From: an archaeon HR01
Lineage (GTDB): Archaea > Thermoproteota > Nitrososphaeria_A > Caldarchaeales > Caldarchaeaceae
Direction: 5' to 3'
Assembly: GCA_002898355.1 (NCBI GenBank)
Contig: BEHD01000001.1
Span: 62,001 to 126,000 of the forward strand
DNA length: 64,000 nucleotides
Shown in pieces: positions 1 to 64,000 of the stretch. Positions within the stretch are counted from its first letter, which is position 1. Every line of letters begins with the position of its first letter. The notes under the pieces were generated by a model. It searched no databases and was not told the DNA's origin. It saw nothing but the letters and a program-made list of their open reading frames with translations. The position numbers were made by a program, and so were the translations under genes.

Positions 1-1575
1 GAGGCTGGGACCCAGCTCAACAGGTTCCTGTTGGACCTTTACGAGATTGCTGGGAAGCTCGGGGTTCCGATAAGGGATGGTGGTGAGGCCCTCAGGGCCA
101 CCTCCGAGATTATGCGGGATGTGATTGAGAGCGCCAGACTTCTGGGCGGTGACTTCGAGATGCTCCAGAGCCGGCTTGCGGGAGTGGATGTCAGGGCTGT
201 CAGAGCCCTCTTCACCCTCACCCATCTGGGTGAGGCGATGGATGAGCTGCAGGCGGAGATCTCGAGGGCGGGCACCACCTGGGAGGCATACCAGAGCGTG
301 TTGGCCACGACGGAGGGTAGGTCGGCCGCCCTGAGGGCTGAGGTGGATAGGCTGCAGAGGTCTCTGGGCGAGTCGGCGGCTGCAATATACAACATGGTGG
401 CGCCGGCCATACTCAAGGCCTTCGACGCAGTTGTTTCTGGGTGGAGAACCCTCTTGGGCGCCGTAACAGGGAGCAACTTCGACAGGATGCTTGGCTATCT
501 CGAGAACGAGCTACGGGTCTTCGGCCGTATAACCGAGGAGCAGGCCAGCCAGATGATCAGGTCGTGGGTTGAGATGGGTGAGATTACGGTCTCCGAGGGG
601 TTGAAGATGGCTGAGGCTTTAGGGCTTTACGACGCCAGCATCCAGCAGCTTATTGAGACCGCCATAGAGGCCGGTATGGAGGTTCCTACGAGTTTCTCGG
701 CGATGGCTCAGGCGGTCTCAGATTCCACGGTGCAGTCCTCCCAGAGCCTGCGGGAGCTCACATATGCGATATCTCAGGCGGAGGAGGCGATGAGGAGCCT
801 CTCCACCGCATCCCAGGTCCTCCAGATATCCCTCGACTACTACGACGTCATCTCAACGGTCAACCAGGCCCTCGGCGTAAACACCGTTCTCACAGAGGAG
901 CAGGTGAGGAGTCAGCAGTACCTCTCCGCAACCCAGAGCGTCCTCAACTACCTGACACAGGTGTTCAGCCTCGAGCAGCAGGCCCTGCAGCTCTACATGA
1001 TGGGGGCCAGCGAGGCCGGAGGCATACTCATCAACACGCTTGCAGGTGTTCAGCAGGCCCTGGCTGACGGCGTTGTCTCCCAGCAGGAGTTTACGGCCCT
1101 CCTCTCCACGTTGGGCGTGGACGCGGGAAACGTCGCAGGCTCCCTCCACAACGTCCTGGTGAAAGCGCTTGAGGTGACCCGGCAGGCGGTGGAGAAGAAT
1201 AGCGAGAGTGTCTCCGGGTTGATAGCACAGCTCAACGCCCTCAACGGGATGGTGGTGACCTATAGGGTTGTGGAGATACGTGAAACCGTAACCCAGCCCT
1301 CTGGGGAGAGCGAGCCCGGCTACCAGGGGAGGCCTTATCAGCGTGGCGCATGGAACATACCGTCCACAACCCACGCCATCCTACATCCCGGCGAGATGGT
1401 GTTGCCGAGGCCTGTGGCGGAGTGGTTCAGGAGACACGGCGGCGGAGCCCTGCAGGGAAGGCCTGTAACCGTCAACGTGAACGTGAATGTTTCGGGGGGT
1501 AGCTCTGAGGTTAACTGGGGGAGGGTTGCGGAGATAGTCAGCCGTAGGATTAACCGCAACCTGTCGGTGATGTAG
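1..1575 (+). CDS. Tail tape-measure protein of a head-tailed provirus, C-terminal part
   Basis: The reading frame is open from the first base of the window, so the N-terminus lies outside; an in-frame TTG at 31 is not a convincing start. About 524 residues are visible. Most of it is long, Gln/Ser/Ala-rich helical sequence without Cys, as in tape-measure proteins, which set tail length and line the tail tube. Near the end (about residues 450-475 of the visible part) there is an Asn-Ile-Pro-Ser...Ile-Leu-His-Pro-Gly-Glu-Met-Val segment followed by a Gly-rich stretch, the usual C-terminal signature of tape-measure and tail-associated proteins. The stop directly abuts the next ATG. The identity rests on that motif, the composition and the order of neighbours, not on sequence search. 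Confidence 0.72.
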   Translation, partial: EAGTQLNRFLLDLYEIAGKLGVPIRDGGEALRATSEIMRDVIESARLLGGDFEMLQSRLAGVDVRAVRALFTLTHLGEAMDELQAEISRAGTTWEAYQSVLATTEGRSAALRAEVDRLQRSLGESAAAIYNMVAPAILKAFDAVVSGWRTLLGAVTGSNFDRMLGYLENELRVFGRITEEQASQMIRSWVEMGEITVSEGLKMAEALGLYDASIQQLIETAIEAGMEVPTSFSAMAQAVSDSTVQSSQSLRELTYAISQAEEAMRSLSTASQVLQISLDYYDVISTVNQALGVNTVLTEEQVRSQQYLSATQSVLNYLTQVFSLEQQALQLYMMGASEAGGILINTLAGVQQALADGVVSQQEFTALLSTLGVDAGNVAGSLHNVLVKALEVTRQAVEKNSESVSGLIAQLNALNGMVVTYRVVEIRETVTQPSGESEPGYQGRPYQRGAWNIPSTTHAILHPGEMVLPRPVAEWFRRHGGGALQGRPVTVNVNVNVSGGSSEVNWGRVAEIVSRRINRNLSVM

Positions 1576-3471
1576 ATGTCTGCCGTCTTTGAGGTCTGGG
1601 ATACTGGGACAGGGTCTTGGCTGGATAAGACCGGCCGGCTGACAGCCTTCCGACGGCGTATAGCCTCGAGGCAGATGGAGCTGGTGGAGGGTGAGATGGT
1701 GGATGACGAGCTTAGGGTGGGCGACAGTGTTAGGCTGAGGGAGGGCGGTGTTACCGCTTTTGAGGGTGTGGTGTATGAGGTGGATAGACAGCGTGGGAGC
1801 GGTGATGTGAAGCGTTGCAGCTTCACAGCCTACACCGACTTGATGAGGTATGATACCTACGTGGTTTTCAAGACATATGCAGCAGGCACTTCTGCAGGCG
1901 CCATCATCCGTGACCTCGCATCCCTTGAGACGGGTGTGGATGTGGCGGACGTGGATGACGGCCCCTCCCTCGCACAGGATTGGGAGATTGAGGGGGTTAA
2001 GGCCCTTGAGGTTATGCAGGATGTCGCCAGGGGTGTGAACTATTGGCTGTGGATGAGGCCGGGGAGGAAGCTATATTTCAAGCCGAAGACGGTTGGGGTC
2101 AGCAGAGGGACTATAAGCGACGCTATCGCTGTCGAGGCAGAGTATAGCGAGGACAGGTGGAGATATCGCAACAGGGTTATCGTTGTTGGCTCTAACGGGC
2201 AGGTATTGGCTGATGTTAGCGAGCCTCCGGGCGACCTGCCTGAAACCATCCACAACCCCTTCCTCTCAGATGTTAACGAGGCCAATAGAATCGCCCAGAC
2301 CCAGCTCTCGATATACAGGGAGTATGGAAGGAGCCTCACTGTTACGTTGCATAGAAAGGACTATGAAGCCCTAGCCCCCAATCTCGGTGACACATTCACG
2401 ATCAACCTACCCAGCCTAGGCCTCAACAACATGGATATGGTCCTGCTGGAGATAGAGTATGAGTTTGGCTCCCGTAGTTGGTGGAGGCGTTTAACCTTCG
2501 GAGGCCATAAAGAGCTTCTGGAAGACTACTTGGCTAGGAGGTTCGGCGGCGAAGAGGCTACCAGGTTCGGGCCCGGGCCTGATATCTCCCGAAGCATATC
2601 CGTTATCTACACGACGATAGACAGCGTGAATACAGCTATCAAGATTCAGGCAAGGGCTAAGACGGTCAGGTATGTCAACAGGCCTCCCATGAACATCGTG
2701 AATGGGGTAAATGTGAAGCTGGCGGCTGACGGCGGGGTTGAGCTTGCGTCGGGCTATACATCTGGAGGCTTCACGGTTGAATTCACCCCACAGAGCAAGA
2801 TTTTCCGAAGATGGTCTAGAGCCCACTACACGGCTGAGCTTAAAGATGGCTCGGTTCAGGTGGATTTGCAGCGCTCCGATGGAAGCGTTATAGCCAACAA
2901 CATCCCACAGGACTATGACATCCCCTACCTACCCGCTGTGGCCGGGATCTTCACCGAGCAGAACGCGTCGGAGTGGGGTGTGGTTGGCGGTGTCCTTAGC
3001 GATAGCGAGATGGCCGTCATATCGTTCTGGTCAATTCGAGGAGATAAAAGTGCCGGAGCAACTAGCATGGAGCTATCCTATCCTAAAGACAAGTCCGCAG
3101 GATGGGATTTAGGGCCCTACAGATACATGAGGCTTTATCTCTTCTCCTATGTTGATGACCCAGCCCTCAAGGTTAGGCTGCATACGGATGCCTCAAACTA
3201 CTATGAGGCCGCATTAAACCACCTAGGCGGGGCATGGCGGGGATATGAGATAGTCATAGACACCATGACGGAGGTGGGGACGCCGAATAGAAATAGCGTC
3301 AACTGGTTCAGTATCATAACGACGGCCCCCACACTATTTGTTGATACCGACTGGGTTTTCCAACCTCTCAAGAGAGAGAAGTTGGTGATGAAGTTCAACC
3401 TTTCACGGCCTACCCCCTCCAGTCTCAGCCCTATAGTTAAGCTGGCGAAGATGGTTTGGCGGGAGGGGTGA
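1576..3471 (+). CDS. Provirus tail hub / baseplate-type protein
   Basis: The 631-residue product follows the tape measure without a gap, where siphoviruses and myoviruses encode the tail hub. Residues about 35-110 look like the small beta-barrel with alternating charged strands seen in gp27/gpD-like hub proteins (Val-Gly-Asp-Ser-Val-Arg-Leu-Arg, then Gly-Val-Val-Tyr-Glu-Val), and residues about 120-300 fit the remainder of such a hub. The C-terminal half is different: beta-rich, with Tyr, Trp and Ser, resembling a carbohydrate-binding or adhesin extension. Inferred role: tail tip structure joined to receptor contact. The exact family is not recognised. No signal peptide or membrane segment is present. 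Confidence 0.62.
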   Translation: MSAVFEVWDTGTGSWLDKTGRLTAFRRRIASRQMELVEGEMVDDELRVGDSVRLREGGVTAFEGVVYEVDRQRGSGDVKRCSFTAYTDLMRYDTYVVFKTYAAGTSAGAIIRDLASLETGVDVADVDDGPSLAQDWEIEGVKALEVMQDVARGVNYWLWMRPGRKLYFKPKTVGVSRGTISDAIAVEAEYSEDRWRYRNRVIVVGSNGQVLADVSEPPGDLPETIHNPFLSDVNEANRIAQTQLSIYREYGRSLTVTLHRKDYEALAPNLGDTFTINLPSLGLNNMDMVLLEIEYEFGSRSWWRRLTFGGHKELLEDYLARRFGGEEATRFGPGPDISRSISVIYTTIDSVNTAIKIQARAKTVRYVNRPPMNIVNGVNVKLAADGGVELASGYTSGGFTVEFTPQSKIFRRWSRAHYTAELKDGSVQVDLQRSDGSVIANNIPQDYDIPYLPAVAGIFTEQNASEWGVVGGVLSDSEMAVISFWSIRGDKSAGATSMELSYPKDKSAGWDLGPYRYMRLYLFSYVDDPALKVRLHTDASNYYEAALNHLGGAWRGYEIVIDTMTEVGTPNRNSVNWFSIITTAPTLFVDTDWVFQPLKREKLVMKFNLSRPTPSSLSPIVKLAKMVWREG

Positions 3472-3474
3472 TAA

Positions 3475-5091
3475 ATGAGCCAGATAGTGTATACCGAGCT
3501 GGAGGCTTTTCCGCTTCGGTGGCCGTATCTTCAGCTTGAGCCGCTAGACATAGAGACCGTGAAGACATGGCCAAGCGACCAAGCCTTCAACGTGGATACA
3601 GCATCGTCCACATACACACCTGCCAACATAGGTTCACCCATAGAGATTCCTGTATATGGAGATGTGAAGCTGGTTCAAGTTATCAGAAAAGCAGCTACCG
3701 CCCAATACGAGCTATGGACAAACCTTGAGGTTTATGCGAGAAAGGTAGGGAACCCGGGGCCTCTGAAGGTTGAGGCATATACGGCTGAGCAATCTCCAAC
3801 GGACTGGGTTAACGATGAAATAAGGGAGCCAGACGGCTCATTTTTTAATACTACCACAGTTTTTAACAAGTGGCGTGCGGTAACGAGAAATATACCGGAG
3901 CCTCTCATGATTAAGTCGGTCAATTTTCTAACCACTTCGTATGTGGCTATGGATTTCCTAATCAGGACAGCGCAATCTGACGGCCGCCCCAGCTCAACAA
4001 CAGTTTACGGCCCAGTATCCATAACATCCAGCACATGGAGCGCCTTATCACCCCCCGCCGAATTATCTCCGGGTATGTATTCATTCATCGGCTATACAAG
4101 CAATTCCACATATTTGGTAAAGGGCACGCCCGGCGCCACCTTCGGGTCTATTCACAGCTATTGGTATTCAACTAATAGCGGGGCTACATGGTCGCAGGAG
4201 ACAGCAAACGCTTATCCAGCTGTAATGTTGGGCTGTTCTACCAGAGCCTATAAACCCGTGCAGAAGCATGATGAATACGTTGTGCCAGCCGATGTTTTCG
4301 GAACAACGGCCGCCTACACATCAATATACCATGCTAATGACTCAAGCCGATTCGCCCAAAAAGACCCGGTAATGTGTATAGTTTTTTCTTCTCCAACATC
4401 ACCCGACACGAGCAACTGCTACATGATACAGCGTGGCAGCCATACAGGAGCTATAACGGGGCCGGTGGGTGCTAACTTATTTGACTATGCTAGGGAACAC
4501 AGCATCGGCTCAGATTACCTATACGATGACGTTCTCGTAAGAAAGACTTACAGCCAATACGCAGAGGTCTCCCATGTCTTCGACAAAACATACTACCTCG
4601 GACCCGGAAGCTACTCCCCCAAAACATCCATCACCATGAAGGCCTCCACCGGCACGGTTTACGCCCTACCCGTCGTCGTGAAATCGGCCGCATCCGTTCA
4701 ACCCGCCGCCGAGAAATCCACAGCATCCACAACCTATACAACCATAGGATGGGATGTCTCAGGCTCCACACCCGAAATAATCTCCCCAGCCGTAGGGCCC
4801 GTAAAGTTTCTGGTTAGGGGGGCCGGTGCATATAATCAGGTAACCTACTATCCACGTCTCTACTATAACAAAAACCCGGTAACCCCGAGGGACTTCGGCT
4901 TCACAGAGCTATATCTAATGAAGATTAGAGCCGACACGGCGGACACCCTAGCACGCATAAACGATAAAACAAACATCTATCTCGCATCATCAGGAGACGC
5001 AGTAGCCATAGACCCCAACTTCAGAGCGCCCATCTCAAAGATACATGTCGTAAAAGGCAGAGTGACATGCGACCTTCTCGGGGTGATATAG
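3475..5091 (+). CDS. Probable provirus tail fibre / receptor-binding protein
   Basis: This 538-residue protein starts at an ATG preceded by a GGGAGGGG ribosome site and follows the tail hub by 3 bases. It is rich in Ser, Thr, Tyr and Pro with short beta-strand-like stretches and no Walker, protease or membrane motif. Position (after hub, before a chaperone-tipped fibre) and composition suggest an exposed tail adhesin. Its codon use is more AT-rich than that of the tape-measure and terminase genes, consistent with a fast-changing host-range gene. No family is recognised, so the role is positional inference. Confidence 0.5.
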   Translation: MSQIVYTELEAFPLRWPYLQLEPLDIETVKTWPSDQAFNVDTASSTYTPANIGSPIEIPVYGDVKLVQVIRKAATAQYELWTNLEVYARKVGNPGPLKVEAYTAEQSPTDWVNDEIREPDGSFFNTTTVFNKWRAVTRNIPEPLMIKSVNFLTTSYVAMDFLIRTAQSDGRPSSTTVYGPVSITSSTWSALSPPAELSPGMYSFIGYTSNSTYLVKGTPGATFGSIHSYWYSTNSGATWSQETANAYPAVMLGCSTRAYKPVQKHDEYVVPADVFGTTAAYTSIYHANDSSRFAQKDPVMCIVFSSPTSPDTSNCYMIQRGSHTGAITGPVGANLFDYAREHSIGSDYLYDDVLVRKTYSQYAEVSHVFDKTYYLGPGSYSPKTSITMKASTGTVYALPVVVKSAASVQPAAEKSTASTTYTTIGWDVSGSTPEIISPAVGPVKFLVRGAGAYNQVTYYPRLYYNKNPVTPRDFGFTELYLMKIRADTADTLARINDKTNIYLASSGDAVAIDPNFRAPISKIHVVKGRVTCDLLGVI

Positions 5092-5092
5092 T

Positions 5093-5671
5093 GTGAGCTG
5101 GTGGATAGACGGCGAGACAGGGTTACCGGAGACGGCGGCTGAGAAGGTTAAGGCGAGAATCAGCCTGCTTGAGCGGGAGAACAGCCTCCTCAGAGGGATG
5201 ATATCGTTGTTGGAGGAGGAGAACCAGCTGCTGCGGGATAGGATTAACATGATTGAGGGCGGCGGCCTCGGCGTGAGGAAGGCGGGGGATAGGATAGAGT
5301 TCATCCCATCGGATACGGCCACAGCCCAGCTAACCTCCGACGGATATCTAAAGCCTGTATCACCCAACACCTTAGCGGTAGGAGACCCAGACAACTACCT
5401 GAACGACATAATAACAGCGAATATTACCATAGCCTCCACAGCCGGAGACAAGGAAGATGTGAGGGACATCCCGGATGACGAGCTTGAGGTGGAGCTTCCA
5501 AAACCGAAGAGATACATCCGTAAAGGAGGGAGGAGAGAGGAGGAGATAGGGTATGTGGCTGAGGAGCTTCCACCAATACTGAGAAGGGGTAAAGGCTACG
5601 ACCTCAAAACCCTCGTCGCGGTCCTCGCCTACAAGATAGGGAGGCTGGAGAAAAGAGTCTCAAAGGTATAA
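5093..5671 (+). CDS. Short tail fibre with C-terminal S74-like intramolecular chaperone
   Basis: The 192-residue product starts at GTG directly behind the previous stop. Residues about 17-55 form a heptad coiled coil rich in Leu and Glu, suited to trimerisation. The last 80 residues resemble the intramolecular chaperone (peptidase S74) found at the ends of phage tail spikes: a Ser-Thr-Ala-Gly-Asp-Lys-Glu-Asp stretch in place of the usual Ser-Asp...Lys cleavage region, then a Pro-Lys-Arg-Tyr-Ile-Arg-Lys strand, Glu-Ile-Gly-Tyr-Val-Ala-Glu-Glu-Leu-Pro, and a closing helix Lys-Thr-Leu-Val-Ala-Val-Leu-Ala-Tyr-Lys-Ile. Such domains fold the trimer and then cut themselves off. The domain is short, so self-cleavage is uncertain. 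Alternative: a plain trimeric assembly tip. Confidence 0.55.
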   Translation: MSWWIDGETGLPETAAEKVKARISLLERENSLLRGMISLLEEENQLLRDRINMIEGGGLGVRKAGDRIEFIPSDTATAQLTSDGYLKPVSPNTLAVGDPDNYLNDIITANITIASTAGDKEDVRDIPDDELEVELPKPKRYIRKGGRREEEIGYVAEELPPILRRGKGYDLKTLVAVLAYKIGRLEKRVSKV

Positions 5672-5694
5672 CCGCCACATCAAGGCGATATCCT

Positions 5695-5901
5695 ATGAGC
5701 TGGCTGCTTAGAACGTCTAGGAAGCCGAAGGAGCGGGAGATGGGTGAGACCGTTCTGGCCATGAGCTGCACAGTTAAGGCGTTGGGGGATGACCTACTGG
5801 TGGAGGGGAGGGCTAGAACGAGGAGGGATGGGGAGAGGCTGAAGCGTGTGCTGGTGGAGATGCTGGATGAGACCCTAGGGGGAGGAGATGAGGCCCAGTA
5901 G
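5695..5901 (+). CDS. Small hypothetical provirus protein upstream of terminase
   Basis: A 68-residue, strongly charged protein with no Cys and no membrane segment. It begins at ATG 23 bases after the fibre gene and overlaps the terminase start by 14 bases, so the two are probably translated together. Position would suit a small terminase subunit or a packaging accessory, but it is shorter than typical small subunits and shows no helix-turn-helix I can recognise. Function unknown. Confidence 0.5.
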   Translation: MSWLLRTSRKPKEREMGETVLAMSCTVKALGDDLLVEGRARTRRDGERLKRVLVEMLDETLGGGDEAQ

Positions 5902-7192
5902 GCTGGCCCAGCTCCTCCTCGACGCATCAGGCGCCGGCGTAAAACTGTACGGCTGGCAGGCCAGATTCCTAGACGACGGCTCAAGGTTCCGTGCAGTCCT
6001 CAAATCCCGGGGGGTGGGAGCCAGCTACACCGTAGCCCTCGAGGCCGTGGTGGACAGCCTACTTTCGGAGGGCCATACCATCCTCCTTGTAAGCTATTCC
6101 CAGCGGCAGAGCCTAGAACTCTTCAAGAAGGTCAGGGATCACATATCCATGCTGAGCCGTCTAAAACTGAGACACGGCAACACAGCCTACAGCCTCAGCC
6201 ACAAAACCACCAAGACATCAGCCGAATTCTCCAACAACAGCAGGATTATAGCCCTCCCCAACAACCCCGACTCGTTGAGAGGTTTCAGAGCCGACCACGT
6301 ATACTTGGATGAGGCGGGGATGTTCAGGGACGACTTCAGCCTCAAATCCGCCCTAGCCTTCACCACAGTTGCGAGGGATGGCAGACTCACCCTAGTCTCC
6401 ACACCGAAGGGCTGTAGGGGGTGGTTCTACGAGGTGTGGAGCAGGGAGGAGGGATGGTCCAAACACATGGTCCACTACAGGGACGCACCCCACATAACCG
6501 AGAAAGAGCTGAACGAGCTGAGGAAGGTGATGACAAGCCTTGAATGGGAGCAGGAGATGGAGATGAAGTTCCTGAGGGAGCAGGAAGCCCTATTCCCCTA
6601 CGAGCAGATACTCCGATGCGTAGAGGATTACCAGCCCTCAAAGCCGGCCGACGGAGCCACCACATACCTGGGCATAGACTTCGGCCGCTACAGGGACTCA
6701 ACCGTGATAACAGGCCTATCCAGGGAGCCGGACGGAAGGCTTAGAATATGCTTCCTCAAGGAGTTGAGGCAGATGGACTTCGCCGGACAGGTGAAGGTTA
6801 TCGAGGATGTGGTGAGGCTTCTCAGGCCTGCAGTGGTGGCTGTGGATAAGACCGGCCTGGGCATACCCATCGCCGAATCCCTGGCCAGGACCACACCCAT
6901 GCTAAAGCCTGTCACCATAACATCATCCATCAAAGACTCTATGGTGAGAGCGCTGAAGAACCTGGTGGAGTCGGGGGGTCTGGCCATACCGGCGGACGCG
7001 GTGGAGCTCATCAACCAGCTACATCTTTTCCAGAGGAGGCAGACTGCGGCCGGGGGTGTCAGATACGAGGCGCCGGAAGGCGGCCACGACGACTACGTAA
7101 TCTCCCTCGCCCTGGCTGTCCACGGAGCCCTCACCCACCAGCGGGAGAGGATGGAGATGGTGAGCTTCTGGAGATGGGGGGCTAACGCTTGA
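5888..7192 (+). CDS. Terminase large subunit (DNA packaging ATPase-nuclease)
   Basis: The 434-residue protein has the two domains of viral large terminases. The ATPase part shows a Walker A-like Ser-Arg-Gly-Val-Gly-Ala-Ser at residues 40-46, a Walker B with Asp141-Glu142 after Val-Tyr-Leu, and a coupling Ser-Thr-Pro-Lys at 171-174. The RNase H-like nuclease part has Asp264 in Leu-Gly-Ile-Asp-Phe-Gly, Asp320 in Val-Ala-Val-Asp-Lys-Thr-Gly and Asp401-Asp402 in Gly-His-Asp-Asp-Tyr, the expected acidic metal ligands. It drives ATP-dependent DNA packaging into the procapsid and cuts concatemers. A GGAGG site sits just before its ATG. It lies downstream of the fibre genes, unlike the usual order. 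Confidence 0.88.
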   Translation: MRPSRLAQLLLDASGAGVKLYGWQARFLDDGSRFRAVLKSRGVGASYTVALEAVVDSLLSEGHTILLVSYSQRQSLELFKKVRDHISMLSRLKLRHGNTAYSLSHKTTKTSAEFSNNSRIIALPNNPDSLRGFRADHVYLDEAGMFRDDFSLKSALAFTTVARDGRLTLVSTPKGCRGWFYEVWSREEGWSKHMVHYRDAPHITEKELNELRKVMTSLEWEQEMEMKFLREQEALFPYEQILRCVEDYQPSKPADGATTYLGIDFGRYRDSTVITGLSREPDGRLRICFLKELRQMDFAGQVKVIEDVVRLLRPAVVAVDKTGLGIPIAESLARTTPMLKPVTITSSIKDSMVRALKNLVESGGLAIPADAVELINQLHLFQRRQTAAGGVRYEAPEGGHDDYVISLALAVHGALTHQRERMEMVSFWRWGANA

Positions 7193-7445
7193 ACTGGGAT
7201 AGGACTGAGACCAGATAGATAACCACCAGAACAGCTGAGAAGACCAGGGACACCAGGTCGGGAATCTTCAGGGCTAGGGTGAAGAGGAGGAAGGATACAA
7301 CAGCCAGCAGGCCGGATGTGAATACTACGAGGGGTATGTCCAGGGTTATCTGGGAGCCTGCAAAAGCCTTCAAAGCCTTAGACAACGCCCTCAACACCCT
7401 CTTAGGCTTGGGAATCCTGATAACCCAGTGGTCCTCCTCACCCAA
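7182..7445 (-). CDS. Small two-span membrane protein
   Basis: This 87-residue product starts at GTG and runs towards the terminase gene, overlapping its 3' end by 11 bases. A basic N-terminal third (Lys-Pro-Lys-Arg-Val-Leu-Arg) is followed by two hydrophobic segments at about residues 36-58 and 62-82, separated by a short Pro-Asp turn. Size and topology would fit a holin-like or a host membrane protein, but nothing identifies it. It may mark the edge of the provirus, as the next gene on the right is metabolic. Confidence 0.5.
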   Translation of the reverse strand: MGEEDHWVIRIPKPKRVLRALSKALKAFAGSQITLDIPLVVFTSGLLAVVSFLLFTLALKIPDLVSLVFSAVLVVIYLVSVLSQFKR

Positions 7446-7473
7446 ACCAGCCCTAGATAAGAAGGGGAGCCAG

Positions 7474-7507
7474 TATAAAACAGCTACAGGCCTGGAGATT
7501 TTTTAAT
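7474..7507 (+). promoter_or_regulatory. Promoter region of the aldo/keto reductase gene
   Basis: Two AT-rich boxes lie in front of the TTG at 7531: TATAAAA at 7474-7480 and TTTTTTAAT around 7498-7506. The second is centred about 27 bases before the start codon, as expected for leaderless archaeal transcripts in this window. Which box is used cannot be told from sequence. Confidence 0.4.
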
Positions 7508-7530
7508 GCGGACGTGGCCCCGTTACCGGC

Positions 7531-8376
7531 TTGGAGAGGAGGAGGCTGGGTAGAAAAGGTGAGGAGATACCGGTTATCGGCCTTGGGACATGGGGTATCG
7601 GCGGATACTCTACGGCTGACCACTCATCTGACGGTAGGGCTGTGGAAGCCATCAGATATGCTGTGGAGCTGGGGATGACCCACATAGATACTGCAGAGAT
7701 CTATGGGGCGGGCCATTCGGAGGAGCTGGTGGGCCAAGCTATCCGTGTCTTTGATAGGGACAGCCTCTTCATAGCCACCAAGGTCTGGAACACACACCTC
7801 AGATATGACGACGTCATCAGGTCTTGCAGGCGGAGCCTTGAAAGGCTGGGCCTCAGATATGTCGACCTCTACATGGTCCACTGGCCCAACCCACGCATAC
7901 CCCTCTCGGAGACGATGAGGGCTATGGAGAAGCTCGTGAAGGATGGGCTGACACGCTACATAGGTGTCAGCAACTTTGACGCACGCCTTCTGGGGGAGGC
8001 CATGCAGGCTCTCAAGAGTGAGGAGATAGTCTCCAACCAGGTGGAGTACAGCCTCTCCAGCAGATATGTGGAGAGGGAGCTGATCCCCTTCTGCGAGCGT
8101 AACGGCGTCACGGTGGTGGCCTACACACCTCTGGGCAGGGGGAGGATAGTGGATGAGGCCCACAGGGGAACGGTGAGGGGCAGGGTATTGGCCGAGATAG
8201 CCGGGAGATACGGTAGGACACCTGCCCAGATAGCCCTCAACTGGGTGGTGTGGAGGGAGGGGGTGGTCACCATCCCGAAGGCGGCCAGTAGGCGGCATCT
8301 GGAGGAGAACGCAGGCGCCGCTGGGTGGAGGCTCTCTCTGGAGGACTACCGGAGGCTATCCGACGCCTGGTCATGA
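7531..8376 (+). CDS. Aldo/keto reductase
   Basis: The 281-residue product matches the NAD(P)H-dependent aldo/keto reductase barrel: N-terminal Leu-Gly-Arg...Ile-Gly-Leu-Gly-Thr-Trp, the Asp-Thr-Ala-Glu-Ile-Tyr-Gly segment carrying catalytic Asp and Tyr (about residues 52-58), Lys in Ile-Ala-Thr-Lys-Val-Trp, His in Met-Val-His-Trp-Pro, and a C-terminal Ile-Pro-Lys-Ala nucleotide-binding loop. It reduces an aldehyde or ketone; the substrate is not predictable. TTG at 7531 gives the family's normal N-terminus. The gene's last 70 bases occur again, with a 24-base in-frame deletion, at 10382, on the far side of the ATPase/TOPRIM island. Confidence 0.9.
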   Translation: MERRRLGRKGEEIPVIGLGTWGIGGYSTADHSSDGRAVEAIRYAVELGMTHIDTAEIYGAGHSEELVGQAIRVFDRDSLFIATKVWNTHLRYDDVIRSCRRSLERLGLRYVDLYMVHWPNPRIPLSETMRAMEKLVKDGLTRYIGVSNFDARLLGEAMQALKSEEIVSNQVEYSLSSRYVERELIPFCERNGVTVVAYTPLGRGRIVDEAHRGTVRGRVLAEIAGRYGRTPAQIALNWVVWREGVVTIPKAASRRHLEENAGAAGWRLSLEDYRRLSDAWS

Positions 8377-8407
8377 GCAAGGCCTCCGCCATCTATTAGC
8401 ACACCTT
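8306..8407 (+). repeat. Left copy of duplicated gene junction flanking the ATPase/TOPRIM island
   Basis: Bases 8306-8378 are the 3' end and stop of the aldo/keto reductase gene. Bases 8379-8407 then match, with about five mismatches, the 3' end of the ABC permease gene that now sits 2 kb away (AAGGCCTC ... AGCACACCT). The pair of segments recurs in the same orientation at 10382-10472. The most direct reading is that the reductase and permease genes were once convergent neighbours and that the junction was duplicated when the intervening island arrived. Confidence 0.75.
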
Positions 8408-8464
8408 CAACATATCGCTTGAATCTACCCACCGCCGCATTCCCCTTTACATCAAAAGACAAAC

Positions 8465-9010
8465 CTAATTTCCTGAAAAGCGATGCAAGGCATCATAGAA
8501 TTTCCTGAAACTCTGTGATTTACTCAACAGTGTACCAATGTCGAGTCTATCGGCGAAGCCGGGTAAGTGACTTTTTTCATATCCATGGTTCCGTTTCAAA
8601 AATTCGAGAGGTTTAGCTTCATTGAGGCACATGTTTGCTACTATCCATTCTTCGATGCAGGGATTGCATGCAACTGCAATTAATTCTATCTGTAGGTTGT
8701 CTTTAGAAAGTTCTCTCGTAAGTTTCTGCTGAATTTCCTGTTCTGCGTTGTTTTCTCCATCTGAGTCAAAAACAACTATAAACTTACGGTAATTCTCTGC
8801 GGCTGCTTTGATTATGCGGGGTGCGTGATAGAGTATTCGGCCTCTGCCTCTAGCTGACTTCACCTTGACCTTGATACAGTTACTTATCTTCTTACACAGG
8901 TTTTGAAAAAATAACTTACCGTATTGGTCTTCACAGATTATGTAAATCGGTTTCACTGAAGCTGGTAAAGCCACATCTCGCTGGGCGTCAGCTTCTTCTC
9001 CCTCATCCAC
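8465..9010 (-). CDS. TOPRIM-like nuclease partner of an AAA ATPase (RloB/AbiL-type candidate)
   Basis: The 181-residue product carries the acidic signature of a TOPRIM-type fold: Glu27 in Ile-Ile-Cys-Glu-Asp after a hydrophobic strand, and Asp82/Asp84 in Val-Val-Phe-Asp-Ser-Asp-Gly. A later Asn116-Pro-Cys-Ile-Glu-Glu-Trp matches the Asn-Pro-Cys-Phe-Glu-Leu-Trp motif of RloB-like proteins. Such proteins are coupled to RloA/OLD-like ATPases in phage defence (RloAB, AbiL, PARIS, OLD). The ATG at 9010 is chosen because GGAGGAG stands 8 bases upstream; this makes a 58-base overlap with the ATPase gene. A GTG at 8974 is the alternative. Nuclease action is inferred, not shown. Confidence 0.68.
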   Translation of the reverse strand: MDEGEEADAQRDVALPASVKPIYIICEDQYGKLFFQNLCKKISNCIKVKVKSARGRGRILYHAPRIIKAAAENYRKFIVVFDSDGENNAEQEIQQKLTRELSKDNLQIELIAVACNPCIEEWIVANMCLNEAKPLEFLKRNHGYEKSHLPGFADRLDIGTLLSKSQSFRKFYDALHRFSGN

Positions 9011-10260
9011 CTCTGTATCTCCTCCAAGTTCTCAACCCGTCTCACCTTATTCCCTTCGGATGTTCTCTCCAGCAGCTGCAGACACTCAAGCCCAGCAACG
9101 TCCACCACTATCGGTGAGTGAGTTGCAACGATGGAGGTGATGTTTGCGTTTTTCAACTCTTCTACGATGTATTCGAGTATTTCACTGTGAAGAGAGTTCT
9201 CCAACTCATCAATCAATAGTATTGATGGCTTGCTCTCGACAGCCGTCAAAACATGTAGAAGTTTGTAGAATCCATCGGGGATGGATGGTGGGTCGAGTCT
9301 AGCACCGTACATACCATCCTGTATCGACAGGAAAACCCTCCCATCCACAGTTATGTCCGGCCTTAGAGTGAAATAGGGGAAAAGATTCTGTAGAGCTCTT
9401 TCGATTCTATCCGGTAACCGGCCGCCGCCCTGTAAAAACCATCTATGTAGTATCGCAGCCAAGTTTTCACCACGTTCAGATATAACATCCCCGTTTTTAT
9501 GAGTCTGAGGCTGCCTGATACCGACCAAATCAGGATGTTTAATCAACAAAGAACTCGCGAAAAATTTTTTCAAGTTGTATAAGGTATAGGTAACTAGGGG
9601 CTCATCTAGCGATGTTAAGTTCGGGGACAGTAGCTTAACCTCTCTCACCAAAAATTCGAAATCAGGTATATTTCTGAACAAAAAAAGGGAAAGCAGTACA
9701 ACCTGACTTTCTTCATATTTTTTGAAAAGACCAAATCCAATTTTTACTTGAAGCAAACTTATTAACTCAACATTAAATTTAACTTTAATGCTTATTCCAT
9801 TTTCTTTTAGTAAGCTTAAATGTTTTTCGAAGAAGTGTTCATCATATTCAATCGTCAGCACATTTCCTTCTATGGATAAAGATACCACGTTTTTTAGGTC
9901 TATTCTCTCTTTCGCTAATGTAACCATGCCGCCGGCACCTGTGAAGACAGCCTCGTATGTTGCAACGTGTTCTTCTGGGAGTTGGAATTCGAGCTCGAAT
10001 CTTATCGGTTTTGTTTCGTCGTTCCCGTAGACTATGTTTCTGTAGGTCCACCACTCTAGATGAGGTAGGTATGGTGACTCTGTCTGGACTAGTGCTTTCT
10101 TGAGGAATTTGAACGCCTCGAGCAGGCTTGTCTTGCCTGATGAGTTGGGGCCCACCAAGACGTTGAGGCCGTCGTATAGCTCCAGTTTGCAGTCCTTGAA
10201 GCCCTTCCAGTTTTGTATCCTGACCGACTTCAGTCGTAGTCTTTCTTCTTCTTTGGACAT
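8953..10260 (-). CDS. AAA ATPase of the OLD/RloA (SMC-like) group, defence candidate
   Basis: The 435-residue protein starts with a Rad50/SMC-like N-lobe (Arg-Ile-Gln-Asn-Trp-Lys-Gly-Phe) and a Walker A at residues 37-44 (Gly-Pro-Asn-Ser-Ser-Gly-Lys-Thr). The C-terminal lobe has Walker B Ile-Leu-Leu-Ile-Asp351-Glu352, Leu-Glu-Asn-Ser-Leu-His as D-loop, and the switch His381 in Ala-Thr-His-Ser-Pro. There is no fused nuclease; the TOPRIM part is the next gene, overlapping it. The middle 200 residues are AT-rich in codon use and lack recognised motifs. Family knowledge: such ATPases sense phage components and control a partner nuclease. It is probably transcribed from a TTAAAT box at about 10287-10294, with a short inverted repeat between box and start. 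Confidence 0.8.
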   Translation of the reverse strand: MSKEEERLRLKSVRIQNWKGFKDCKLELYDGLNVLVGPNSSGKTSLLEAFKFLKKALVQTESPYLPHLEWWTYRNIVYGNDETKPIRFELEFQLPEEHVATYEAVFTGAGGMVTLAKERIDLKNVVSLSIEGNVLTIEYDEHFFEKHLSLLKENGISIKVKFNVELISLLQVKIGFGLFKKYEESQVVLLSLFLFRNIPDFEFLVREVKLLSPNLTSLDEPLVTYTLYNLKKFFASSLLIKHPDLVGIRQPQTHKNGDVISERGENLAAILHRWFLQGGGRLPDRIERALQNLFPYFTLRPDITVDGRVFLSIQDGMYGARLDPPSIPDGFYKLLHVLTAVESKPSILLIDELENSLHSEILEYIVEELKNANITSIVATHSPIVVDVAGLECLQLLERTSEGNKVRRVENLEEIQRWMREKKLTPSEMWLYQLQ

Positions 10261-10275
10261 GTAACCATCAGTTAC
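10261..10275. promoter_or_regulatory. Inverted repeat directly before the ATPase start codon
   Basis: GTAAC-CATCA-GTTAC is a perfect 5-base inverted repeat touching the ATG of the ATPase gene and lying between it and an AT-rich box at 10287-10294 (read on the minus strand). The position, over the expected transcription start, suits an operator. Short arms mean chance is possible. Confidence 0.35.
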
Positions 10276-10381
10276 ATTCTTGGCAGGGATTTAAGAGTTT
10301 TAATCCGATATGGTGCTGGATGATTCCTGCTTATATAAGGCTTCACAATACCGGAGGTACGGCGGCCTATCGCCATAAACT

Positions 10382-10472
10382 AGAACGCAGGCTCTGCTGG
10401 GTGGAGGCTATCCGACGCCTGGTCATGAGCTAGCCCCTTCTAAGGCCTCTGTCAGCTATCAGCACACCTATC
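10382..10472 (+). repeat. Right copy of duplicated gene junction flanking the island
   Basis: Bases 10382-10430 repeat the reductase 3' end, ending in the same Ser-Asp-Ala-Trp-Ser-stop, but with eight codons missing between two GGAGGCT repeats present in the left copy. Bases 10431-10472 are the genuine 3' end of the permease gene, matching the remnant at 8379-8407. The fragment has no start and is not expressed as a reductase. Together with the left copy it delimits about 1.98 kb of inserted DNA. Confidence 0.75.
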
Positions 10473-11302
10473 GCCGTGAAGGCCGCTGCGAAGACGGCCA
10501 CCGCGCCCAAGTCTAGGAGGAGCTTTGAAGGGTCTGCGGCCGGCCCGTAGAGGAGCGACTGTCTAACGGCGTCCACGGCGTAGCTTATAGGGTTCACCGA
10601 TGCGATGGACTGGAGCCAGGAGGGCATCATCCTGATGGGGTATAATGCGTTGCTGGCGAACATGAGGGGGAGGTTTAGGAGGTTCATCACGGCCATCTGG
10701 CTCTCCCAGCTCTTCAGCCTCACGCCCAGCGATACGAAGAGGGATGAAAGCCCTAGGGAGAGTAGGAAGAGGGAGGCTAGGGCTGCGGGGAGTGAGATGG
10801 GGCTGGACAGGGAGTATCTGGCGCCGAAGGCTATGGAGATGGCCATAACCATCAGGGCCTGCACCACAGACCTAATCACCGAGGAGAGGACCTTCGAGAA
10901 TATTATGGTGCCCCTCTTGATGGGGGCGGCTAGGAGCTTGTTGAGGAAGCCCAGCCTCCTATCCCATGCGACGGACATCCCTGTGGACATGGATGTGAAG
11001 AGAACCACTATGGAGAGCATGCCCACCGACATGTAGGTGAAGTAGTCCAGTCCGGAGGCACCTAGGAGGCTGGCCATTATACTGTTGAAGGCCTCACCCA
11101 GCTGGGAGGTGATGTATGGTGGAAGCTGTGCGAGTACGTCGTCGGAGATGTTGAGGATGGCTGTAAGGTTGAAGGCTTTACCGAACAACCCCATCCATAT
11201 TACTGGCTGGACCATCGTCATAAAGAGTAGGAAGGGGGACCTAACCCATTTCCTCAGCTCCCGGCCCACCAGTGCCTGCAGCTCCATCAGAAGGTTCATC
11301 AT
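10430..11302 (-). CDS. ABC-2 type exporter permease
   Basis: The 290-residue protein has the ABC-2 membrane domain: an amphipathic N-terminus (Val-Gly-Arg-Glu-Leu-Arg-Lys-Trp), a first span at about 25-45, an extracellular region with Leu/Gln/Pro, and five further spans through about 285, with the central Pro-Ile-Lys-Arg-Gly cytoplasmic loop typical of DrrB-like permeases. Its ATG overlaps the stop of the ATPase gene by 4 bases, and it closes a PadR-ATPase-permease operon, the usual layout of drug or lipid exporters. The substrate is unknown. Confidence 0.85.
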   Translation of the reverse strand: MMNLLMELQALVGRELRKWVRSPFLLFMTMVQPVIWMGLFGKAFNLTAILNISDDVLAQLPPYITSQLGEAFNSIMASLLGASGLDYFTYMSVGMLSIVVLFTSMSTGMSVAWDRRLGFLNKLLAAPIKRGTIIFSKVLSSVIRSVVQALMVMAISIAFGARYSLSSPISLPAALASLFLLSLGLSSLFVSLGVRLKSWESQMAVMNLLNLPLMFASNALYPIRMMPSWLQSIASVNPISYAVDAVRQSLLYGPAADPSKLLLDLGAVAVFAAAFTAIGVLIADRGLRRG

Positions 11303-12291
11303 GTTCTCATCCTCCTCACTATCATTCTCTGCCGGAAGGCCTCCTCCCAGCTGCCTGTCTCATCCCTCAGCTTCCGGCCCGTATACTCTAGGAAGACCTC
11401 ATCCAGGGTTGGCTTACGCATCACAACCCTGCTCACCCTCACCCCGCTCCTCAGCAGGTTCTCCAGAATGGCCGGCAGCCCCTCCTCACCATTATCCACG
11501 GAGAGCCTGTATACACCGTCGGCGAGGCTGACCCTCCTCACAGCGTCAACCCGGCCTAGGATAGACATCACATCCGCCGAGCCGCCGTTGACTATCTCGA
11601 GGTCTATGATGCTTCCGCCAAGGCTGGCTTTGAGGTCTGAAGGTGTTCCCAAAGCCCTTATCTTCCCACGGTCTATTATCGCAACCCTCTCGCATAGGGA
11701 GTCAGCCTCGTCCATGTAGTGGGTGGTTAGGAAGACGGTCATACCCAGCTCCCTTCTCAGCCGTGTGATGTACTCCCAGATGGCTGCCCTTGTCTGGACG
11801 TCGAGGCCGAGGGTGGGTTCGTCGAGGAAGAGTATCTCTGGGTCGTGGAGGAGGCCGGCGGCCAGTTCAAGCCTCTTCCTCATACCGCCGGAGTATGTCT
11901 CCACCCTCCTCCCCGCAGCGTCGGACAGCCCCACCAGCTCCAAGACCTCGGCAGCCCTCCGCCTAGCCTCAGACCTGGGGATATGATATAGGCCGGCCTG
12001 GAGCATGAGGTTCTCCCACCCGGTCAGGTCGTCATCCACCGTGATATCCTGGGGCACAAGCCCCACGATGCGTCTCACCTTCTCCGCCTCCGACACCACA
12101 TCGTATCCCCCCACCAAGGCTCTCCCAGATGTAGGCCTCATCAGAGTCGTCAAAATGTTGATGGTGGTGGTCTTGCCTGCGCCGTTGGGTCCTAGGAAGC
12201 CGAAGAGCTCTCCATCGTTGACTGTGAAGGAGACCCCGTCAACCGCCACCAGCTTCCCGAAGGTCTTCACCAGCCCCTCAGTCACGATCAT
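11299..12291 (-). CDS. ABC exporter ATPase, DrrA-like
   Basis: The 330-residue ATPase has Walker A (Gly-Pro-Asn-Gly-Ala-Gly-Lys-Thr-Thr, about 35-43), Q-loop in Gly-Leu-Val-Pro-Gln, signature Tyr-Ser-Gly-Gly-Met-Arg-Lys-Arg, Walker B Leu-Phe-Leu-Asp-Glu-Pro-Thr and the switch His in Leu-Thr-Thr-His-Tyr-Met. The C-terminal hundred residues contain the DrrA-type extension with Lys-Pro-Thr-Leu-Asp-Glu-Val-Phe-Leu. It powers the adjacent permease. Four-base overlaps on both sides show translational coupling in the PadR operon. Confidence 0.92.
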   Translation of the reverse strand: MIVTEGLVKTFGKLVAVDGVSFTVNDGELFGFLGPNGAGKTTTINILTTLMRPTSGRALVGGYDVVSEAEKVRRIVGLVPQDITVDDDLTGWENLMLQAGLYHIPRSEARRRAAEVLELVGLSDAAGRRVETYSGGMRKRLELAAGLLHDPEILFLDEPTLGLDVQTRAAIWEYITRLRRELGMTVFLTTHYMDEADSLCERVAIIDRGKIRALGTPSDLKASLGGSIIDLEIVNGGSADVMSILGRVDAVRRVSLADGVYRLSVDNGEEGLPAILENLLRSGVRVSRVVMRKPTLDEVFLEYTGRKLRDETGSWEEAFRQRMIVRRMRT

Positions 12292-12761
12292 CTCAGCATC
12301 AGCTCGGCAAGCTTTCGCCTCGCATCCTCGAGAACTGTCACAGCCTCCCTCAGCTTCGCCTCGTCACCCTCAGACCATAGCATGAAGAACGTCTGGGCCA
12401 GCTTCCTGCCGGCTATCAAGAGCCTCGCCCTCTCATCATCCATCATCTGGTTGCACATCTCCATCAGCCTCGCCAGCTTCTCCCGCCTCTCCTCAAGAAA
12501 GTCCAACCCCTCACCTGTGATGGTGTAAACCCTTCGACCATCCACGGCCTCGGTCCTGACATATCCCTCATCCTCCAGCCACTGGAGGGTTGGGTAGATG
12601 GCTCCCGGGCTTGGCTGGTAGAGCCCTTTGAACATCTGGCTTATCTCCTTGGCCACCTCGTATCCGTGCATAGGCCGCTTCTTTAACGCCTCGAGGACTA
12701 GGAGGCGTGAGTCTCCTTTTCGGAGTCTTGAGAAGTACCCTATCCTGCCACCTAATATCAC
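12288..12761 (-). CDS. PadR-family transcriptional regulator
   Basis: The 157-residue protein has the PadR winged helix: Leu-Leu-Val-Leu-Glu-Ala-Leu-Lys...Met-His-Gly-Tyr-Glu-Val, then Pro-Ser-Pro-Gly-Ala-Ile-Tyr-Pro-Thr-Leu-Gln-Trp-Leu-Glu-Asp-Glu-Gly-Tyr (about residues 50-68) and a C-terminal helical dimerisation region. It most likely represses the exporter operon that it heads. GTG at 12761 is the only good start and lies inside a perfect palindrome, with an AT-rich box about 27 bases upstream, so the transcript is probably leaderless and autoregulated. Confidence 0.9.
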   Translation of the reverse strand: MILGGRIGYFSRLRKGDSRLLVLEALKKRPMHGYEVAKEISQMFKGLYQPSPGAIYPTLQWLEDEGYVRTEAVDGRRVYTITGEGLDFLEERREKLARLMEMCNQMMDDERARLLIAGRKLAQTFFMLWSEGDEAKLREAVTVLEDARRKLAELMLR

Positions 12762-12773
12762 GATATATCGTGA
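12758..12773. promoter_or_regulatory. Palindromic operator over the PadR start codon
   Basis: TCACGATATATCGTGA is a perfect 16-base palindrome that contains the GTG start codon of padR at its edge. An AT-rich box A (TTAAATATT on the minus strand, about 12783-12791) lies just upstream. PadR dimers bind such repeats at their own promoters, so occupancy here would block initiation. The palindrome is seen; the binding is inferred. Confidence 0.6.
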
Positions 12774-12801
12774 AATATATCAATATTTAATTTTTACCCA
12801 G

Positions 12802-13245
12802 CTAAAAAACCCCAACCCTCTCAGGCTTAACCACCAAAATAACCCTCGGCGAGCTACCCCACCACCGGAACTTCTCACCCGTGTATTTTATGGCCAGCTC
12901 ATCGATGTGTCTATCGGCCTCCTCACCAGTCACCCACTCCACAACCCTACCCCTCACAAAGACGTATCTGTAGGGGTTGGATGGGTCGGGGATGGAAAGG
13001 CAGACCCTCGGGTCCCGGCGGGTATTCCTCTCCTTCACACGGCCCACCGCTGTGTTGACGCGGATAAACCCATTCTTCTCATCCAGCCACACGGGCGTAA
13101 CATGCGGCGAGCCGTCAGGGTTCACAGTGGCTAGAAAACCGAAACTCCTAGAATTCAGTATCTCCCTCACATCCTTCTCCAGAGTCATACCCTGCCTCTC
13201 TGCAGACAACAATTTGGCTTTTTCCAGCCCCTGCATACGCCGCAC
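12802..13245 (-). CDS. Split-barrel PPOX-class F420-dependent oxidoreductase
   Basis: Up to 147 residues. Motifs: Gly-Phe-Leu-Ala-Thr-Val-Asn-Pro-Asp-Gly-Ser-Pro-His-Val-Thr-Pro-Val-Trp, typical of the flavin/deazaflavin split barrel (FDOR-B), then Val-Lys-Glu-Arg-Asn...Pro-Arg-Val-Cys-Leu-Ser-Ile, and a closing Trp-Gly. Family members use F420 or FMN to reduce small substrates or protect cells. The ORF opens at 13245, but an internal ATG at 13188 gives a more usual N-terminus. The exporter operon starts 41 bases downstream. Confidence 0.75.
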   Translation of the reverse strand: MRRMQGLEKAKLLSAERQGMTLEKDVREILNSRSFGFLATVNPDGSPHVTPVWLDEKNGFIRVNTAVGRVKERNTRRDPRVCLSIPDPSNPYRYVFVRGRVVEWVTGEEADRHIDELAIKYTGEKFRWWGSSPRVILVVKPERVGVF

Positions 13246-13261
13246 GGCCTACGGCCGGCGC

Positions 13262-13990
13262 TCAACCCTCCATTATCTCGCTCAGATACCTATCCACCAC
13301 CTCGTTGGAGAGCTTCTCATACTTCTCGGTGGAGCCGACATCATACCAGAAACACTCTGAGATGTGGGCCGAGACCTTTTCGCCACTTCTGATGACTGCT
13401 GGGATAAGGTCCGACATAATGTCTGACAGGCCCATCCCATACCTAAGCAGGCCAGCCTCAAGAACCAGAATACCGATCGTAACATTTATGGGTATGAAGG
13501 GCTTCTCACGCATCTCAGTAACACGTCCTCCGGACACCTCAGCCACGCCCACCGGAAGCTGATATCTCGGCGAGAGGGCCAGCGTAGCCGCAGCACCTTC
13601 GCTGACATGCCTATCCACCAGCTCCCGGAGGTTGAGGTTTGTCAGAATGTCGCCATAGTAGATGAGGAGGGTGTCGTCCATGCTGAAGGCCTTCTTCCCC
13701 AGCGCGTTGAGAAGGGATGCGCAGGTCCCCTTCACGTTTTCATCGTCCCAGACATAGCTTATCCTAACACCCAGCTTTTCACCGTCTCCGAAGTAGTTGA
13801 CCACCTGCTCGCCCTTATAGCCAACCAGCAGCACGGCCTCGTCGAACCCGTGAAACTTGAGATGGCGGAGTATATACTCCAGCAGGGGCTTCTGCTGCCG
13901 GCCCACCGGTATCATAGTCTTCTGGAAGTAGTAGGTGAGGGGTCTCAGACGACTCCCCTCACCACCGCACAACACCACAGTCCGCAACAA
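13262..13990 (-). CDS. Sugar-phosphate nucleotidyltransferase
   Basis: The 242-residue enzyme has the nucleotidyltransferase signature at its N-terminus: Leu-Cys-Gly-Gly-Glu-Gly-Ser-Arg-Leu-Arg-Pro-Leu-Thr (about 7-19), then Lys-Thr-Met-Ile-Pro-Val-Gly and Lys-Pro-Leu-Leu-Glu-Tyr. Later come Tyr-Tyr-Gly-Asp-Ile-Leu (metal-binding Asp) and Glu-Lys-Pro. It makes NDP-sugars from NTP and sugar-1-phosphate; there is no C-terminal acyltransferase repeat, so it is a short single-domain form. TTG is the start, and a TTTATAAAC box lies about 27 bases upstream, indicating a leaderless message. Sugar specificity is not readable. Confidence 0.87.
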   Translation of the reverse strand: MLRTVVLCGGEGSRLRPLTYYFQKTMIPVGRQQKPLLEYILRHLKFHGFDEAVLLVGYKGEQVVNYFGDGEKLGVRISYVWDDENVKGTCASLLNALGKKAFSMDDTLLIYYGDILTNLNLRELVDRHVSEGAAATLALSPRYQLPVGVAEVSGGRVTEMREKPFIPINVTIGILVLEAGLLRYGMGLSDIMSDLIPAVIRSGEKVSAHISECFWYDVGSTEKYEKLSNEVVDRYLSEIMEG

Positions 13991-14092
13991 CTCCCACCGT
14001 AACCACAGCCGAGCTGTTTATAAAATTAATTAACAACGAACCCGGTGTCACACATCTCTGCTTTTGAGGAAGCTCCTTCTGATTTCTAGGGG

Positions 14093-14857
14093 CTAGAACC
14101 TTATCAGATAACCCCCATCGACCACCAACGCAATACCCGTAACCCACTCAGCATCATCCGACGCAAGATATAGCGCTGCCTTTGCGATGTCTTCAGGCCT
14201 TCCAACCCTCCTTATAAGATGCCTATCTATCATCTCCTCCAGAGCCTTAGCCGGGTCTGGCTGAGCATCTAGATAAACACGTAACATCGGTGTATCCACC
14301 GCACCGGGAAGGATAGCATTCACCCTTATGTTTCTTGGAGCAAGCTCCTTGGCCATGGCTATAGTCATAGCCAATACGCCGCCCTTGGACGCTGAATAGG
14401 CTACTAGGTCCGGCAAGCCGTTAACAGCGTTAACCGATGATATGTTGATTATAGAGCCGCCTCCAGACCTAGTGATCTCCGGGATCGCTGCCTTGGAAGA
14501 GAAGAAAACCCCTTTAAGGTTAACGTCGATGACCCTATTCCATTCGTCTTCCGTGGTCTCCCACGTATGTCTGACAAGCTCTACCCCTGCATTGTTGACA
14601 AGAATATTCAAGGAGCCAAAATTATCCACGATTGTTCTTATCATCCTCTCGGTATGCGGCACTCTTGAGACATCCGCCTCCACGAATATTGCTTCACCGC
14701 CCTCCGCCCTAATCTCATCTACGACCTTCCCCCCAGCTTCTTTGACGCAGTCGATAACACCAACCGACGCCCCCTCCTTTGCGAATAGGCGGGCAATGGC
14801 TCTTCCTATACCCGAGCCAGCTCCGGTGACCGCTGCGACTTTACCCTTAAGCTTCAC
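14093..14857 (-). CDS. Short-chain dehydrogenase/reductase
   Basis: The 254-residue enzyme shows a classical SDR: Thr-Gly-Ala-Gly-Ser-Gly-Ile-Gly at residues 11-18, Asp-Val-Ser after strand 3, Asn-Asn-Ala-Gly, catalytic Ser in Ile-Asn-Ile-Ser-Ser, Tyr-Ser-Ala-Ser-Lys, and the C-terminal Val-Val-Asp-Gly-Gly-Tyr. Asp at the end of strand 2 (Gly-Val-Ile-Asp) points to NAD. It oxidises or reduces an alcohol or ketone, possibly a sugar, as the flanking genes concern carbohydrates. GTG start with an AATTTATG box about 28 bases upstream. Confidence 0.88.
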   Translation of the reverse strand: MKLKGKVAAVTGAGSGIGRAIARLFAKEGASVGVIDCVKEAGGKVVDEIRAEGGEAIFVEADVSRVPHTERMIRTIVDNFGSLNILVNNAGVELVRHTWETTEDEWNRVIDVNLKGVFFSSKAAIPEITRSGGGSIINISSVNAVNGLPDLVAYSASKGGVLAMTIAMAKELAPRNIRVNAILPGAVDTPMLRVYLDAQPDPAKALEEMIDRHLIRRVGRPEDIAKAALYLASDDAEWVTGIALVVDGGYLIRF

Positions 14858-15148
14858 ACCAGCTCCATTTTACCCCAACATAAATTCTTTTGGATAAGAC
14901 GCATTAGCCCCGATGTGATAAACAATATTTAGCAGGATGACTTTGCCACTGTCAACTTCCTGCCTCATTCCTAGAAATGGGTTGTGTGTGCAGTAGCTAT
15001 CTCCTCTATACGCACGTTGTTGTGGAACCTTTTGACCCTGTCCTTAAGCTCCATGAGCCACCCGCTTCCCTCCCCCAAAGGCGTTGGTCTGAGACACATA
15101 CAAACATGTCAAGAATCTCAAAACCATAACATCCCCATTTTGTGACAG
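14858..15148. other. Intergenic stretch with one doubtful small reading frame
   Basis: This 291-base stretch holds the SDR promoter at its left end. On the minus strand 14971-15099 encodes 42 residues from ATG (Gly-Glu-Gly-Ser-Gly-Trp..., then Glu-Leu-Lys-Asp-Arg-Val-Lys-Arg-Phe), soluble and plausible in composition, but with no family likeness and no ribosome site. It may be the remnant of a gene or chance. Nothing else is seen. Confidence 0.3.
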
Positions 15149-16186
15149 CTACTCCTCAAGAGTCACCTTAGACATCGCCGTAAAGATATCCGGGTCCACA
15201 CCACGGCTCAGAGCCATAGCATGTGCGGCCAGCTCCAAAAATGTAGTGAACGGGAACACCGTAAGGTCCTCATCAATTCGCTCGTCAAACCCTAGGTCCA
15301 TGGGTGTGAATACCAAGGCTGTTCCACCGAGTTTTTCCATGTTAACAGCAAGCTTGCGTGACACCTGCTCAGTTGGTCCCGCAGCAATTATTATGGCTGC
15401 AGCCCTCTCATTAATGAGTTCTAGCGCCTCATGTCTGAACTCTGCAGCATCGTATGCCTCCACCCAGATCTTGGCAGCTTCCTTGAAGAGAAGGGAGCCT
15501 GTTTTAGCTGTTGCTAGATTAAATCCTCTTGCAAGTAGAAAACGTACGCTGGCTTGCTTAAATACGTCCACTACTGACCGTATTTTCTCACTCCAGCCAC
15601 CCATCTTATCCGCCAGGAGGTCCGATATCAGCATCAATCTTTGCTTAGGGTCATAGTCGTATGCCTTTGAGTCTGTCAACATGTTAGCTGCAGCTTTAGC
15701 GATCAGATTGAGAACTGCAAGAGCTGAAACATATGTTTTCGTGGAGCTTGCTCTTTCGACTCCAGCCCTTGTAACAATGCTCAAACCTGTGGCCTTGGTT
15801 AGGGGGCTATCAGCTGTGTTTGTCAGGGCTAGCGTCCTACCAAAACCGCTCTCTTTAAGTAGGGTAGCAGCCCTAACAGTTTCCACTGTATGACCAGATT
15901 GTGAGACAAATATCACGAGGTCTTCTTTGGAGATCGGGGGTGGGTAATATAGGAGATCCGAGGATAGGTAGGCCTGAGCACGTACGTGGGTCAGCTGGCT
16001 GAACAGAAACTGTCCATACAGCGCTGCGTTGAAGGAGGCACCCATACCCATCAGTATCACCCGACTGAGGGGCTTACGGAATAAGTGAGCTAGTTCTGAG
16101 AGGTCAACGGCAGACAGGCTCTCCTTTATTGCTGAAGGTTGTTCGAGGATCTCCCTCATCAGTATTTCTCCCTTTTCTTTTCCCAC
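15149..16186 (-). CDS. Double SIS-domain sugar-phosphate isomerase / deglycase
   Basis: About 345 residues with two SIS domains as in the isomerase half of GlmS, AgaS and FrlB. The first SIS domain shows Met-Gly-Met-Gly-Ala-Ser-Phe-Asn-Ala and later Phe-Val-Ser-Gln-Ser-Gly-His-Thr-Val-Glu-Thr; the second has Leu-Ala-Arg-Gly-Phe-Asn and Glu-Phe-Arg-His-Glu (Glu-His pair like the GlmS base). No glutaminase domain is present, so it may isomerise or deaminate amino-sugar phosphates or split fructosamine-6-phosphates. The frame opens at 16228 (ATG); GTG at 16186 fits the family start. It is divergent from a PfkB kinase gene, a pairing common in such pathways. Confidence 0.75.
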   Translation of the reverse strand: MGKEKGEILMREILEQPSAIKESLSAVDLSELAHLFRKPLSRVILMGMGASFNAALYGQFLFSQLTHVRAQAYLSSDLLYYPPPISKEDLVIFVSQSGHTVETVRAATLLKESGFGRTLALTNTADSPLTKATGLSIVTRAGVERASSTKTYVSALAVLNLIAKAAANMLTDSKAYDYDPKQRLMLISDLLADKMGGWSEKIRSVVDVFKQASVRFLLARGFNLATAKTGSLLFKEAAKIWVEAYDAAEFRHEALELINERAAAIIIAAGPTEQVSRKLAVNMEKLGGTALVFTPMDLGFDERIDEDLTVFPFTTFLELAAHAMALSRGVDPDIFTAMSKVTLEE

Positions 16187-16270
16187 CTGCACACCACCCT
16201 TTTCACAGCAACTCTGGCCTCGCCGCATTTAACCTATATTCCCGCCTTCTGTTACAATAATCGGACGACG

Positions 16271-17344
16271 ATGAGCGGGGAATATGCCGATGAGCTGAGA
16301 GATTTGGCCAACATGATTCCAGACAGCATCGCACCGCTAAAGGTAGTCGTGATGCCAGATTTTTTCCTAGACCACTTCCTATACTATCCCAAATCTCTGG
16401 AGCAGTTTAAAGATGAAGTCACTAGTGTTTACAATAGAAAGGGAGGGGAGATAGCTGGTTATCGGCAGAGGATAGCGATTGGCGGGAACGCTGTGAACAC
16501 AGCTGTTGCTCTGGCATCTCTGGGTGCTATGGTTGTGGCGATCGTAAAAACAAGCCCCTTAGGTCTAAAGCTACTCGAGCATATGGCTCCTCCCCGTGTT
16601 GATCTATCTCTCGTGCATGTTGACGGTGAATTATCCCTTGCCTTTAATATAGAGGTTGAGGGTGTGAACGTTATGTTCGGTGATTCTAAAGGATTAGACC
16701 TAGATTTCGGAAGCATGCGTGATAAAGAACTTGCGGTGTTGAGAGGGGCCGATTATGTATGCGTGTTCAACTGGGTGTATAACAGGTCTGGAACAGCTCT
16801 AGCCGCCGAGGTCTTCAGATATGTTAAGAGCTATGGCGTGGGAAAGACACTTCTCGACATCTCCGACCCCACACCTAGGCTGTCTGAGATACCAGAGCTA
16901 ATCGAGCAGGTGCTCGAGCCAAACCTTGTCGACATCCTTTGTTTGAACGAAAACGAGGCCTATATACTCGCCTCGCAAATAGATGAAAAATCGGGTATTA
17001 GGCCGCCTGATGCGGAGCCGTCGGCCATCCCTACGGTGATGGCTGAAAAAATCAGCAAGCACATTCGTTCAAGGGTCGACCTTCACACGCCCGATTATTC
17101 TCTCTCCTTCAAAGATGGGAAGTTGCTGGCTATGGCTCCGAGCTTCAAGGTTAGGGTGTTGAGGGTTACAGGTGCGGGAGACGTGTGGACGGCGGCAAAC
17201 ATAGTTGGAGAGTCTATGAGGTTGTCAGACAGGCACCGCCTCCTGTTAGCCAACGCAGCCGCAGCCATCTACATATCCGAGCCAAACGTGAAATATCCTA
17301 ACCTAAGGGACATCAAGTCATTTATCATGAAATCGTTGACGTAA
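16271..17344 (+). CDS. PfkB-family carbohydrate kinase
   Basis: The 357-residue protein has the ribokinase fold with Gly-Gly-Asn-Ala-Val-Asn-Thr-Ala-Val-Ala near residue 75 and the catalytic loop Thr-Gly-Ala-Gly-Asp-Val-Trp-Thr-Ala-Ala (about residue 304-313, Asp as base). The usual Ala-Phe after Asp is Val-Trp, as in some archaeal kinases. It phosphorylates a sugar or nucleoside; the pairing with an SIS enzyme suggests a 6-phosphosugar pathway. ATG 16271 is chosen because a TTTAACCTATATT box lies about 30 bases upstream and the frame upstream of it is non-protein-like. Confidence 0.8.
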   Translation: MSGEYADELRDLANMIPDSIAPLKVVVMPDFFLDHFLYYPKSLEQFKDEVTSVYNRKGGEIAGYRQRIAIGGNAVNTAVALASLGAMVVAIVKTSPLGLKLLEHMAPPRVDLSLVHVDGELSLAFNIEVEGVNVMFGDSKGLDLDFGSMRDKELAVLRGADYVCVFNWVYNRSGTALAAEVFRYVKSYGVGKTLLDISDPTPRLSEIPELIEQVLEPNLVDILCLNENEAYILASQIDEKSGIRPPDAEPSAIPTVMAEKISKHIRSRVDLHTPDYSLSFKDGKLLAMAPSFKVRVLRVTGAGDVWTAANIVGESMRLSDRHRLLLANAAAAIYISEPNVKYPNLRDIKSFIMKSLT

Positions 17345-17354
17345 ATGAAGCGGT

Positions 17355-18518
17355 TTAAAGCCAGAGCCTTGGAGGTAGTATCCTTTCAATTTTTGCCGGC
17401 GGTCTAATGCCGTATGCGGGAAAGGCCCCCCTCTCCCTAAAGACGTTATGATATCGTTCCACCTTTCTCGGATCAAGCTCGACTCCTAGGCCAGGGCTCT
17501 CCGGAACTTTAATGGCACCTCTTTCGAAGACGAAAGGCTCCTTTATTACGTCATCTTCCAGACGCATGTATAGTGTCTGGTTTGGATAGAGAAAATTCGG
17601 TGTTGATGCCACCAGATGTAGTATAGCTGCAACACCTAAGCCGAGATCTACTCCTGTGTGGGCAACGACTGGGAGGCCGGCCATTTCGCAGATGGCGCAG
17701 GCCTTTTTCGAGTTAAGCAGTCCTCCCTGCAGGTCGGGGTCTATGTGTGAGAAGATGTCAATCGACCGTTCCATCACTAGCTGAAGTATCTCATGCGGTG
17801 TTGAGGCACTGTCTCCTGATGCTATCGGCGTCCGCACCGATTGTTTAACCATCTTGAGTCCATAAGCAGCAGTAGGCTCCTCCACGAACTCCAAGTCGTA
17901 TTTCTCGAGTTTGTTAATCATTCTCACAGCCTCCCCCGGCGTCCATCCCCGGTTAGCATCAACTCTGATTCTAATGTCGTCCCCCAACCCCTCTCTGAGC
18001 ACCTTCACACGTTCGATATCGTCTTTAGGGTTGAGTGCTACCTTGATGTAGAATGTGTTGAAGCCTTCTTCGGCAAATCGTTCTGCCTCTTTCACCATCT
18101 CTTCTGGACGTCTTATCCAGAGCCATGGAGCGAACTCGATATCTTCTCTGACAGCTCCGCCGAGAATTCTGTATAGAGGCTTGTCCAGCTCCTTCGCAAC
18201 CAGGTCCCAGAGAGCTGTTTCGACTCCCGCGAATACTAGGTCAACAACGTGTTGATACCCTAATGCCCCAAGCTTGTGATAAATTTTCTCTATATTGGAT
18301 GGGTCCTCACCAACTAGAAGCGATTTGAATACTTTCAACGTTTCAACGGCGTATCCTAAATCCACGAAGGGCACGCTCTCCCCCAAACCCGTTAATCCAT
18401 CGTCAGCGTCGACTTCTATGAGTAAAGCCGTTACACCCTCCCTTACGCCCCATGCCCAATGTTCCGGCTCTCTGTAAGGGACAGACACAGGCGTGAATCG
18501 CAGGTCTCTTATCTTCAC
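17355..18518 (-). CDS. Enolase-superfamily enzyme (mandelate racemase / muconate lactonising type)
   Basis: From GTG 18518 the product has 387 residues with the N-terminal capping domain and C-terminal barrel of the superfamily. Motifs: Phe-Tyr-Ile-Lys-Val-Ala-Leu (base on strand 2), Arg-Ile-Arg-Val-Asp-Ala-Asn-Arg-Gly-Trp (metal Asp), Glu-Phe-Val-Glu-Glu-Pro-Thr (metal Glu), Ile-Ala-Ser-Gly-Asp-Ser (third ligand is Asp) and Val-Ala-His-Thr-Gly-Val-Asp. Such enzymes abstract the alpha-proton of a carboxylate, giving dehydration, racemisation or cycloisomerisation. The substrate is not predictable; a sugar acid is possible given the neighbours. A TTTACATA box lies about 27 bases before the chosen GTG, so earlier in-frame starts are unlikely. 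Confidence 0.82.
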   Translation of the reverse strand: MKIRDLRFTPVSVPYREPEHWAWGVREGVTALLIEVDADDGLTGLGESVPFVDLGYAVETLKVFKSLLVGEDPSNIEKIYHKLGALGYQHVVDLVFAGVETALWDLVAKELDKPLYRILGGAVREDIEFAPWLWIRRPEEMVKEAERFAEEGFNTFYIKVALNPKDDIERVKVLREGLGDDIRIRVDANRGWTPGEAVRMINKLEKYDLEFVEEPTAAYGLKMVKQSVRTPIASGDSASTPHEILQLVMERSIDIFSHIDPDLQGGLLNSKKACAICEMAGLPVVAHTGVDLGLGVAAILHLVASTPNFLYPNQTLYMRLEDDVIKEPFVFERGAIKVPESPGLGVELDPRKVERYHNVFRERGAFPAYGIRPPAKIERILPPRLWL

Positions 18519-18600
18519 GCAGCCATGAAAGCTACACTTGTATGTAAAGGTAGCGGCTCGACAAGACACCAGTCACAATATGAAGTTGGTGGATAGGTTT

Positions 18601-19428
18601 CTATTTGCTGGTAAACCCTCCATCCACCACTATGGCGGTGCCTGTGATGTACCTCGCCTCATCGGAGGCCAGCCACAGTACCACATTGGTTATATCTTGC
18701 GGCTCGAGTAAAGGCTTTTCAAAATCTTCGTACCCCGGAAAGAGTGAATAAGCTCCTTGTAGCCGGCTAATCTCTTCGGCGAAACCTGGGTAAGCCTTGG
18801 AATACATATGGAAGGCGGCTGTTCCCACGTCTCCGGGGCAGACAGCATTAACCGTTATCCAGTAGGGCGCCAGCTCCTGTGCCAAGACCTTGGTCAAACC
18901 GATCAAACCATGTTTGGAGGCCACGTAATGCGCCATGCCAGGCGTACCGACGAGGCCTTCAGTGGAAGATATGTTGATTATCCTGCCGTACCTGTTTTTT
19001 ATCATGAAGGGAGCCACATATTTTGAACAGAGGAAAGCCCCCTTCAAATTTACGTTTATGACCATATCCCACATCTCCTCGCTCATGTCCACAACCTTAG
19101 CCACTGAAGCTATACCAGCATTGTTAACTAAGATATCAATCCTTCCAAAAGTGTTTACGGCCTTCTCTACCATATCTTTAACCTCAGAACCCTTGCTCAC
19201 ATCGGCTATGATGGGCAAGGCTCTTACACCCATCTGCCTTATCTCATCGGCTAGATTTTCTAGTTCATCTCGTCTACCCATTGGTATAGGCGCTGAAGGG
19301 ATTTCCCTGCAGACATCATTGATTACAACGTCGGCGCCCTCACGTGCAAAACCAAGCGCGTGAGACCTACCCATACCTCTGGCGGCTCCGGTTACAAGAG
19401 CAACCTTGCCAGCGAATCTCCCTCCCAT
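18601..19428 (-). CDS. SDR oxidoreductase with extended NAD-binding insert (mycofactocin-type subfamily)
   Basis: The 275-residue enzyme has Thr-Gly-Ala-Ala-Arg-Gly-Met-Gly (13-20), Asn-Asn-Ala-Gly, catalytic Ser in Ile-Asn-Ile-Ser-Ser-Thr and Tyr-Val-Ala-Ser-Lys. After strand 2 (Val-Val-Ile-Asn-Asp-Val-Cys) there is an insert of about 20 residues (Ser-Ala-Pro-Ile-Pro-Met-Gly...) like that of SDRs that hold NAD tightly and pass electrons to mycofactocin. No mycofactocin biosynthesis gene occurs in the window, so tight NAD binding may serve another carrier. It lies 9 bases after the MBL gene and is likely co-transcribed. Confidence 0.82.
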   Translation of the reverse strand: MGGRFAGKVALVTGAARGMGRSHALGFAREGADVVINDVCREIPSAPIPMGRRDELENLADEIRQMGVRALPIIADVSKGSEVKDMVEKAVNTFGRIDILVNNAGIASVAKVVDMSEEMWDMVINVNLKGAFLCSKYVAPFMIKNRYGRIINISSTEGLVGTPGMAHYVASKHGLIGLTKVLAQELAPYWITVNAVCPGDVGTAAFHMYSKAYPGFAEEISRLQGAYSLFPGYEDFEKPLLEPQDITNVVLWLASDEARYITGTAIVVDGGFTSK

Positions 19429-19437
19429 GCTCCCCCC

Positions 19438-20397
19438 TCAATTAAGCACCCATGCGGGCACACCGTCTCTCATGACAGCCTTCAAAAGCCCCTTGGAAAC
19501 CATGAGGTCAACATGCCCACTAACCGGGTATGCGAGGTCCCATTTAGCCTCCTCGGGCCAAAGCCTATACCTAGCGTAAACTTCTTCAATGATCCGCTTC
19601 AGAGTTAGCGGCTCTCCTGCTTCTTTGTGCACCTCTACAATAACATTCTCCAGTTCCGAGACAAATTGTAGACTCTCCTGTAGGAAGCGGTCAGCTTCAT
19701 CACCCAACATCTCATCAAAATGCGCTGTGTAAATGCGGTTGGGACGCATCTCCATAAGCATTCTAATGCTTGAAACATATTCGTCAGGGTAGAGGTAGGA
19801 TGGTGGGAGAGCAGGCCTTCCATCGCTGGCTGGAATATACTTCCAGAGCACGGCGTCACCTATGTATATCGCCCTGTCTCGCCGGTCGTACAGCGAAATG
19901 TGTCCCTTGCTATGTCCGGGTGTGTGCAAAACCTTGAGGCGTCTCTTATCGTCTATTCTGATCTCTTCGCCGCCGTTGACGAGCAAATCGAGGGGGGTGG
20001 GTTCTCCCATCATGGACCGCAACTCAGCTTTTACATTATCGGGGAGAGCTATGCCATGCTCTCGCTCGAACTGTAAATACCTTAAGTTCATCGTGTTTTC
20101 AGGGCTCTCAATCTGAGACCTGTCAAATTGGTGTGCCGTTAAGACCGTTCTCGGCGACAGCTTCTTCAACTCAGAATTTCCTCCAAAATGGTCGGCGTCG
20201 CAGTGGGTGTTTAGAGCTAATGTTATCTCATTGAGTTGCATCCCTATCTCGGACATGTATCTAGCCAGCTCCGCTGCGGGGGTGTTGGCTATACCGGTGT
20301 CTAGTAAGACGTTCACGTCACCTGTATACAAGTACAGGTAGAGCTTTCGTCTACCCAATCGAACCTCAATCCTATGCACGCCATCAGAAATCTCCAT
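19438..20397 (-). CDS. MBL-fold metallohydrolase
   Basis: The 319-residue product carries the metallo-beta-lactamase metal site: His-Cys-Asp-Ala-Asp-His-Phe-Gly-Gly (about residues 66-74), His in Thr-Pro-Gly-His-Ser-Lys-Gly-His, Asp in Tyr-Ile-Gly-Asp-Ala, and a late Thr-Ala-His-Phe-Asp. The C-terminal 80 residues are helical, as in glyoxalase-II-like or lactonase forms. It hydrolyses a thioester, lactone or similar bond. ATG 20397 has a GGTGGAG site 8 bases before; an upstream ATG at 20418 is also possible. It is divergent from the importer operon and shares its promoter region. Confidence 0.82.
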   Translation of the reverse strand: MEISDGVHRIEVRLGRRKLYLYLYTGDVNVLLDTGIANTPAAELARYMSEIGMQLNEITLALNTHCDADHFGGNSELKKLSPRTVLTAHQFDRSQIESPENTMNLRYLQFEREHGIALPDNVKAELRSMMGEPTPLDLLVNGGEEIRIDDKRRLKVLHTPGHSKGHISLYDRRDRAIYIGDAVLWKYIPASDGRPALPPSYLYPDEYVSSIRMLMEMRPNRIYTAHFDEMLGDEADRFLQESLQFVSELENVIVEVHKEAGEPLTLKRIIEEVYARYRLWPEEAKWDLAYPVSGHVDLMVSKGLLKAVMRDGVPAWVLN

Positions 20398-20445
20398 CAA
20401 AAACGCTCCACCCACCATTAGATAAAAATATTGCCTTCCGGAAAG

Positions 20446-20456
20446 CCTTATATCGC
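20446..20456. promoter_or_regulatory. Shared box A between MBL gene and importer operon
   Basis: CCTTATATCGC reads as a TATA-like box in both directions. On the plus strand its centre is about 27 bases before GTG 20478; on the minus strand it predicts a start near 20424, upstream of the MBL gene. A single element may therefore serve both. Confidence 0.4.
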
Positions 20457-20477
20457 AGCGAGAGATTATTGATTAAT

Positions 20478-21830
20478 GTGAGCGAAAAAACCACTACAGA
20501 TAGACGTGGTTTATTGAGGATGGCGGGCGGTATTGCTGGTGGGTTAGTTGTGGGGGGTGTTATAGGTGCGCTAGCTTTTCCGCGTGGGGCTGAGACGGTC
20601 ACCGTGACGGGCACTATAACGAGAGAGGTGACAAAGGAAGTAACGAAGGAGGTCGAGGTTCCTGTTGCGAAGAAAGGGTGGGAAGGAAGGAAGTGGATTC
20701 CGATAGTCAACAAATTCATGACGTTTAAAGAGGTGCAGGATACGCTGGCGAGCGAAGGCACAGGTATCGTCGCCAACTGGACATATTGGGGCCTCACGGA
20801 CACCGCTTTCGCCCAAGAGTTCAAGGACTATGTGGCTGCAATGTATGATGTTGATGTTAAGCTCCGCATACTTGGAACACAGGAGGCAAAAGGCGGCTTC
20901 ATGTTCCAGCTCTACTCGGCTTACGCGGCAGGGCTCAAGGCACCATACGACCTAATGCATCTAGAATCCAACTTCTTTGAAGAGGCTATAGCAAAGAATG
21001 TGGCTGAACCCTTCCTACCATCACCGCTTGTACCCAATATGCAGCTTGTGGACTACTACTTCCTAAATCTGCCATACGGTATCCAGTTCCAGAACCACGC
21101 TTTGGCCAACTTCACCGTAAACACCAAGCAGGTGGGCAGCTGGTTCAACTCATGGAAGTCTCTTGCCGATTCGCGGCTTAAAGAAAAAATAACGCTATGG
21201 GTTTTCGAGGACAATGGGTTCTGGGGGTTCTTGGTGGTGCTCGCGGAGGAGCTCGGGAAAAACTACAAGAACCCAGACGATATGAAAGAAGTTTTGAGGT
21301 GGTTGGCGGAGAACGTCCACCCCAACGTCATAAAATACACCAGTGATGAGGCGGAGCTGGATGAGCTGCTGGGGAGGGATATAAGCTGGGCCTCTGCATA
21401 CTGGTGCGCTCTAGCGGAGGGGTATTCTGTAACAAGGCCAGAGCTAAAGGGGAGTCAGGTTCTTCCATGGCAATTCAACAGCTCCCATGTGAACCTTCCA
21501 GGAATATTCTGGATTCCTAAGAACGTCGAACATCCACTCATGGCTCAGGTTCTCGCTGACTTCTACATCAGCCCGTTACATCAGCTACCCGACATAAACA
21601 AATATACCCAGTACACTAAAGAGCTCTGGCTTAGAACCGAGGAGGGTCTGCTAGGACCTGACTATGCCCAATACGTTCCCGACTGGGTGAACAACTTAGG
21701 ACCTAAAGGAATACACGAGGTTTACCCCACCATCGAGCAGGCGAGGCAGTTTCCCAAGATTGACTGGGTATACGTGAATGAAAACGCAAACGAATGGATC
21801 AACACGTATAAGGAATTGATAGGGGCTTAG
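20478..21830 (+). CDS. Tat-exported extracellular solute-binding protein (PotD-like)
   Basis: From GTG 20478 the product has 450 residues. The N-terminus has a twin-arginine motif (Thr-Thr-Asp-Arg9-Arg10-Gly-Leu-Leu-Arg) followed by an Ala/Gly/Val hydrophobic stretch up to about residue 34, then a Thr/Val/Glu-rich linker that keeps it off the membrane. The rest fits the family-1 / PotD-like binding fold, with Trp- and Tyr-rich ligand-facing loops. It delivers a small solute to the two permeases encoded next. PotD-like ABC systems carry polyamines, opines and related compounds. The leader codon is preceded by a box A about 27 bases upstream. Confidence 0.82.
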   Translation: MSEKTTTDRRGLLRMAGGIAGGLVVGGVIGALAFPRGAETVTVTGTITREVTKEVTKEVEVPVAKKGWEGRKWIPIVNKFMTFKEVQDTLASEGTGIVANWTYWGLTDTAFAQEFKDYVAAMYDVDVKLRILGTQEAKGGFMFQLYSAYAAGLKAPYDLMHLESNFFEEAIAKNVAEPFLPSPLVPNMQLVDYYFLNLPYGIQFQNHALANFTVNTKQVGSWFNSWKSLADSRLKEKITLWVFEDNGFWGFLVVLAEELGKNYKNPDDMKEVLRWLAENVHPNVIKYTSDEAELDELLGRDISWASAYWCALAEGYSVTRPELKGSQVLPWQFNSSHVNLPGIFWIPKNVEHPLMAQVLADFYISPLHQLPDINKYTQYTKELWLRTEEGLLGPDYAQYVPDWVNNLGPKGIHEVYPTIEQARQFPKIDWVYVNENANEWINTYKELIGA

Positions 21831-21844
21831 GCGAAGACAAAGCT

Positions 21845-22681
21845 ATGCCGCCCGACGACCGGGGCAAGGCAGTACTATCGCTCATGCCCGCCCTAATGCT
21901 CCAAACCCTTTTTTTCCTCATCCCTGTTTCGATGATTTTTATCGTAAGCTTCACAGCCAAAGATTCATTCTTTTTCGAGCCAAAATACGTCCTTGATAAT
22001 TTTATCCGGATGTTCAGGGTATACAGGATAGACTTCCAGAATACGCTCTTGTTAGCTGGGATTGCAGGACTTATAGACGTCGTTCTAGCCTATCCTTTTG
22101 CCTACATTCTGTTAAGAAAGGTGAGAAGGTTTGCCGATGTTTTCAGGGCGATATTGATTATTCCGCTGTTCGGAGAGCTATACATAGCATATGGATTATT
22201 TTATCTTACACTCCCCGGCGGCCCCCTTTCCTACATTTTTGAAGCGCTTGGCATACCTCCTTTGGCGGCCCTATATTCTTTCCCTATGACCATCTTGGGC
22301 TTGACCATCTATACCTTCCCATTCGTAGTCTACAACATAGGTATCTCGCTCCAGGGCATCGACAAGTCACTTGAAGAAGCAGCCCTCTGCTTAGGTGAGA
22401 GTAGGTTGGGGACGTTCTTTAGAATTATTCTTCCACTGAGCATGCCCGGCCTCTTAAGCGGATGGCTAATCAGCTTCGGATGGAACCTCGGAGCCTTCGC
22501 TATACCAGTGCTACTAGGCGGCCCCATCCTCGGCTCAAGGGTTCTCTCCGTCCAGATATGGACAACGAGTTTGGTCACTTCAGATTTCGGCATGGGGGCC
22601 GCGTTGGGGGTAGTGGTCGTGTTGGCAACAACGGCTATTTTCTTCGCGGTCCTTAAACTAACTAGAGGTGTTCTGGTATGA
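21845..22681 (+). CDS. ABC importer permease 1 (PotB-like)
   Basis: This 278-residue protein has six hydrophobic spans and the permease coupling segment Glu-Glu-Ala-Ala-Leu-Cys-Leu-Gly-Glu-Ser (about 178-187), the EAA loop that docks on the ATPase. It follows the binding-protein gene by 14 bases and overlaps the second permease by 4 bases. It forms one half of the membrane channel. Confidence 0.9.
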   Translation: MPPDDRGKAVLSLMPALMLQTLFFLIPVSMIFIVSFTAKDSFFFEPKYVLDNFIRMFRVYRIDFQNTLLLAGIAGLIDVVLAYPFAYILLRKVRRFADVFRAILIIPLFGELYIAYGLFYLTLPGGPLSYIFEALGIPPLAALYSFPMTILGLTIYTFPFVVYNIGISLQGIDKSLEEAALCLGESRLGTFFRIILPLSMPGLLSGWLISFGWNLGAFAIPVLLGGPILGSRVLSVQIWTTSLVTSDFGMGAALGVVVVLATTAIFFAVLKLTRGVLV

Positions 22682-23493
22682 TGAAACGCCTGTCTCAGGC
22701 TAGGTTGGTTGACAGCGTATCCTACCTCTACCTGATTTTTATCTCAGCTCTCATTTTGCTTCCTCTATCAATCACATTATACAGGGCTGTAGTGGTGGAG
22801 ACTGATAGTGGAGGGTTAACCATAAGCCTTAACTCCTACATGATGATTTCAGAGGCTTTCTGGGAGAAGGTCGGCGTCTCCCTATCAATAGCTATCATCA
22901 CAGTCGTCATCGACGTAGCCATCTCCATACCGGCGGCCTATGCCATGGTAAGGTACAGACTCCGAGGAAAAAGGGCCATACTTACGTACTTGAACGGCGT
23001 CTGGTACGTCCCGGGCATTTCGTATGGTTTATCTCTAGTCTTAGCGTACTTCTTCGTATTCAAGTTCCTACTTGGTTTCTGGGGTTTTGTGGCAGCTTAC
23101 TCCACCGGCTTCATGCTTCTAACATTAATGACCTCTATTGTAGCCTTCAGAAGTCTCGACCCTGTCTACGAAGAGGCGGCTAGATGTCTTGGAGCAGGCA
23201 GGTGGACAACTTTTGCACGGGTAACTCTACCTCTAGTTGGCCCTGGCATAACGGCTGGCGTGCTCCTCGTCCTAGTTCTATCGCTTAACGAGTTTATAAC
23301 AGCACTACTTCTCACCGGACCCACCAGGATAAGCACCGCGCCGCTTCATGTATTTGCGGACATCAGACATGCGGGCATACGTCCATTCGTAGCCGCGGAG
23401 GCCACAGTCTTACAGCTGGTCTCACTCTTGTCCGTCGTCATCTATCTAAAGCTCTTCGGATCAAGGTATTTAAGAGGGACGGTCCTCATCTAA
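22678..23493 (+). CDS. ABC importer permease 2 (PotC-like)
   Basis: A 271-residue six-span permease with the EAA loop Tyr-Glu-Glu-Ala-Ala-Arg-Cys-Leu-Gly-Ala-Gly (about 162-172). It overlaps the stop of the first permease by ATGA and precedes the ATPase gene by 8 bases. It forms the second half of the transmembrane channel. Confidence 0.9.
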   Translation: MMKRLSQARLVDSVSYLYLIFISALILLPLSITLYRAVVVETDSGGLTISLNSYMMISEAFWEKVGVSLSIAIITVVIDVAISIPAAYAMVRYRLRGKRAILTYLNGVWYVPGISYGLSLVLAYFFVFKFLLGFWGFVAAYSTGFMLLTLMTSIVAFRSLDPVYEEAARCLGAGRWTTFARVTLPLVGPGITAGVLLVLVLSLNEFITALLLTGPTRISTAPLHVFADIRHAGIRPFVAAEATVLQLVSLLSVVIYLKLFGSRYLRGTVLI

Positions 23494-23501
23494 AAAACGG
23501 A

Positions 23502-24572
23502 ATGACAGCCGTAGAGGCCATCAATCTTGTAAAGCTATTTGAAGACACGAAGGCTGTAGATGGAGTAAACCTACTCGCTAAGGACGGCGAGTTCATAACA
23601 ATCCTGGGTCCAAGCGGCTGCGGCAAGTCTACCACATTAAGGCTGATAGCAGGCCTACTGACCCCTGACGAGGGGAAGATCTTCTTCGACGGAAAAGATG
23701 TTACAAACCTCCCTCCCAATAAGAGGAACGTCGGGTTTGTCTTTCAGAGGGTAGCTCTCTTTCCCCATATGAGTGTTTCTAAGAACATAGCTTTTGGGCT
23801 AAGAGCTAGAGGCATTCCAAAGAGCGAGCATAGACGACGGATAAAGGAAGTGCTACAACTAGTGCACATGGAGGGCTTTGAGGACAGGCTCCCCTCCCAG
23901 CTAAGCGGCGGCCAAGCCCAAAGGGTTGAAATCGCTAGAGTTCTAGCCCCAGAGCCCGATATCCTCCTCTTTGACGAGCCGCTTAGCAACATAGACGCTA
24001 AACTCAGGGATGAACTCAAGTACGAGATCAGAAGAATACAGAAAGAAACCAAAAAGACGATGATATATGTTACCCATGACCAGTCTGAGGCTTTTACAAT
24101 GTCAGATAGGATATATGTGATGAATAACGGTCGCATCGAGCAGGTTGGCACCCCATTGGACCTCTACAATAGGCCGGCTACACCGTTTGTCGCATCGTTC
24201 ATCGGCTCAAGCAACTTTGTGAAAGGTAAGCTGCGGAAAATCGATCAAGAAAACGCTGTGCTAGAGACTGAGGCCGGCGACATCAAGGTAAGGGGTTTTG
24301 ATCCGACGATAAAAGAAGGTGATGCGATGGCGTTGATTAGGCCAGAGGACATCAAAATAATTCAGCCAAGTGATGTTGGAGCACACCTTAACGTGCTTGA
24401 CGGTAGAGTGGAGGAGGCTATATTCATCGGAAACACTGTTAGGCTAAACGTAAATGTTAACGGGCTTCTGATTAAAGCTGATGTTTACGGAGAGGATAGA
24501 TACATGTGTCTAGGGCTGAAGGATAAGAATGTGAAGATAGCCGTCGACAAGATAGCCATAATAACCGCATAG
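23502..24572 (+). CDS. ABC importer ATPase (PotA/MalK type)
   Basis: The 356-residue ATPase shows Walker A Gly-Pro-Ser-Gly-Cys-Gly-Lys-Ser-Thr (about 34-42), Q-loop in Val-Phe-Gln-Arg, signature Leu-Ser-Gly-Gly-Gln-Ala-Gln-Arg, Walker B Leu-Leu-Phe-Asp-Glu-Pro-Leu-Ser-Asn and the switch His in Val-Thr-His-Asp-Gln. The last 120 residues form the TOBE/OB regulatory domain of MalK-like ATPases (Ile-Arg-Pro-Glu-Asp-Ile). It energises the importer; with both permeases and the binding protein it makes a complete system. Confidence 0.94.
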   Translation: MTAVEAINLVKLFEDTKAVDGVNLLAKDGEFITILGPSGCGKSTTLRLIAGLLTPDEGKIFFDGKDVTNLPPNKRNVGFVFQRVALFPHMSVSKNIAFGLRARGIPKSEHRRRIKEVLQLVHMEGFEDRLPSQLSGGQAQRVEIARVLAPEPDILLFDEPLSNIDAKLRDELKYEIRRIQKETKKTMIYVTHDQSEAFTMSDRIYVMNNGRIEQVGTPLDLYNRPATPFVASFIGSSNFVKGKLRKIDQENAVLETEAGDIKVRGFDPTIKEGDAMALIRPEDIKIIQPSDVGAHLNVLDGRVEEAIFIGNTVRLNVNVNGLLIKADVYGEDRYMCLGLKDKNVKIAVDKIAIITA

Positions 24573-24586
24573 CTCGGTGCCTTGAG

Positions 24587-25582
24587 ATGAAGGGCCTCAA
24601 AATAGGTATAGACCTCGGGGAGAACGAGGCTGAGCCTAGGAAGTTCGTCGAATGCGCGGTACTGGCTGAAAAACTTGGGTTCGATTCGGTGTGGTTCGGA
24701 GATCACTTCATGCCATGGATACATACTGGTGGGAAAGCTGCGTTTGTCTGGTCTGTTATGGCCGCTGCTCTTGAAAGAACTGAGAGAATAATCATGGGCC
24801 CGGATGTCACATGCGTTATAGACGGTAGATATCATCCGGCCCTTATAGCTCAGGCGGCGGCTACACTCGACAACATGTATCCGGGAAGGGTGGCTATAGG
24901 GGTCGGCTCCGGTGAGGCAGTGAACGAAGCCCCTTTCTTCATGGATAGATGGGGCAAATGGCCTCCATGGAGTGAAAGAATTAGGAGAACCGTGGAGGGA
25001 GTCGCTTTGATGCGGAAGCTGTGGACAAGCACCGACTACTTTTCGTTTCAAGGGGAGTTCTTCAAGATGCGTGACTTGTTCCTGTACACCAAGCCCAAAA
25101 CCGCTATCCCCATATATTTCTCAGCCCTAGGTAAGAGAGCCGCCGTCTATGCCGGTATGTATGGCGACCATCTAGTAACTATCGGAACACCTGACCAGTG
25201 CCGGAGCCAGATATTCCCCAATTTTGAGGAGGGTGTGAAAAAGAGCGGACGCATCCCGGCGGAAGCCGAGAAAATGGTATTAGTCAACATATGTGTTGGC
25301 CCGATTGAAGATTCGTTGAGGAAACTTAAGTCTGGTATGGCGGGAACTTTGAGAAGAGACGCCTTTGAGACAGCTGACCCTAGGATGGTTGAGAGTTTGG
25401 CGGCCACCGTGAGCGATGAGATGATTTTTGATGGCTTTGTCCTAGTTCGGAAAGTATCAGAGCTGGAAAGCGTGGTTAGAGCGTATCTAGATGTCGGTGC
25501 AGGCCATATAGTTTTTGGAACGGGGGCAAACCCCGAAATTATCAAAGAGTTAGGTAACAATGTGTTGCCGCTTTTTAGGTAG
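24587..25582 (+). CDS. F420-dependent luciferase-like oxidoreductase
   Basis: The 331-residue enzyme belongs to the luciferase-like TIM-barrel group, near the glucose-6-phosphate dehydrogenase and related F420 branch: Phe-Asp-Ser-Val-Trp-Phe-Gly-Asp-His-Phe, later Gly-Val-Gly-Ser-Gly-Glu-Ala-Val-Asn-Glu, and Trp-Thr-Ser-Thr-Asp-Tyr-Phe-Ser-Phe-Gln-Gly. It would transfer hydride between F420 and an alcohol or sugar-like substrate. It follows the importer ATPase by 14 bases and is likely part of the same transcript, so it may act on the imported compound. Confidence 0.85.
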   Translation: MKGLKIGIDLGENEAEPRKFVECAVLAEKLGFDSVWFGDHFMPWIHTGGKAAFVWSVMAAALERTERIIMGPDVTCVIDGRYHPALIAQAAATLDNMYPGRVAIGVGSGEAVNEAPFFMDRWGKWPPWSERIRRTVEGVALMRKLWTSTDYFSFQGEFFKMRDLFLYTKPKTAIPIYFSALGKRAAVYAGMYGDHLVTIGTPDQCRSQIFPNFEEGVKKSGRIPAEAEKMVLVNICVGPIEDSLRKLKSGMAGTLRRDAFETADPRMVESLAATVSDEMIFDGFVLVRKVSELESVVRAYLDVGAGHIVFGTGANPEIIKELGNNVLPLFR

Positions 25583-25601
25583 AGGTAAAACCTCACCCGT
25601 C

Positions 25602-26030
25602 ATGTCTAAAATGCATCTCGTAATAGCTGCCATGTCGGCCGCTTCTCTGATAATCAACTGGTTGTGGATCAACATGCCTCTCTCAGCATTTGGCGTCTCG
25701 GGGAGGCAGGCCATCCTATATGGCAGGATAACGCTCCTCCAGACATTTCTTTACCCACATCCGTATATGATTCTCTGGGCATCGGGGTTTTCGCTGAACA
25801 TTTTAGCCATATTACTTCTAGCAAGTGCGCGTTACCGGAAGATTTCTCTTCCCCCTGTCATTCTAATGGCCGCAGGATTATCAACACTGCTGCTTTGGCT
25901 ATTGATTATGAGTAGGTGGAACTTTTCCACGGCACTAGCCCCTATGTATATGCTCGGCCTCCCAACAGCCCTCATACCCATTCTGGGAGGGCTGGCGGCT
26001 TTGTGGAGGATGCGAAGCCGAATGGGATAG
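25602..26030 (+). CDS. Four-span membrane protein of unknown function
   Basis: From ATG 25602 the 142-residue product has about four hydrophobic spans (residues 5-25, 45-70, 80-100, 110-130) and a basic C-terminus. No channel, transporter or enzyme motif is visible. It follows the F420 oxidoreductase by 19 bases and is convergent with the threonine synthase paralogue. A small membrane partner or an unrelated gene are both possible. Confidence 0.5.
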   Translation: MSKMHLVIAAMSAASLIINWLWINMPLSAFGVSGRQAILYGRITLLQTFLYPHPYMILWASGFSLNILAILLLASARYRKISLPPVILMAAGLSTLLLWLLIMSRWNFSTALAPMYMLGLPTALIPILGGLAALWRMRSRMG

Positions 26031-26047
26031 GCTGTGTCCCAGCCACC

Positions 26048-27295
26048 CTAAATAAACTGCCTTATTATACTAACAGCTTCCCCAAGAGAGGGTCTTATCT
26101 TGGTCGGTGGGCTGATGACGGCTCTAATACTTCTTAGATCCTTCAAGCCGGTGCCGGTAACTAGGGAAAGCACTCTATCACTTGATTTTATCCAACCGGC
26201 CTCCACAAGCCTTCTTATCGCAGCGATGCATACGTTGCTTGAGGGCTCTGCAAAGATCCCCTCCATAGATGATAGTAGCTTACCAGCCTCCAATGTTTCA
26301 GCATCTGAAACTGCGATAGCTGTCCCACCTGTTTCCTTGACAGCTGGGATGGCTGCCATGGCGTCGAGGGGGATTGTGTCGGCTAACGCTGTACATATTG
26401 TTCGGATCTGTTCCCAAGGTGTGTTGAGAACCTTTTCAAGAGGCCACCTCTCCCTAACAGCCCTAACGAAGGGTTGGCAACCCTCAGCTTGAACGCCGAC
26501 AAGTCTTGGAATCTCTTTTTCGTCAACGAAACCCAACTTCACTAGGTCTGTGAAGCCCTTCCACAACGAGCCAAGCAACCCTCCTCCTCCGACGGGTGTG
26601 ACAATAATATCTGGGAGGGGTTTAATCTGCTCGAATATTTCAAAAGCTATTGTCCTGCCAGCCTCTAACGTGTATGGATTGTGTGGGGCGGCCGTTACCA
26701 TGTCGTAAGCTCCAAACTCCTTCACGAGTTTTTCAACCAGATTTGCTACTTCGACGTTGTCAGGTGTGTCTACAACAACTACAAACCCTCCGTAAGCACT
26801 TATCTGAATCATCTTCTCCTCCGGAATCACGTTAGGCACCATGATTACACTTTTGATCCCTGCCCTAGATGTGTAAGCAGCCACTGCAGCTCCCACATTA
26901 CCGGATGACGATGTCAAGGCAAGCTGATACCTGAGTTCTAGAGCTCTTGATGTGGCTAGGGATATTTGACGGTCTTTGTGAGAGCCCGTGGGGTTCCACG
27001 CCTCAATCTTCAGTAAGAGCTGCGAGAGACCTAGGTAGCGGCCGAGATTCGCAGCCCTAACTACTCTCGTCCCACCCTCACCCATAGTGACTATATTGCG
27101 CATATCAGCTAGTGGCAGAAGAGGGAGGTATTTCCACATCCCTGTAACATGCCCGTCAAAAACCTCGCGAGCCTTCTCCGCTATAGCGTCATAATCATAT
27201 TCGATGACAAGCTGGCCGTGGCATAACGGACACGTAAGCCCTCGCTCCTCAACACCTGCTAGAAAATTGCATCTTAGACATCGAAGCGTAAACAT
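26048..27295 (-). CDS. Threonine synthase-like PLP enzyme with zinc ribbon
   Basis: The 415-residue product begins with a zinc ribbon (Cys-Leu-Arg-Cys ... Cys-Pro-Leu-Cys) at residues 6-26, then a fold-type II PLP domain with Pro-Thr-Gly-Ser-His-Lys-Asp-Arg (Lys binds PLP; His replaces the usual Phe), Ser-Ser-Gly-Asn-Val-Gly-Ala-Ala and Gly-Gly-Gly-Gly for the phosphate. Threonine synthase converts O-phosphohomoserine to threonine; related enzymes make other products. A second paralogue lies at 42985. Start ATG 27295 is preferred over TTG 27304. Confidence 0.82.
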   Translation of the reverse strand: MFTLRCLRCNFLAGVEERGLTCPLCHGQLVIEYDYDAIAEKAREVFDGHVTGMWKYLPLLPLADMRNIVTMGEGGTRVVRAANLGRYLGLSQLLLKIEAWNPTGSHKDRQISLATSRALELRYQLALTSSSGNVGAAVAAYTSRAGIKSVIMVPNVIPEEKMIQISAYGGFVVVVDTPDNVEVANLVEKLVKEFGAYDMVTAAPHNPYTLEAGRTIAFEIFEQIKPLPDIIVTPVGGGGLLGSLWKGFTDLVKLGFVDEKEIPRLVGVQAEGCQPFVRAVRERWPLEKVLNTPWEQIRTICTALADTIPLDAMAAIPAVKETGGTAIAVSDAETLEAGKLLSSMEGIFAEPSSNVCIAAIRRLVEAGWIKSSDRVLSLVTGTGLKDLRSIRAVISPPTKIRPSLGEAVSIIRQFI

Positions 27296-27304
27296 GTGAC
27301 GCAA

Positions 27305-27584
27305 ACACCTGTTACATCCGGCCTCATCTCACCCCAGTTAAATGTTTTCCCTTCTGTATGCTTCCACACAGCAGAAATTTTTGGGTGAGACACCAGATTG
27401 CCAAGTTCGAGAAGCCACTTTTAAGCTTGTTCTCTAAATACCAGCCATGGATGACAGATTTTCCAGCTCCACGACACCTGCTGAAACCCATCTAGTCCGA
27501 GCTCCGCCTACACTAAGACGCCTACCAGTCAACCACCCCCCTATTTTCCCCTTCTCCCCAAAATTCACATTGTATATCTTTCAG
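27305..27584. other. Intergenic stretch between threonine synthase paralogue and tRNA-Glu
   Basis: About 280 bases. A CATTTAACTG-type box (minus strand, about 27335-27343) probably serves the threonine synthase gene. I see no convincing reading frame, repeat or small RNA. Confidence 0.4.
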
Positions 27585-27677
27585 TGCCCTGGGCGGGATT
27601 TGAACCCGCGTCCACGGCTTTCCCCTCCTACGTGGAGCGAGAGGCCGCGATCCTTGACCGGGCTAGACGACCAGGGC
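27585..27677 (-). tRNA. tRNA-Glu (CTC) with an 18-base intron
   Basis: On the minus strand the 93-base gene starts GCCCTGG and ends CCAGGGC plus discriminator A; no CCA is encoded. The T arm is GCGGG-TTCAAAT-CCCGC, the D arm has a GTC/GAT stem, and the anticodon stem is GCGGC/GCCGT. The anticodon CTC occupies 27639-27641. Between positions 37 and 38 lies an 18-base intron at 27620-27637. It folds as a bulge-helix-bulge: three-base bulges CGC and AAA on either side of a 4-bp helix CTCT/GGGG, capped by a TCC/GGA stem with loop ACGTA. Mature length 75. Confidence 0.95.
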
Positions 27678-27782
27678 GTTCCAACGTCTGTTTTTCTTGG
27701 AAGGAGCTCATAAATCTTACGTTGACCGGGGATGCTGGGCGGTGTGGAGGTCTCCGGCTGTCGCTGATACCTCTCCTGTTCG

Positions 27783-28478
27783 TTATGTTTTTCTGATGAA
27801 TGTCTGTGTGGTTACCTGGCCGTTTTCTTCGCCTATTATTATTTTGTCGGCGGATTTGACGAAGAGGCCGCTGGCCAGGAGGCCTGCTATCTGGCTGAGC
27901 CGGCTCTCCAGCTCTTGGGGGTCTTGGATGGTTCCAAAGTCTGCGTCGGCCAGTATGTTGCCGTTGTCGCTGATCAGCGGCCCGTTTTTCCCTGTGGACT
28001 CCCTTATCCTTGTAACCCCGCCTAGTAGGCGGACCCTCTCCAGAACATTCGGGAGTGCGAATGGCAGTATCTCGAGGGGGATAGGCTTGTTGAGATGATC
28101 TGCTTTCTTGCTGTAGTCGCCTATGAAGACGGTGTATTCAGAGGCTTGGCAGAGTATCTTCTCCCTCAGATGGGCTCCTCCTCCGCCTTTCACCATGTTG
28201 CCGAGACGGTCCACTTGGTCGAAGCTGTCGAGATAGATGTCGGGCCTGGGATAGGCGTGAAGGGATGTTGTCTCAAGGCGGTGTCTGACCGCTTCGAGGT
28301 AGCTCTGATACGAGGCAGGTATAACCCTCACCCTAAAACCCAACTCAGCCAGCATGCGTATGATGAGGAGGACCGTGGAGCCGCTGCCCAAACCCACGAT
28401 GGAGCCGTCGCCAACATATCTGAGGGCTTGTCTGACAGCGTTTTCTCTAGCCTTCTCGACGCCGGTCAAGGTCCTCAA
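27783..28478 (-). CDS. rpiA: Ribose-5-phosphate isomerase A
   Basis: The 231-residue enzyme has Ile-Val-Gly-Leu-Gly-Ser-Gly-Ser-Thr near residue 30, Pro-Ala-Ser-Tyr-Gln-Ser, Asp-Asp-like Asp-Gln-Val-Asp, Lys-Gly-Gly-Gly-Gly-Ala-His-Leu-Arg-Glu-Lys (catalytic Glu/Lys region) and Ile-Gly-Asp-Tyr-Ser-Lys. It interconverts ribose-5- and ribulose-5-phosphate, giving ribose for nucleotides. It starts at TTG and overlaps the upstream small membrane protein gene by 32 bases, so the two are probably co-transcribed. A tRNA gene lies 106 bases downstream on the same strand. Confidence 0.9.
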   Translation of the reverse strand: MRTLTGVEKARENAVRQALRYVGDGSIVGLGSGSTVLLIIRMLAELGFRVRVIPASYQSYLEAVRHRLETTSLHAYPRPDIYLDSFDQVDRLGNMVKGGGGAHLREKILCQASEYTVFIGDYSKKADHLNKPIPLEILPFALPNVLERVRLLGGVTRIRESTGKNGPLISDNGNILADADFGTIQDPQELESRLSQIAGLLASGLFVKSADKIIIGEENGQVTTQTFIRKT

Positions 28479-28713
28479 TCTCCTTTAGAAGCCTAGATAT
28501 CTCCCTCTCCTCCTCCGCCACCCTCTCCAAGATTTTCAAGGCCTTCACGGAGTTGGCCGTATCCACTGGCCTGGGCAGTCTGTCAACCGTTACATGTATA
28601 GGCTGCGGCGCCGGCGGCCTGTAAGACCTCTTCATCAGTCTGTTGGTGTAGAGGAGGATGGCTACAACGGAGAAGCCGAAGACCAGTGAGAGAAGTATGA
28701 AATCCTCCAGCAA
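28447..28713 (-). CDS. Small membrane-anchored coiled-coil protein
   Basis: From TTG 28713 the product has 88 residues: one hydrophobic span at about residues 5-25, a basic Lys-Arg-Ser-Tyr-Arg stop-transfer, a Pro-rich linker and a charged helix (Glu-Arg-Val-Ala-Glu-Glu-Glu-Arg-Glu) fit for coiled coil. The start was chosen because ACTATATATC (minus strand, near 28743) lies about 28 bases before it; a longer frame opens at 28782. Function unknown; it is coupled to rpiA. Confidence 0.5.
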   Translation of the reverse strand: MLEDFILLSLVFGFSVVAILLYTNRLMKRSYRPPAPQPIHVTVDRLPRPVDTANSVKALKILERVAEEEREISRLLKEIEDLDRRREG

Positions 28714-28884
28714 AGCATATTCAGTAAAGCTTGGAGAGATATATAGTCTTAAGACAGCCAGCCTAGCCTGAAACATCTCCAACGCCTCTCATAAGCTCTA
28801 TGGCTGGCAGGCCGGGCGCAGGTATGTCATGAATGGGGTGTGGCTATGATACAGATTTATTTATGGGGCATGGACTTCAAAGCC

Positions 28885-29277
28885 ATGGTACGGTTTAGGC
28901 CTGAGGAGCTTAAATTCATAGAGGGTAATGAGCTGTGCAGGCTAGCCACGGTGGATGAGAAGGGGCAGCCCCACGTGGTCCCTGTGGCTTACCTGTACAT
29001 AGGTGGAAAATTCTATATCGCCACAGATTATGGGACGAGAAAGTTGGCTAACATCCGGAGGAACAACCGGGTCTCGCTTGTGGTGGACCGTTACAGGCCC
29101 AACAAGGCTGTCCTAGTTCTGGGCGAGGCCTCCATCCTGGAGAGGGGTCCTGAATACAGGAGGATATACAGGCGGTTCTTCCAGAGATTTTCATGGGTGA
29201 GGAGAAGTCCATGGGAGGAGGGTGAGGCAGCCTTCATAGTGGTCAAGCCCATAAGGAAAGTCTCTTGGGGCCTGTAG
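28885..29277 (+). CDS. Split-barrel PPOX-class flavin/F420 protein
   Basis: From ATG 28885 the product has 130 residues: Glu-Glu-Leu-Lys-Phe-Ile, Cys-Arg-Leu-Ala-Thr-Val-Asp-Glu-Lys-Gly-Gln-Pro-His-Val-Val-Pro-Val-Ala-Tyr, Thr-Arg-Lys-Leu-Ala-Asn-Ile and a C-terminal Ile-Val-Val-Lys-Pro. This is the flavin-reductase / F420 split barrel group. TTTATTTATGG at about 28854-28864 predicts a leaderless start at 28885; in-frame starts at 28840 and 28870 are possible. It is followed after 3 bases by a zinc ferredoxin gene, a possible redox partner. Confidence 0.75.
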   Translation: MVRFRPEELKFIEGNELCRLATVDEKGQPHVVPVAYLYIGGKFYIATDYGTRKLANIRRNNRVSLVVDRYRPNKAVLVLGEASILERGPEYRRIYRRFFQRFSWVRRSPWEEGEAAFIVVKPIRKVSWGL

Positions 29278-29280
29278 ATT

Positions 29281-29757
29281 GTGGTTAAATCGGGTTTATA
29301 TTATGGACACGTACCGACATGTCGAGAGGAGTTGGTAAGACAGGTAGACTATTCACCCAAACCCATCGACCCAGACTTTCTCAACAAGCCCGACGAGTAT
29401 CCGGTAACAGGGACGCATCACCAGCATGAGGTGAGGGCTGAGGGGGTCCAGCGATATGATAACGACGGAAAACCATATCCCACCAAGCTGGGCATACATG
29501 GAAAGATCGTGGCGGTGGACTTTGAAGCCTGCATAGCTGACGGGATATGTATGGATGTCTGCCCGGTTAACGTCTTTGAATGGCTTCTCAACCCTGGGAG
29601 GTCGGGAACAGGCAACGACCTAAACCCCCTGGAGGGAGAGCTCTATGAGAAATACCGCACCGACAAGTCGGACCCCGTCAGGGAGGCAGACTGCATCTTC
29701 TGCATGGCATGCGAGGCCTCATGTCCAACGAAAGCGATAAAGATAACAGCGCCCTAA
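29281..29757 (+). CDS. zfx: Zinc-containing ferredoxin
   Basis: The 158-residue product has the archaeal zfx layout: a His-rich N-terminal extension with Gly-Thr-His-His-Gln-His near residue 45 (zinc ligands), Leu-Gly-Ile-His-Gly-Lys-Ile-Val-Ala-Val-Asp, then two clusters, Cys-Ile-Ala-Asp-Gly-Ile-Cys-Met-Asp-Val-Cys-Pro and Cys-Ile-Phe-Cys-Met-Ala-Cys-Glu-Ala-Ser-Cys-Pro. In the first the second Cys of the usual set is Asp, as in Sulfolobus zfx, whose first cluster is 3Fe-4S. It is a low-potential electron carrier for 2-oxoacid oxidoreductases and similar enzymes. GTG 29281 gives the full extension; a TTG at 29332 with its own TATA-like box is the alternative. Confidence 0.88.
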   Translation: MVKSGLYYGHVPTCREELVRQVDYSPKPIDPDFLNKPDEYPVTGTHHQHEVRAEGVQRYDNDGKPYPTKLGIHGKIVAVDFEACIADGICMDVCPVNVFEWLLNPGRSGTGNDLNPLEGELYEKYRTDKSDPVREADCIFCMACEASCPTKAIKITAP

Positions 29758-30164
29758 ACACCGCCAATCCAAAACAAATACCTTCTTTATTCTCTTAAGC
29801 TGTTCTGGGGCCCCATACCGAGCGGGTTCTAAATTTTGCTGAACGTCTTTCCCCCTATTGCTTCAGCCGCGAGCATGAATGGGGGGTGAGATGTTCCGAA
29901 AGTCTTCAGCGGCGTAGCATGGTTAGACTATTCTCCAAGCCTAATACTGTGTCCAGCCCCTCATGACAATGGTTCGTTTTATGTTTTATTCACAGACACG
30001 CCGCCAGGCATCTTAGCGTAAAGCCCAGCGAATGTGTAATGGTGGGAGAAGACCCCGTGAATGATGTGCTGGGAGCCAGGTCGGCGGGAATGTACTCGGC
30101 CCTCCTAGACAGACAAATCGGTAAAATTTATACGGGAGATTTTATAATACGGTAGCGACAGCGC
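29758..30164. other. Decayed intergenic region between zfx and the Mrr-like gene
   Basis: About 407 bases without an intact gene. The left 230 bases show stops in all frames and no recognisable coding remnant. The right part holds the 3' fragment of a HAD-family gene, listed separately, and the AT-rich promoter of the nuclease gene (AAAATTTATA at 30123 and TTTTATAATAC at 30140). Confidence 0.45.
29991..30155 (+). pseudogene. C-terminal remnant of a HAD-family phosphatase
   Basis: The frame from 29991 reads Val-Lys-Pro-Ser-Glu-Cys-Val-Met-Val-Gly-Glu-Asp-Pro-Val-Asn-Asp-Val-Leu-Gly-Ala (then Ala-Gly-Met), ending at TAG 30153-30155. This is HAD motif 3/4: Lys-Pro, then Val-Gly-(Glu/Asp)-Asp-x-x-x-Asp and Gly-Ala-x-x-Ala-Gly-Met. 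No start or motif 1 is present upstream, where stops appear, so it is a 3' fragment of a former phosphatase gene. It ends just before the AT-rich nuclease gene. Confidence 0.7.
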
Positions 30165-31433
30165 TTGACCCGTGAAGAGATAGTTTATCTTGACACTCTT
30201 AACGGGTACGAGTTTGAGAAGCTATGTGCTCAAATATTTACAAAGCTTGGCTGGGGAGAAGTCGAAGATGTCCAAGATGTATGGGATGAAGGACGCGACT
30301 TGTTGATAAAAACTCCTCATGGCGAACTGTGGGTAGTTGAATGTAAGCATCAGCCGGGTAATTCGATTGGACGGCCAATAGTCCAAAAGCTGCATTCGGC
30401 GGTGATTTCATCAAATGCTCAGATGGGTATTCTTATTACAACTGGGGGTTTTTCTCAAGCAGCAATAGAGTATGCACGGAAAATTTCAAACAAGGCCAAA
30501 ATTGAATTGATTGACATGCTTAAACTCATAGACTTAGCAGACCGGGCCGGAATTAAAATTATTACCACTAGTGCAACAACCCCATACATTTTCACCTATG
30601 GCTATTCAAAAAATATCGAACATCTAATCAAAAAACTGAACATAATCTATGATCGTTTTTTAAGCCATCCATTCCAAGCCATAGAAATCCTTAAAATCAA
30701 ACCTATAAAACTGGATTTAAAACCTCTAGTTTATGTTAAGTACGATATACATGCAAACTTTCAAACCACTGTAGGAATCGTGCACACAATTCACGAAACT
30801 GACAAAGTATTATTTATCGACGGGTCTGATGGTCAAATTTTAAATAAAGAAATTTCGTCTTTCCTCATCAAATCTAATCTGAGTAGATTCGAACAAGAGT
30901 CCGTTCTTCCATGTCCAATTACCCGCGAAAATCTTAATTACAGGTTAGACACTATTATAAAAATTGCGAAACAGCACATCATCCAGAAACATACTACAAC
31001 AGTCGCATATTACGGCCGAAACAAAGTCAGGTATGTTAAAACTTGCAGACCCAACGAACGCCATATTCACATCAGAGACGTTAAACTCGTGTTAATGCCT
31101 TCGTGGTTTTCGACATTTTACGCTTTTAGGCAGAAATATAATTGCTTTATTGTAGAAAATGATCATGGAATCATCATAACCTCTACCGACATTTTCAATT
31201 GCCGTGTTTGCGGAAAGGAGATCTTGACTCAAGCATTGTTGTGCAACAATTGCGGTAATGTTACTCATACTCCTCGGATATTCAGGTCTCACGGATTTAT
31301 ATGCAAAAAATGTGGTAAGACGATTTGTCGGAACTGCGCTTTCTGGATGCGTCGCTTACTATTCTTTAAGAGGATTCTTTGTGAGACCTGTGCGGGTGAA
31401 CATGATGGTAAGAAGAGAAAATTATCCTCCTAA
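30165..31433 (+). CDS. Mrr-like restriction endonuclease with C-terminal zinc ribbons
   Basis: The 422-residue product begins with an Mrr-catalytic domain of the PD-(D/E)xK class: Leu-Asn-Gly-Tyr-Glu-Phe-Glu-Lys-Leu (14-20), Asp-Glu-Gly-Arg-Asp45, and Val-Val-Glu59-Cys-Lys61-His-Gln, followed by Gly-Arg-Pro-Ile-Val-Gln-Lys-Leu. The middle 200 residues are unassigned. The last 80 residues hold two zinc ribbons (Cys-Arg-Val-Cys...Cys-Asn-Asn-Cys and Cys-Lys-Lys-Cys...Cys-Arg-Asn-Cys...Cys-Glu-Thr-Cys). Mrr-family nucleases cut modified or foreign DNA. No methyltransferase is nearby. Codon use is distinctly AT-rich compared with neighbours, suggesting transfer. Start is TTG. Confidence 0.78.
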   Translation: MTREEIVYLDTLNGYEFEKLCAQIFTKLGWGEVEDVQDVWDEGRDLLIKTPHGELWVVECKHQPGNSIGRPIVQKLHSAVISSNAQMGILITTGGFSQAAIEYARKISNKAKIELIDMLKLIDLADRAGIKIITTSATTPYIFTYGYSKNIEHLIKKLNIIYDRFLSHPFQAIEILKIKPIKLDLKPLVYVKYDIHANFQTTVGIVHTIHETDKVLFIDGSDGQILNKEISSFLIKSNLSRFEQESVLPCPITRENLNYRLDTIIKIAKQHIIQKHTTTVAYYGRNKVRYVKTCRPNERHIHIRDVKLVLMPSWFSTFYAFRQKYNCFIVENDHGIIITSTDIFNCRVCGKEILTQALLCNNCGNVTHTPRIFRSHGFICKKCGKTICRNCAFWMRRLLFFKRILCETCAGEHDGKKRKLSS

Positions 31434-31773
31434 GAGAGCAACATGTTGAAAGTAGCACGGCTTATGTATAGACCAATGGATGAAAACTAATTACGTGTGC
31501 TTTAGATACATCAGGGCTGAAAATCCGGAGTAGGAACAGGGAAGGGGTGAGTTTAATCGGGGGTTGTTGTTTTTGGGTGATTTGCTCTAGGTTGGTGGGT
31601 TGTCTGCTGTGCGTATTCCCCATAGATACGGTGCCGCATCTGGGGACGCTGATAGGGTTTGAGCTCTCGGAGCCTAAAGAGAGTGGCTGGCCAAAACTCT
31701 TCCTGAAGGCCGCTATAGTAGCGCTGTTGATGTTTTGAGGGTTCTGCTCTAGTGGTGCAGATATTTCACATCT
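31434..31773. other. Gap right of the Mrr-like gene, possible membrane gene remnant
   Basis: About 340 bases without a secure gene. The plus strand 31547-31738 encodes 63 residues ending in a hydrophobic Leu-Phe-Leu-Lys-Ala-Ala-Ile-Val-Ala-Leu-Leu-Met-Phe, preceded by Glu-Leu-Ser-Glu-Pro-Lys-Glu-Ser-Gly-Trp-Pro, which looks like the C-terminus of a membrane transporter. There is no ribosome site or promoter. I take it as a probable remnant. The rest shows nothing. Confidence 0.3.
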
Positions 31774-32373
31774 TCATTTTTTCTGCCCTATTCTCTCCTT
31801 GAAGGCTTCTGCACATTCTCTGCTGGAGAAGTAGTAGCGGCCCCCTTCTATGTATTCTATGATAGGTCTCTCGACTATTGGGGCTTTGCAGAAGTCGCAT
31901 CGTATCCTTAGGGCGTCTTCTGGGGCCAGATTGCTTCCGTACTTCTCCTTGGATGTTGATGTGATGATGAGTTGTTCGTATGAGGTGGTGGATTGGAGAT
32001 ATTTTGCCGGCCAGGACTCCAGCTCCTCCACGCTACGTACCTCCAGCTTGGCGACGACGTTGTATCCCCCAGCCACCCTATGCAGCTCCCTGACCTCCTC
32101 CGACTTGGATAAGCTCTCTAGGGTTTGGGCCAGCTTATCGGGTGGAAGCCTTAATAGTAGTACGGCCCTCACCCTGTCCAATATTCTGGATGGGTCGACG
32201 ATGGCTGTGTAGCCCCTTATAACACCCAGCTCTTCAAGCCTCCTCACCCTAGACCTCACAGCCGGTATGCTGAGATGGACCTTTGAAGCTATCTCCTTCC
32301 AGCTAGCCCTCCCATCGGTCTGGAGTATCCTGATAATCTCCACATCCTTAGAATCCAGCCTTAGCTTCTCCAC
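31774..32373 (-). CDS. AsnC/Lrp-type regulator fused to a TRASH metal-sensing domain
   Basis: The 199-residue protein has an N-terminal AsnC helix-turn-helix (Lys-Glu-Ile-Ala-Ser-Lys-Val-His-Leu-Ser, about 26-35), an Lrp-like middle (Tyr-Thr-Ala-Ile-Val-Asp), and a C-terminal TRASH domain from about 155 with Cys-Asp-Phe-Cys, Tyr-Tyr-Phe-Ser-Ser-Arg-Glu-Cys, which in archaea binds copper or mercury. It stands head-to-head with a mercuric reductase gene, so it is most likely its regulator. GTG start with a GATATATCAC box about 27 bases upstream points to a leaderless message. Confidence 0.87.
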   Translation of the reverse strand: MEKLRLDSKDVEIIRILQTDGRASWKEIASKVHLSIPAVRSRVRRLEELGVIRGYTAIVDPSRILDRVRAVLLLRLPPDKLAQTLESLSKSEEVRELHRVAGGYNVVAKLEVRSVEELESWPAKYLQSTTSYEQLIITSTSKEKYGSNLAPEDALRIRCDFCKAPIVERPIIEYIEGGRYYFSSRECAEAFKERIGQKK

Positions 32374-32572
32374 ACATTAGATAAACCAGCCGTGATATAT
32401 CTCTCTTTCAGACGTAAACCAGGCCAGCTGTTAAAAAAGTAAGCCACACCCCAATCCAACCTCAAAATCTTAACCCATCTCCGACAGAATATCCACCATT
32501 TAAACAATTCCAACAGTTTACCGTCGAATTTTTATGGGAAACCTTTAACATGCATCCATCTCACATCCACCC

Positions 32573-33994
32573 ATGGAAAAATATGACCTAGCCATAATCG
32601 GAGCCGGCGCAGCGGGGTTCTCAGCCGCGATAAAGGCCAGCGAGCTGTCCGGGGGTAGGATGCGTATCCTGATGGTCTCAGCCGGCAGGCTTGGCGGGAC
32701 ATGTGTTAACGTGGGATGCGTCCCATCAAAATATCTGATAGAGGCTGCGAAACACTACCACCTCAGCCATAAAACCCTCTTCAAGGGGGTTGCCCCACGT
32801 GGTGCGGGCCTCGACTTTGGCCTGCTGATGGACTCTCTACGGAGCTTCGTCGATGCTATGAGGGGTGAGAAGTATGAGGAGGTGCTGAAGCACTACGATA
32901 ATGTGGAGCTGGTCAGGGGGCGGGCGGCATTCACCTCGTCCACTACCATCACGGTTGAGACGGATGAGGTAAAGCGTACGGTTGAGTTCCAGAAAGCCCT
33001 GATAGCCACAGGCTCCAGCCCATCCATCCCCAAGATACCCGGCCTGGAAGAGGTGGAATACCATACAACCGAAACCATCTGGAGCCTGGAGAAGGCTCCG
33101 GAAAATATTCTCCTGCTGGGAGGCGGTGCGGTGGGTCTCGAGATAGGGCAGGCCCTCCAGAGGCTGGGCTGCAACGTGACTCTGGTGGAGGTTTTGGATA
33201 GGGTGCTCCCGGCTATGGAGCCGGAGATATCGACGGCTCTGTCGGAGATGCTTGCCGGAGAGGGTATGAGGATACTCACCAAGGCCAGGGTTGTGGAGCT
33301 CTCAAGACATGGGGAACACGGCCACGCAGTGGTAGCCACCAACGAGGGCAGGCAGACCGTAGAGTTTGACACACTCCTCCTAGGAACCGGGAGGATAGCC
33401 AACACCTCCGGCCTAGGGCTTGAGAAGGCAGGTGTGGATGTGGATGTGCGTGGCTCGATAAAGGTGGATAAGACGATGAGGACCAGCAACCCGAGAATCT
33501 ACGCGGCAGGTGACTGCGTGGCCAAGCCGCTCATGCTGGAGACGCTCTCAGCCCGAGAGGGCGTAGTAGCCGCATCCAACATAGTAGAGGAGGGCTCCGC
33601 ATCCATGGATTACCTTGCGGTCCCCCTGGTAGTCTTCACGGAGCCGCAGGTAGGCTCTGTTGGGTTGACCGAGAGGCAGGCTGTGGAGAGATATGGCGCA
33701 TGCTCATGCAGGGTTGTGGAGCTTGAGAACGTAGCCAAGGCGAGGATAGCCGGTGGGATGGGGTTGGCCAAGCTAGTTGTAAGACCCGACGACGGAGGCG
33801 TCGTAGGCTTCCACACCCTCTCACCCAACGCAGCAGAATACATCACAGAGGCAGCCCTCTACATCAAAGACGGAAAAACACTAGTAGATATCATCGACAC
33901 AGTACACGTCTTCCCAACATACGCCGAAGCCATCAAACTAGCAGCCCAAGCCTTCCTAAGACCCATCAAAAAAATGAGCTGCTGCGTAGAATAG
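32573..33994 (+). CDS. merA: Mercuric reductase
   Basis: The 473-residue flavoprotein has the FAD motif Gly10-Ala-Gly-Ala-Ala-Gly, the redox disulfide Cys44-Val-Asn-Val-Gly-Cys49, the NAD(P)H site Gly-Gly-Gly-Ala-Val-Gly-Leu-Glu, Ala-Ala-Gly-Asp, and a C-terminal Cys470-Cys471 pair (Met-Ser-Cys-Cys) that in MerA binds Hg(II) and distinguishes it from lipoamide dehydrogenase. It reduces Hg2+ to Hg0 with NADPH. There is no N-terminal HMA domain, as in many archaeal forms. A CCTTTAACA box at 32543 lies 27 bases before the ATG. Its regulator is divergent. No merP/T or merH is next to it. Confidence 0.88.
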   Translation: MEKYDLAIIGAGAAGFSAAIKASELSGGRMRILMVSAGRLGGTCVNVGCVPSKYLIEAAKHYHLSHKTLFKGVAPRGAGLDFGLLMDSLRSFVDAMRGEKYEEVLKHYDNVELVRGRAAFTSSTTITVETDEVKRTVEFQKALIATGSSPSIPKIPGLEEVEYHTTETIWSLEKAPENILLLGGGAVGLEIGQALQRLGCNVTLVEVLDRVLPAMEPEISTALSEMLAGEGMRILTKARVVELSRHGEHGHAVVATNEGRQTVEFDTLLLGTGRIANTSGLGLEKAGVDVDVRGSIKVDKTMRTSNPRIYAAGDCVAKPLMLETLSAREGVVAASNIVEEGSASMDYLAVPLVVFTEPQVGSVGLTERQAVERYGACSCRVVELENVAKARIAGGMGLAKLVVRPDDGGVVGFHTLSPNAAEYITEAALYIKDGKTLVDIIDTVHVFPTYAEAIKLAAQAFLRPIKKMSCCVE

Positions 33995-34149
33995 TAACAA
34001 CACCGCCTTCCTCAGGGCTACGAGGTATAGGTCGCTGATGTGGAGCCTGTCAAGCTCCTAAGGCTTAGGATACCCAACCACTACCGCAGCCCACTAGACT
34101 AACGGATGGCGGGAGACATAGATTTATAGGCTGACAGCCCACCCACATA

Positions 34150-34932
34150 ATGTTGCCTGCACTAGAAAACCTATCCCTGGGTTTGATACAGGGTGTGGCG
34201 GAATGGCTCCCCATCAGCAGCCAGGGGATAGTGACCCTAATCGCGAATAATGTTTTCGGAATGGACTATACCCACTCTCTGGAGCTGGCCATATGGCTTC
34301 ACATAGGCACGTTGGCTGCGGCCATCATATACCTCCGGGAAGAACTGGTAAAAGCCCTTAAAGGGTTTAGGGGTGGAGGTGAAGGTAGGAGGCTTCTACA
34401 GTTCCTCATCATCTCCACCCTCTCAACAGCTGTCACAGCCATCCCCCTCCTACTCCTCCAACTCAGGATACCGATACCCGCAAGCATCACCACAGCGTTG
34501 ATAGGAATCATGCTCATCACTATGGCCAAAGTGGCTGGAAAGAGCAGAGCCGGCGGCGGCGATGGGTTGAGGCTGCGCACAGCCCTGGTCACAGGTCTGG
34601 CCCAGGGATTGGCTATTATACCGGGTGTCAGCAGGTCCGGCGTTACGGTGTTAGCTCTCCTAGCCCAGGGTGTGGGGCTGCGAAGGGCCTTCACTCTCAG
34701 CTTCCTGATGAGCATACCGGTGACTGCTGGAGCCCAGCTGGCCCTACCCCTACTCCTCACCCCACCCGATTTCACACCATCTCTGGCCCTGGCTACCCTC
34801 TCAGCGGCGGTTACAGGCCTGCTGACAATTCATATCCTCATACATCTCTCAAGCCATAAAAACTACACAAAGATGCTGCTGGCACTTGCAGCAATCTCTC
34901 TAGCCGTGGCTGGGCTCACGGCCCTTAAGTGA
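34150..34932 (+). CDS. uppP: Undecaprenyl-diphosphatase family protein
   Basis: The 260-residue membrane enzyme carries Gly-Val-Ala-Glu-Trp-Leu-Pro-Ile-Ser-Ser-Gln-Gly (about 15-26) and Pro-Gly-Val-Ser-Arg-Ser-Gly (about 155-161), the two catalytic motifs of UppP/BacA, within about eight spans. It removes a phosphate from polyprenyl diphosphates; in archaea the likely substrate is a dolichol-type carrier. GATTTATAGG about 25 bases upstream of the ATG serves as promoter. The next gene is convergent and overlaps its 3' end. Confidence 0.9.
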   Translation: MLPALENLSLGLIQGVAEWLPISSQGIVTLIANNVFGMDYTHSLELAIWLHIGTLAAAIIYLREELVKALKGFRGGGEGRRLLQFLIISTLSTAVTAIPLLLLQLRIPIPASITTALIGIMLITMAKVAGKSRAGGGDGLRLRTALVTGLAQGLAIIPGVSRSGVTVLALLAQGVGLRRAFTLSFLMSIPVTAGAQLALPLLLTPPDFTPSLALATLSAAVTGLLTIHILIHLSSHKNYTKMLLALAAISLAVAGLTALK

Positions 34933-35160
34933 CTTGATGAGGCCATATACCGCTATGGCGCTCCAGACAGTGTTGAGGCCGGTGGAGGGGTAGGCGGCGT
35001 TGACGTATGCGTTCAGGGCCACCGAGACGCCTCCCGCAAGGTTCATCACGTGGTAGGCCTTGGACCTTCCATGAAGCTTTCTAGACGAGATGAGATAGTA
35101 AGCCACCAGAATCAATATTGCTCCAACCCATCCGACCGCCTCAGCCCATAACTCCGCCAT
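34900..35160 (-). CDS. Small membrane protein of the CBU_0592 type
   Basis: This 86-residue product has three short hydrophobic spans (about 8-28, 38-55, 62-78) and a His-Gly-Arg-Ser-Lys-Ala-Tyr-His loop, resembling the small membrane protein family named after CBU_0592. ATG 35160 is preferred, with an AGATTATC box about 27 bases upstream. It overlaps the end of uppP. The function is unknown. Confidence 0.6.
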   Translation of the reverse strand: MAELWAEAVGWVGAILILVAYYLISSRKLHGRSKAYHVMNLAGGVSVALNAYVNAAYPSTGLNTVWSAIAVYGLIKSLKGREPSHG

Positions 35161-35249
35161 ACCCACACCCAAAAGCCTTGGAAGATAATCTTTTCGGCTG
35201 GCCGGCTAAAACGGTAAAGCTATATTGGATATCGCCCTATGGCTGTTGG

Positions 35250-36137
35250 ATGAGTGGGTTGGACAGCCTTCTGGAGGCGGGCCGCATAGCACGCCTAGTC
35301 AGGGAAAGCATCCCCAACATGGTGAGGGCTGAGATGCCGTTGGTAGAGCTGGCTGAGCAGGTGGAGGCGATGATTAGGGACCACGGCGGAAGGCCCGCAT
35401 TCCCCTGCAACATATCCATAGACAGCGTGGCGGCCCACTTCACCCCAGGCCCGGGAGAAGACACAGTCATCCCACCGGATGCGGTGGTTAAGGTGGACAT
35501 AGGTGTGGAGATTGATGGATATATCGCAGACACAGCCATAACGGTTACTGACAACCCCGTCGGCGTATCCCTCCGCTACGCAGCCGAGGAGGCGTTGAAG
35601 TCAGCCATTAAGATGGTGCGGGACGGTGTGAAGGTATCCAGCATAGGCTCGGTGATTCACTCCGTGGTGAGCCGTTTCGGGTTCAAGCCCATACGCAACC
35701 TCACAGGGCATGAGATTAAGAGGTATAATCTCCACGCAGGCGTCTCAATACCCAACATACCCACAGCCGACAACACAAAACTATCCAGCGGACACGTGTA
35801 CGCGATAGAGCCCTTCGTAACCCTCGGAGATGCTGCAGGGGAAGTTGTAGACGGGGGGAAGCCCAACATATTCAAGATAGAGAAGACGGGGGCCGGCAAG
35901 CTCTCGGAGGCGGAGCTTAAGGTCCTGACGATGCTGGCGGAAAGGTTTAACGGCCTACCCTACACACTCAGATGGCTAAAGGAGTGCGACGCAGAACTTC
36001 TCAGAATCCACGGAAGGCTGTGGAGGATGGGGAGGCTGCGCGGATACCCTGTATTGGTGGAGAAGACAGGTAAACCAGTGGCCCAGGCGGAGCATACGGT
36101 GATTGTTACTGAGGACGGATGCGTGACGGTTACTTAG
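35250..36137 (+). CDS. map: Methionine aminopeptidase, type 2
   Basis: The 295-residue enzyme has the pita-bread metal ligands: Asp in Lys-Val-Asp-Ile-Gly-Val and Asp in Ile-Ala-Asp-Thr-Ala, His in Leu-Thr-Gly-His-Glu-Ile, Glu in Ile-Glu-Pro-Phe, and a final Glu in Gln-Ala-Glu-His. The insertion and Ser-Ile-Pro-Asn match archaeal/eukaryotic type 2. It removes the initiator Met. ATG 35250 is chosen because CTATATT lies about 27 bases upstream. Its end overlaps the zinc-ribbon gene on the opposite strand by 8 bases. Confidence 0.92.
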   Translation: MSGLDSLLEAGRIARLVRESIPNMVRAEMPLVELAEQVEAMIRDHGGRPAFPCNISIDSVAAHFTPGPGEDTVIPPDAVVKVDIGVEIDGYIADTAITVTDNPVGVSLRYAAEEALKSAIKMVRDGVKVSSIGSVIHSVVSRFGFKPIRNLTGHEIKRYNLHAGVSIPNIPTADNTKLSSGHVYAIEPFVTLGDAAGEVVDGGKPNIFKIEKTGAGKLSEAELKVLTMLAERFNGLPYTLRWLKECDAELLRIHGRLWRMGRLRGYPVLVEKTGKPVAQAEHTVIVTEDGCVTVT

Positions 36138-36360
36138 ACTCTTTCTTCTCTGGAACGTAGATATTGACTATCCTGCTTCTAGACCCTCCGCATCTCGGGC
36201 ATTTCTCATTCCCGACAACCTTGAAAATGAAATCCCACTCCATGAAGGGGCGTGAGTTCTCCGCGCCGCATTCGAGACATTTCAAGAATGTGATGGTCTG
36301 TAACATTTTCTCCCTCGGCCTCGGGCCCCAGGTCATGAACCCACCCTCTGTATATCTCAT
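36130..36360 (-). CDS. Small zinc-ribbon protein
   Basis: The 76-residue product has one Cys-Leu-Glu-Cys and one Cys-Pro-Arg-Cys pair, spaced to bind one zinc, between basic and Phe/Trp-rich stretches. Its ATG overlaps the stop of the DUF1512 gene (ATGA), so translation is coupled. No nucleic-acid or enzyme family is recognised. It may be a small RNA- or protein-binding partner of the DUF1512 product. Confidence 0.62.
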   Translation of the reverse strand: MRYTEGGFMTWGPRPREKMLQTITFLKCLECGAENSRPFMEWDFIFKVVGNEKCPRCGGSRSRIVNIYVPEKKESK

Positions 36361-37514
36361 CCGACACCCACCGTGTTGCCTATACCTGCCACAACTACGA
36401 CGCCTCCTTCCTCCACCTTCTCCGTCAGCAGCTTCCTAACCTTCTGCAGGACCACGTCAGCGGCCTTGGCGATGGACTCCCTCATAGGTGTTATAGCCTC
36501 CTGTATCGACTCGAAGATGACGAAGGCGTATAACGGTATGTTACGCTGTTTAGCCACCTCTTCAATCTTATACTTGTCAACACCTGGCCCGCCTATAGCC
36601 ACCCCAACACCCTCCACAACCTTACCGGACTCCTCCCCCTCCAGCTTAAGGCCCGCATCTATGGTGATAATCATCTTGGGGTTCTCAGGGAGGCTCTCCA
36701 CAAGGTTCTTGACCGCCTCTCCAGGCCTACCCACGGTGCCTCCGGGACCTATGGCCCTCACAACATAGACCTTCCTATTCTCCAGCTCCAGCTCCTCCAC
36801 CATAGTATCCCTCGCCACAGTGTATCGCTTCTTATTCTCAACATCTGAAAGCTTCGCAGCCACCAGCACACCTATGCTGTCGCCGATCGGCTGTCCCTGG
36901 CTAAAGGCCACGGAGGCCATCCTGTATGCCTCAGCTATCTCCACCAGCTGTGGCATTATCATCTGTATCTGTAGGACGAGATATATGTTGGATGTCTTCT
37001 TCCCGAGGAGGTAGTAGTGGCGCACTACCCTATAGAGTGTGTTGATGCCCCTTGCAATCTCCACAAGATTTGTAAGGGTTTTGACCTGGTGCTCCTCTGC
37101 GATGGGAGCTAGCTTCTTAACCTCGTTCTCGTAGGAGAGCTCGCCGATCTCTAGAATATGCTCCAGCTTGTAGACGATGCCGTAGGGGTCCATCGACTCG
37201 GGGGGTATGACGAAAAACTCGCTAAGCCTGTCCACTTCAGGGGTGGGGTCGAAGTCGGGCTTGCCCACCTTCTTAATCGTATCAATCGCTGTCTGCCTTA
37301 TCTCGTCCTTGATAGATTTCAGCTTGTTAAGCTTCCTCTCAAGGTCCCGCAACATATATGAGAGCTGCATCCTCTGGCCAAATGATGGGTAGAGGAAGAA
37401 TACCATGAACATGAGAAGCCATACGAATGAGATGATTATCGATAGTATGTTCTCGCCTCCTGCGGCTGATGGGCTGAGGAAAGCCGTGAAGACATTACTC
37501 AATCCTTTTTCCAA
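36357..37514 (-). CDS. DUF1512 archaeal membrane-anchored protein
   Basis: The 385-residue protein has one membrane span at about residues 24-45, a charged helix with Leu-Glu-Arg-Lys-Leu-Asn-Lys, and a C-terminal alpha/beta region with Ala-Ile-Gly-Pro-Gly-Gly-Thr-Val-Gly-Arg-Pro-Gly and Ile-Thr-Ile-Asp-Ala. This matches DUF1512, an archaeal family without known activity. TTG 37514 is preceded by GATATAAAAG about 27 bases upstream, a strong box A, so the message is likely leaderless. Confidence 0.8.
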   Translation of the reverse strand: MEKGLSNVFTAFLSPSAAGGENILSIIISFVWLLMFMVFFLYPSFGQRMQLSYMLRDLERKLNKLKSIKDEIRQTAIDTIKKVGKPDFDPTPEVDRLSEFFVIPPESMDPYGIVYKLEHILEIGELSYENEVKKLAPIAEEHQVKTLTNLVEIARGINTLYRVVRHYYLLGKKTSNIYLVLQIQMIMPQLVEIAEAYRMASVAFSQGQPIGDSIGVLVAAKLSDVENKKRYTVARDTMVEELELENRKVYVVRAIGPGGTVGRPGEAVKNLVESLPENPKMIITIDAGLKLEGEESGKVVEGVGVAIGGPGVDKYKIEEVAKQRNIPLYAFVIFESIQEAITPMRESIAKAADVVLQKVRKLLTEKVEEGGVVVVAGIGNTVGVG

Positions 37515-37549
37515 TTGTTAGCCCTTCTACTGACTTTTATATCTTGACC

Positions 37550-39316
37550 TTAAACCCTTTTTCTACGCCCGCCAGCCTTGCCGGCTAGGGTTTTGAAGGT
37601 CTCCGAGACCGCTTTGGCAAGCTTGGAGCTAATCTCGTCTATGTTGGCGTAGCACTTCCTGAGCAGCTCCTCATATATCCTGATGGTCTTCTCCAAGCTC
37701 TCCCCCTCTGTCTCCTCGCCCCGATCAATCCTCTCCATCTGCTCATCCACCATCCGCCTCGTTTCGGGGGTTACAAGCCTCATGTCTGTGCCGGCCAGGC
37801 ATTCGATGAGCGTCCGGCCTAGGGGGGTTGGCTGGAAGGTGTTGGAATGTTTTCTGGCGTATCCCCTATCTATGATAAGCTGGGGGTAGGAGGCCCTCGT
37901 GGCGTCGGTCCCTATCCCAGCCCTCTCCATTGCCCTGAGTAGCTCCGCCTCTGTAAGCCTAGGCGGCGGCTTCGTCTTCTCACTGACCAGACGTGCGGAA
38001 ACCACTTTAACCCTCTCACCAACCCTTAGGGCTGGCAGGGGCGACTCCCTCGGCCTAAAATATGGAAAAACCTTGTAGAACCCTTCATGGACTATGTGGT
38101 TGCCGGAGGCGTGGAGGGGTAGGCCGTTCATTGATATCTCCGCCTGCCGCTGGACTATCTGGGCGTCATCCATGAAGGCGTTGGCGTAAAACCTTCTCGC
38201 AGCATATTCCCAAACATCACGGGCCACGCCTGCTCCACTGTAGGCTGATATCGGGTAGATGGGCGGGTGTGCGCCGTCGTCAAGCCGGCCGTTTCTAGGC
38301 CTCGGGCCCTTTGAAGCATCTTCATCCTTTATCCCCGCATCCTCCAATATTTTACGTGGTGTGGAGAAGTCGAAGCCAGGCCTGTAGCGGTTGGTATCTG
38401 TCCTAGGATAGCTGAGGTATCCCTCTGCGTAGAGCTCCTCCATTATCTGGAGAAGTTTGCTGGCGCTTAGCCTTGTGATGCGGGTGAGGTCCCGGAGCAT
38501 GTCGTCGGTTCTTATGGGGAGGGGTCTGGGTGAGACCTTTACATCCTCCTTGAAGTCCTTCACCTCGGCCTCGCTTACCCCCTCAACCTGAGCCCATATC
38601 TTCTCCGCCTCACCCTGTTCCCAGAAGGGCTTGCTCCTGGCCGTGAAGGATTCGCCATCCATCCTTTCTAGGACCGCCTCCACAAACCAGTAGGGTTTGG
38701 GTGTGAAAGCCTCAATCTCCTTCTCCCTCTCCACTACGAAGTTGAGGCATGGTGTCTGGCATGAACCCCAGCTGATAAGCCTCACCCGCGCCCTCCTCCT
38801 CGTACCCTCTGTAAGAAGCCGTGTGAAGGCGGCGCCTGTCAGGAGGTCGAAGGTCTGGCGAAACCTCGCCTTGGCCACCCAAGGCCAGCGGAGCTCGCCC
38901 TCCAGAGACTGCCAGCTTCTCATAAGCTCCTTCCTCTCCACAGAGTTGAACCTCATACGTTGGTATGGTGCGGCGCCGCCTCTGATAGCTCGGTAGAGGC
39001 TCAATATCTCAAAGCCTATGAGCTCGCCCTCCGAGTCGTTGTCGGTGGCTATAACCAGCCTGTAGCCATCCCTGAAGAGCTTGGAGAGCCTTTCATAGGT
39101 TGTGCGGTCGGTTACAACGTTCCTGACCTGCCTAAGCTTCATGATCTCGAGGGGGTTCACCCTACCCCACTCATATCCTTCGGGGAGGTCTGCATCCATC
39201 AGATGTCCCCTGACATTCGTTACATGTATGTTGGGGATGATGTGGCTGAGGGCCGTCCTTATCGCTCTCGCCACGCTAGCCTTCTCCGCTACTATGAGGA
39301 TATTTTCCAGAGCCAT
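37550..39316 (-). CDS. Type IA DNA topoisomerase (topo III-like)
   Basis: The 588-residue enzyme has the TOPRIM domain with Glu11 and Thr91-Asp92-Asn-Asp94-Ser-Glu-Gly-Glu, and the catalytic Tyr303 in Leu-Ser-Tyr-Pro-Arg-Thr-Asp-Thr-Asn-Arg. It continues to Gly-Ile-Gly-Thr-Asp-Ala-Thr-Arg-Ala. No zinc fingers follow, as in topo III. It relaxes and decatenates single-stranded regions. Its ATG is 4 bases behind an uncharacterised gene on the same strand, which may be a partner. Confidence 0.9.
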   Translation of the reverse strand: MALENILIVAEKASVARAIRTALSHIIPNIHVTNVRGHLMDADLPEGYEWGRVNPLEIMKLRQVRNVVTDRTTYERLSKLFRDGYRLVIATDNDSEGELIGFEILSLYRAIRGGAAPYQRMRFNSVERKELMRSWQSLEGELRWPWVAKARFRQTFDLLTGAAFTRLLTEGTRRRARVRLISWGSCQTPCLNFVVEREKEIEAFTPKPYWFVEAVLERMDGESFTARSKPFWEQGEAEKIWAQVEGVSEAEVKDFKEDVKVSPRPLPIRTDDMLRDLTRITRLSASKLLQIMEELYAEGYLSYPRTDTNRYRPGFDFSTPRKILEDAGIKDEDASKGPRPRNGRLDDGAHPPIYPISAYSGAGVARDVWEYAARRFYANAFMDDAQIVQRQAEISMNGLPLHASGNHIVHEGFYKVFPYFRPRESPLPALRVGERVKVVSARLVSEKTKPPPRLTEAELLRAMERAGIGTDATRASYPQLIIDRGYARKHSNTFQPTPLGRTLIECLAGTDMRLVTPETRRMVDEQMERIDRGEETEGESLEKTIRIYEELLRKCYANIDEISSKLAKAVSETFKTLAGKAGGRRKRV

Positions 39317-39320
39317 CTCA

Positions 39321-39833
39321 TCAGTCTCCCAATCCTGCGAGGAAGCGCCTCATATTCTGCATAACCGAATACTCTCGGGCTGACTGGAGGGCCACAACAA
39401 CCTTTCCATAGGGTGAGTCGGCGAAGTATAGGTAGCAGGGCCTCCCGGAGAGAGCCCTAGCCTTCTTAAGGAGGGATTCCGAGAGGACAGGTGCGGAGGC
39501 CATGGCGTCAGGAGATGTACCGGTCAATATTGCCTTCACGCCGGGTCCAGCCTCCACGGTGAGACGTTCAAAACCCTGCGGCTTGGCCTCAGGTAATCCG
39601 GTGTATGGGCTGAGGTCCTGTATCTGATAGTCCCGCTCGCTGTCCGAGACCTTAACCAATACACCTGTGATAGGTTTACCTACTGCCATCCACTCTGGAG
39701 GAATCCTCATCCTCACAGAGTACTCTGCGCCTGTGACTGTGACGATTAAGAACCTGTAGAAGATTCCCGCCTTATCCACCCCCGCCTCCATCGAAGACAC
39801 ATAACCCACAACTCTCAAGCCCTCATCCTTCAA
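39321..39833 (-). CDS. Hypothetical protein upstream of the topoisomerase gene
   Basis: The 170-residue product has no Cys-rich or membrane element. Its first half is beta-rich (Val-Val-Gly-Tyr-Val-Ser, Phe-Leu-Ile-Val-Thr-Val-Thr, Ile-Thr-Gly-Val-Leu-Val-Lys-Val), which could be an OB-like barrel; the second half is helical. TTG start with an ATCTAAATAGG box about 27 bases upstream. It ends 4 bases before the topoisomerase ATG. No family recognised; a topoisomerase accessory role is an inference from position. Confidence 0.55.
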   Translation of the reverse strand: MKDEGLRVVGYVSSMEAGVDKAGIFYRFLIVTVTGAEYSVRMRIPPEWMAVGKPITGVLVKVSDSERDYQIQDLSPYTGLPEAKPQGFERLTVEAGPGVKAILTGTSPDAMASAPVLSESLLKKARALSGRPCYLYFADSPYGKVVVALQSAREYSVMQNMRRFLAGLGD

Positions 39834-39924
39834 GGCCCCACGACACCCTCGCCATCCCTATTTAGATTTGCTAGAGAGCAGGCCACAGATAGAGTTTAAT
39901 ATGCGGAATAAAGATATTTCAGGC

Positions 39925-40065
39925 ATGGTCAAACTGCTGAAGACCCGGTTCTGGGACTTCTTCTCCACAATCGCATACTTTCTAGTGATAATCATCTCCC
40001 TGATGGCTGTTGTGGGGCTGGCCCTATTCGTGATGATGCAGCCATCCCTTATGGGGTTAGCCTAA
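39925..40065 (+). CDS. Single-span membrane mini-protein
   Basis: From ATG 39925 the product has 46 residues: a short basic N-terminus, then one long hydrophobic segment (residues about 15-42). TTTAATAT, centred about 27 bases upstream, predicts this start; an in-frame ATG at 39901 and TTG at 39868 would add N-terminal residues. No family likeness. It sits alone between the topoisomerase operon and the 5S rRNA gene. Confidence 0.4.
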   Translation: MVKLLKTRFWDFFSTIAYFLVIIISLMAVVGLALFVMMQPSLMGLA

Positions 40066-40067
40066 CA

Positions 40068-40077
40068 CCTTAAATTG
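40068..40077 (+). promoter_or_regulatory. 5S rRNA promoter box A
   Basis: CCTTAAATTG is centred 27 bases before the 5' end of the 5S rRNA and so fits the archaeal box A exactly. Confidence 0.5.
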
Positions 40078-40099
40078 TACGGGAACAAAAATATAGGAT

Positions 40100-40219
40100 G
40101 GTTGCCGGTCACATGGTGGGGGGAAACGCCCAGACCCATCCGAACCTGGAAGCTAAGCCCCCGCCAGCGTGGCAATAGTGAGGTGGGAGACCCCTCGCGA
40201 AAGCCACGTGCTGGCAACC
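40100..40219 (+). rRNA. rrf: 5S ribosomal RNA
   Basis: A 120-base gene. Helix I pairs GGTTGCC at the 5' end with GGCAACC at the 3' end. The conserved loop GCCCAGACCCATCCGAACC is present at 40129-40147, followed by AAGCTAAGCCC, as in archaeal 5S rRNA. Promoter box A lies at 40068-40077 and a T5 run follows at 40221. No 16S or 23S gene is in the window, so the 5S gene is separate, as in many archaea. Confidence 0.96.
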
Positions 40220-40226
40220 ATTTTTC
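40220..40226 (+). terminator. T-run behind the 5S rRNA
   Basis: The mature 3' end is followed at once by ATTTTTC. Archaeal RNA polymerase stops at such oligo-T runs, so this is the probable 5S terminator. Confidence 0.4.
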
Positions 40227-40241
40227 ACACGAGCATACATG

Positions 40242-41222
40242 TTATTGCCTAGTCCTCCTCATCCCCACCACCTCTATGGCGAACATCAGTCCGGATATTA
40301 TGAGGGATAGGTGGTAGGTGGCGAGACGCCATTGAATGACGACGGGGGCCGCATCATTTCCGTAGACCTCTTTAAGGTAGAGGTATACGCCGGCCTCCGT
40401 CAGTCCTGAACCGCCAACTGTCACGGGGAGAACCCCTAAAGCGTTGCCTGACTGAAATGTAAATAGTGAGGCTGTGAAACCGTAGAACCCGCCCTGGCCG
40501 AGCATCAGGTATAGGGTGAGGGCTGGGGCTGACAATACGATGAGGGTTGAAAGCATCAGCCATGTGAAGGTCCATGTCGCCGGCCTGGACAATAGTGGGG
40601 CAAAAACACGGCCCATATCATCCAAGCTGTCTATCAGCCATCTCCGCACCCTGCGAGGCAGAGGCATAACGCCGGCTATCCTCTCAGCTAGGCTGGAGGA
40701 TTTTAACGCCATCCACAGGAAAATAGCAACGATAAGCAGCTGAGTGGAAGATATGGCCAGTATCACCAGGCCTAGGTAGTGTATATTGGCTGTTAGAGCC
40801 TGTAAACCCGCTGCCAAGGCTATGGAAGCTCCTACGAGAATATCTAGGAGCATCTCGGTGAATGAGACCCAGAAAGCTTTGGCAGGCTGCTCGCCACGCT
40901 CCGTCAGCAGCCACGTCCTCGCAGCCTCGTCAGCCATGAAGGGGATGGTTGTGAGGGCGAAAAACTCGCTGGCACCCCTAATAATGAACGAGTCCAGATA
41001 ACCACTAGGCATGCTTGAGAATTTCCTGAGAAGTAGATGGAGCCTCAGCCCCTGAGCTCCGAACCTGACTAGGTTTAAAGCTATGGCTAAGGCGAGTATT
41101 GAAGGCTTTAGGGATAGGATGTCCTGGGGGGAGACCTTGAATATGTTGAAGACTATGAGGGTGATGGCCAGACTGATTACGGCGCCTGCGAGGGCATTTC
41201 TCAGATATTTACGACTCACCAT
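40242..41222 (-). CDS. Lysylphosphatidylglycerol synthase-like / UPF0104 membrane protein
   Basis: The 326-residue protein has about eight hydrophobic spans and the motif set of the UPF0104/AglD-type flippase family (Arg-Phe-Gly-Ala-Gln-Gly-Leu-Arg, then Gly-Ala-Ser-Glu-Phe-Phe-Ala-Leu-Thr-Thr-Ile-Pro, and a late Pro-Val-Thr-Val-Gly-Gly-Ser-Gly-Leu-Thr-Glu). These act in lipid or lipid-linked-sugar transfer. It overlaps the methyltransferase gene by 14 bases, in a three-gene operon for surface glycans. Confidence 0.78.
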   Translation of the reverse strand: MVSRKYLRNALAGAVISLAITLIVFNIFKVSPQDILSLKPSILALAIALNLVRFGAQGLRLHLLLRKFSSMPSGYLDSFIIRGASEFFALTTIPFMADEAARTWLLTERGEQPAKAFWVSFTEMLLDILVGASIALAAGLQALTANIHYLGLVILAISSTQLLIVAIFLWMALKSSSLAERIAGVMPLPRRVRRWLIDSLDDMGRVFAPLLSRPATWTFTWLMLSTLIVLSAPALTLYLMLGQGGFYGFTASLFTFQSGNALGVLPVTVGGSGLTEAGVYLYLKEVYGNDAAPVVIQWRLATYHLSLIISGLMFAIEVVGMRRTRQ

Positions 41223-41760
41223 CCTTCACCGCAGCAACACATACAGACTGCTGTAGAATACGGAGTATCCTAATCCTCAACGGGAGATAGATATGTAGTA
41301 GAAGGGCTATCCTCTCCCCTATTCTGAAACGGTTCTTCCGCAGAATCTTGGAGAGGCCCCACCAGCTGAAATGGTGTCTGTGTGTCTTGTCGGCGAAGCT
41401 GTCGTATAGTCCGAACCCGAATGTGTTGGGTGTTAGGATTAGCAGTAGGCCGCTCCCTTTAAGCACCCTCCAAGACTCTCTGATGGCTGAGTTGACGTCA
41501 TTCACATGTTCGAGGACATCCATCATCACCACTCTGTCGAAGCATCCTCCTCGGAAGGGTAGGGATGTGGCTGATGCATAAACATCTGGATACAGGTCTA
41601 TATCCACGCCCACATATTCGTCCGCCCTACAGTAGACGGCGTAATGTCTCTTTCCACAGCCTACCTCCAAAACCCTTCCAGCCCCAGACGTGAAAGCGGC
41701 CATCAGCTCTGCTTTGTAGTGCCTGAATACATGGGGTTGATGGATGATTAGAGAACGCAT
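41209..41760 (-). CDS. Class I SAM-dependent methyltransferase
   Basis: The 183-residue enzyme has the SAM motif Val-Leu-Glu-Val-Gly-Cys-Gly-Lys (about 30-37), Gly-Val-Asp-Ile-Asp at strand 2, and Met-Asp-Val-Leu-Glu-His. The target is not predictable. It lies between a GT87-like glycosyltransferase and a flippase-like gene, so it may methylate a surface glycan or its lipid carrier. Confidence 0.82.
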   Translation of the reverse strand: MRSLIIHQPHVFRHYKAELMAAFTSGAGRVLEVGCGKRHYAVYCRADEYVGVDIDLYPDVYASATSLPFRGGCFDRVVMMDVLEHVNDVNSAIRESWRVLKGSGLLLILTPNTFGFGLYDSFADKTHRHHFSWWGLSKILRKNRFRIGERIALLLHIYLPLRIRILRILQQSVCVAAVKDGES

Positions 41761-41826
41761 CCTACACTCTAGAGGGCATCCATGGGGTGTAATATCTTTT
41801 CATATGCATCTCCGTTTAGAGCCAGA

Positions 41827-42942
41827 CTATCCTGAATCAAGGCTCTGCTGGATGTGATGTTCTCCGGGCTTTGATACCCATATACGATTTCTAACCCCTG
41901 GGGTGTGGAGGCCTTGCCTGTATGAGAGAAAGAAGATGGATGCTAGGGCTGCGGCCCTTACGAGGGCTGCGGTCTGGGGTAGAGTCCATGGGAGGGTTGG
42001 CGTGGGTGTGGTGAACCATGTATAGATTATGAGGACGTTGGAGATTTCCACAGCAGGCCATAAATCGGCTACACTACCTATTGCGGGGACCGTGGGCAGC
42101 AGCCATAAAGCCATCTGAGGTGTAAAGACATAGCTGGTGAGGAACCAAGCCGAAAGTATCTGGAAGGATTTGACTTCAAACCCTGCACCGGAGAAGTAGG
42201 ACCTGAGTAAGAGTATTATCATCAGCCAGAAGCCGAAGAGCTTAGCTGAGGTTGAGAACGGGTCGCCGGACAGCCATAGAAACCAGGCATTCTCCAGCCC
42301 CCAGCCGCTGTGGAAACGGTAAAACTCGGGGAAATATTCCGGGTTGAGGAAAGCCACAGGGAGATAGGGTGTGATACCTGTTAGAAAGCCGGACACTACA
42401 TGTTTAGGATTCTTGGACAGGTATAGGGGTAGGAGTATTACAGGTATTAGCTTCAGGGAGACGGCCAGGCCTAGGGATAGGGCCGAGAGAAAATTTCTAC
42501 CCCTGATGTGGAGGTAGATGGAGAGGGCGACCGCCGCAGCGACGAAGTGGTCGAAGTTGTATATGCCGTATACTATGAGGCTTGGTGAGGCGAGCGCCAT
42601 AAACTTTCCCGGAGTATTACCGATGTAAAGGCGGTGGATTACGAGGCCGAATACGATATAGGCCGGTAGGCTTAACAGGCCAAAAACTAGGTAGTAGCTG
42701 GCGAGGCTGCTCCCACCTAGGAAGCTCGAAGCAGCCAAGAGAAAGCATGAGGCCGGCGGATACTCGAGGAAGAAATCTATACAGGGTATCCCCCCGCCCC
42801 CCTCCATCTCCCTATACCACAGGCTCACTACGTCACTGTAAACGGTCCACGGCATATCAGGATAGTGGAGTATAAGGCTCACCCCCCAGCTGGCCAACGC
42901 TATCGCCATGACCGCCCAATACTTTTTCAGAGCATCCACCAC
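41827..42942 (-). CDS. GT87-like membrane glycosyltransferase
   Basis: The 371-residue protein has about nine spans and the extracellular Tyr-Ser-Asp-Val ... Phe-Phe-Leu-Glu-Tyr-Pro-Pro motif of GT-C enzymes that use polyprenyl-phosphate sugars (DUF2029/GT87). It would add a sugar on the outer face. GTG 42942 start; the AT-rich box around 42975-42985 serves both this gene and the divergent threonine synthase. Confidence 0.78.
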   Translation of the reverse strand: MVDALKKYWAVMAIALASWGVSLILHYPDMPWTVYSDVVSLWYREMEGGGGIPCIDFFLEYPPASCFLLAASSFLGGSSLASYYLVFGLLSLPAYIVFGLVIHRLYIGNTPGKFMALASPSLIVYGIYNFDHFVAAAVALSIYLHIRGRNFLSALSLGLAVSLKLIPVILLPLYLSKNPKHVVSGFLTGITPYLPVAFLNPEYFPEFYRFHSGWGLENAWFLWLSGDPFSTSAKLFGFWLMIILLLRSYFSGAGFEVKSFQILSAWFLTSYVFTPQMALWLLPTVPAIGSVADLWPAVEISNVLIIYTWFTTPTPTLPWTLPQTAALVRAAALASIFFLSYRQGLHTPGVRNRIWVSKPGEHHIQQSLDSG

Positions 42943-42984
42943 CCGCTATACAGTCCTAAACCATCGCATCCCCCACCTATATTT

Positions 42985-44136
42985 ATGGAAAAACAATCCG
43001 ACACATCTTTATTTACTGTATTATCCCATGAGAGGAGAGGGTTGAGGGAGGAAGTTATCTGCTACAGGTGTGGAAGTCAGGCCGAGAAGGCCACCGCCTA
43101 TAGATGCAGCCTCTGCGGCGGCCCCCTCATAGTCTCCTACGACACCTATTTTGACGTGTCAAAGATCAGATGGTCTCTCCACTCGATGTGGCGCTACATC
43201 AACTTTCTACCGCCGAGCCTCTCAAAACCTGTAAGCCTTGGGGAGGGGCTCACACCCATCACAAAGATATACGACCGGCAAATCTACGTCAAGCATGAAT
43301 ACATGAACCCGACGGGCTCGTTCAAAGATAGAGGCTCATCCACACTCATCAGCCGTCTCCGTGGACTTGTAGGGGGCGTGGTGTGTGATTCATCAGGTAA
43401 TGCCGGCGCATCTATAGCCGCATATTCGGCCTACGCAGGACTCGGATGCGTAATCTACTCTACATCATCGGGGGCCAGGAATAAGATGGCGCAGATAGCT
43501 GCCTACGGTTCAAGCCTTAAAATCGTGGAGGGTGGGAGGGAGCAGGCCATGAGCGAAGCTGTCCAGGCCTCGGATGGGATGGGATACCACTATGCGGGGC
43601 ATGCGTGGAGCCCCTACTTTATAGAGGGTGTGAGGACGATAGCCTATGAGATTGGGGAGCAGTTTAGCTGGAGCCTGCCCGACAGGATATACATCCCCAC
43701 ATCAGCCGGTACACTGCTCCTAGGAATCATACTAGGGCTAAAGACACTCCGGAGCTCAGGCCTGCTGGATAAATTTCCGGAGATTATCGCGGTCCAGCCA
43801 AAAGCCATCTCCCCGCTATACAACAGATACAAGAATGTGGGGGAGACATCCTATACTGCGAGCATAGCCGACGCGCTATCCCATACAAACCCCCCTAGGC
43901 TGGAGCAGATGGTTAGAGAGCTCAAGATTGTGGGCGGAGATGTGGTTGTAGTCTCGGACGAGGAGATAAGAAGGGCCCAGAGGGAGCTGGCATTCTCCGG
44001 CATATATGTGGAGCCTTCAGCGGCCGTCGGATACGCGGCCATAAGGAGAGAGCTGGATGAGATAATCGCCTCCGATGTGAGGGTTTTGACGCTGGCCACG
44101 GGGACGGGGCTGAAGACAGCCGACAAGACTGAGTAG
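42985..44136 (+). CDS. thrC: Threonine synthase
   Basis: The 383-residue enzyme has an N-terminal zinc ribbon (Cys-Tyr-Arg-Cys ... Cys-Ser-Leu-Cys), then Asn-Pro-Thr-Gly-Ser-Phe-Lys-Asp-Arg-Gly (PLP Lys) and Asp-Ser-Ser-Gly-Asn-Ala-Gly-Ala-Ser. The canonical Phe-Lys motif makes it the better candidate for true threonine synthase (O-phosphohomoserine to threonine) than the His-containing paralogue at 26048. ATG 42985 is used; TTG 43042, preceded by CTTTATTTAC, is possible. It is followed by an MFS gene after 2 bases. Confidence 0.85.
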   Translation: MEKQSDTSLFTVLSHERRGLREEVICYRCGSQAEKATAYRCSLCGGPLIVSYDTYFDVSKIRWSLHSMWRYINFLPPSLSKPVSLGEGLTPITKIYDRQIYVKHEYMNPTGSFKDRGSSTLISRLRGLVGGVVCDSSGNAGASIAAYSAYAGLGCVIYSTSSGARNKMAQIAAYGSSLKIVEGGREQAMSEAVQASDGMGYHYAGHAWSPYFIEGVRTIAYEIGEQFSWSLPDRIYIPTSAGTLLLGIILGLKTLRSSGLLDKFPEIIAVQPKAISPLYNRYKNVGETSYTASIADALSHTNPPRLEQMVRELKIVGGDVVVVSDEEIRRAQRELAFSGIYVEPSAAVGYAAIRRELDEIIASDVRVLTLATGTGLKTADKTE

Positions 44137-44138
44137 AT

Positions 44139-45251
44139 ATGTATTCGTTAAAGATATTTCTGCTGTCGGTCGTTGTGCTGGGCGTCTCCCTCTCATCTCT
44201 CCTGCAGATGTCGCCTGTTCTGGCGGCCAGGCTTGGGGCCAACTACACCGAGATAGGGCTTCTCATGGGAGCCGCCCGCCTCGCCCCCTATGTCGCCATC
44301 TCACCCCTCGCAGGCCTTATGCTTTCCAGGATTCTTGGAGGTAGGGCTGTTCTATTGTCATCCGTCTCAACCCTAGCCGCCCTCACCCTTTCAGCCCTTG
44401 CGACAGACCTAACCTGGCTTACAGCAGCCCAGGTAGCCGTCGGAGTCTCCATGGTCTTCTACTTCCCCGTCTTCGAAATACTGCTAGCGTCAGAGTTTAA
44501 AGGTGTTGAGCGGATGAAAGCCTACAGCATGTTCGGAGCCTTCTCATCCATCGGCTTCCTGATAGGCTCGGTGGCGAGCGGGGGGCTAGCCCACTACTTA
44601 GGGCTCCCAGCCATGTTCTCGTTGGTGGCTGTTTTGGTGGCCCTTACGATTCCAGCCATGATAAGGTTCAAGACTGGCAAGCTCAACACAGGGGTGGAGA
44701 AACTCGATTTTAGAGAATTCTTCCAACAGCTCATGCCAGCCCTCTTCGTCACACTACCCTTCTACACAGTATTCGGCATAGTCCAGAACATCTTACCAGG
44801 ATACGCCGCGTTGACAGGTGTGTCAGAGCTGGAGATAGGGCTGATGTTCCTAGGCATGTGGACCACGAGGATATTAACATCCCTATCCATGGGGAGACGT
44901 TCAACCGAGGCCTCCCGCAGATATTTTCTCGCATCAGGCCTGGCACTATCTGTCTTCTTGGCGTTGTCAGCCTACCTACCCGGAAGAGCCACGATGGCAG
45001 CGTTACTCCTTGTTACAGGCTCTGTAATCTCTGTGGTTTACATCCTAACCCTCTACATGACCTCCACCGGCTCAAGCCATATCCAGCCCACCGCTATCGG
45101 GGTCTACGAGATGATTATAGGTATCGCATTCCTAGTAGGGCCACCCATCGCCGGAGCAGGGGCTGACGCCTTCGGGGTGCCAAGCCTCTTCCTAGGTTTG
45201 GCGGCGTTAAGCCTTGTATCGGGCATGGCTGGAACATTGATGAGGCGCTAG
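44139..45251 (+). CDS. Major facilitator superfamily transporter
   Basis: The 370-residue protein has about ten to twelve hydrophobic spans in two halves. Loop motifs include Gly-Ala-Asn-Tyr-Thr-Glu-Ile-Gly-Leu-Leu-Met-Gly near residue 32 and Gly-Arg-Arg-Ser-Thr-Glu-Ala at the central loop. It follows thrC by 2 bases and so may be co-expressed; efflux of an amino acid or a drug is possible. It overlaps the PhoU-type gene on the other strand by 4 bases. Confidence 0.82.
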   Translation: MYSLKIFLLSVVVLGVSLSSLLQMSPVLAARLGANYTEIGLLMGAARLAPYVAISPLAGLMLSRILGGRAVLLSSVSTLAALTLSALATDLTWLTAAQVAVGVSMVFYFPVFEILLASEFKGVERMKAYSMFGAFSSIGFLIGSVASGGLAHYLGLPAMFSLVAVLVALTIPAMIRFKTGKLNTGVEKLDFREFFQQLMPALFVTLPFYTVFGIVQNILPGYAALTGVSELEIGLMFLGMWTTRILTSLSMGRRSTEASRRYFLASGLALSVFLALSAYLPGRATMAALLLVTGSVISVVYILTLYMTSTGSSHIQPTAIGVYEMIIGIAFLVGPPIAGAGADAFGVPSLFLGLAALSLVSGMAGTLMRR

Positions 45252-46285
45252 TATATCTCCATCTCCACAAGCCTAGACGGCGTCCTCACAAACCTGTTGA
45301 TGGTCACTTCTGCGATTATCTTACAATTCCTCACCAAGTTAATCATGTCCCATATGATGTTCCGTAGAACAACTGCGAGGCCGGCATCGTTTCTTTCCGA
45401 GGTGAAGAAATCTGAGAAGCTTATATGTTCTCCGAACTCTCTCCTAGACGTCTCAATTATCTCATTGGCTAGCGTGATGTCGAGGGAGAAGAAGGCCTTC
45501 ATGGTCTTCCCCAGGAGAACTTGGACATATTCAATGAGTTTGGAGAGCCGCTGCCGCACATGCGCGGGGGTATTCTCATCCAACATAGCTGTCTCGTCAG
45601 CCGCCATCCTTACAGAGTCAGCCATCTCCTCCAAAGCCCTCACCACAAGCCTGTCACCAATAGCAGTAAGAAAATGCTCGGGCGCCCTCTCGACCTGAGA
45701 CTTGGTCTTCACATCTATGAAGATCTGCCTCACGCAGAGGAAGTATAGCTCGTCGATCTTGTTCTCTATCCTCCTGATATCCTCGATTATGCTTTTCTTA
45801 CCCGTCCTGACAGCCTCAGACAGGTTGTTGAGGATTGATGTGAGCATCACCTGTATCCTCTTCAGCAATGCCTCGATTGGAAACCTGTTGGGGTCGATGA
45901 AGGACTGGGCGATGATACGGCGGTAGGTCTGTTCAACAACCTCAACACCGGGCAACATATCAAGAGTCTCATTTATCACATTCTGGAGGTCTGCTGTCAA
46001 CCCTTCACCGCTGAATATCTTTATCTCCTCAGCACCCTGTAGGTAGGCTCCCACTATGAGCCTGCCCAACAGGTTTCTGTCTTGGAATTTGGCCGCGTCA
46101 AAGGTTATGGCTGTATGCTTGGGCGCCTTAACAGCCTCCGTGGATATGCGGAGGCTTCCATCCGCCATCTCAGAGAGCTCCACAATCTGGCCGGCTGTAA
46201 GACCCCTTGATTTAACCCATCGGGACGGAAGTGAGACTGTGAGGGTTCCGGCGCCGACTTTCTGGAGTTTTCTCGCATACTGCAC
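45248..46285 (-). CDS. AbrB-PhoU phosphate regulator
   Basis: The 345-residue protein has an N-terminal AbrB/MazE-like swapped-hairpin domain (Lys-Val-Gly-Ala-Gly-Thr-Leu-Thr-Val-Ser-Leu-Pro) and two helical PhoU repeats (Ala-Leu-Glu-Glu-Met-Ala-Asp-Ser; Leu-Arg-Asn-Ile-Ile-Trp-Asp-Met). Archaeal members regulate phosphate uptake genes. GTG 46285 follows a long AT-rich promoter (TATATATATTAAATATATT on the minus strand). No pst genes are seen in the window. Confidence 0.87.
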   Translation of the reverse strand: MQYARKLQKVGAGTLTVSLPSRWVKSRGLTAGQIVELSEMADGSLRISTEAVKAPKHTAITFDAAKFQDRNLLGRLIVGAYLQGAEEIKIFSGEGLTADLQNVINETLDMLPGVEVVEQTYRRIIAQSFIDPNRFPIEALLKRIQVMLTSILNNLSEAVRTGKKSIIEDIRRIENKIDELYFLCVRQIFIDVKTKSQVERAPEHFLTAIGDRLVVRALEEMADSVRMAADETAMLDENTPAHVRQRLSKLIEYVQVLLGKTMKAFFSLDITLANEIIETSRREFGEHISFSDFFTSERNDAGLAVVLRNIIWDMINLVRNCKIIAEVTINRFVRTPSRLVEMEIY

Positions 46286-46404
46286 GTCATCTATGTAATA
46301 TATTTAATATATATACCTAAATAATGCAGTCCCCATTAATTAACTGTATATACTTTAAATACAAAACATTTTAGATTAGCCACAACAGCTCCGTTAACAC
46401 GGAA

Positions 46405-46599
46405 ATGGAGCAGAAAGCTGTAACCATACAGAAGGTGTCGGCAAGGCGTAGTTACGCCAACGGCTACAAATACTGCTCGCGCTGCAGGGTCTACCACCTG
46501 ACCGACGGTGTGAGATGCCCCTACTGCGGCATCCTCCTGAGGAACTCTCCCAGGAAGAAGAAGCCCAGCAGCACGAGCAGATATGTTAAGGTGGATTAG
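46405..46599 (+). CDS. Small zinc-ribbon protein
   Basis: A 64-residue protein with Cys-Ser-Arg-Cys and Cys-Pro-Tyr-Cys pairs, basic at the ends (Lys-Lys-Lys near the C-terminus). It looks like a nucleic-acid-binding ribbon. Its ATG is preceded by a TTTTAGATTA-type box about 27-30 bases upstream. Function unknown. Confidence 0.6.
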   Translation: MEQKAVTIQKVSARRSYANGYKYCSRCRVYHLTDGVRCPYCGILLRNSPRKKKPSSTSRYVKVD

Positions 46600-46631
46600 C
46601 TTTATTCAGGCTTCCACCTTAATCCTGCCGT

Positions 46632-47774
46632 ATGGCGGAGCATGAGCTAGAGGGGTTTATATCCCGGATAGGCTCCACCCTGGTCAGGATAAATACTGAG
46701 AACCCTCCAGGCAGGGAGTTGGAGGCTGCCAGCTATCTGGCCGATAGGCTGGCCGAGCTGGGTCTCCGGGCCAGGGTTCTGGACCATGGTGGGGGTAGGG
46801 GCTCGGTTCTAGGGGTTCTTGACTCAGGTGTCTCCGGGCCGGTTCTCATGCTCAACAGCCATCTAGACACCGTTCCAGCGGGTGCTGTCGACGACTGGCC
46901 CTTCCATCCTTTCGAGTCGGGAGTGGTGGACGGTGTTCTGAGGGGTAGGGGCTCTGTGGATGCGAAAGGCTGTCTTACGGCTATGTTGGCCGCCCTAAAG
47001 ATATTGGGCCCGCTTGGGAGGGGGAGGCTAGTCTTTGCCGGCGTGGCCGATGAGGAGGTGGGCGGGCTGGGGACAGCCAAAGTCGCTAAACTCTTGGATA
47101 GGGTGGATTACTCCGTCTTCGGGGAGCCCACAGACCTAACACCCCTTATAGGCAACAGGGGGAGATGCGAGATAGAAATCGAGGTTAGAGGAAGGCCTGC
47201 CCACGCCTCAACACCCTCCAAGGGTGTGAACGCAATATCGGCGGCTTCAAGAATTGTGGCCGGGCTGTCAAGACTTGAGAAGGGGTTTGGGAGAAGGCAT
47301 AGGCTGATGGGGAGAAACACCGCCGCAGTGACTATGATCTCCGGCGGACTGAAATCCAACGTGGTCCCCGACAGGTGTAGCATCACGGTCGACGTGAGAA
47401 CAGTCCCAGAAACCGATTTGGAGGACGCTGTGAAGTCCGTCGGGAAGACAGTATCTAGATATGCGGGGTCCGCCAAGGCCAGTTTATCTGTGAAGTCCTA
47501 TCTACCCCCGGCGTGGACAGACGAGAATTCCAGGCTCGTCAAATCGGCCGTGAAGGCGTTGAGGTCCCTAGGTATTGTTCGGAGGCCGTCGGCTTTGAAG
47601 GCTACGACCGACTTCAGCAGGCTCCTCAAATATCATAGGGCTGAGGGGCTGATCCTAGGTCCTGGAGACCTCTCGCTGGCCCACACATTTAAAGAGGAGG
47701 TCCCAGTTAAGGAGCTTATCCTAGCCGCCCGGGCCTACGCCCTCATCGTCGAAGATATCCTCACCTCATCTTAG
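46632..47774 (+). CDS. M20-family amidohydrolase (ArgE/DapE group)
   Basis: The 380-residue enzyme has Asn-Ser-His-Leu-Asp-Thr-Val-Pro (metal His/Asp, about 75-82), Gly-Arg-Gly-Ser-Val-Asp-Ala-Lys-Gly, Ala-Asp-Glu-Glu-Val-Gly (catalytic Glu) and a late Gly-Pro-Gly-Asp, His-Thr. This is the M20 dinuclear zinc family, which deacylates acetylated amino acids. ATG 46632 has a GCTTTATTC box about 27 bases upstream. It ends overlapping the next M20 gene on the opposite strand. Confidence 0.87.
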   Translation: MAEHELEGFISRIGSTLVRINTENPPGRELEAASYLADRLAELGLRARVLDHGGGRGSVLGVLDSGVSGPVLMLNSHLDTVPAGAVDDWPFHPFESGVVDGVLRGRGSVDAKGCLTAMLAALKILGPLGRGRLVFAGVADEEVGGLGTAKVAKLLDRVDYSVFGEPTDLTPLIGNRGRCEIEIEVRGRPAHASTPSKGVNAISAASRIVAGLSRLEKGFGRRHRLMGRNTAAVTMISGGLKSNVVPDRCSITVDVRTVPETDLEDAVKSVGKTVSRYAGSAKASLSVKSYLPPAWTDENSRLVKSAVKALRSLGIVRRPSALKATTDFSRLLKYHRAEGLILGPGDLSLAHTFKEEVPVKELILAARAYALIVEDILTSS

Positions 47775-49103
47775 ATAGCTGTGAAAGTATCTCATAATCA
47801 GGGCTATGTGGGCTATACCCTTATAGAAATCTTCAATCCGTATATTCTCATTCGGACCGTGAACATTTGAGCCGGCGTACCCCACACCGGTGGAGACGCA
47901 GGGCATGCCGAGAACATCTGTGAAGAGATACATCGGCCCCGATGCAGCGCCCGACGGCAGCACCACAGGCTCCGAGCCGTATGCTTCTCTGGCGGTGTCC
48001 GCCACCAAATGTACAAGATAGCTGTCTGGTTGGGTCCTTGCCGCAGGATATCCATGGATTTTCCGGATTCTAACACCGGCCCCGGCCGCTAAACTCTCAA
48101 TTCTCTGGAAGATTTTGTCGGGGTCCTGCTTTGGCACTAGTCGGAAGTCCAACTTTGCCACGGCCCTGGACGGTATGGATGTTTTCGCCCCCTCACCGGT
48201 ATAACCAGCTGAAAGCCCGCATATATTACAGGCAGGCTCCAGCAAAAGCCTCTTGAGCAATTTCTTCTCGTCAACATTTCCCGGACCTGTGCTGATGCCT
48301 TCCGGTGTTACGTCGGACAGCCTCACAACGTCCAGCATCTCAAGGAGCTCATCGGAGACTTCCTCTACATCTTCGTAGAATCCGTCCACCAGAACCCTTC
48401 CATCAACCCCGTGAACCATCTTCAGGAACTCTACAAGCCTCCATCCAGGGTTTTCGACTATGCCGCCTAGAGATGAATGGTATTCCACGCCTGTGGCCTC
48501 AACCTCTACATAGAGCATGCCCTTCACCCCTAGATTGATGACCGGCGGACCACGCCTGCTGACATGGCCATATTCCCAGATGCATCCGTCGGCGAAGAGG
48601 ATGTCGCTATGCTCGTTGACAAATCTCTCCAAGCCCGGACTCCCAATCTCCTCACCCCCCTCCACCAAGAACTTTATGTTGACGGGGAGCTCTCCCAGAA
48701 GGGATAGGAGGGTGTCTATTGCTGCGATGCGGGCTGCTATGTTTCCCTTGTTATCCGCCGCCCCCCTGCCGAAAATCTTCCCATCCTTTATCGTAGGCTG
48801 GAAGGGGTTGGAGCTCCACCTGTCGAGGGGGTCTGCCGGCTGGACATCGTAGTGATTGTAAAACATGAGGGTGGCATGGGCTTCGACATTAAGCTCCCCC
48901 AATATTATAGGCCCTCCACCCCCGACCTCATATGAGGTAACCCTCAGCCCCACATCCTCCAAGAGGCCCTCCACCAGTCTGGCACAATCCCTCAACCCCT
49001 CGCCCGTAGCCGAGACGCTGGGCTGGGATATGAGGGTCTCAACCAGTTTTAGATATCTATCCCCGTTCTGCCTGATCTGGTTAAAGAGTAGGCCCCGCTC
49101 CAT
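47766..49103 (-). CDS. M20-family peptidase
   Basis: The 445-residue enzyme has Tyr-Asn-His-Tyr-Asp-Val-Gln-Pro (metal ligands), Gly-Arg-Gly-Ala-Ala-Asp-Asn-Lys-Gly, Glu-Gly-Gly-Glu-Glu-Ile-Gly-Ser (catalytic Glu) and a late Val-His-Gly-Pro-Asn-Glu-Asn. The lid domain is long, typical of dipeptidase-like or carnosinase-like members. It probably cleaves small peptides. It is convergent with the neighbouring M20 gene, and a tiny C2H2 gene and mdh lie upstream on the same strand. Confidence 0.87.
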   Translation of the reverse strand: MERGLLFNQIRQNGDRYLKLVETLISQPSVSATGEGLRDCARLVEGLLEDVGLRVTSYEVGGGGPIILGELNVEAHATLMFYNHYDVQPADPLDRWSSNPFQPTIKDGKIFGRGAADNKGNIAARIAAIDTLLSLLGELPVNIKFLVEGGEEIGSPGLERFVNEHSDILFADGCIWEYGHVSRRGPPVINLGVKGMLYVEVEATGVEYHSSLGGIVENPGWRLVEFLKMVHGVDGRVLVDGFYEDVEEVSDELLEMLDVVRLSDVTPEGISTGPGNVDEKKLLKRLLLEPACNICGLSAGYTGEGAKTSIPSRAVAKLDFRLVPKQDPDKIFQRIESLAAGAGVRIRKIHGYPAARTQPDSYLVHLVADTAREAYGSEPVVLPSGAASGPMYLFTDVLGMPCVSTGVGYAGSNVHGPNENIRIEDFYKGIAHIALIMRYFHSYLR

Positions 49104-49136
49104 CCGGATTGGATGCTTTACTCCACGGTTTATGTC

Positions 49137-49304
49137 TTACCACTTGGTCCTATCCCCCTCGAGTAAACCGCTTCCGATATGTATCCTGTCAATATGCTTG
49201 GAGAGCTCGCTCCTAGTCTTGAAGGTCGAGTCACAGTAGGGGCATTTCAGCTCTTCTTTCTTTTCGGCCAATTTCCCTCGTATATAGTATATCTCCCTTC
49301 CCAT
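49137..49304 (-). CDS. C2H2 zinc-finger mini-protein
   Basis: On the minus strand, from ATG 49304, this 55-residue frame contains one classic zinc finger: Cys-Pro-Tyr-Cys, twelve residues with Phe and Leu in the core positions, then His-Ile-Asp-Arg-Ile-His. It ends Asp-Arg-Thr-Lys-Trp. ATG lies 6 bases after the malate dehydrogenase stop, suggesting co-transcription; a TTG at 49271 would give 44 residues. Archaea hold few single C2H2 proteins of this kind and their roles are mostly unknown; nucleic-acid binding is likely. Confidence 0.65.
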   Translation of the reverse strand: MGREIYYIRGKLAEKKEELKCPYCDSTFKTRSELSKHIDRIHIGSGLLEGDRTKW

Positions 49305-49310
49305 ATAAGG

Positions 49311-50231
49311 CTAAAGCTTCAACTGTGATAAGGCGTTTCTGAGGACTTTTACGCTTTCTCTGAAGAGCCTGTCCTCCTCCTGATTGAGCTTTATCTCCAG
49401 AATCTTCTCCACACCACCCCTTCCCAGCACGCATGGAACCACGGTGTAGATGTCTCTCTCCCCATATTCGCCGTCTAGATAGGCTGATGCAGGGATAACC
49501 ATCTTCCAGTCCCTGAGAATAGCCGCAGCCATGACGGATACACCTGCCCCGGGTGCGTGGTGGGCTGACCAGCCCTTCAACCTGATTATCTCCGCCCCAG
49601 CCCTCCTAGTCTCCTCCACAATTGCCTTGATGGATTCGCCGTCCAGATATGAGGAAAGCTCTGAGGACCCTACGTAGGTGTATCTCGGGAGCAGGACCAT
49701 ACTATCCCCATGCTCCCCCAATATCATGCTTCTGATGGATTTGTAGCTAACCCCGAGGCGTTTTTTAATGATGTATCTAAACCGCCCTATGTCTAGGAGG
49801 CCGCTGAAGCCCATAACCCTCTCCCTCCTAAAGCCTGTGGTCTTGTAGGCTACGTAGCTCATTACATCTAAGGGGTTGGTGACTACGATGACTTTGGAGC
49901 TGGGCGCGTACTCCCTTATCTTGGATGATACATCCTTGATTATCTCGCTGTTTTTTAGGAGGAGGTCCAACCTTGTCATGTCTGGTTTTCTAGTTAGACC
50001 GGCTGTAACTACCACTAGGTCTGAGCCTTCCATGTCCTTGAAGTTGTTGGAGCCTGTAATGGCGACGTCTAGGTCGAGGATGGAGCATGCATGGTTCAGG
50101 TCGAGGGCCTCTCCCTGAGGCAGCCCCTCGATAACGTCTAGGAGTAGGATATCCCCCAGCTCCCTAAGAGCCATCTGCAGGGCAGCGGATGTACCGACAC
50201 GGCCAGAACCAACAACAGTGATAAGGGTCAT
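49311..50231 (-). CDS. mdh: Malate dehydrogenase (LDH-like)
   Basis: The 306-residue enzyme has Gly-Ser-Gly-Arg-Val-Gly near the start, Asp at the end of strand 2 (NAD preference), Gly-Leu-Thr-Arg-Lys-Pro-Asp-Met-Thr-Arg (substrate-specificity loop: Arg indicates malate, not lactate), Thr-Asn-Pro-Leu-Asp-Val-Met and Gly-Glu-His-Gly-Asp-Ser (catalytic His). It oxidises malate to oxaloacetate in the TCA cycle, consistent with sucCD nearby. Confidence 0.93.
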   Translation of the reverse strand: MTLITVVGSGRVGTSAALQMALRELGDILLLDVIEGLPQGEALDLNHACSILDLDVAITGSNNFKDMEGSDLVVVTAGLTRKPDMTRLDLLLKNSEIIKDVSSKIREYAPSSKVIVVTNPLDVMSYVAYKTTGFRRERVMGFSGLLDIGRFRYIIKKRLGVSYKSIRSMILGEHGDSMVLLPRYTYVGSSELSSYLDGESIKAIVEETRRAGAEIIRLKGWSAHHAPGAGVSVMAAAILRDWKMVIPASAYLDGEYGERDIYTVVPCVLGRGGVEKILEIKLNQEEDRLFRESVKVLRNALSQLKL

Positions 50232-50253
50232 AGTATAAAAGCTGGTTGGCCGT

Positions 50254-51132
50254 CTAAAATAGTTGCCGTCTTCCGAGATATCTTAAAATACCTAACGCAG
50301 ATATGCGGATGAGGTTGTCTGCGTAGGCGGGTATGGGCCGGCCAGCCTCCTCCTCCAAGGTTTTCCTTAACCTCTGAATAACCTTACCCGCATCCATCTC
50401 ATCTCTGAAGGCCTCAACCCACATCACTGTTCTCTCCACCATCCTTCTCACCCGCTCCCCGGAGGGGTCAGTAGGCCCATAGTGGGGTGTTAGAAAAAAT
50501 CTAGCCCCCAAACCACCGAGCTTCCGCATGCTATTGATGTACTGGTCTAGGTCGAAGCTTGGTGGCGGCGTGGTGGGTATGATGGCTGGGAAGTCAGGGT
50601 ACTGGGCGGGGACTGCGTCGGCGGTTACTACCGACTGGCTGGAGGACTCGAATATGGAGATTTGGTGTGGCGCATGTCCCGGTGTGTATATGAAGGTGAG
50701 TTCACATCTGCCCAGCCCCAATACTTCACCGTCAGCAACGGCGCGGACCCTGTCTTCCTGTACAGGTTCAACGTCTCCGAAAAGCTTCATTATCTCGGGT
50801 CCGTAGATTCTCTTAACACTTTCTATGAGCTTATCTGGGCTGACCAGATGTTTTACGGCCTGGGGGTGGGCGAGGACCTCCGCCTCTGGATAGAGTTTTG
50901 CAAGCCCGGCCACCCCTCCGCAGTGGTCTAGATGGACGTGGGTTGGGATTATGTAGTCAAGGCGCTGAACCCCCAATTCCTGCAGCTTCGAGTAGACGTT
51001 ATCAAGGCTTGAGGCATAGCCGGTGTCGAGGATTGCCGTCTTCACATCCTTAACTAGATAGCAGGCCACCGCCCTCCTGAAACCTAGTGCAGCCGTATCC
51101 AACAGATATACAGAGTCCAGCTTTTCAAACAT
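50254..51132 (-). CDS. MBL-fold metallohydrolase
   Basis: The 292-residue protein has the metal motif Thr-His-Val-His-Leu-Asp-His-Cys-Gly-Gly (about 61-70), His in Thr-Pro-Gly-His-Ala-Pro-His, Asp in Thr-Ala-Asp-Ala and His in Thr-Pro-His-Tyr-Gly. The substrate is unknown. Its ATG overlaps the end of the PPP phosphatase gene by 8 bases, so it belongs to the sucCD operon. Confidence 0.85.
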   Translation of the reverse strand: MFEKLDSVYLLDTAALGFRRAVACYLVKDVKTAILDTGYASSLDNVYSKLQELGVQRLDYIIPTHVHLDHCGGVAGLAKLYPEAEVLAHPQAVKHLVSPDKLIESVKRIYGPEIMKLFGDVEPVQEDRVRAVADGEVLGLGRCELTFIYTPGHAPHQISIFESSSQSVVTADAVPAQYPDFPAIIPTTPPPSFDLDQYINSMRKLGGLGARFFLTPHYGPTDPSGERVRRMVERTVMWVEAFRDEMDAGKVIQRLRKTLEEEAGRPIPAYADNLIRISALGILRYLGRRQLF

Positions 51133-51931
51133 AGTCCAGCACCTCTATCGAGATCTCTTTCCCAGATATTAGGGCGGCCCTCGGGCGGAGGCCGTAATAT
51201 CGGCAGGAGAAGACTGTGAGAAGTCTTTTGCCGAAGAGGTAGGCGTATCCATCTGCTACGGGCTGGTGGGCCCTGATGAGGAGTCGAAGCCGGTTCCTCT
51301 CCATGAATCTAGTAAGAACATCCCCTCCGAAGAGCCTCGCCATGCCTCCTCTGGGGCTGGGCTGGAAGCCTTCAACATCCTCGTCGGGGTCGTTCCATAA
51401 GAGCTGGACAACCACACGGTCTTCAGGCTCCAAAGCACCCTTGCCTAGGCTGGAGAGCTGGCCCACATCCGTAACCCCTTCCGGCAGGCCGCCGTGAAGA
51501 CATAGTACGTCACCGCCTATTATGGCCGTGTACGGGAGCTCTGCGAAGAGGCCGGCGAAAAGCCGGTAGACCTCACCCCCATAATAGCGTGACACAACAT
51601 CGTAGAAGCCGTAAACCTCATTCATTGAGACCGTTTCATGATTACCCCTGAGTAGGTGGACCCTCCTAGGATTCTCCAGTTTTCTCTCAAGAATCTCGCA
51701 TATATTCTCGATTTGCTGGGGCCCTCTGTCTACGTAGTCGCCGAGGAAGAGGATGTTGGAGCCATACCTCTCAGCCATCTGAAATCCTTTGAGGGTGGAT
51801 TCTAGGTCTCCATGGGTGTCACCCACAACCAAGACCTTCTCCGCCTCAATCCGGAGCATAGACGGCTCACCGGCAATTAACGATGTGGCCTCGCTGAGTA
51901 GTCTTCTCAGCTGGCTGATGCCGGGTCTCAA
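51125..51931 (-). CDS. PPP-family serine/threonine protein phosphatase
   Basis: The 268-residue enzyme has the complete PPP metal signature: Gly-Asp-Thr-His-Gly-Asp, Gly-Asp-Tyr-Val-Asp-Arg-Gly, Leu-Arg-Gly-Asn-His-Glu and Leu-His-Gly-Gly, plus Ile-Arg-Ala-His-Gln near the C-terminus. This is the eukaryote-like PP1/PP2A archaeal group. It removes phosphate from proteins. Its gene overlaps sucD by 4 bases (ATGA), an unusual place for a signalling enzyme. Confidence 0.9.
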   Translation of the reverse strand: MRPGISQLRRLLSEATSLIAGEPSMLRIEAEKVLVVGDTHGDLESTLKGFQMAERYGSNILFLGDYVDRGPQQIENICEILERKLENPRRVHLLRGNHETVSMNEVYGFYDVVSRYYGGEVYRLFAGLFAELPYTAIIGGDVLCLHGGLPEGVTDVGQLSSLGKGALEPEDRVVVQLLWNDPDEDVEGFQPSPRGGMARLFGGDVLTRFMERNRLRLLIRAHQPVADGYAYLFGKRLLTVFSCRYYGLRPRAALISGKEISIEVLDYV

Positions 51932-52815
51932 GCTTTGACGCCTGCCAGCAGCTTCGAAAGCAGGGTGGAGACTTCTGAGGGTGTGCTGGCTACATGCACA
52001 CCAGCGCTTCTCAGCGCTTTAACCTTGCTTTCATAGTCCCCCATCCCCATGGAGATGATGGCGCCTGCGTGCCCCATCCTCTTTTCAGGTGGTGCAGTAA
52101 CACCCGCAACGTATGCTACCACGGGCTTCTTGAACCCTCTAACCCTAATGTATTCCGCAGCCCTCTCCTCCATGTCGCCGCCTATTTCACCGATCAGGAC
52201 GACCGCCTTAGTATCATTATCCTTCTCGAACATGGTTAAAACCTCTATGAAATCCAGTCCTGTGATAGGGTCGCCGCCTATGCCTACCGCCGTGGTCTGT
52301 CCCAGCCCAAGTTTAGAGATGCCGTAGGCTATCTCGTAGGTGAGTGTTCCGCTCCTCGAAACCATCCCCACCACCCCTCTCCTGAATATGTGCCCCGGCA
52401 TGATACCCACCTTCGCCTCCCCAGGCGTGATGACGCCTGGACAGTTGGGCCCCACAACTTCAACCCCGTGCAATCTGGCGTATCTTAGAAATGAGATGGT
52501 GTCGTGGATGGGGACATGTTCGGTTATTATCACCAAAAGCCTTAACCCAGCATCTACAGCCTCGTAGACGGCGTCGGCTACATTTGGAGCAGGCACCATG
52601 ATGAGCGAGGTGTTTATCTCGGGATGGCTCCGCACCGCCTCCTCCACCGTGTTATATATCGGTATGCCGTCGAGCCGCTGGCCGCCTTTCATGGGTGTAA
52701 CTCCTGCTAAAACCTTTGTTCCATACTGGAGCATGGAGCGGGTGTGGAAGGCACCCTGCCTCCCTGTAGCTCCCTGGACAACTACGGCTGTGCCACTCCC
52801 AACAAGTATGGCCAT
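51928..52815 (-). CDS. sucD: Succinate-CoA ligase, alpha subunit
   Basis: The 295-residue subunit has the CoA-binding Gly-Ala-Thr-Gly-Arg-Gln-Gly at about 15-21, Pro-Asn-Cys-Pro-Gly, and the phospho-His segment Gly-His-Ala-Gly-Ala (about 245-249). With the beta subunit it makes ATP or GTP from succinyl-CoA. It follows sucC by 6 bases. Confidence 0.94.
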   Translation of the reverse strand: MAILVGSGTAVVVQGATGRQGAFHTRSMLQYGTKVLAGVTPMKGGQRLDGIPIYNTVEEAVRSHPEINTSLIMVPAPNVADAVYEAVDAGLRLLVIITEHVPIHDTISFLRYARLHGVEVVGPNCPGVITPGEAKVGIMPGHIFRRGVVGMVSRSGTLTYEIAYGISKLGLGQTTAVGIGGDPITGLDFIEVLTMFEKDNDTKAVVLIGEIGGDMEERAAEYIRVRGFKKPVVAYVAGVTAPPEKRMGHAGAIISMGMGDYESKVKALRSAGVHVASTPSEVSTLLSKLLAGVKA

Positions 52816-52821
52816 ACCCCT

Positions 52822-53949
52822 TCACACGCTCCTGGCCAGCTGCACAGCCTTCTCAGCCGCCTCCTCCATCGAGTCCAACGGGTAGAGGCCGCTATCCACC
52901 AAAATCTTCCTCCCCTCCTCCTCATTAGTCCCCATCATCCTGACCACTATCTTCTTACCACCCCCCACTTCACGGCTCGCCTTAACCAGGCCCCTCGCCA
53001 CCTCGTCGCATCTAGTAATGCCGGCGAGAATGTTTACGAACAAGACCTTCACCCTTGGATGGCTGAGGATTAGATATGCGGCCTTCTCGACAACCTCCTC
53101 GCTGGCCCCACCGCCTACGTCTAGGAAGTTGGCCGGCCTACCACCCTTCAACTTCACCATATCCATTGTTGCCATCGTCAGACCTGCACCATTGCCTATA
53201 ATCCCAATATCACCATCCAGCTCCACAGCGCTGAATCCGAGACGGCGTGCCTCAGCCTCGAACCCCTCCCCCTCATCCATCCTCATGAACTCAGCATGCC
53301 TAAACAAGGCGTTATCATCGAGGATTATCTTGGCATCCAGGGCCACCAGCCCACCCTCAGGCGTTAAAGCCAGAGGGTTTATCTCGGCCAGTTCACAGTC
53401 CATATCCCTGAAAAGACGGTAGAGATTTTTGATGATCTCCTCCAAGGTCTTAACTGGCTGCCCTGAAAGAGATGTGAATAGGAGGGCTTTCCGTACCTGG
53501 TATTGGCTCAGCCCTATCAGAGGGTCTATACCTATCTTCAACAGCTTCTCAGGGGATATTCTGGCCAGCTCCTCAATCTCCACACCGCCCTCAGCAGACA
53601 AAATCATCACGGCGGACCTCCTGCTCCTCTCCACAGTGATGGCTAGGTATAGCTCCTTCTCTATCGTCTGATACGGAGTTACTATCACGGAGCGGACCTT
53701 CTCACCTTTCACAGTCCCAGCCAGCATCTCGCCAGCCAGCCGGCCCGCCGCCTCGGATGTCTCCGCAACCTTCACCCCTCCAGCCTTCCCCCGACCAGCA
53801 ACGAGAACCTGAGCCTTCACCACAACCCTTCCACCCAGCTCCTCAGCCGCTCTAACGGCCTCCTCCACACTTCTAGCCACCTTAAACGGCGTCACGGGAA
53901 TACCGTAGGCTTGGAAGAGCTGGCGTGCCTGATACTCGTATAACTTCAT
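52822..53949 (-). CDS. sucC: Succinate-CoA ligase, beta subunit
   Basis: The 375-residue subunit begins with Glu-Tyr-Gln-Ala-Arg, has the ATP-grasp parts (Val-Val-Lys-Ala-Gln-Val-Leu-Val-Ala-Gly-Arg-Gly-Lys-Ala-Gly-Gly, about 46-61), Glu-Ile-Asn-Pro-Leu, and Gly-Asn-Gly-Ala-Gly and Leu-Asp-Val-Gly-Gly-Gly-Ala. It heads the operon sucC-sucD-phosphatase-MBL. Confidence 0.94.
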   Translation of the reverse strand: MKLYEYQARQLFQAYGIPVTPFKVARSVEEAVRAAEELGGRVVVKAQVLVAGRGKAGGVKVAETSEAAGRLAGEMLAGTVKGEKVRSVIVTPYQTIEKELYLAITVERSRRSAVMILSAEGGVEIEELARISPEKLLKIGIDPLIGLSQYQVRKALLFTSLSGQPVKTLEEIIKNLYRLFRDMDCELAEINPLALTPEGGLVALDAKIILDDNALFRHAEFMRMDEGEGFEAEARRLGFSAVELDGDIGIIGNGAGLTMATMDMVKLKGGRPANFLDVGGGASEEVVEKAAYLILSHPRVKVLFVNILAGITRCDEVARGLVKASREVGGGKKIVVRMMGTNEEEGRKILVDSGLYPLDSMEEAAEKAVQLARSV

Positions 53950-53973
53950 CTTCTCCTCCGTCCACGCTGTGAC

Positions 53974-54639
53974 TCAATAATTTAAACTACTCTCCGAGTA
54001 TAGCGTGCGGTCTTCCACCCCAGCCTCTCTAAAAGCCTTCATACGGGCCTGACATCCCCCGCATAAACCACAGTGGAGCTCCCCAACTCTCCAGCAGCTC
54101 CAAGAAAGTTCTAGCGGAGCCCCCAGACTATGGCCCAGCCCGACCACATCAGCCTTCCTCAAACCTATCAGAGGGGTCAGTATCCGCAGCCTAGGATATG
54201 GTAGAGACCTCCCAATCAACGCCTCCAGCTCATCCAGATATGGGCGGCTGGCATCTGGTAAACCTGTCTGATCCTCTAAGGTATGGCCGCCGGCTAGGGC
54301 CTCGGCGTCTGTCTGGGCTGCTATATGGGCTGCAAGCGAGTAATAGATGATGTTCTTGTAGGGTATGATGATGTTGGGGGCGTCAGGTATTGCGTTGTAT
54401 ATGCTTTTTTTGGCATCCTCTGTAAAGTCGAAGAGCTCCCTCAGAAACTCAAGGTTGAAAACCATGAGAGTGGCCTTGCCAAGCCTACTAGCAATTCTCT
54501 CTGCGGCCTCCCTCTCCCTAGGATTCCGCCTGTAGGTGTTGAAGCTTAGAAGTATGAGCTCCCAACCCTCGGCCCTAAGTTTCCAGGCGAGGGTTGTTGA
54601 GTCCATTCCACCTGAGAAGAGGGCCACAACCCTACCCAT
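53974..54639 (-). CDS. queC: 7-cyano-7-deazaguanine synthase
   Basis: The 221-residue protein has the PP-loop Ser9-Gly-Gly-Met-Asp-Ser14, Gly-Gly-His and Asp-Gln-Thr (ATP/adenylate site), Ser-Trp-Ser-Cys-Trp, and Cys-Gly-Leu-Cys-Gly-Gly-Cys, which with the earlier Cys makes the zinc site of QueC. It converts 7-carboxy-7-deazaguanine to preQ0, the precursor of archaeosine in archaeal tRNA. It overlaps queD by 8 bases. Confidence 0.92.
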   Translation of the reverse strand: MGRVVALFSGGMDSTTLAWKLRAEGWELILLSFNTYRRNPREREAAERIASRLGKATLMVFNLEFLRELFDFTEDAKKSIYNAIPDAPNIIIPYKNIIYYSLAAHIAAQTDAEALAGGHTLEDQTGLPDASRPYLDELEALIGRSLPYPRLRILTPLIGLRKADVVGLGHSLGAPLELSWSCWRVGELHCGLCGGCQARMKAFREAGVEDRTLYSESSLNY

Positions 54640-55150
54640 AAGGTTCAGCGTCCACTGTTGAGATGGACCACTTGTTCAACCCCTCAGAAAGCCTCACGTA
54701 TATCCCGCTAACATTCTCCGGCATCCTCTCCCTTATGAGGGCTGCTATATGGGCTGAAATATTCTCGGAGGTGGACTCGGAGTCTATCACATATATCGAG
54801 GCGACAGGTGTCTCTATCATATATTCGCCGCCTATACCCCTAAAACTGATAGAGGCCCGGCCGTCCTGAATCTTCACATATTTTCTTGAGACGATTAGCT
54901 TGTGATCCATCATATTAATGATGGACCTCAATATATCTTTCAGCTCACCAAACTCTACAACCATATCGTCGACAAGACGGCCCGTAAGCCCCACCCTCAC
55001 GCTGGCTGTATGTCCGTGGAGGACACCGCATTTGGGGGAGCTGGGGAGAAAGTGGGCGTAGTCAAAGTTAAGTGAGCTGCCGCCGACCTCAACCACCCTC
55101 CTCGCAAGAGATCTTCCATCGGCCTTAGGGGATGTTACCACAGCCATCAT
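54632..55150 (-). CDS. queD: 6-carboxytetrahydropterin synthase family protein
   Basis: From ATG 55150 the product has 172 residues, with Phe-Asp-Tyr-Ala-His and Cys-Gly-Val-Leu-His-Gly-His (the QueD Cys and three zinc His) and a late Ser-Glu-Gly. It makes 6-carboxytetrahydropterin, the second step of the preQ0 pathway, matching the next gene queC. A GGGAG site precedes this ATG by 7-8 bases; an earlier in-frame start at 55201 would overlap thyX. Confidence 0.87.
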   Translation of the reverse strand: MMAVVTSPKADGRSLARRVVEVGGSSLNFDYAHFLPSSPKCGVLHGHTASVRVGLTGRLVDDMVVEFGELKDILRSIINMMDHKLIVSRKYVKIQDGRASISFRGIGGEYMIETPVASIYVIDSESTSENISAHIAALIRERMPENVSGIYVRLSEGLNKWSISTVDAEPYG

Positions 55151-55166
55151 ACGATGGCTCCCGCTA

Positions 55167-56570
55167 TTAGAGGTTTCCCTGCTGGAGCTTGTGGATTTCA
55201 TCGCTGTACCTATGATATTTGAGTATTATCGGGCACCAATCCTTCTCAGGACAGTAGCCCAGGTAGCGGCATTTCTCACCCATGTGTCTAGCGGTATCTG
55301 GATAGGTCTTCTCCAGCTCCCTCCATATCTTATAGGCTATACCCCTCTCCTCCCACTGGGTGTAGCTGCATGTCCTTGTGCCTATGAAGCCCTGGGGGTA
55401 GAGAAGGTTGTAGCCGTTATAACACCTGACAACGTATAATCTCAGGGCCTGAGGGAGTATGTAGCATGCTGCCGACGGCTTGACACCCATCGACACCAGC
55501 TCCTCATACGTATTCAACGCATCTAGGACTGCGTCGATATAGTGGGTTTTCAGCCTCTCATCCTTCTTGATGGTGGGTGGTGTGACGATGTTCTCCTGGG
55601 GGGATTTTAAAGCCCTCTCAGCCGCTGTATAGATGGATTCCACAGCTGTAGGCACTGTCCTATGTCTGACAGCTTGATGATAGGCCACCAGTGACATGGG
55701 TTCAAGGGTTGTGGCCGATATAAGCGGGTTCACCGAATCCAATACCTCCTTCAAGTCCTCGGAGAACGGCGGTAAATCACCTATGAGGTTGACATGGTTG
55801 AGGATGACGGGCTCCTGCGGCATCCCCGCATTCCTCACGATCTTCTCCAACAATATGTCGTGTGGTTTGAACAACAGCGGGTATGGGTAGGAGGTCAGCC
55901 TATTCCTAAACGACATGCGGGCACGATATAGCTGCGGCGCTATCTCAGCTATTTTGCCGCCATAGACCTCTGCGAACGCGTGAACTTCTGCAGGTAGATA
56001 GCCCGACTTCTCAGAGCATAGCTGAAGCAGCCCCACATAGTTTTCGAAGCTGGAGCTTATGAAGAGGGATGTGGCAGTGCCTAGGGGGAGAAGATATCTA
56101 GCATCCTCCAGCTCAACACCCGCCTCCAAAAGCTGGTCATAGGTTTTGAGAAGCTTCTGGAACATCTTCCAATATAGCTGCCTACCATCGCCCAAGTCTA
56201 GCGGCTCGACAGCGTCATCTAATGTCACCCTGCTACGTCTCTGGGATTCTTGGAGATAGGAGCCGAAGATGGGTGCCACCAGAACAAGGGATAGGGCCCG
56301 GCTACATTTTAGCACCTCCAGCTCTAGGTGGAGGGATGTGGTGATTGATGCATGTCCTCTACGGGTGGATTCGGAATGCATCCGCAGAGTCGTCTTTCTC
56401 AAGTCCTTGCCGGAGGAGAGCAGAGCGCCTATCTTAGCCTCCACGTCTAGCCCTCCAAAGGTTCCCAGACCTTCAGCCGCTAGGAATTCATCGGGCCCCA
56501 CATCTACATTCTTTCCGTCAACCGCTATGCTAGCCCTTGGCCCGTATCCGTAGAACTTGACCCTAAACAT
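55167..56570 (-). CDS. Tandem flavin-dependent thymidylate synthase (ThyX-like)
   Basis: From ATG 56570 the product has 467 residues with two ThyX-like halves. Half one (about 1-230) has Arg-Arg-Gly-His-Ala-Ser (70-75), Ser-Tyr-Leu-Gln-Glu-Ser-Gln-Arg (104-111) and Ala-Arg-Tyr-Leu-Leu-Pro-Leu-Gly (157-164), but Ala-Pro-Ile where Arg-His-Arg is expected. Half two has Arg302-His-Arg304 and Ala-Cys-Tyr-Ile-Leu-Pro (368-373) but lacks the Ser-Tyr-x-Gln-Glu-Ser part. ThyX methylates dUMP with methylenetetrahydrofolate and FAD. Three Cys near the end (434, 440, 446) are unusual. The longer frame to 56699 is not expected. It probably shares a transcript with queD and queC. Confidence 0.78.
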   Translation of the reverse strand: MFRVKFYGYGPRASIAVDGKNVDVGPDEFLAAEGLGTFGGLDVEAKIGALLSSGKDLRKTTLRMHSESTRRGHASITTSLHLELEVLKCSRALSLVLVAPIFGSYLQESQRRSRVTLDDAVEPLDLGDGRQLYWKMFQKLLKTYDQLLEAGVELEDARYLLPLGTATSLFISSSFENYVGLLQLCSEKSGYLPAEVHAFAEVYGGKIAEIAPQLYRARMSFRNRLTSYPYPLLFKPHDILLEKIVRNAGMPQEPVILNHVNLIGDLPPFSEDLKEVLDSVNPLISATTLEPMSLVAYHQAVRHRTVPTAVESIYTAAERALKSPQENIVTPPTIKKDERLKTHYIDAVLDALNTYEELVSMGVKPSAACYILPQALRLYVVRCYNGYNLLYPQGFIGTRTCSYTQWEERGIAYKIWRELEKTYPDTARHMGEKCRYLGYCPEKDWCPIILKYHRYSDEIHKLQQGNL

Positions 56571-56599
56571 GTGCCAAAGCCTTGCTCTAGATAGCTCAT

Positions 56600-56612
56600 A
56601 CCCTAAATTTAA
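56600..56612. promoter_or_regulatory. Divergent promoter box A of carS and the tandem ThyX gene
   Basis: CTAAATTTAAG is near-palindromic. Its centre at 56606 is 27 bases before the carS ATG on the plus strand; on the minus strand it predicts a start near 56579, 9 bases before the ThyX ATG. One box may serve both genes. Confidence 0.45.
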
Positions 56613-56632
56613 GCCGGCACCCACATGTATGG

Positions 56633-57157
56633 ATGGTTTTGGAGTCTTTTCTCCTGGGACTGGCCTATATCTTCCCAGCCTACGTGGCCAACGCCACACC
56701 TGTGGTAGCAGTAAAGATTCTGGGAAGAGCCCATCCGATAGATTGCAGGACAGTGATGATCGATGGGAGGAGGGTTCTAGGTGACGGTAAGACTTGGGAG
56801 GGGCTTATAGCGGGTGTAGGATTCGGGACCTTCACGGGTTTTGTCATGAGCCTCTTCATACCTTACCTGTTCAGGTCGATGGCCGAAGTGTTTACGCTTT
56901 CTGCTGGTGCGCTGCTAGGCGACATCCTAGGAGCCTTCATCAAGAGGAGGGTCGGCCTACCCACAGGCTCGCCAGCCCCACTCCTCGACCAGCTGGGATT
57001 TCTAATCATCGGGCTTCTCTTGGTTCACATCATCTTCACCCTCCCACCATGGATAGACGCCACCACGATAATCCTCCTAATGGTCTTCACCTTCGCCATG
57101 CATATCGGAACAAACCTCTTCGCATACCTCGTAAGGCTCAAGGACAGATGGTATTAG
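56633..57157 (+). CDS. carS: CDP-archaeol synthase
   Basis: The 174-residue membrane protein has about five spans, with Tyr-Val-Ala-Asn-Ala-Thr-Pro-Val, then Leu-Gly-Asp-Gly-Lys-Thr-Trp-Glu-Gly (48-56 region) and Gly-Asp-Ile-Leu-Gly-Ala-Phe-Ile-Lys-Arg-Arg, the signature of the CarS/CDP-alcohol transferase-like family. It couples CTP to unsaturated archaeol phosphate in archaeal lipid synthesis. Start ATG 56633 is fixed by the box A 27 bases upstream. Confidence 0.93.
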   Translation: MVLESFLLGLAYIFPAYVANATPVVAVKILGRAHPIDCRTVMIDGRRVLGDGKTWEGLIAGVGFGTFTGFVMSLFIPYLFRSMAEVFTLSAGALLGDILGAFIKRRVGLPTGSPAPLLDQLGFLIIGLLLVHIIFTLPPWIDATTIILLMVFTFAMHIGTNLFAYLVRLKDRWY

Positions 57158-57176
57158 GATGGCCTGCCCCGCATTT

Positions 57177-57689
57177 CTAAAGGGCCAGCTCAGGGTTTGT
57201 CCTTCTCAGGAGGGGTAAAAGCCTCCGAAACAAAGCGTTTATCTGGGCTAGCTCCTGTAGGCAGAGTTGTGTATCGGAAGACCTCGCTTTATCGTCTTTC
57301 ACGGCCCTGTGAACGCCTAGAAACCTAGACACTGTTGTGATGTCGTGTTCTTCGAACCCCATTTTTTCACGGGCATATCTCTGAAGGTCTAGATGGATTG
57401 CCTCGTATAGGGGTGACGGGTCGAGCTTATGATAGAGTGATCGGGCGGTGATGAATGGGATGCCCAGCCTCATGCCAGCCCAAGTGACCAAAATATCCGC
57501 ATAATGGATGGTGTGAAGGGCTGTCTTCAAAACCTTCTTCTCATCCTTCACATTCTTGACCTTGAAAACTTTGGGTTCTCCATCGTACTCCATGACGCCC
57601 AAGGCAGCTATCCTGCAGGTGACCGCATCCCATCCTGAAGACTGGATGCTCAGCATGAGGACGGTGGGTGCTAGCCTGCTCCTGTCCAC
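57177..57689 (-). CDS. RNase H-like exonuclease domain protein
   Basis: The 170-residue product has the outline of a DEDD/RNase H-like exonuclease: Thr-Val-Leu-Met-Leu-Ser-Ile near the start, Tyr-Ala-Asp-Ile-Leu-Val-Thr-Trp-Ala-Gly-Met-Arg-Leu-Gly-Ile-Pro-Phe (Asn/Asp region replaced), His-Leu-Asp-Leu-Gln, and Thr-Val-Ser-Arg-Phe-Leu-Gly. Some expected acidic residues are absent, so activity is doubtful. GTG 57689 is preceded by TCTTTTTTAAAG about 26 bases upstream. It is convergent with carS. Confidence 0.5.
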   Translation of the reverse strand: MDRSRLAPTVLMLSIQSSGWDAVTCRIAALGVMEYDGEPKVFKVKNVKDEKKVLKTALHTIHYADILVTWAGMRLGIPFITARSLYHKLDPSPLYEAIHLDLQRYAREKMGFEEHDITTVSRFLGVHRAVKDDKARSSDTQLCLQELAQINALFRRLLPLLRRTNPELAL

Positions 57690-57794
57690 AGCTTTATACA
57701 GGAGATGCCTTTAAAAAAGATAACACTCAAATAGGAATATCCGCCGCCTTTCCGGTGAGGTGTGGATATTGGCTGGTGATGGCCTTCCAGAAGG

Positions 57795-58607
57795 GTGGAT
57801 GTCTTCCAGTCCGGCCTAGCTGTTAAACCCTCCCACTTGGGAGCTGGCCAGAAGGAGAAGCTGGACAACCTAGTAAAGCTGGCAAATCATCTATTCCGGG
57901 AGAAGATGAAGTTTCTAGTCATAGATTCGGAGAGAGAAATGGATGATATAACACCATCCACATACAACCTGTTGTTAGAGAAGACCGCACATCTAAACTT
58001 TACACCGGTCCTCACCTTGCCTGTGAGAAGGTCAGATTTTCACGACCGTCTCACGGAGGTGTTGGATGTGGTTGCATGTGGTGGGGGAGGTGTCTGCCTT
58101 GTGGCCGGCAACCCCGCATATCTGGATGAAGATGAGAGGAGGGTGAAGGCTGGCCATCAGATCTTGGCTGCTGCAGAGATGTTGAGGTTGAAGGCGCCCA
58201 AAACCCTTCTGCTGGTGGGGACTGAGAAGATGGTGAGGCCGGCGTTGGAGGCTTCGAGAAGATATGGAGCCATACCCTTCACCTTATATGGTGTAGATAT
58301 GGGGTGCGAGTTGAACCGGCTGGTAGAGCTTTCAGATAACTCCGTCGCAGTCTACACACCCTACTTTATAGGGCCATACCTTCCAAGGGAGGCGTTGGAT
58401 GTTCTCCGGGGCTATGTCTCAAGAAGGGGATATCAAGGAGACGGGATGGCTTTAGGGCTTGAGAGACTAACACTCGCAGGTGGTATAGAAGAGATACGTG
58501 AAAAGGTTAGAAGGCTTTGGAGCAGCGGGGTGAATATTGTGGTCGGCTATCCAGCACTGCTGAGTCCTGAGCAGATTTCAGCGTTGGCTAGAGCTTTGGA
58601 ATTCTAG
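57795..58607 (+). CDS. Hypothetical TIM-barrel-like protein
   Basis: The 270-residue product is an alpha/beta protein with regular strand-helix alternation (Phe-Leu-Val-Ile-Asp, Thr-Leu-Leu-Leu-Val-Gly, Asn-Ile-Val-Val-Gly-Tyr-Pro) and no Cys cluster or membrane span. It resembles a divergent luciferase-like barrel, but diagnostic residues are missing. GTG 57795 start. Its end overlaps gcvT by 20 bases on the opposite strand. Function unknown. Confidence 0.5.
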   Translation: MDVFQSGLAVKPSHLGAGQKEKLDNLVKLANHLFREKMKFLVIDSEREMDDITPSTYNLLLEKTAHLNFTPVLTLPVRRSDFHDRLTEVLDVVACGGGGVCLVAGNPAYLDEDERRVKAGHQILAAAEMLRLKAPKTLLLVGTEKMVRPALEASRRYGAIPFTLYGVDMGCELNRLVELSDNSVAVYTPYFIGPYLPREALDVLRGYVSRRGYQGDGMALGLERLTLAGGIEEIREKVRRLWSSGVNIVVGYPALLSPEQISALARALEF

Positions 58608-59682
58608 GCTTGACAAATGGCCCAAGCCTGATCTTAGCCCTACGCTTCCTTCCCCTAATGTCTACGGTGACATCCACATCTTCACCGACATGCTGTCTCT
58701 GTATGTAGCCTAGGGCTATCCCTTTCCCGAGGGAGTAGGAGTATCCTCCACTGGTCACATATCCTATCGTGTCATCGTTTCGGCTGAGAACCCTGTAGCC
58801 GTGCCGTGGTATGCCCTGCTCCTCCATCTCCAGCCCAACCAAGAGTTTAGAAGGCCCCACCCTCTCCAGCTCAAGATACCTATCCCGGCCTATGAAAAAC
58901 TCGTTATCAAGCCTAACCGCCCATTCCAGCCTAGCCTCCAGAGGTGTTGTTCTCTCATCCATGTCCTGCCCGTAGAGAGGATAGCCGGCCTCAAGCCTCA
59001 GTATATCCCTGCAGGCAAGCCCGCACGGCTTCACACCAGCCCCTGTGAAACGCTCAAATATTTTCACGTAGTTTTCTTTGACACCGCAGAGGATGCATAT
59101 CTCGAATCCGTCCTCCCCTGTGTAGCCGCTCCTAGTGACCAGTACAGTGCAGCCCCCGAAGTTTGTGATGCGTCCGCTAAACCATTTCATCCCTGACACA
59201 TCTTCACCCAGCCATTCGGAGACATGTTTAGAAGATGCGGGGCCTTGTACGGCTAGTAGTGCTGTGGACTCGGTAACATCCTCCACCATCACATCACCTA
59301 CGGCATGCTCCAACATCCACGAGACCACCCTCTCCCTAGTTGCAGCGTTGGATACCACTAGGAAGCTGTCGCCCGCCACCCTTAAAACGGTCACATCATC
59401 GATGATTCCCGCATCCTCATTCAAGATGAGGCAGTATTTCATCCGCATCTCTTTAAGGGTGGATACGTTGTATGAGGTTATCCTTGTGAGGAGTTTTCCA
59501 GCATCCCCACCCCTCACCACCGTCCTAGTCATGTGGCTTATGTCAAATATGCCGGCGCCGTCTCTGACAGCCCCATGCTCCTGTCTAACCCCCTCAAACC
59601 AGAGTGGGCTGGCCCATCCGGCGAAATCTCCTATCTCAGCACCCAGACTTTCATGGAGGCTGAGTAGTGGTGTCCGCCTCAA
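58588..59682 (-). CDS. gcvT: Glycine cleavage T protein (aminomethyltransferase)
   Basis: The 364-residue enzyme has Phe-Ala-Gly-Trp-Ala-Ser-Pro-Leu-Trp, Ile-Phe-Asp-Ile-Ser-His-Met-Thr, Ser-Gly-Tyr-Thr-Gly-Glu-Asp-Gly-Phe-Glu-Ile and Leu-Arg-Leu-Glu-Ala-Gly-Tyr-Pro-Leu-Tyr-Gly, the folate-binding signature. It moves the aminomethyl group from the lipoyl H protein to tetrahydrofolate. It overlaps gcvPB by 32 bases. Confidence 0.94.
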   Translation of the reverse strand: MRRTPLLSLHESLGAEIGDFAGWASPLWFEGVRQEHGAVRDGAGIFDISHMTRTVVRGGDAGKLLTRITSYNVSTLKEMRMKYCLILNEDAGIIDDVTVLRVAGDSFLVVSNAATRERVVSWMLEHAVGDVMVEDVTESTALLAVQGPASSKHVSEWLGEDVSGMKWFSGRITNFGGCTVLVTRSGYTGEDGFEICILCGVKENYVKIFERFTGAGVKPCGLACRDILRLEAGYPLYGQDMDERTTPLEARLEWAVRLDNEFFIGRDRYLELERVGPSKLLVGLEMEEQGIPRHGYRVLSRNDDTIGYVTSGGYSYSLGKGIALGYIQRQHVGEDVDVTVDIRGRKRRAKIRLGPFVKPRIPKL

Positions 59683-61204
59683 GTCTCCTCATCCTATATA
59701 CTCGCCAGCTGGGTGTTAAGGTTCTTGGATGGGAAGCCCTCGCCTCGTCAATCCTTGAGACCGATGTATTATGGGGGGCTGACCTAACCAGCTCCGGCGT
59801 GTTATAGCATTCCTCGATAACAGCCTCGAAGGCCTTCACATATCTATCCAGCTCCTCCTTGGACTCGGTCTCTGTCGGCTCCACCATAAACGCCTCATCC
59901 ACAATCAGTGGGAAATAGATGGTTGGAGTGTGGAAGCCGTAATCTAGGAGTCTCTTCCCCACCTCTAGGGCCCCCAGACCAGTCTCCCTCCTAAGCCTGG
60001 ACAGGCTGAGGACAAACTCATGTTTTCGATGCTGTCCACGTCCGTAGGGCACTGATACACCTCTAACCATCGACATCTTCGAAAGCATGTAGTTGGAAGC
60101 TGTAACCGCCGCCATCGCAGCCCGCCGCAGCCCCTCGCCACCCATAGAGACAATATAGGCATATGCCCGCAGGAGGACGCCGAAGTTTCCATAGAACATC
60201 TTGACAGGGCCTATGGAGCCGGGCCTATCAAGAACAAGCCTGAAGATTTTTTTCTCTTCATCATACTCTATAAGCGGCGGCGGCAGATACTTCACCAGCC
60301 TCTCCACAACTCCAACAGGTCCTGAGCCTGGCCCACCACCTCCATGGGGGGTGGAGAACGTTTTATGCAGGTTTAGGTGGATGATGTCGAACCCGAGGTC
60401 TCCAGGCCTCACAACACCGGCTATGGCGTTCATGTTGGCGCCGTCATAGTAGAGTAGGGCGTCGTAGCTGTGGACAATCTCCACTATCCTGCCGATGTTC
60501 CTCTCGAATAGGCCTAGGGTGTTGGGGTTCGTAAGCATCAGCCCAGCCACATCATTATCCATAGCCTTCTCCAGAGAGTCCAAATCCACACATCCATCCC
60601 TACCGGTGGCAACCTCCTCCACCACGAAGCCAGCCATAGCTGCGCTCGCAGGATTTGTTCCATGGGCAGAGTCAGGCACCAGTATCCTCCTCCTCTCACG
60701 CCCTTCCTTCTCACGATGGTATGCCCTCATAATCAGACAGCCCACCAACTCACCGTGGGCACCAGCCGAAGGCGCTAGGGAGAAGCGGGCCATCCCAGTC
60801 AGGGCGATAAGATTCCTCTCAAGCCTGTAAAGGATTTCTAGACAGCCCTGAACCGTCTCCTCCGGCTGGAGGGGGTGTATGTTCGATGCCAGCTCAAGCC
60901 CAGCCAGCCTATTATTCACTACTGGGTTATACTTCATCGTACAGCTACCCAGCGGATAAAATCCCGTTGATATGCTATAGTTCATCTGGCTAAGCCTCGT
61001 AAAGTGTCTGACCACCTGAGGCTCAGAGACCTCCGGAAGGTCTAGACTATCTCTGACAGCTTCTTCAGGGAGATGCTTGAAGTATCTCTCAGAGACAGAC
61101 CGTATATCGTCATCGATGGGTGGAGGTGTGAAGCCTACAAGCCCCGGCCTGGAGAACTCGTATATCAGCCCTTCATTCCATGAGGCCTGCCTATACCCTC
61201 CCAC
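59651..61204 (-). CDS. gcvPB: Glycine dehydrogenase, subunit 2
   Basis: The 517-residue subunit has the PLP site: His-Leu-Asn-Leu-His-Lys-Thr-Phe-Ser-Thr-Pro-His-Gly-Gly-Gly-Gly-Pro-Gly. Upstream are Thr-Met-Lys-Tyr-Asn-Pro and Ala-His-Gly-Thr-Asn-Pro-Ala-Ser. It is the larger half of the split P protein, which decarboxylates glycine. It overlaps gcvPA by 14 bases; the split form is usual in archaea. Confidence 0.95.
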   Translation of the reverse strand: MGGYRQASWNEGLIYEFSRPGLVGFTPPPIDDDIRSVSERYFKHLPEEAVRDSLDLPEVSEPQVVRHFTRLSQMNYSISTGFYPLGSCTMKYNPVVNNRLAGLELASNIHPLQPEETVQGCLEILYRLERNLIALTGMARFSLAPSAGAHGELVGCLIMRAYHREKEGRERRRILVPDSAHGTNPASAAMAGFVVEEVATGRDGCVDLDSLEKAMDNDVAGLMLTNPNTLGLFERNIGRIVEIVHSYDALLYYDGANMNAIAGVVRPGDLGFDIIHLNLHKTFSTPHGGGGPGSGPVGVVERLVKYLPPPLIEYDEEKKIFRLVLDRPGSIGPVKMFYGNFGVLLRAYAYIVSMGGEGLRRAAMAAVTASNYMLSKMSMVRGVSVPYGRGQHRKHEFVLSLSRLRRETGLGALEVGKRLLDYGFHTPTIYFPLIVDEAFMVEPTETESKEELDRYVKAFEAVIEECYNTPELVRSAPHNTSVSRIDEARASHPRTLTPSWRVYRMRRLEADTTTQPP

Positions 61205-62552
61205 CGGCCAACACCCCAGCGTATTTCAAGATATCCTCTTTGGAGTGGACCTCGGTGACACATGTAAGTATGGCATCGCCCAACTCTGGGAAAGCACGGC
61301 GGAGCGGTATCCCACCCACAATCCCTGACGCCAGAAGTTTCTCAAGGATTTCCCCGTTTCTCCAACCCTCCATCCTGTAGGTGAACTCCATGTAGTGGGG
61401 CGCATCCACCAGAGGCACTTCGACACCATTTTTCGAGAGGACCTCGATCATATACGCAGTCTTGGCGAATATGTGGCGGGCCAACTCCTGCATCCCCCTC
61501 TTTCCGAGGATGGATAGATAGGCGGCGGCCGCTATGGCGCAGAGGGCTTGATTCGTGCATATGTTGGATGTCGCCTTGTGGCGCCGTATATCCTGCTCCC
61601 TAGTCCTCAGTATCATGGTGAAGGCCCTTCTATCCCTATTCAACGTCTCTGTGAGCCCTACCAGCCTTCCAGGCATGACTTGGAGGAGGCGTCTATCCAT
61701 CTTACACCCTAGAATACCCATGAGCGGGCCGCCGAAGCTCATGGGCAGCCCCAGCGGCTGGCCCTCACCCACAACGATGTCAGCCCCATATTCTCCGGGC
61801 GGCCGTAAAAGACCTAGACTGGTCGGCTCTGCGCCAACCACAAGAAGACTGCCGGCATCGTGAACAACCTCCGAGACAGCCCTAAGACCTGACATTATAT
61901 TACCTAGGAAGGTCGGGTTCTCAACATATACTGCGGCCACATCCCTTCCCAACCTCTCTTTCAAGGCCTCCACATCCAGCTCCCCATCACTATTATGCGG
62001 TATCTCCTCCAGCTTCAGCCCTGCGGGTGCGAGGTATGTCCTCGCCACACCCAACCTAACTGGCGAGACATATCTGGCGCATAGCACTCTATGACCCCCA
62101 CGATATCTATGGGCCATAAGAAACGCCTCAGCTACTGCTGTGGCCCAGTCATACATCGAGCTGTTGACCACATCCACACCGTAGAGGTCTGCCACCATAC
62201 TCTGAAACTCGAAGAGGGCTGTCAAGACACCCTGAGATGCCTCGGGCTGATATGGCGTATAGCTGGTTACATATTCGCTCCTCGAGACAATCTCCGTCAC
62301 AGCCGCTGGGATATAGTGGGGCCATACCCCGCCACCCACGAAAACCTTCAACCCTGAACGATTCTTCGACAGTATATTCTTCACATGCTCGTAAAGCTCC
62401 ATCTCCGTCATCGGCCCCTCCAAATCAGGAGGCCTCGGTAGAATGTATCTTCCATCTATATCCGAGTATAGCTCCCAGATATCGGAGACCCCAATCTCGC
62501 GGAGCATTTCAGAGATTGATTGATCGGTGTTTGGGATGTAGCGGTGGGACAT
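61191..62552 (-). CDS. gcvPA: Glycine dehydrogenase, subunit 1
   Basis: The 453-residue subunit has Tyr-Ile-Pro-Asn-Thr-Asp at the N-terminus, Thr-Pro-Tyr-Gln-Pro-Glu-Ala-Ser-Gln-Gly, Ser-Phe-Gly-Gly-Pro-Leu and Asn-Ile-Cys-Thr-Asn-Gln. It pairs with subunit 2 to form the P protein. It heads the operon gcvPA-gcvPB-gcvT; neither the lipoyl H protein nor dihydrolipoamide dehydrogenase is encoded in the window. Confidence 0.95.
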   Translation of the reverse strand: MSHRYIPNTDQSISEMLREIGVSDIWELYSDIDGRYILPRPPDLEGPMTEMELYEHVKNILSKNRSGLKVFVGGGVWPHYIPAAVTEIVSRSEYVTSYTPYQPEASQGVLTALFEFQSMVADLYGVDVVNSSMYDWATAVAEAFLMAHRYRGGHRVLCARYVSPVRLGVARTYLAPAGLKLEEIPHNSDGELDVEALKERLGRDVAAVYVENPTFLGNIMSGLRAVSEVVHDAGSLLVVGAEPTSLGLLRPPGEYGADIVVGEGQPLGLPMSFGGPLMGILGCKMDRRLLQVMPGRLVGLTETLNRDRRAFTMILRTREQDIRRHKATSNICTNQALCAIAAAAYLSILGKRGMQELARHIFAKTAYMIEVLSKNGVEVPLVDAPHYMEFTYRMEGWRNGEILEKLLASGIVGGIPLRRAFPELGDAILTCVTEVHSKEDILKYAGVLAGGRV

Positions 62553-62637
62553 AGGCTCACAATAGCTGCAACAGGCCCACTACTTATGTCTGAATAGCCT
62601 CCAACGGTTAATAGAAACCCCTACCGTAGGGAATGCC

Positions 62638-63306
62638 ATGAAATATCCTGTGATAGTCCTTAACTTTAAATGCTATCTTGAAGCCCTCGGCGAGAACGCA
62701 TTACGTCTCTCCCAGATGGCTGAGAGAGTGGCCGGCGAGACAGGTGTAGAGATAGTGGTCTGCCCATCCACCCTAGACCTGGAGATGGTTGCCTCGAAGG
62801 TGAGGGTTCCGGTATTCGCCCAGCATGTTGACCCGGCACCGCCCGGCCCATACACAGGCTCCATACCCGCCGAATCCCTAAAACTTAAAGGATTAGCCGG
62901 CTCGCTTCTAAATCACTCTGAGAAAAGGCTTCTCCTCCAAGACATATCCGCAGCCGTTGCCAGGCTCAGGGATAACAGCCTACTCTCCATCTTATGCACA
63001 GGTGACCAAATCACCAGCATGGCGGGGGCGGCTCTCCAACCAGACATGATAGCGGTCGAGCCTCCAGAGCTCATAGGCACAGGCATAGCTGTGTCAAAGG
63101 CGAAGCCTGAAATCGTTAAGGAAGCGGTGGAGAAGGTTAAGAAAGTAAACGATAAGGTGCATGTATTATGTGGGGCAGGGATATCCGGGCCGGAGGATGT
63201 AGCCGCAGCATTAAGGCTTGGGGCCGAGGGGGTCCTGCTCTCCAGCGCCTATGTAAAGAGTAAGAACCCTGAAAAGCTTTTGAGGGATATGGCGGAGGCT
63301 GTCTAA
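62638..63306 (+). CDS. tpiA: Triosephosphate isomerase (archaeal short form)
   Basis: The 222-residue enzyme has Asn-Phe-Lys (catalytic Lys11), Asn-His-Ser-Glu-Lys-Arg (catalytic His), Ala-Val-Glu-Pro-Pro-Glu-Leu-Ile-Gly-Thr-Gly (catalytic Glu and phosphate loop) and Gly-Ala-Gly-Ile. It is shorter than bacterial enzymes, as in archaea. It interconverts triose phosphates. A GGTTAATAG box about 27 bases upstream fits a leaderless message. Its stop overlaps the JAMM gene. Confidence 0.94.
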   Translation: MKYPVIVLNFKCYLEALGENALRLSQMAERVAGETGVEIVVCPSTLDLEMVASKVRVPVFAQHVDPAPPGPYTGSIPAESLKLKGLAGSLLNHSEKRLLLQDISAAVARLRDNSLLSILCTGDQITSMAGAALQPDMIAVEPPELIGTGIAVSKAKPEIVKEAVEKVKKVNDKVHVLCGAGISGPEDVAAALRLGAEGVLLSSAYVKSKNPEKLLRDMAEAV

Positions 63307-63680
63307 ACAATCTCAAGCTCTACAGGCTCTCCGTCCGCTGTGTATGCGTATATGTCATTCTCATCCCTGTAGGGTGCGGCCACTATCAACATGATACGCC
63401 CCATGGCATGGTTCAGGTCTTCGACTGATGGCTCACCCACCCCCGATGGATGGGAGTGGGCCGTACCGAGGAAAGTCAGGTCTATCGGTAGCTGATAGGG
63501 GTTGAAGGAGGCGAAGCCTTCACCATAAACCGATTGGGGAGCCAGCAATATCTCGGAGATTCGCAGAACATCTCCAGACTTGCCACCGTGGAGGAGGGCG
63601 ATAACCTCCCTAGGATGGAGCTCCCTGGCCATCAATAGGAGAAGCTCCATCTCCCTCCTTGGCAGCTGGACCTTTACCAT
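63303..63680 (-). CDS. JAMM/MPN+ isopeptidase-like protein
   Basis: The 125-residue single-domain protein has the full JAMM zinc site: Glu25 after a helix, then His75-Ser-His77-Pro, Ser85 and Asp88. Archaeal relatives (HvJAMM1 type) cleave ubiquitin-like SAMP conjugates; others are Rpn11-like. ATG 63680 is preferred over TTG 63683, with a TTTATTT-type box about 27 bases upstream. It overlaps tpiA by 4 bases, convergently. No ubiquitin-like gene is in the window. Confidence 0.87.
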   Translation of the reverse strand: MVKVQLPRREMELLLLMARELHPREVIALLHGGKSGDVLRISEILLAPQSVYGEGFASFNPYQLPIDLTFLGTAHSHPSGVGEPSVEDLNHAMGRIMLIVAAPYRDENDIYAYTADGEPVELEIV

Positions 63681-63784
63681 CAATTCTGTGCTGGATTATA
63701 CCTAAATAAACTATACATCGCCACTATCAGATTGGGTGCCGCCCTTAAGTCTTTTTATATACGGCTGTTAAGTGTTTAAGAGAT

Positions 63785-64000
63785 ATGGCGGCGGTTACGG
63801 CGCTCAACAAGTTTAGGAACTTCAGTGAATGGTTTGACAAGCTGGTTTTAGATGCGAGGATTGTGGATGACAGGTTTCCGGTTAAGGGCTTCGCCGTATA
63901 TCTTGAGAACGGCTCCTTCATCCTTAGAAGGTTGAGGAACCTTCTGGAGGAGGAGCTGGAGGCCACGGGGCATAAGGAGATGCAGTTCCCCCTAGTTACT
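63785..64000 (+). CDS. proS: Prolyl-tRNA synthetase, N-terminal part
   Basis: Only the first 72 residues lie in the window; the frame runs off the end. They match the archaeal/eukaryotic-type enzyme: Phe-Ser-Glu-Trp-Phe-Asp, Val-Lys-Gly, Ile-Leu-Arg-Arg-Leu, Glu-Glu-Leu-Glu-Ala-Thr-Gly-His-Lys-Glu-Met-Gln-Phe-Pro (class II motif 1 region). It charges tRNA-Pro. The ATG is 27 bases after the centre of TTTTTATAT, so the message is leaderless. Confidence 0.85.
   Translation, partial: MAAVTALNKFRNFSEWFDKLVLDARIVDDRFPVKGFAVYLENGSFILRRLRNLLEEELEATGHKEMQFPLVT

Follow-up and report, generated by a model that had tools for sequence, protein, structure and literature searches.

The present study suggests that a small island in the genome of an uncultured hot-spring archaeon is probably an antiviral-type cassette that occupies the junction of two convergent core genes and has spread between genera by recombination through the ends of those genes, and that the direct repeat around it is the scar of its original insertion. 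The window analysed is the whole 64,000-nucleotide stretch in which the island lies (G000:C1:62001-126000), taken from a 1.76-Mb metagenome-assembled genome of the Caldarchaeaceae that is 93% complete. The same gene pair is present in G005 (contig CALHAG010000001.1), a congener of G002, which we take to be Candidatus Caldarchaeum subterraneum. Both carrier genomes, G000 and G005, were handled as draft metagenome assemblies.

Results

A two-gene island between copies of a gene junction

The island, about 1.98 kb in length, is flanked by the host genes for an aldo/keto reductase (AKR) and an ABC-2 permease (Table 1). Orthologues of the AKR are found at the corresponding position in G002, G005 and G006, and those of the permease in G002, G005 and G007. 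Profile matches bear out the names that the original prediction, made from the letters alone, had given to these genes and to an AAA_21/AAA_15 ATPase and an RloB-family TOPRIM-like protein, which are, as had been stated, the only genes of the island; no integrase or transposase was found within its ~1.98 kb. For the RloB gene the most likely start is a GTG that overlaps the stop codon of the ATPase gene, in preference to 9010, where a longer open reading frame (8465-9010) begins, and the two genes would be translated as a coupled operon, as in AbiL or RloAB. The GC content of the island is 0.43, as against 0.59 for the AKR and 0.58 for the permease, in keeping with the foreign origin that had been proposed for it. 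An AT-rich sequence in the right-hand spacer, ATTTAAGAGTTTTAAT, is common to the window and G005.

Table 1. Features of the island and its flanks in the window (positions count from the first letter of the window).
Feature	Position	Strand	Evidence
Aldo/keto reductase (AKR), host gene, left flank, intact	7531..8376	+	PF00248, 2.3e-70
Left junction copy: native AKR tail (8306-8376) and degenerate permease-tail copy (8379-8406)	8306..8406	.	
Window counterpart of the tract taken up by G005, bounded by the inferred crossovers	8344..10561	.	maximum chi-square
RloB-family TOPRIM-like protein, 163 aa	8465..8956	-	PF13707, 8.9e-8
AAA_21/AAA_15 (OLD/ABC-type) ATPase, 435 aa	8953..10260	-	PF13304, 9.7e-24
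Right island spacer and upstream region of the gene pair	10261..10381	.	alignment
Right AKR-tail copy with a 24-nt deletion between GGAGGCT repeats; missing in G005	10382..10428	.	
ABC-2 permease, host gene, right flank, intact	10430..11302	-	PF01061, 4.9e-33

The tails of both flanking genes are duplicated on either side of the pair, as had been claimed. The direct repeat comprises AGAACGCAGG...GGT (8306-8336 and 10382-10412, 90%), GGAGGCTATCCGACGCCTGGTCATGAGC (8351-8378 and 10403-10430, exact) and a block of permease tail (8379-8406 and 10442-10469, 86%). Its local alignment score is 79, whereas 1,000 shuffles gave no more than 29 and ~1,500 places picked at random in the window no more than 25, and the expected number of chance matches to the exact 28-mer is 0, which together exclude a chance origin. 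The native halves are the AKR tail on the left and the permease 3′ end on the right, and it is the copied halves that have decayed. Specifically, the right-hand AKR tail has indeed lost the eight codons that the original prediction reported, and the left-hand permease tail, for which about five mismatches had been counted, does carry 4-5 substitutions but also a deletion of 11 nt (TAGCCCCTTCT) that had been overlooked. When 12 relatives were searched for further junction copies, only those of G000 and G005 emerged, plus the permease orthologue of G007.

In the window the ends of the repeat coincide with those of the island, so that the layout is exactly junction, island and junction, with both flanking genes intact. 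Two routes could have led to this arrangement. The first is integration of the Campbell type, in which a circle carrying the junction and the pair would have entered the window lineage, and perhaps G005 also, by a single crossover in the junction; this is possible but doubtful, as searches of viral contigs, plasmids and, for RloB only, phages for relatives of the pair or the junction yielded none on a circle, a plasmid or a virus. The second, which we likewise put forward only tentatively, is capture of the DNA at a staggered double-strand break, where fill-in of ends of ~110 nt would have duplicated the junction. Break capture accounts for the coincidence of repeat and island ends as well as for a duplication that far exceeds the target duplications of transposases, and patch-type break repair with duplications around insertions is a subject of papers on eukaryotes. 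However, it leaves no direct signature and makes the same prediction as the Campbell route, namely repeat ends at the island ends, so the data fit both. To our knowledge, there is little documentation of end joining for these archaea, which counts against break capture.

Occupied and empty forms of the site

Among the relatives, G002 has the predicted empty site, in which the AKR directly faces the permease and the two genes abut with overlapping stop codons, so the relatives do not all carry the pair at a site without a repeat. G005 has the same gene pair between the same flanking genes and with the same left breakpoint as the window, immediately after CACACC; these two are the only carriers among 44 genomes of the order. 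In G007 a DUF3800 gene follows directly on the permease 3′ end (L074 13-657, G007:C138) and represents a different cargo at the same junction, the contig ending before the AKR would appear. The same flanking core genes occur with the pair in G000 and G005 and without an insert in G002, the DUF3800 gene of G007 lying at the permease end, and the tight convergent AKR/permease junction would serve as a tolerated insertion site in the Caldarchaeaceae. The G006 contig stops at the end of the AKR. The start of that contig (G006:C327, L078 1-20) ends a few bases from the variable point of the AKR tail, as would happen if the population were heterogeneous at the junction.

Transfer of the island into G005

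Over the bodies of the AKR and the permease and in the next gene, G005 and G002 share ~93% nucleotide identity, whereas the window is ~65-70% identical to either of them in the same backbone. At the permease end, in contrast, G005 is 38-45% identical to G002 and 81-91% identical to the window. In G005 the AKR is of window type over its final ~35 nt (16 of 16 informative sites, against 17 of 253 outside) and the permease over its final ~130 nt (61 of 67, against 11 of 222 outside), with breakpoints located by maximum chi-square at window positions 8343-8349 and 10559-10564 (0 of 2000 permutations each). Between the window and G005, dS is 0.11 for RloB, 0.25 for the ATPase C-terminus, 0.64 for the N-terminal part of the ATPase and 0.35 for the permease tail, compared with 1.41 for the AKR and 1.59 for the permease of the backbone; G005 and G002 differ by 0.25-0.26 in that backbone. 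The window-type tails on both flanking genes and the low dS of the island indicate that it entered G005 by recombination through these genes. Recombination at this junction had been proposed, and the 3′ ends of the AKR and the permease in G005, both chimaeric, show that these flanking core genes underwent homologous exchange.

The alternative of vertical inheritance from an ancestor of the family, with loss in G002, would explain why the same site is occupied in two genera. It is nevertheless ruled out, for all practical purposes, by an island dS of 0.11-0.25 against 1.4-1.6 in the backbone and by the chimaeric gene ends of G005. The higher divergence of the ATPase N-terminus and the permease tail relative to RloB shows that the island's two halves, left and right, differ in age, and therefore that at least two exchanges took place. 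As to direction, the permease tail of window type is similar to the one in another family (ADRGLRRG in G030), and the tails of G002 and G007 resemble each other, from which we infer that a donor of window type gave the island to the G005 lineage. Identical runs between the window and the recipient-type flanks reach only 8-11 nt near the breakpoints, which is short for classical homologous recombination; thus, either a closer or intermediate donor outside the sample, or homeologous or microhomology-aided joining, is needed.

At its left edge, the island of G005 keeps an undeleted 40-nt copy of the permease tail followed by the island start of the window (CACACC, then.T.AACATATCGCTTGAAT), and this left junction copy is 97% identical over 66 nt to the right junction of the window (10403-10468), G005's own permease end being less close. 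The duplication in the window-type lineage therefore predates the transfer, and the insertion is, as the divergence of the repeats had suggested, not brand-new. On the right side of G005 no recognisable copy of the AKR tail was found; it was either lost with an older right half or never there.

The two edges of G005 also bear on how the island integrated. A native AKR body that passes into a junction of window type is what a crossover inside the junction should give, but on the right a Campbell event should have left G005's own AKR tail and permease end, and the permease end there is of window type with no AKR tail. The Campbell-type integration that had been suggested is thus not the best reading for G005, where the window-type tails on both sides point to exchange through both flanking genes, and holds its place as one of two possible origins of the insertion in the window lineage. 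A further model, site-specific integration at the AKR 3′ end, with an integrase supplied in trans or since lost, would turn the repeats into attL and attR. Integrases that act at gene ends replace the 3′ end of the gene by an element-type end, and the AKR 3′ end of G005 has been replaced in this way. However, the island is without an integrase, the permease end was replaced as well, the two-sided repeat exists in the window only, and there is no right-hand AKR-tail copy in G005 or between the permease and the DUF3800 gene of G007. We therefore set aside an integrase-mediated element at the gene 3′ end as unlikely.

The gene pair

The pair is probably a defence cassette in which a sensor-type AAA ATPase is combined with an RloB/TOPRIM-like effector. 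The ATPase has the motifs GPNSSGKT and ILLIDE, and this Walker-motif protein is encoded beside the RloB gene, with PF13304 and PF13707 both matched above cut-off. RloB was found in 17 of 398 genomes of the phylum, 15 of them other than the two carriers; the ED, DxD and E motifs are kept in the 13 relatives that were aligned, and an ATPase-sized reading frame adjoins RloB on the same strand in 13 of 13 relatives examined. The ATPase is conserved at both ends and highly divergent in between (aa ~101-260; dN 0.39, versus 0.005 for the C-terminus), as might be expected of a sensing region. The predicted model of RloB is an alpha/beta structure (pLDDT 80.7); a fold search with it gave no match at E<=0.001, and an OLD C-terminal structure appeared only at rank 44. 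The predicted model of the ATPase has a pLDDT of 34.5. In a separate observation, G003 has a solitary ATPase, ~43-59% identical to that of the island and wedged between two other genes (L111 4669-5814, G003:C19), beside which no RloB partner was found.

RloB has been tied to AbiLii and AAA-RloB pairs to AbiL, and OLD-TOPRIM effectors are paired with AAA antitoxins (PMC10440598). With PADLOC, AbiLii is the top match for the island RloB, and AbiLi is outranked by several other ATPase models. Like AbiL (AbiLi ATPase and AbiLii RloB) and RloA/RloB, the island has an ATPase gene followed by RloB in a coupled operon; it differs in its distant sequence (AbiLii model, E 6.2e-6) and in being a chromosomal archaeal cassette known from its genes alone. 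PARIS (AriA/AriB) similarly divides ATPase and TOPRIM nuclease between two genes, and the AriA model matches the ATPase (1.5e-24), but the partner gene matches RloB and not AriB, and PARIS was rejected. MADS was rejected also: MAD3 and MAD4 match the two genes weakly, far below the equivalog cut-offs (64 versus 420 and 31 versus 160 bits), and the two-gene island has no other MADS genes. Another reading, that the pair is a housekeeping OLD-type nuclease like Cran1 of the Sulfolobales (PMC12796447) and not a defence system, draws on the possible cell-cycle roles of archaeal OLD ATPases. It appears improbable for a pair that is sporadic, AT-rich and horizontally moved, whose ATPase middle is divergent and whose ATPase and TOPRIM-like parts are split over two genes.

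A neighbouring tailed-virus cluster

Positions 1-7192 of the window take in the last part of a tailed-virus head/tail cluster (G000:C1:55221-69192; L153 13221-18569) that encodes a prohead protease, an HK97-type capsid, a head-tail adaptor, a tail tube, tail proteins and a terminase large subunit. The cluster is syntenic beside the AKR in G000, G002 and G005, its divergence keeping step with taxonomy, and in G006 terminase, capsid and AKR are on one contig. Its capsid is 72-75% identical across the family, and dN/dS values of 0.09-0.16 for the cluster denote purifying selection. Prophage regions have been reported in the order (PMC10547907), and the cluster is a candidate for a gene transfer agent or a long-kept provirus. 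Within it, a 538-aa reading frame (3475-5091), with no counterpart at that position in G002 or G005, is possibly a variable receptor-binding or tail gene. Terminase matches occur in G001, G003, G004, G023, G033 and G034, with one in-frame stop in several relatives, which suggests that in some lineages this cluster of viral type may be undergoing decay.

Discussion

Collectively, these analyses point to a model in which the island was first inserted in a lineage of window type, an event that would have left the ~110-bp junction repeat as its scar. The duplication, by whichever route it may have formed, would have been in place before the transfer to G005 and would have decayed afterward by small deletions and substitutions. 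The cassette would then move from genus to genus as the homologous or homeologous recombination of the host acts on the ends of the flanking genes.

An integrase-less cassette at a hotspot flanked by core genes is of a kind already known. At integrase-less hotspots, exchange takes place through double recombination in the core genes on either side (Oliveira 2017, PMC5635113), core defence hotspots have been described in Pseudomonas aeruginosa (PMC10250203), and haloarchaeal homeocassettes undergo flank-mediated exchange without integrases (PMC11078007). Like these, the island is an accessory cassette between fixed core genes that has no mobility gene, with variation in presence and cargo and recombination in the flanks. 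It differs from them in that the exchange is between genera, over a backbone nearly saturated at synonymous sites, with crossovers that can be placed within ~10 nt, in that the first insertion is recorded in a fossil duplication of the junction, and in belonging to an uncultured order.

A more speculative possibility, to which we give little credence, is that the cassette is self-addressed: recombination between its two junction copies would excise it as a circle, which the host would re-insert at the same junction elsewhere, with particles of the neighbouring cluster, if like those of a gene transfer agent, as a possible carrier. If this were true, the island would be a mobile defence cassette that needs no recombinase of its own. 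Independently, if the cluster acts as a gene transfer agent, it could be a vehicle for transfer of the island.

Exchange of defence cassettes through flanking core genes is usually a statistical inference made within a species, whereas here two crossovers are located to near-base resolution. Moreover, the scar of the first insertion persists in two states of decay, which makes the order of events readable: insertion with duplication, then transfer, then decay.
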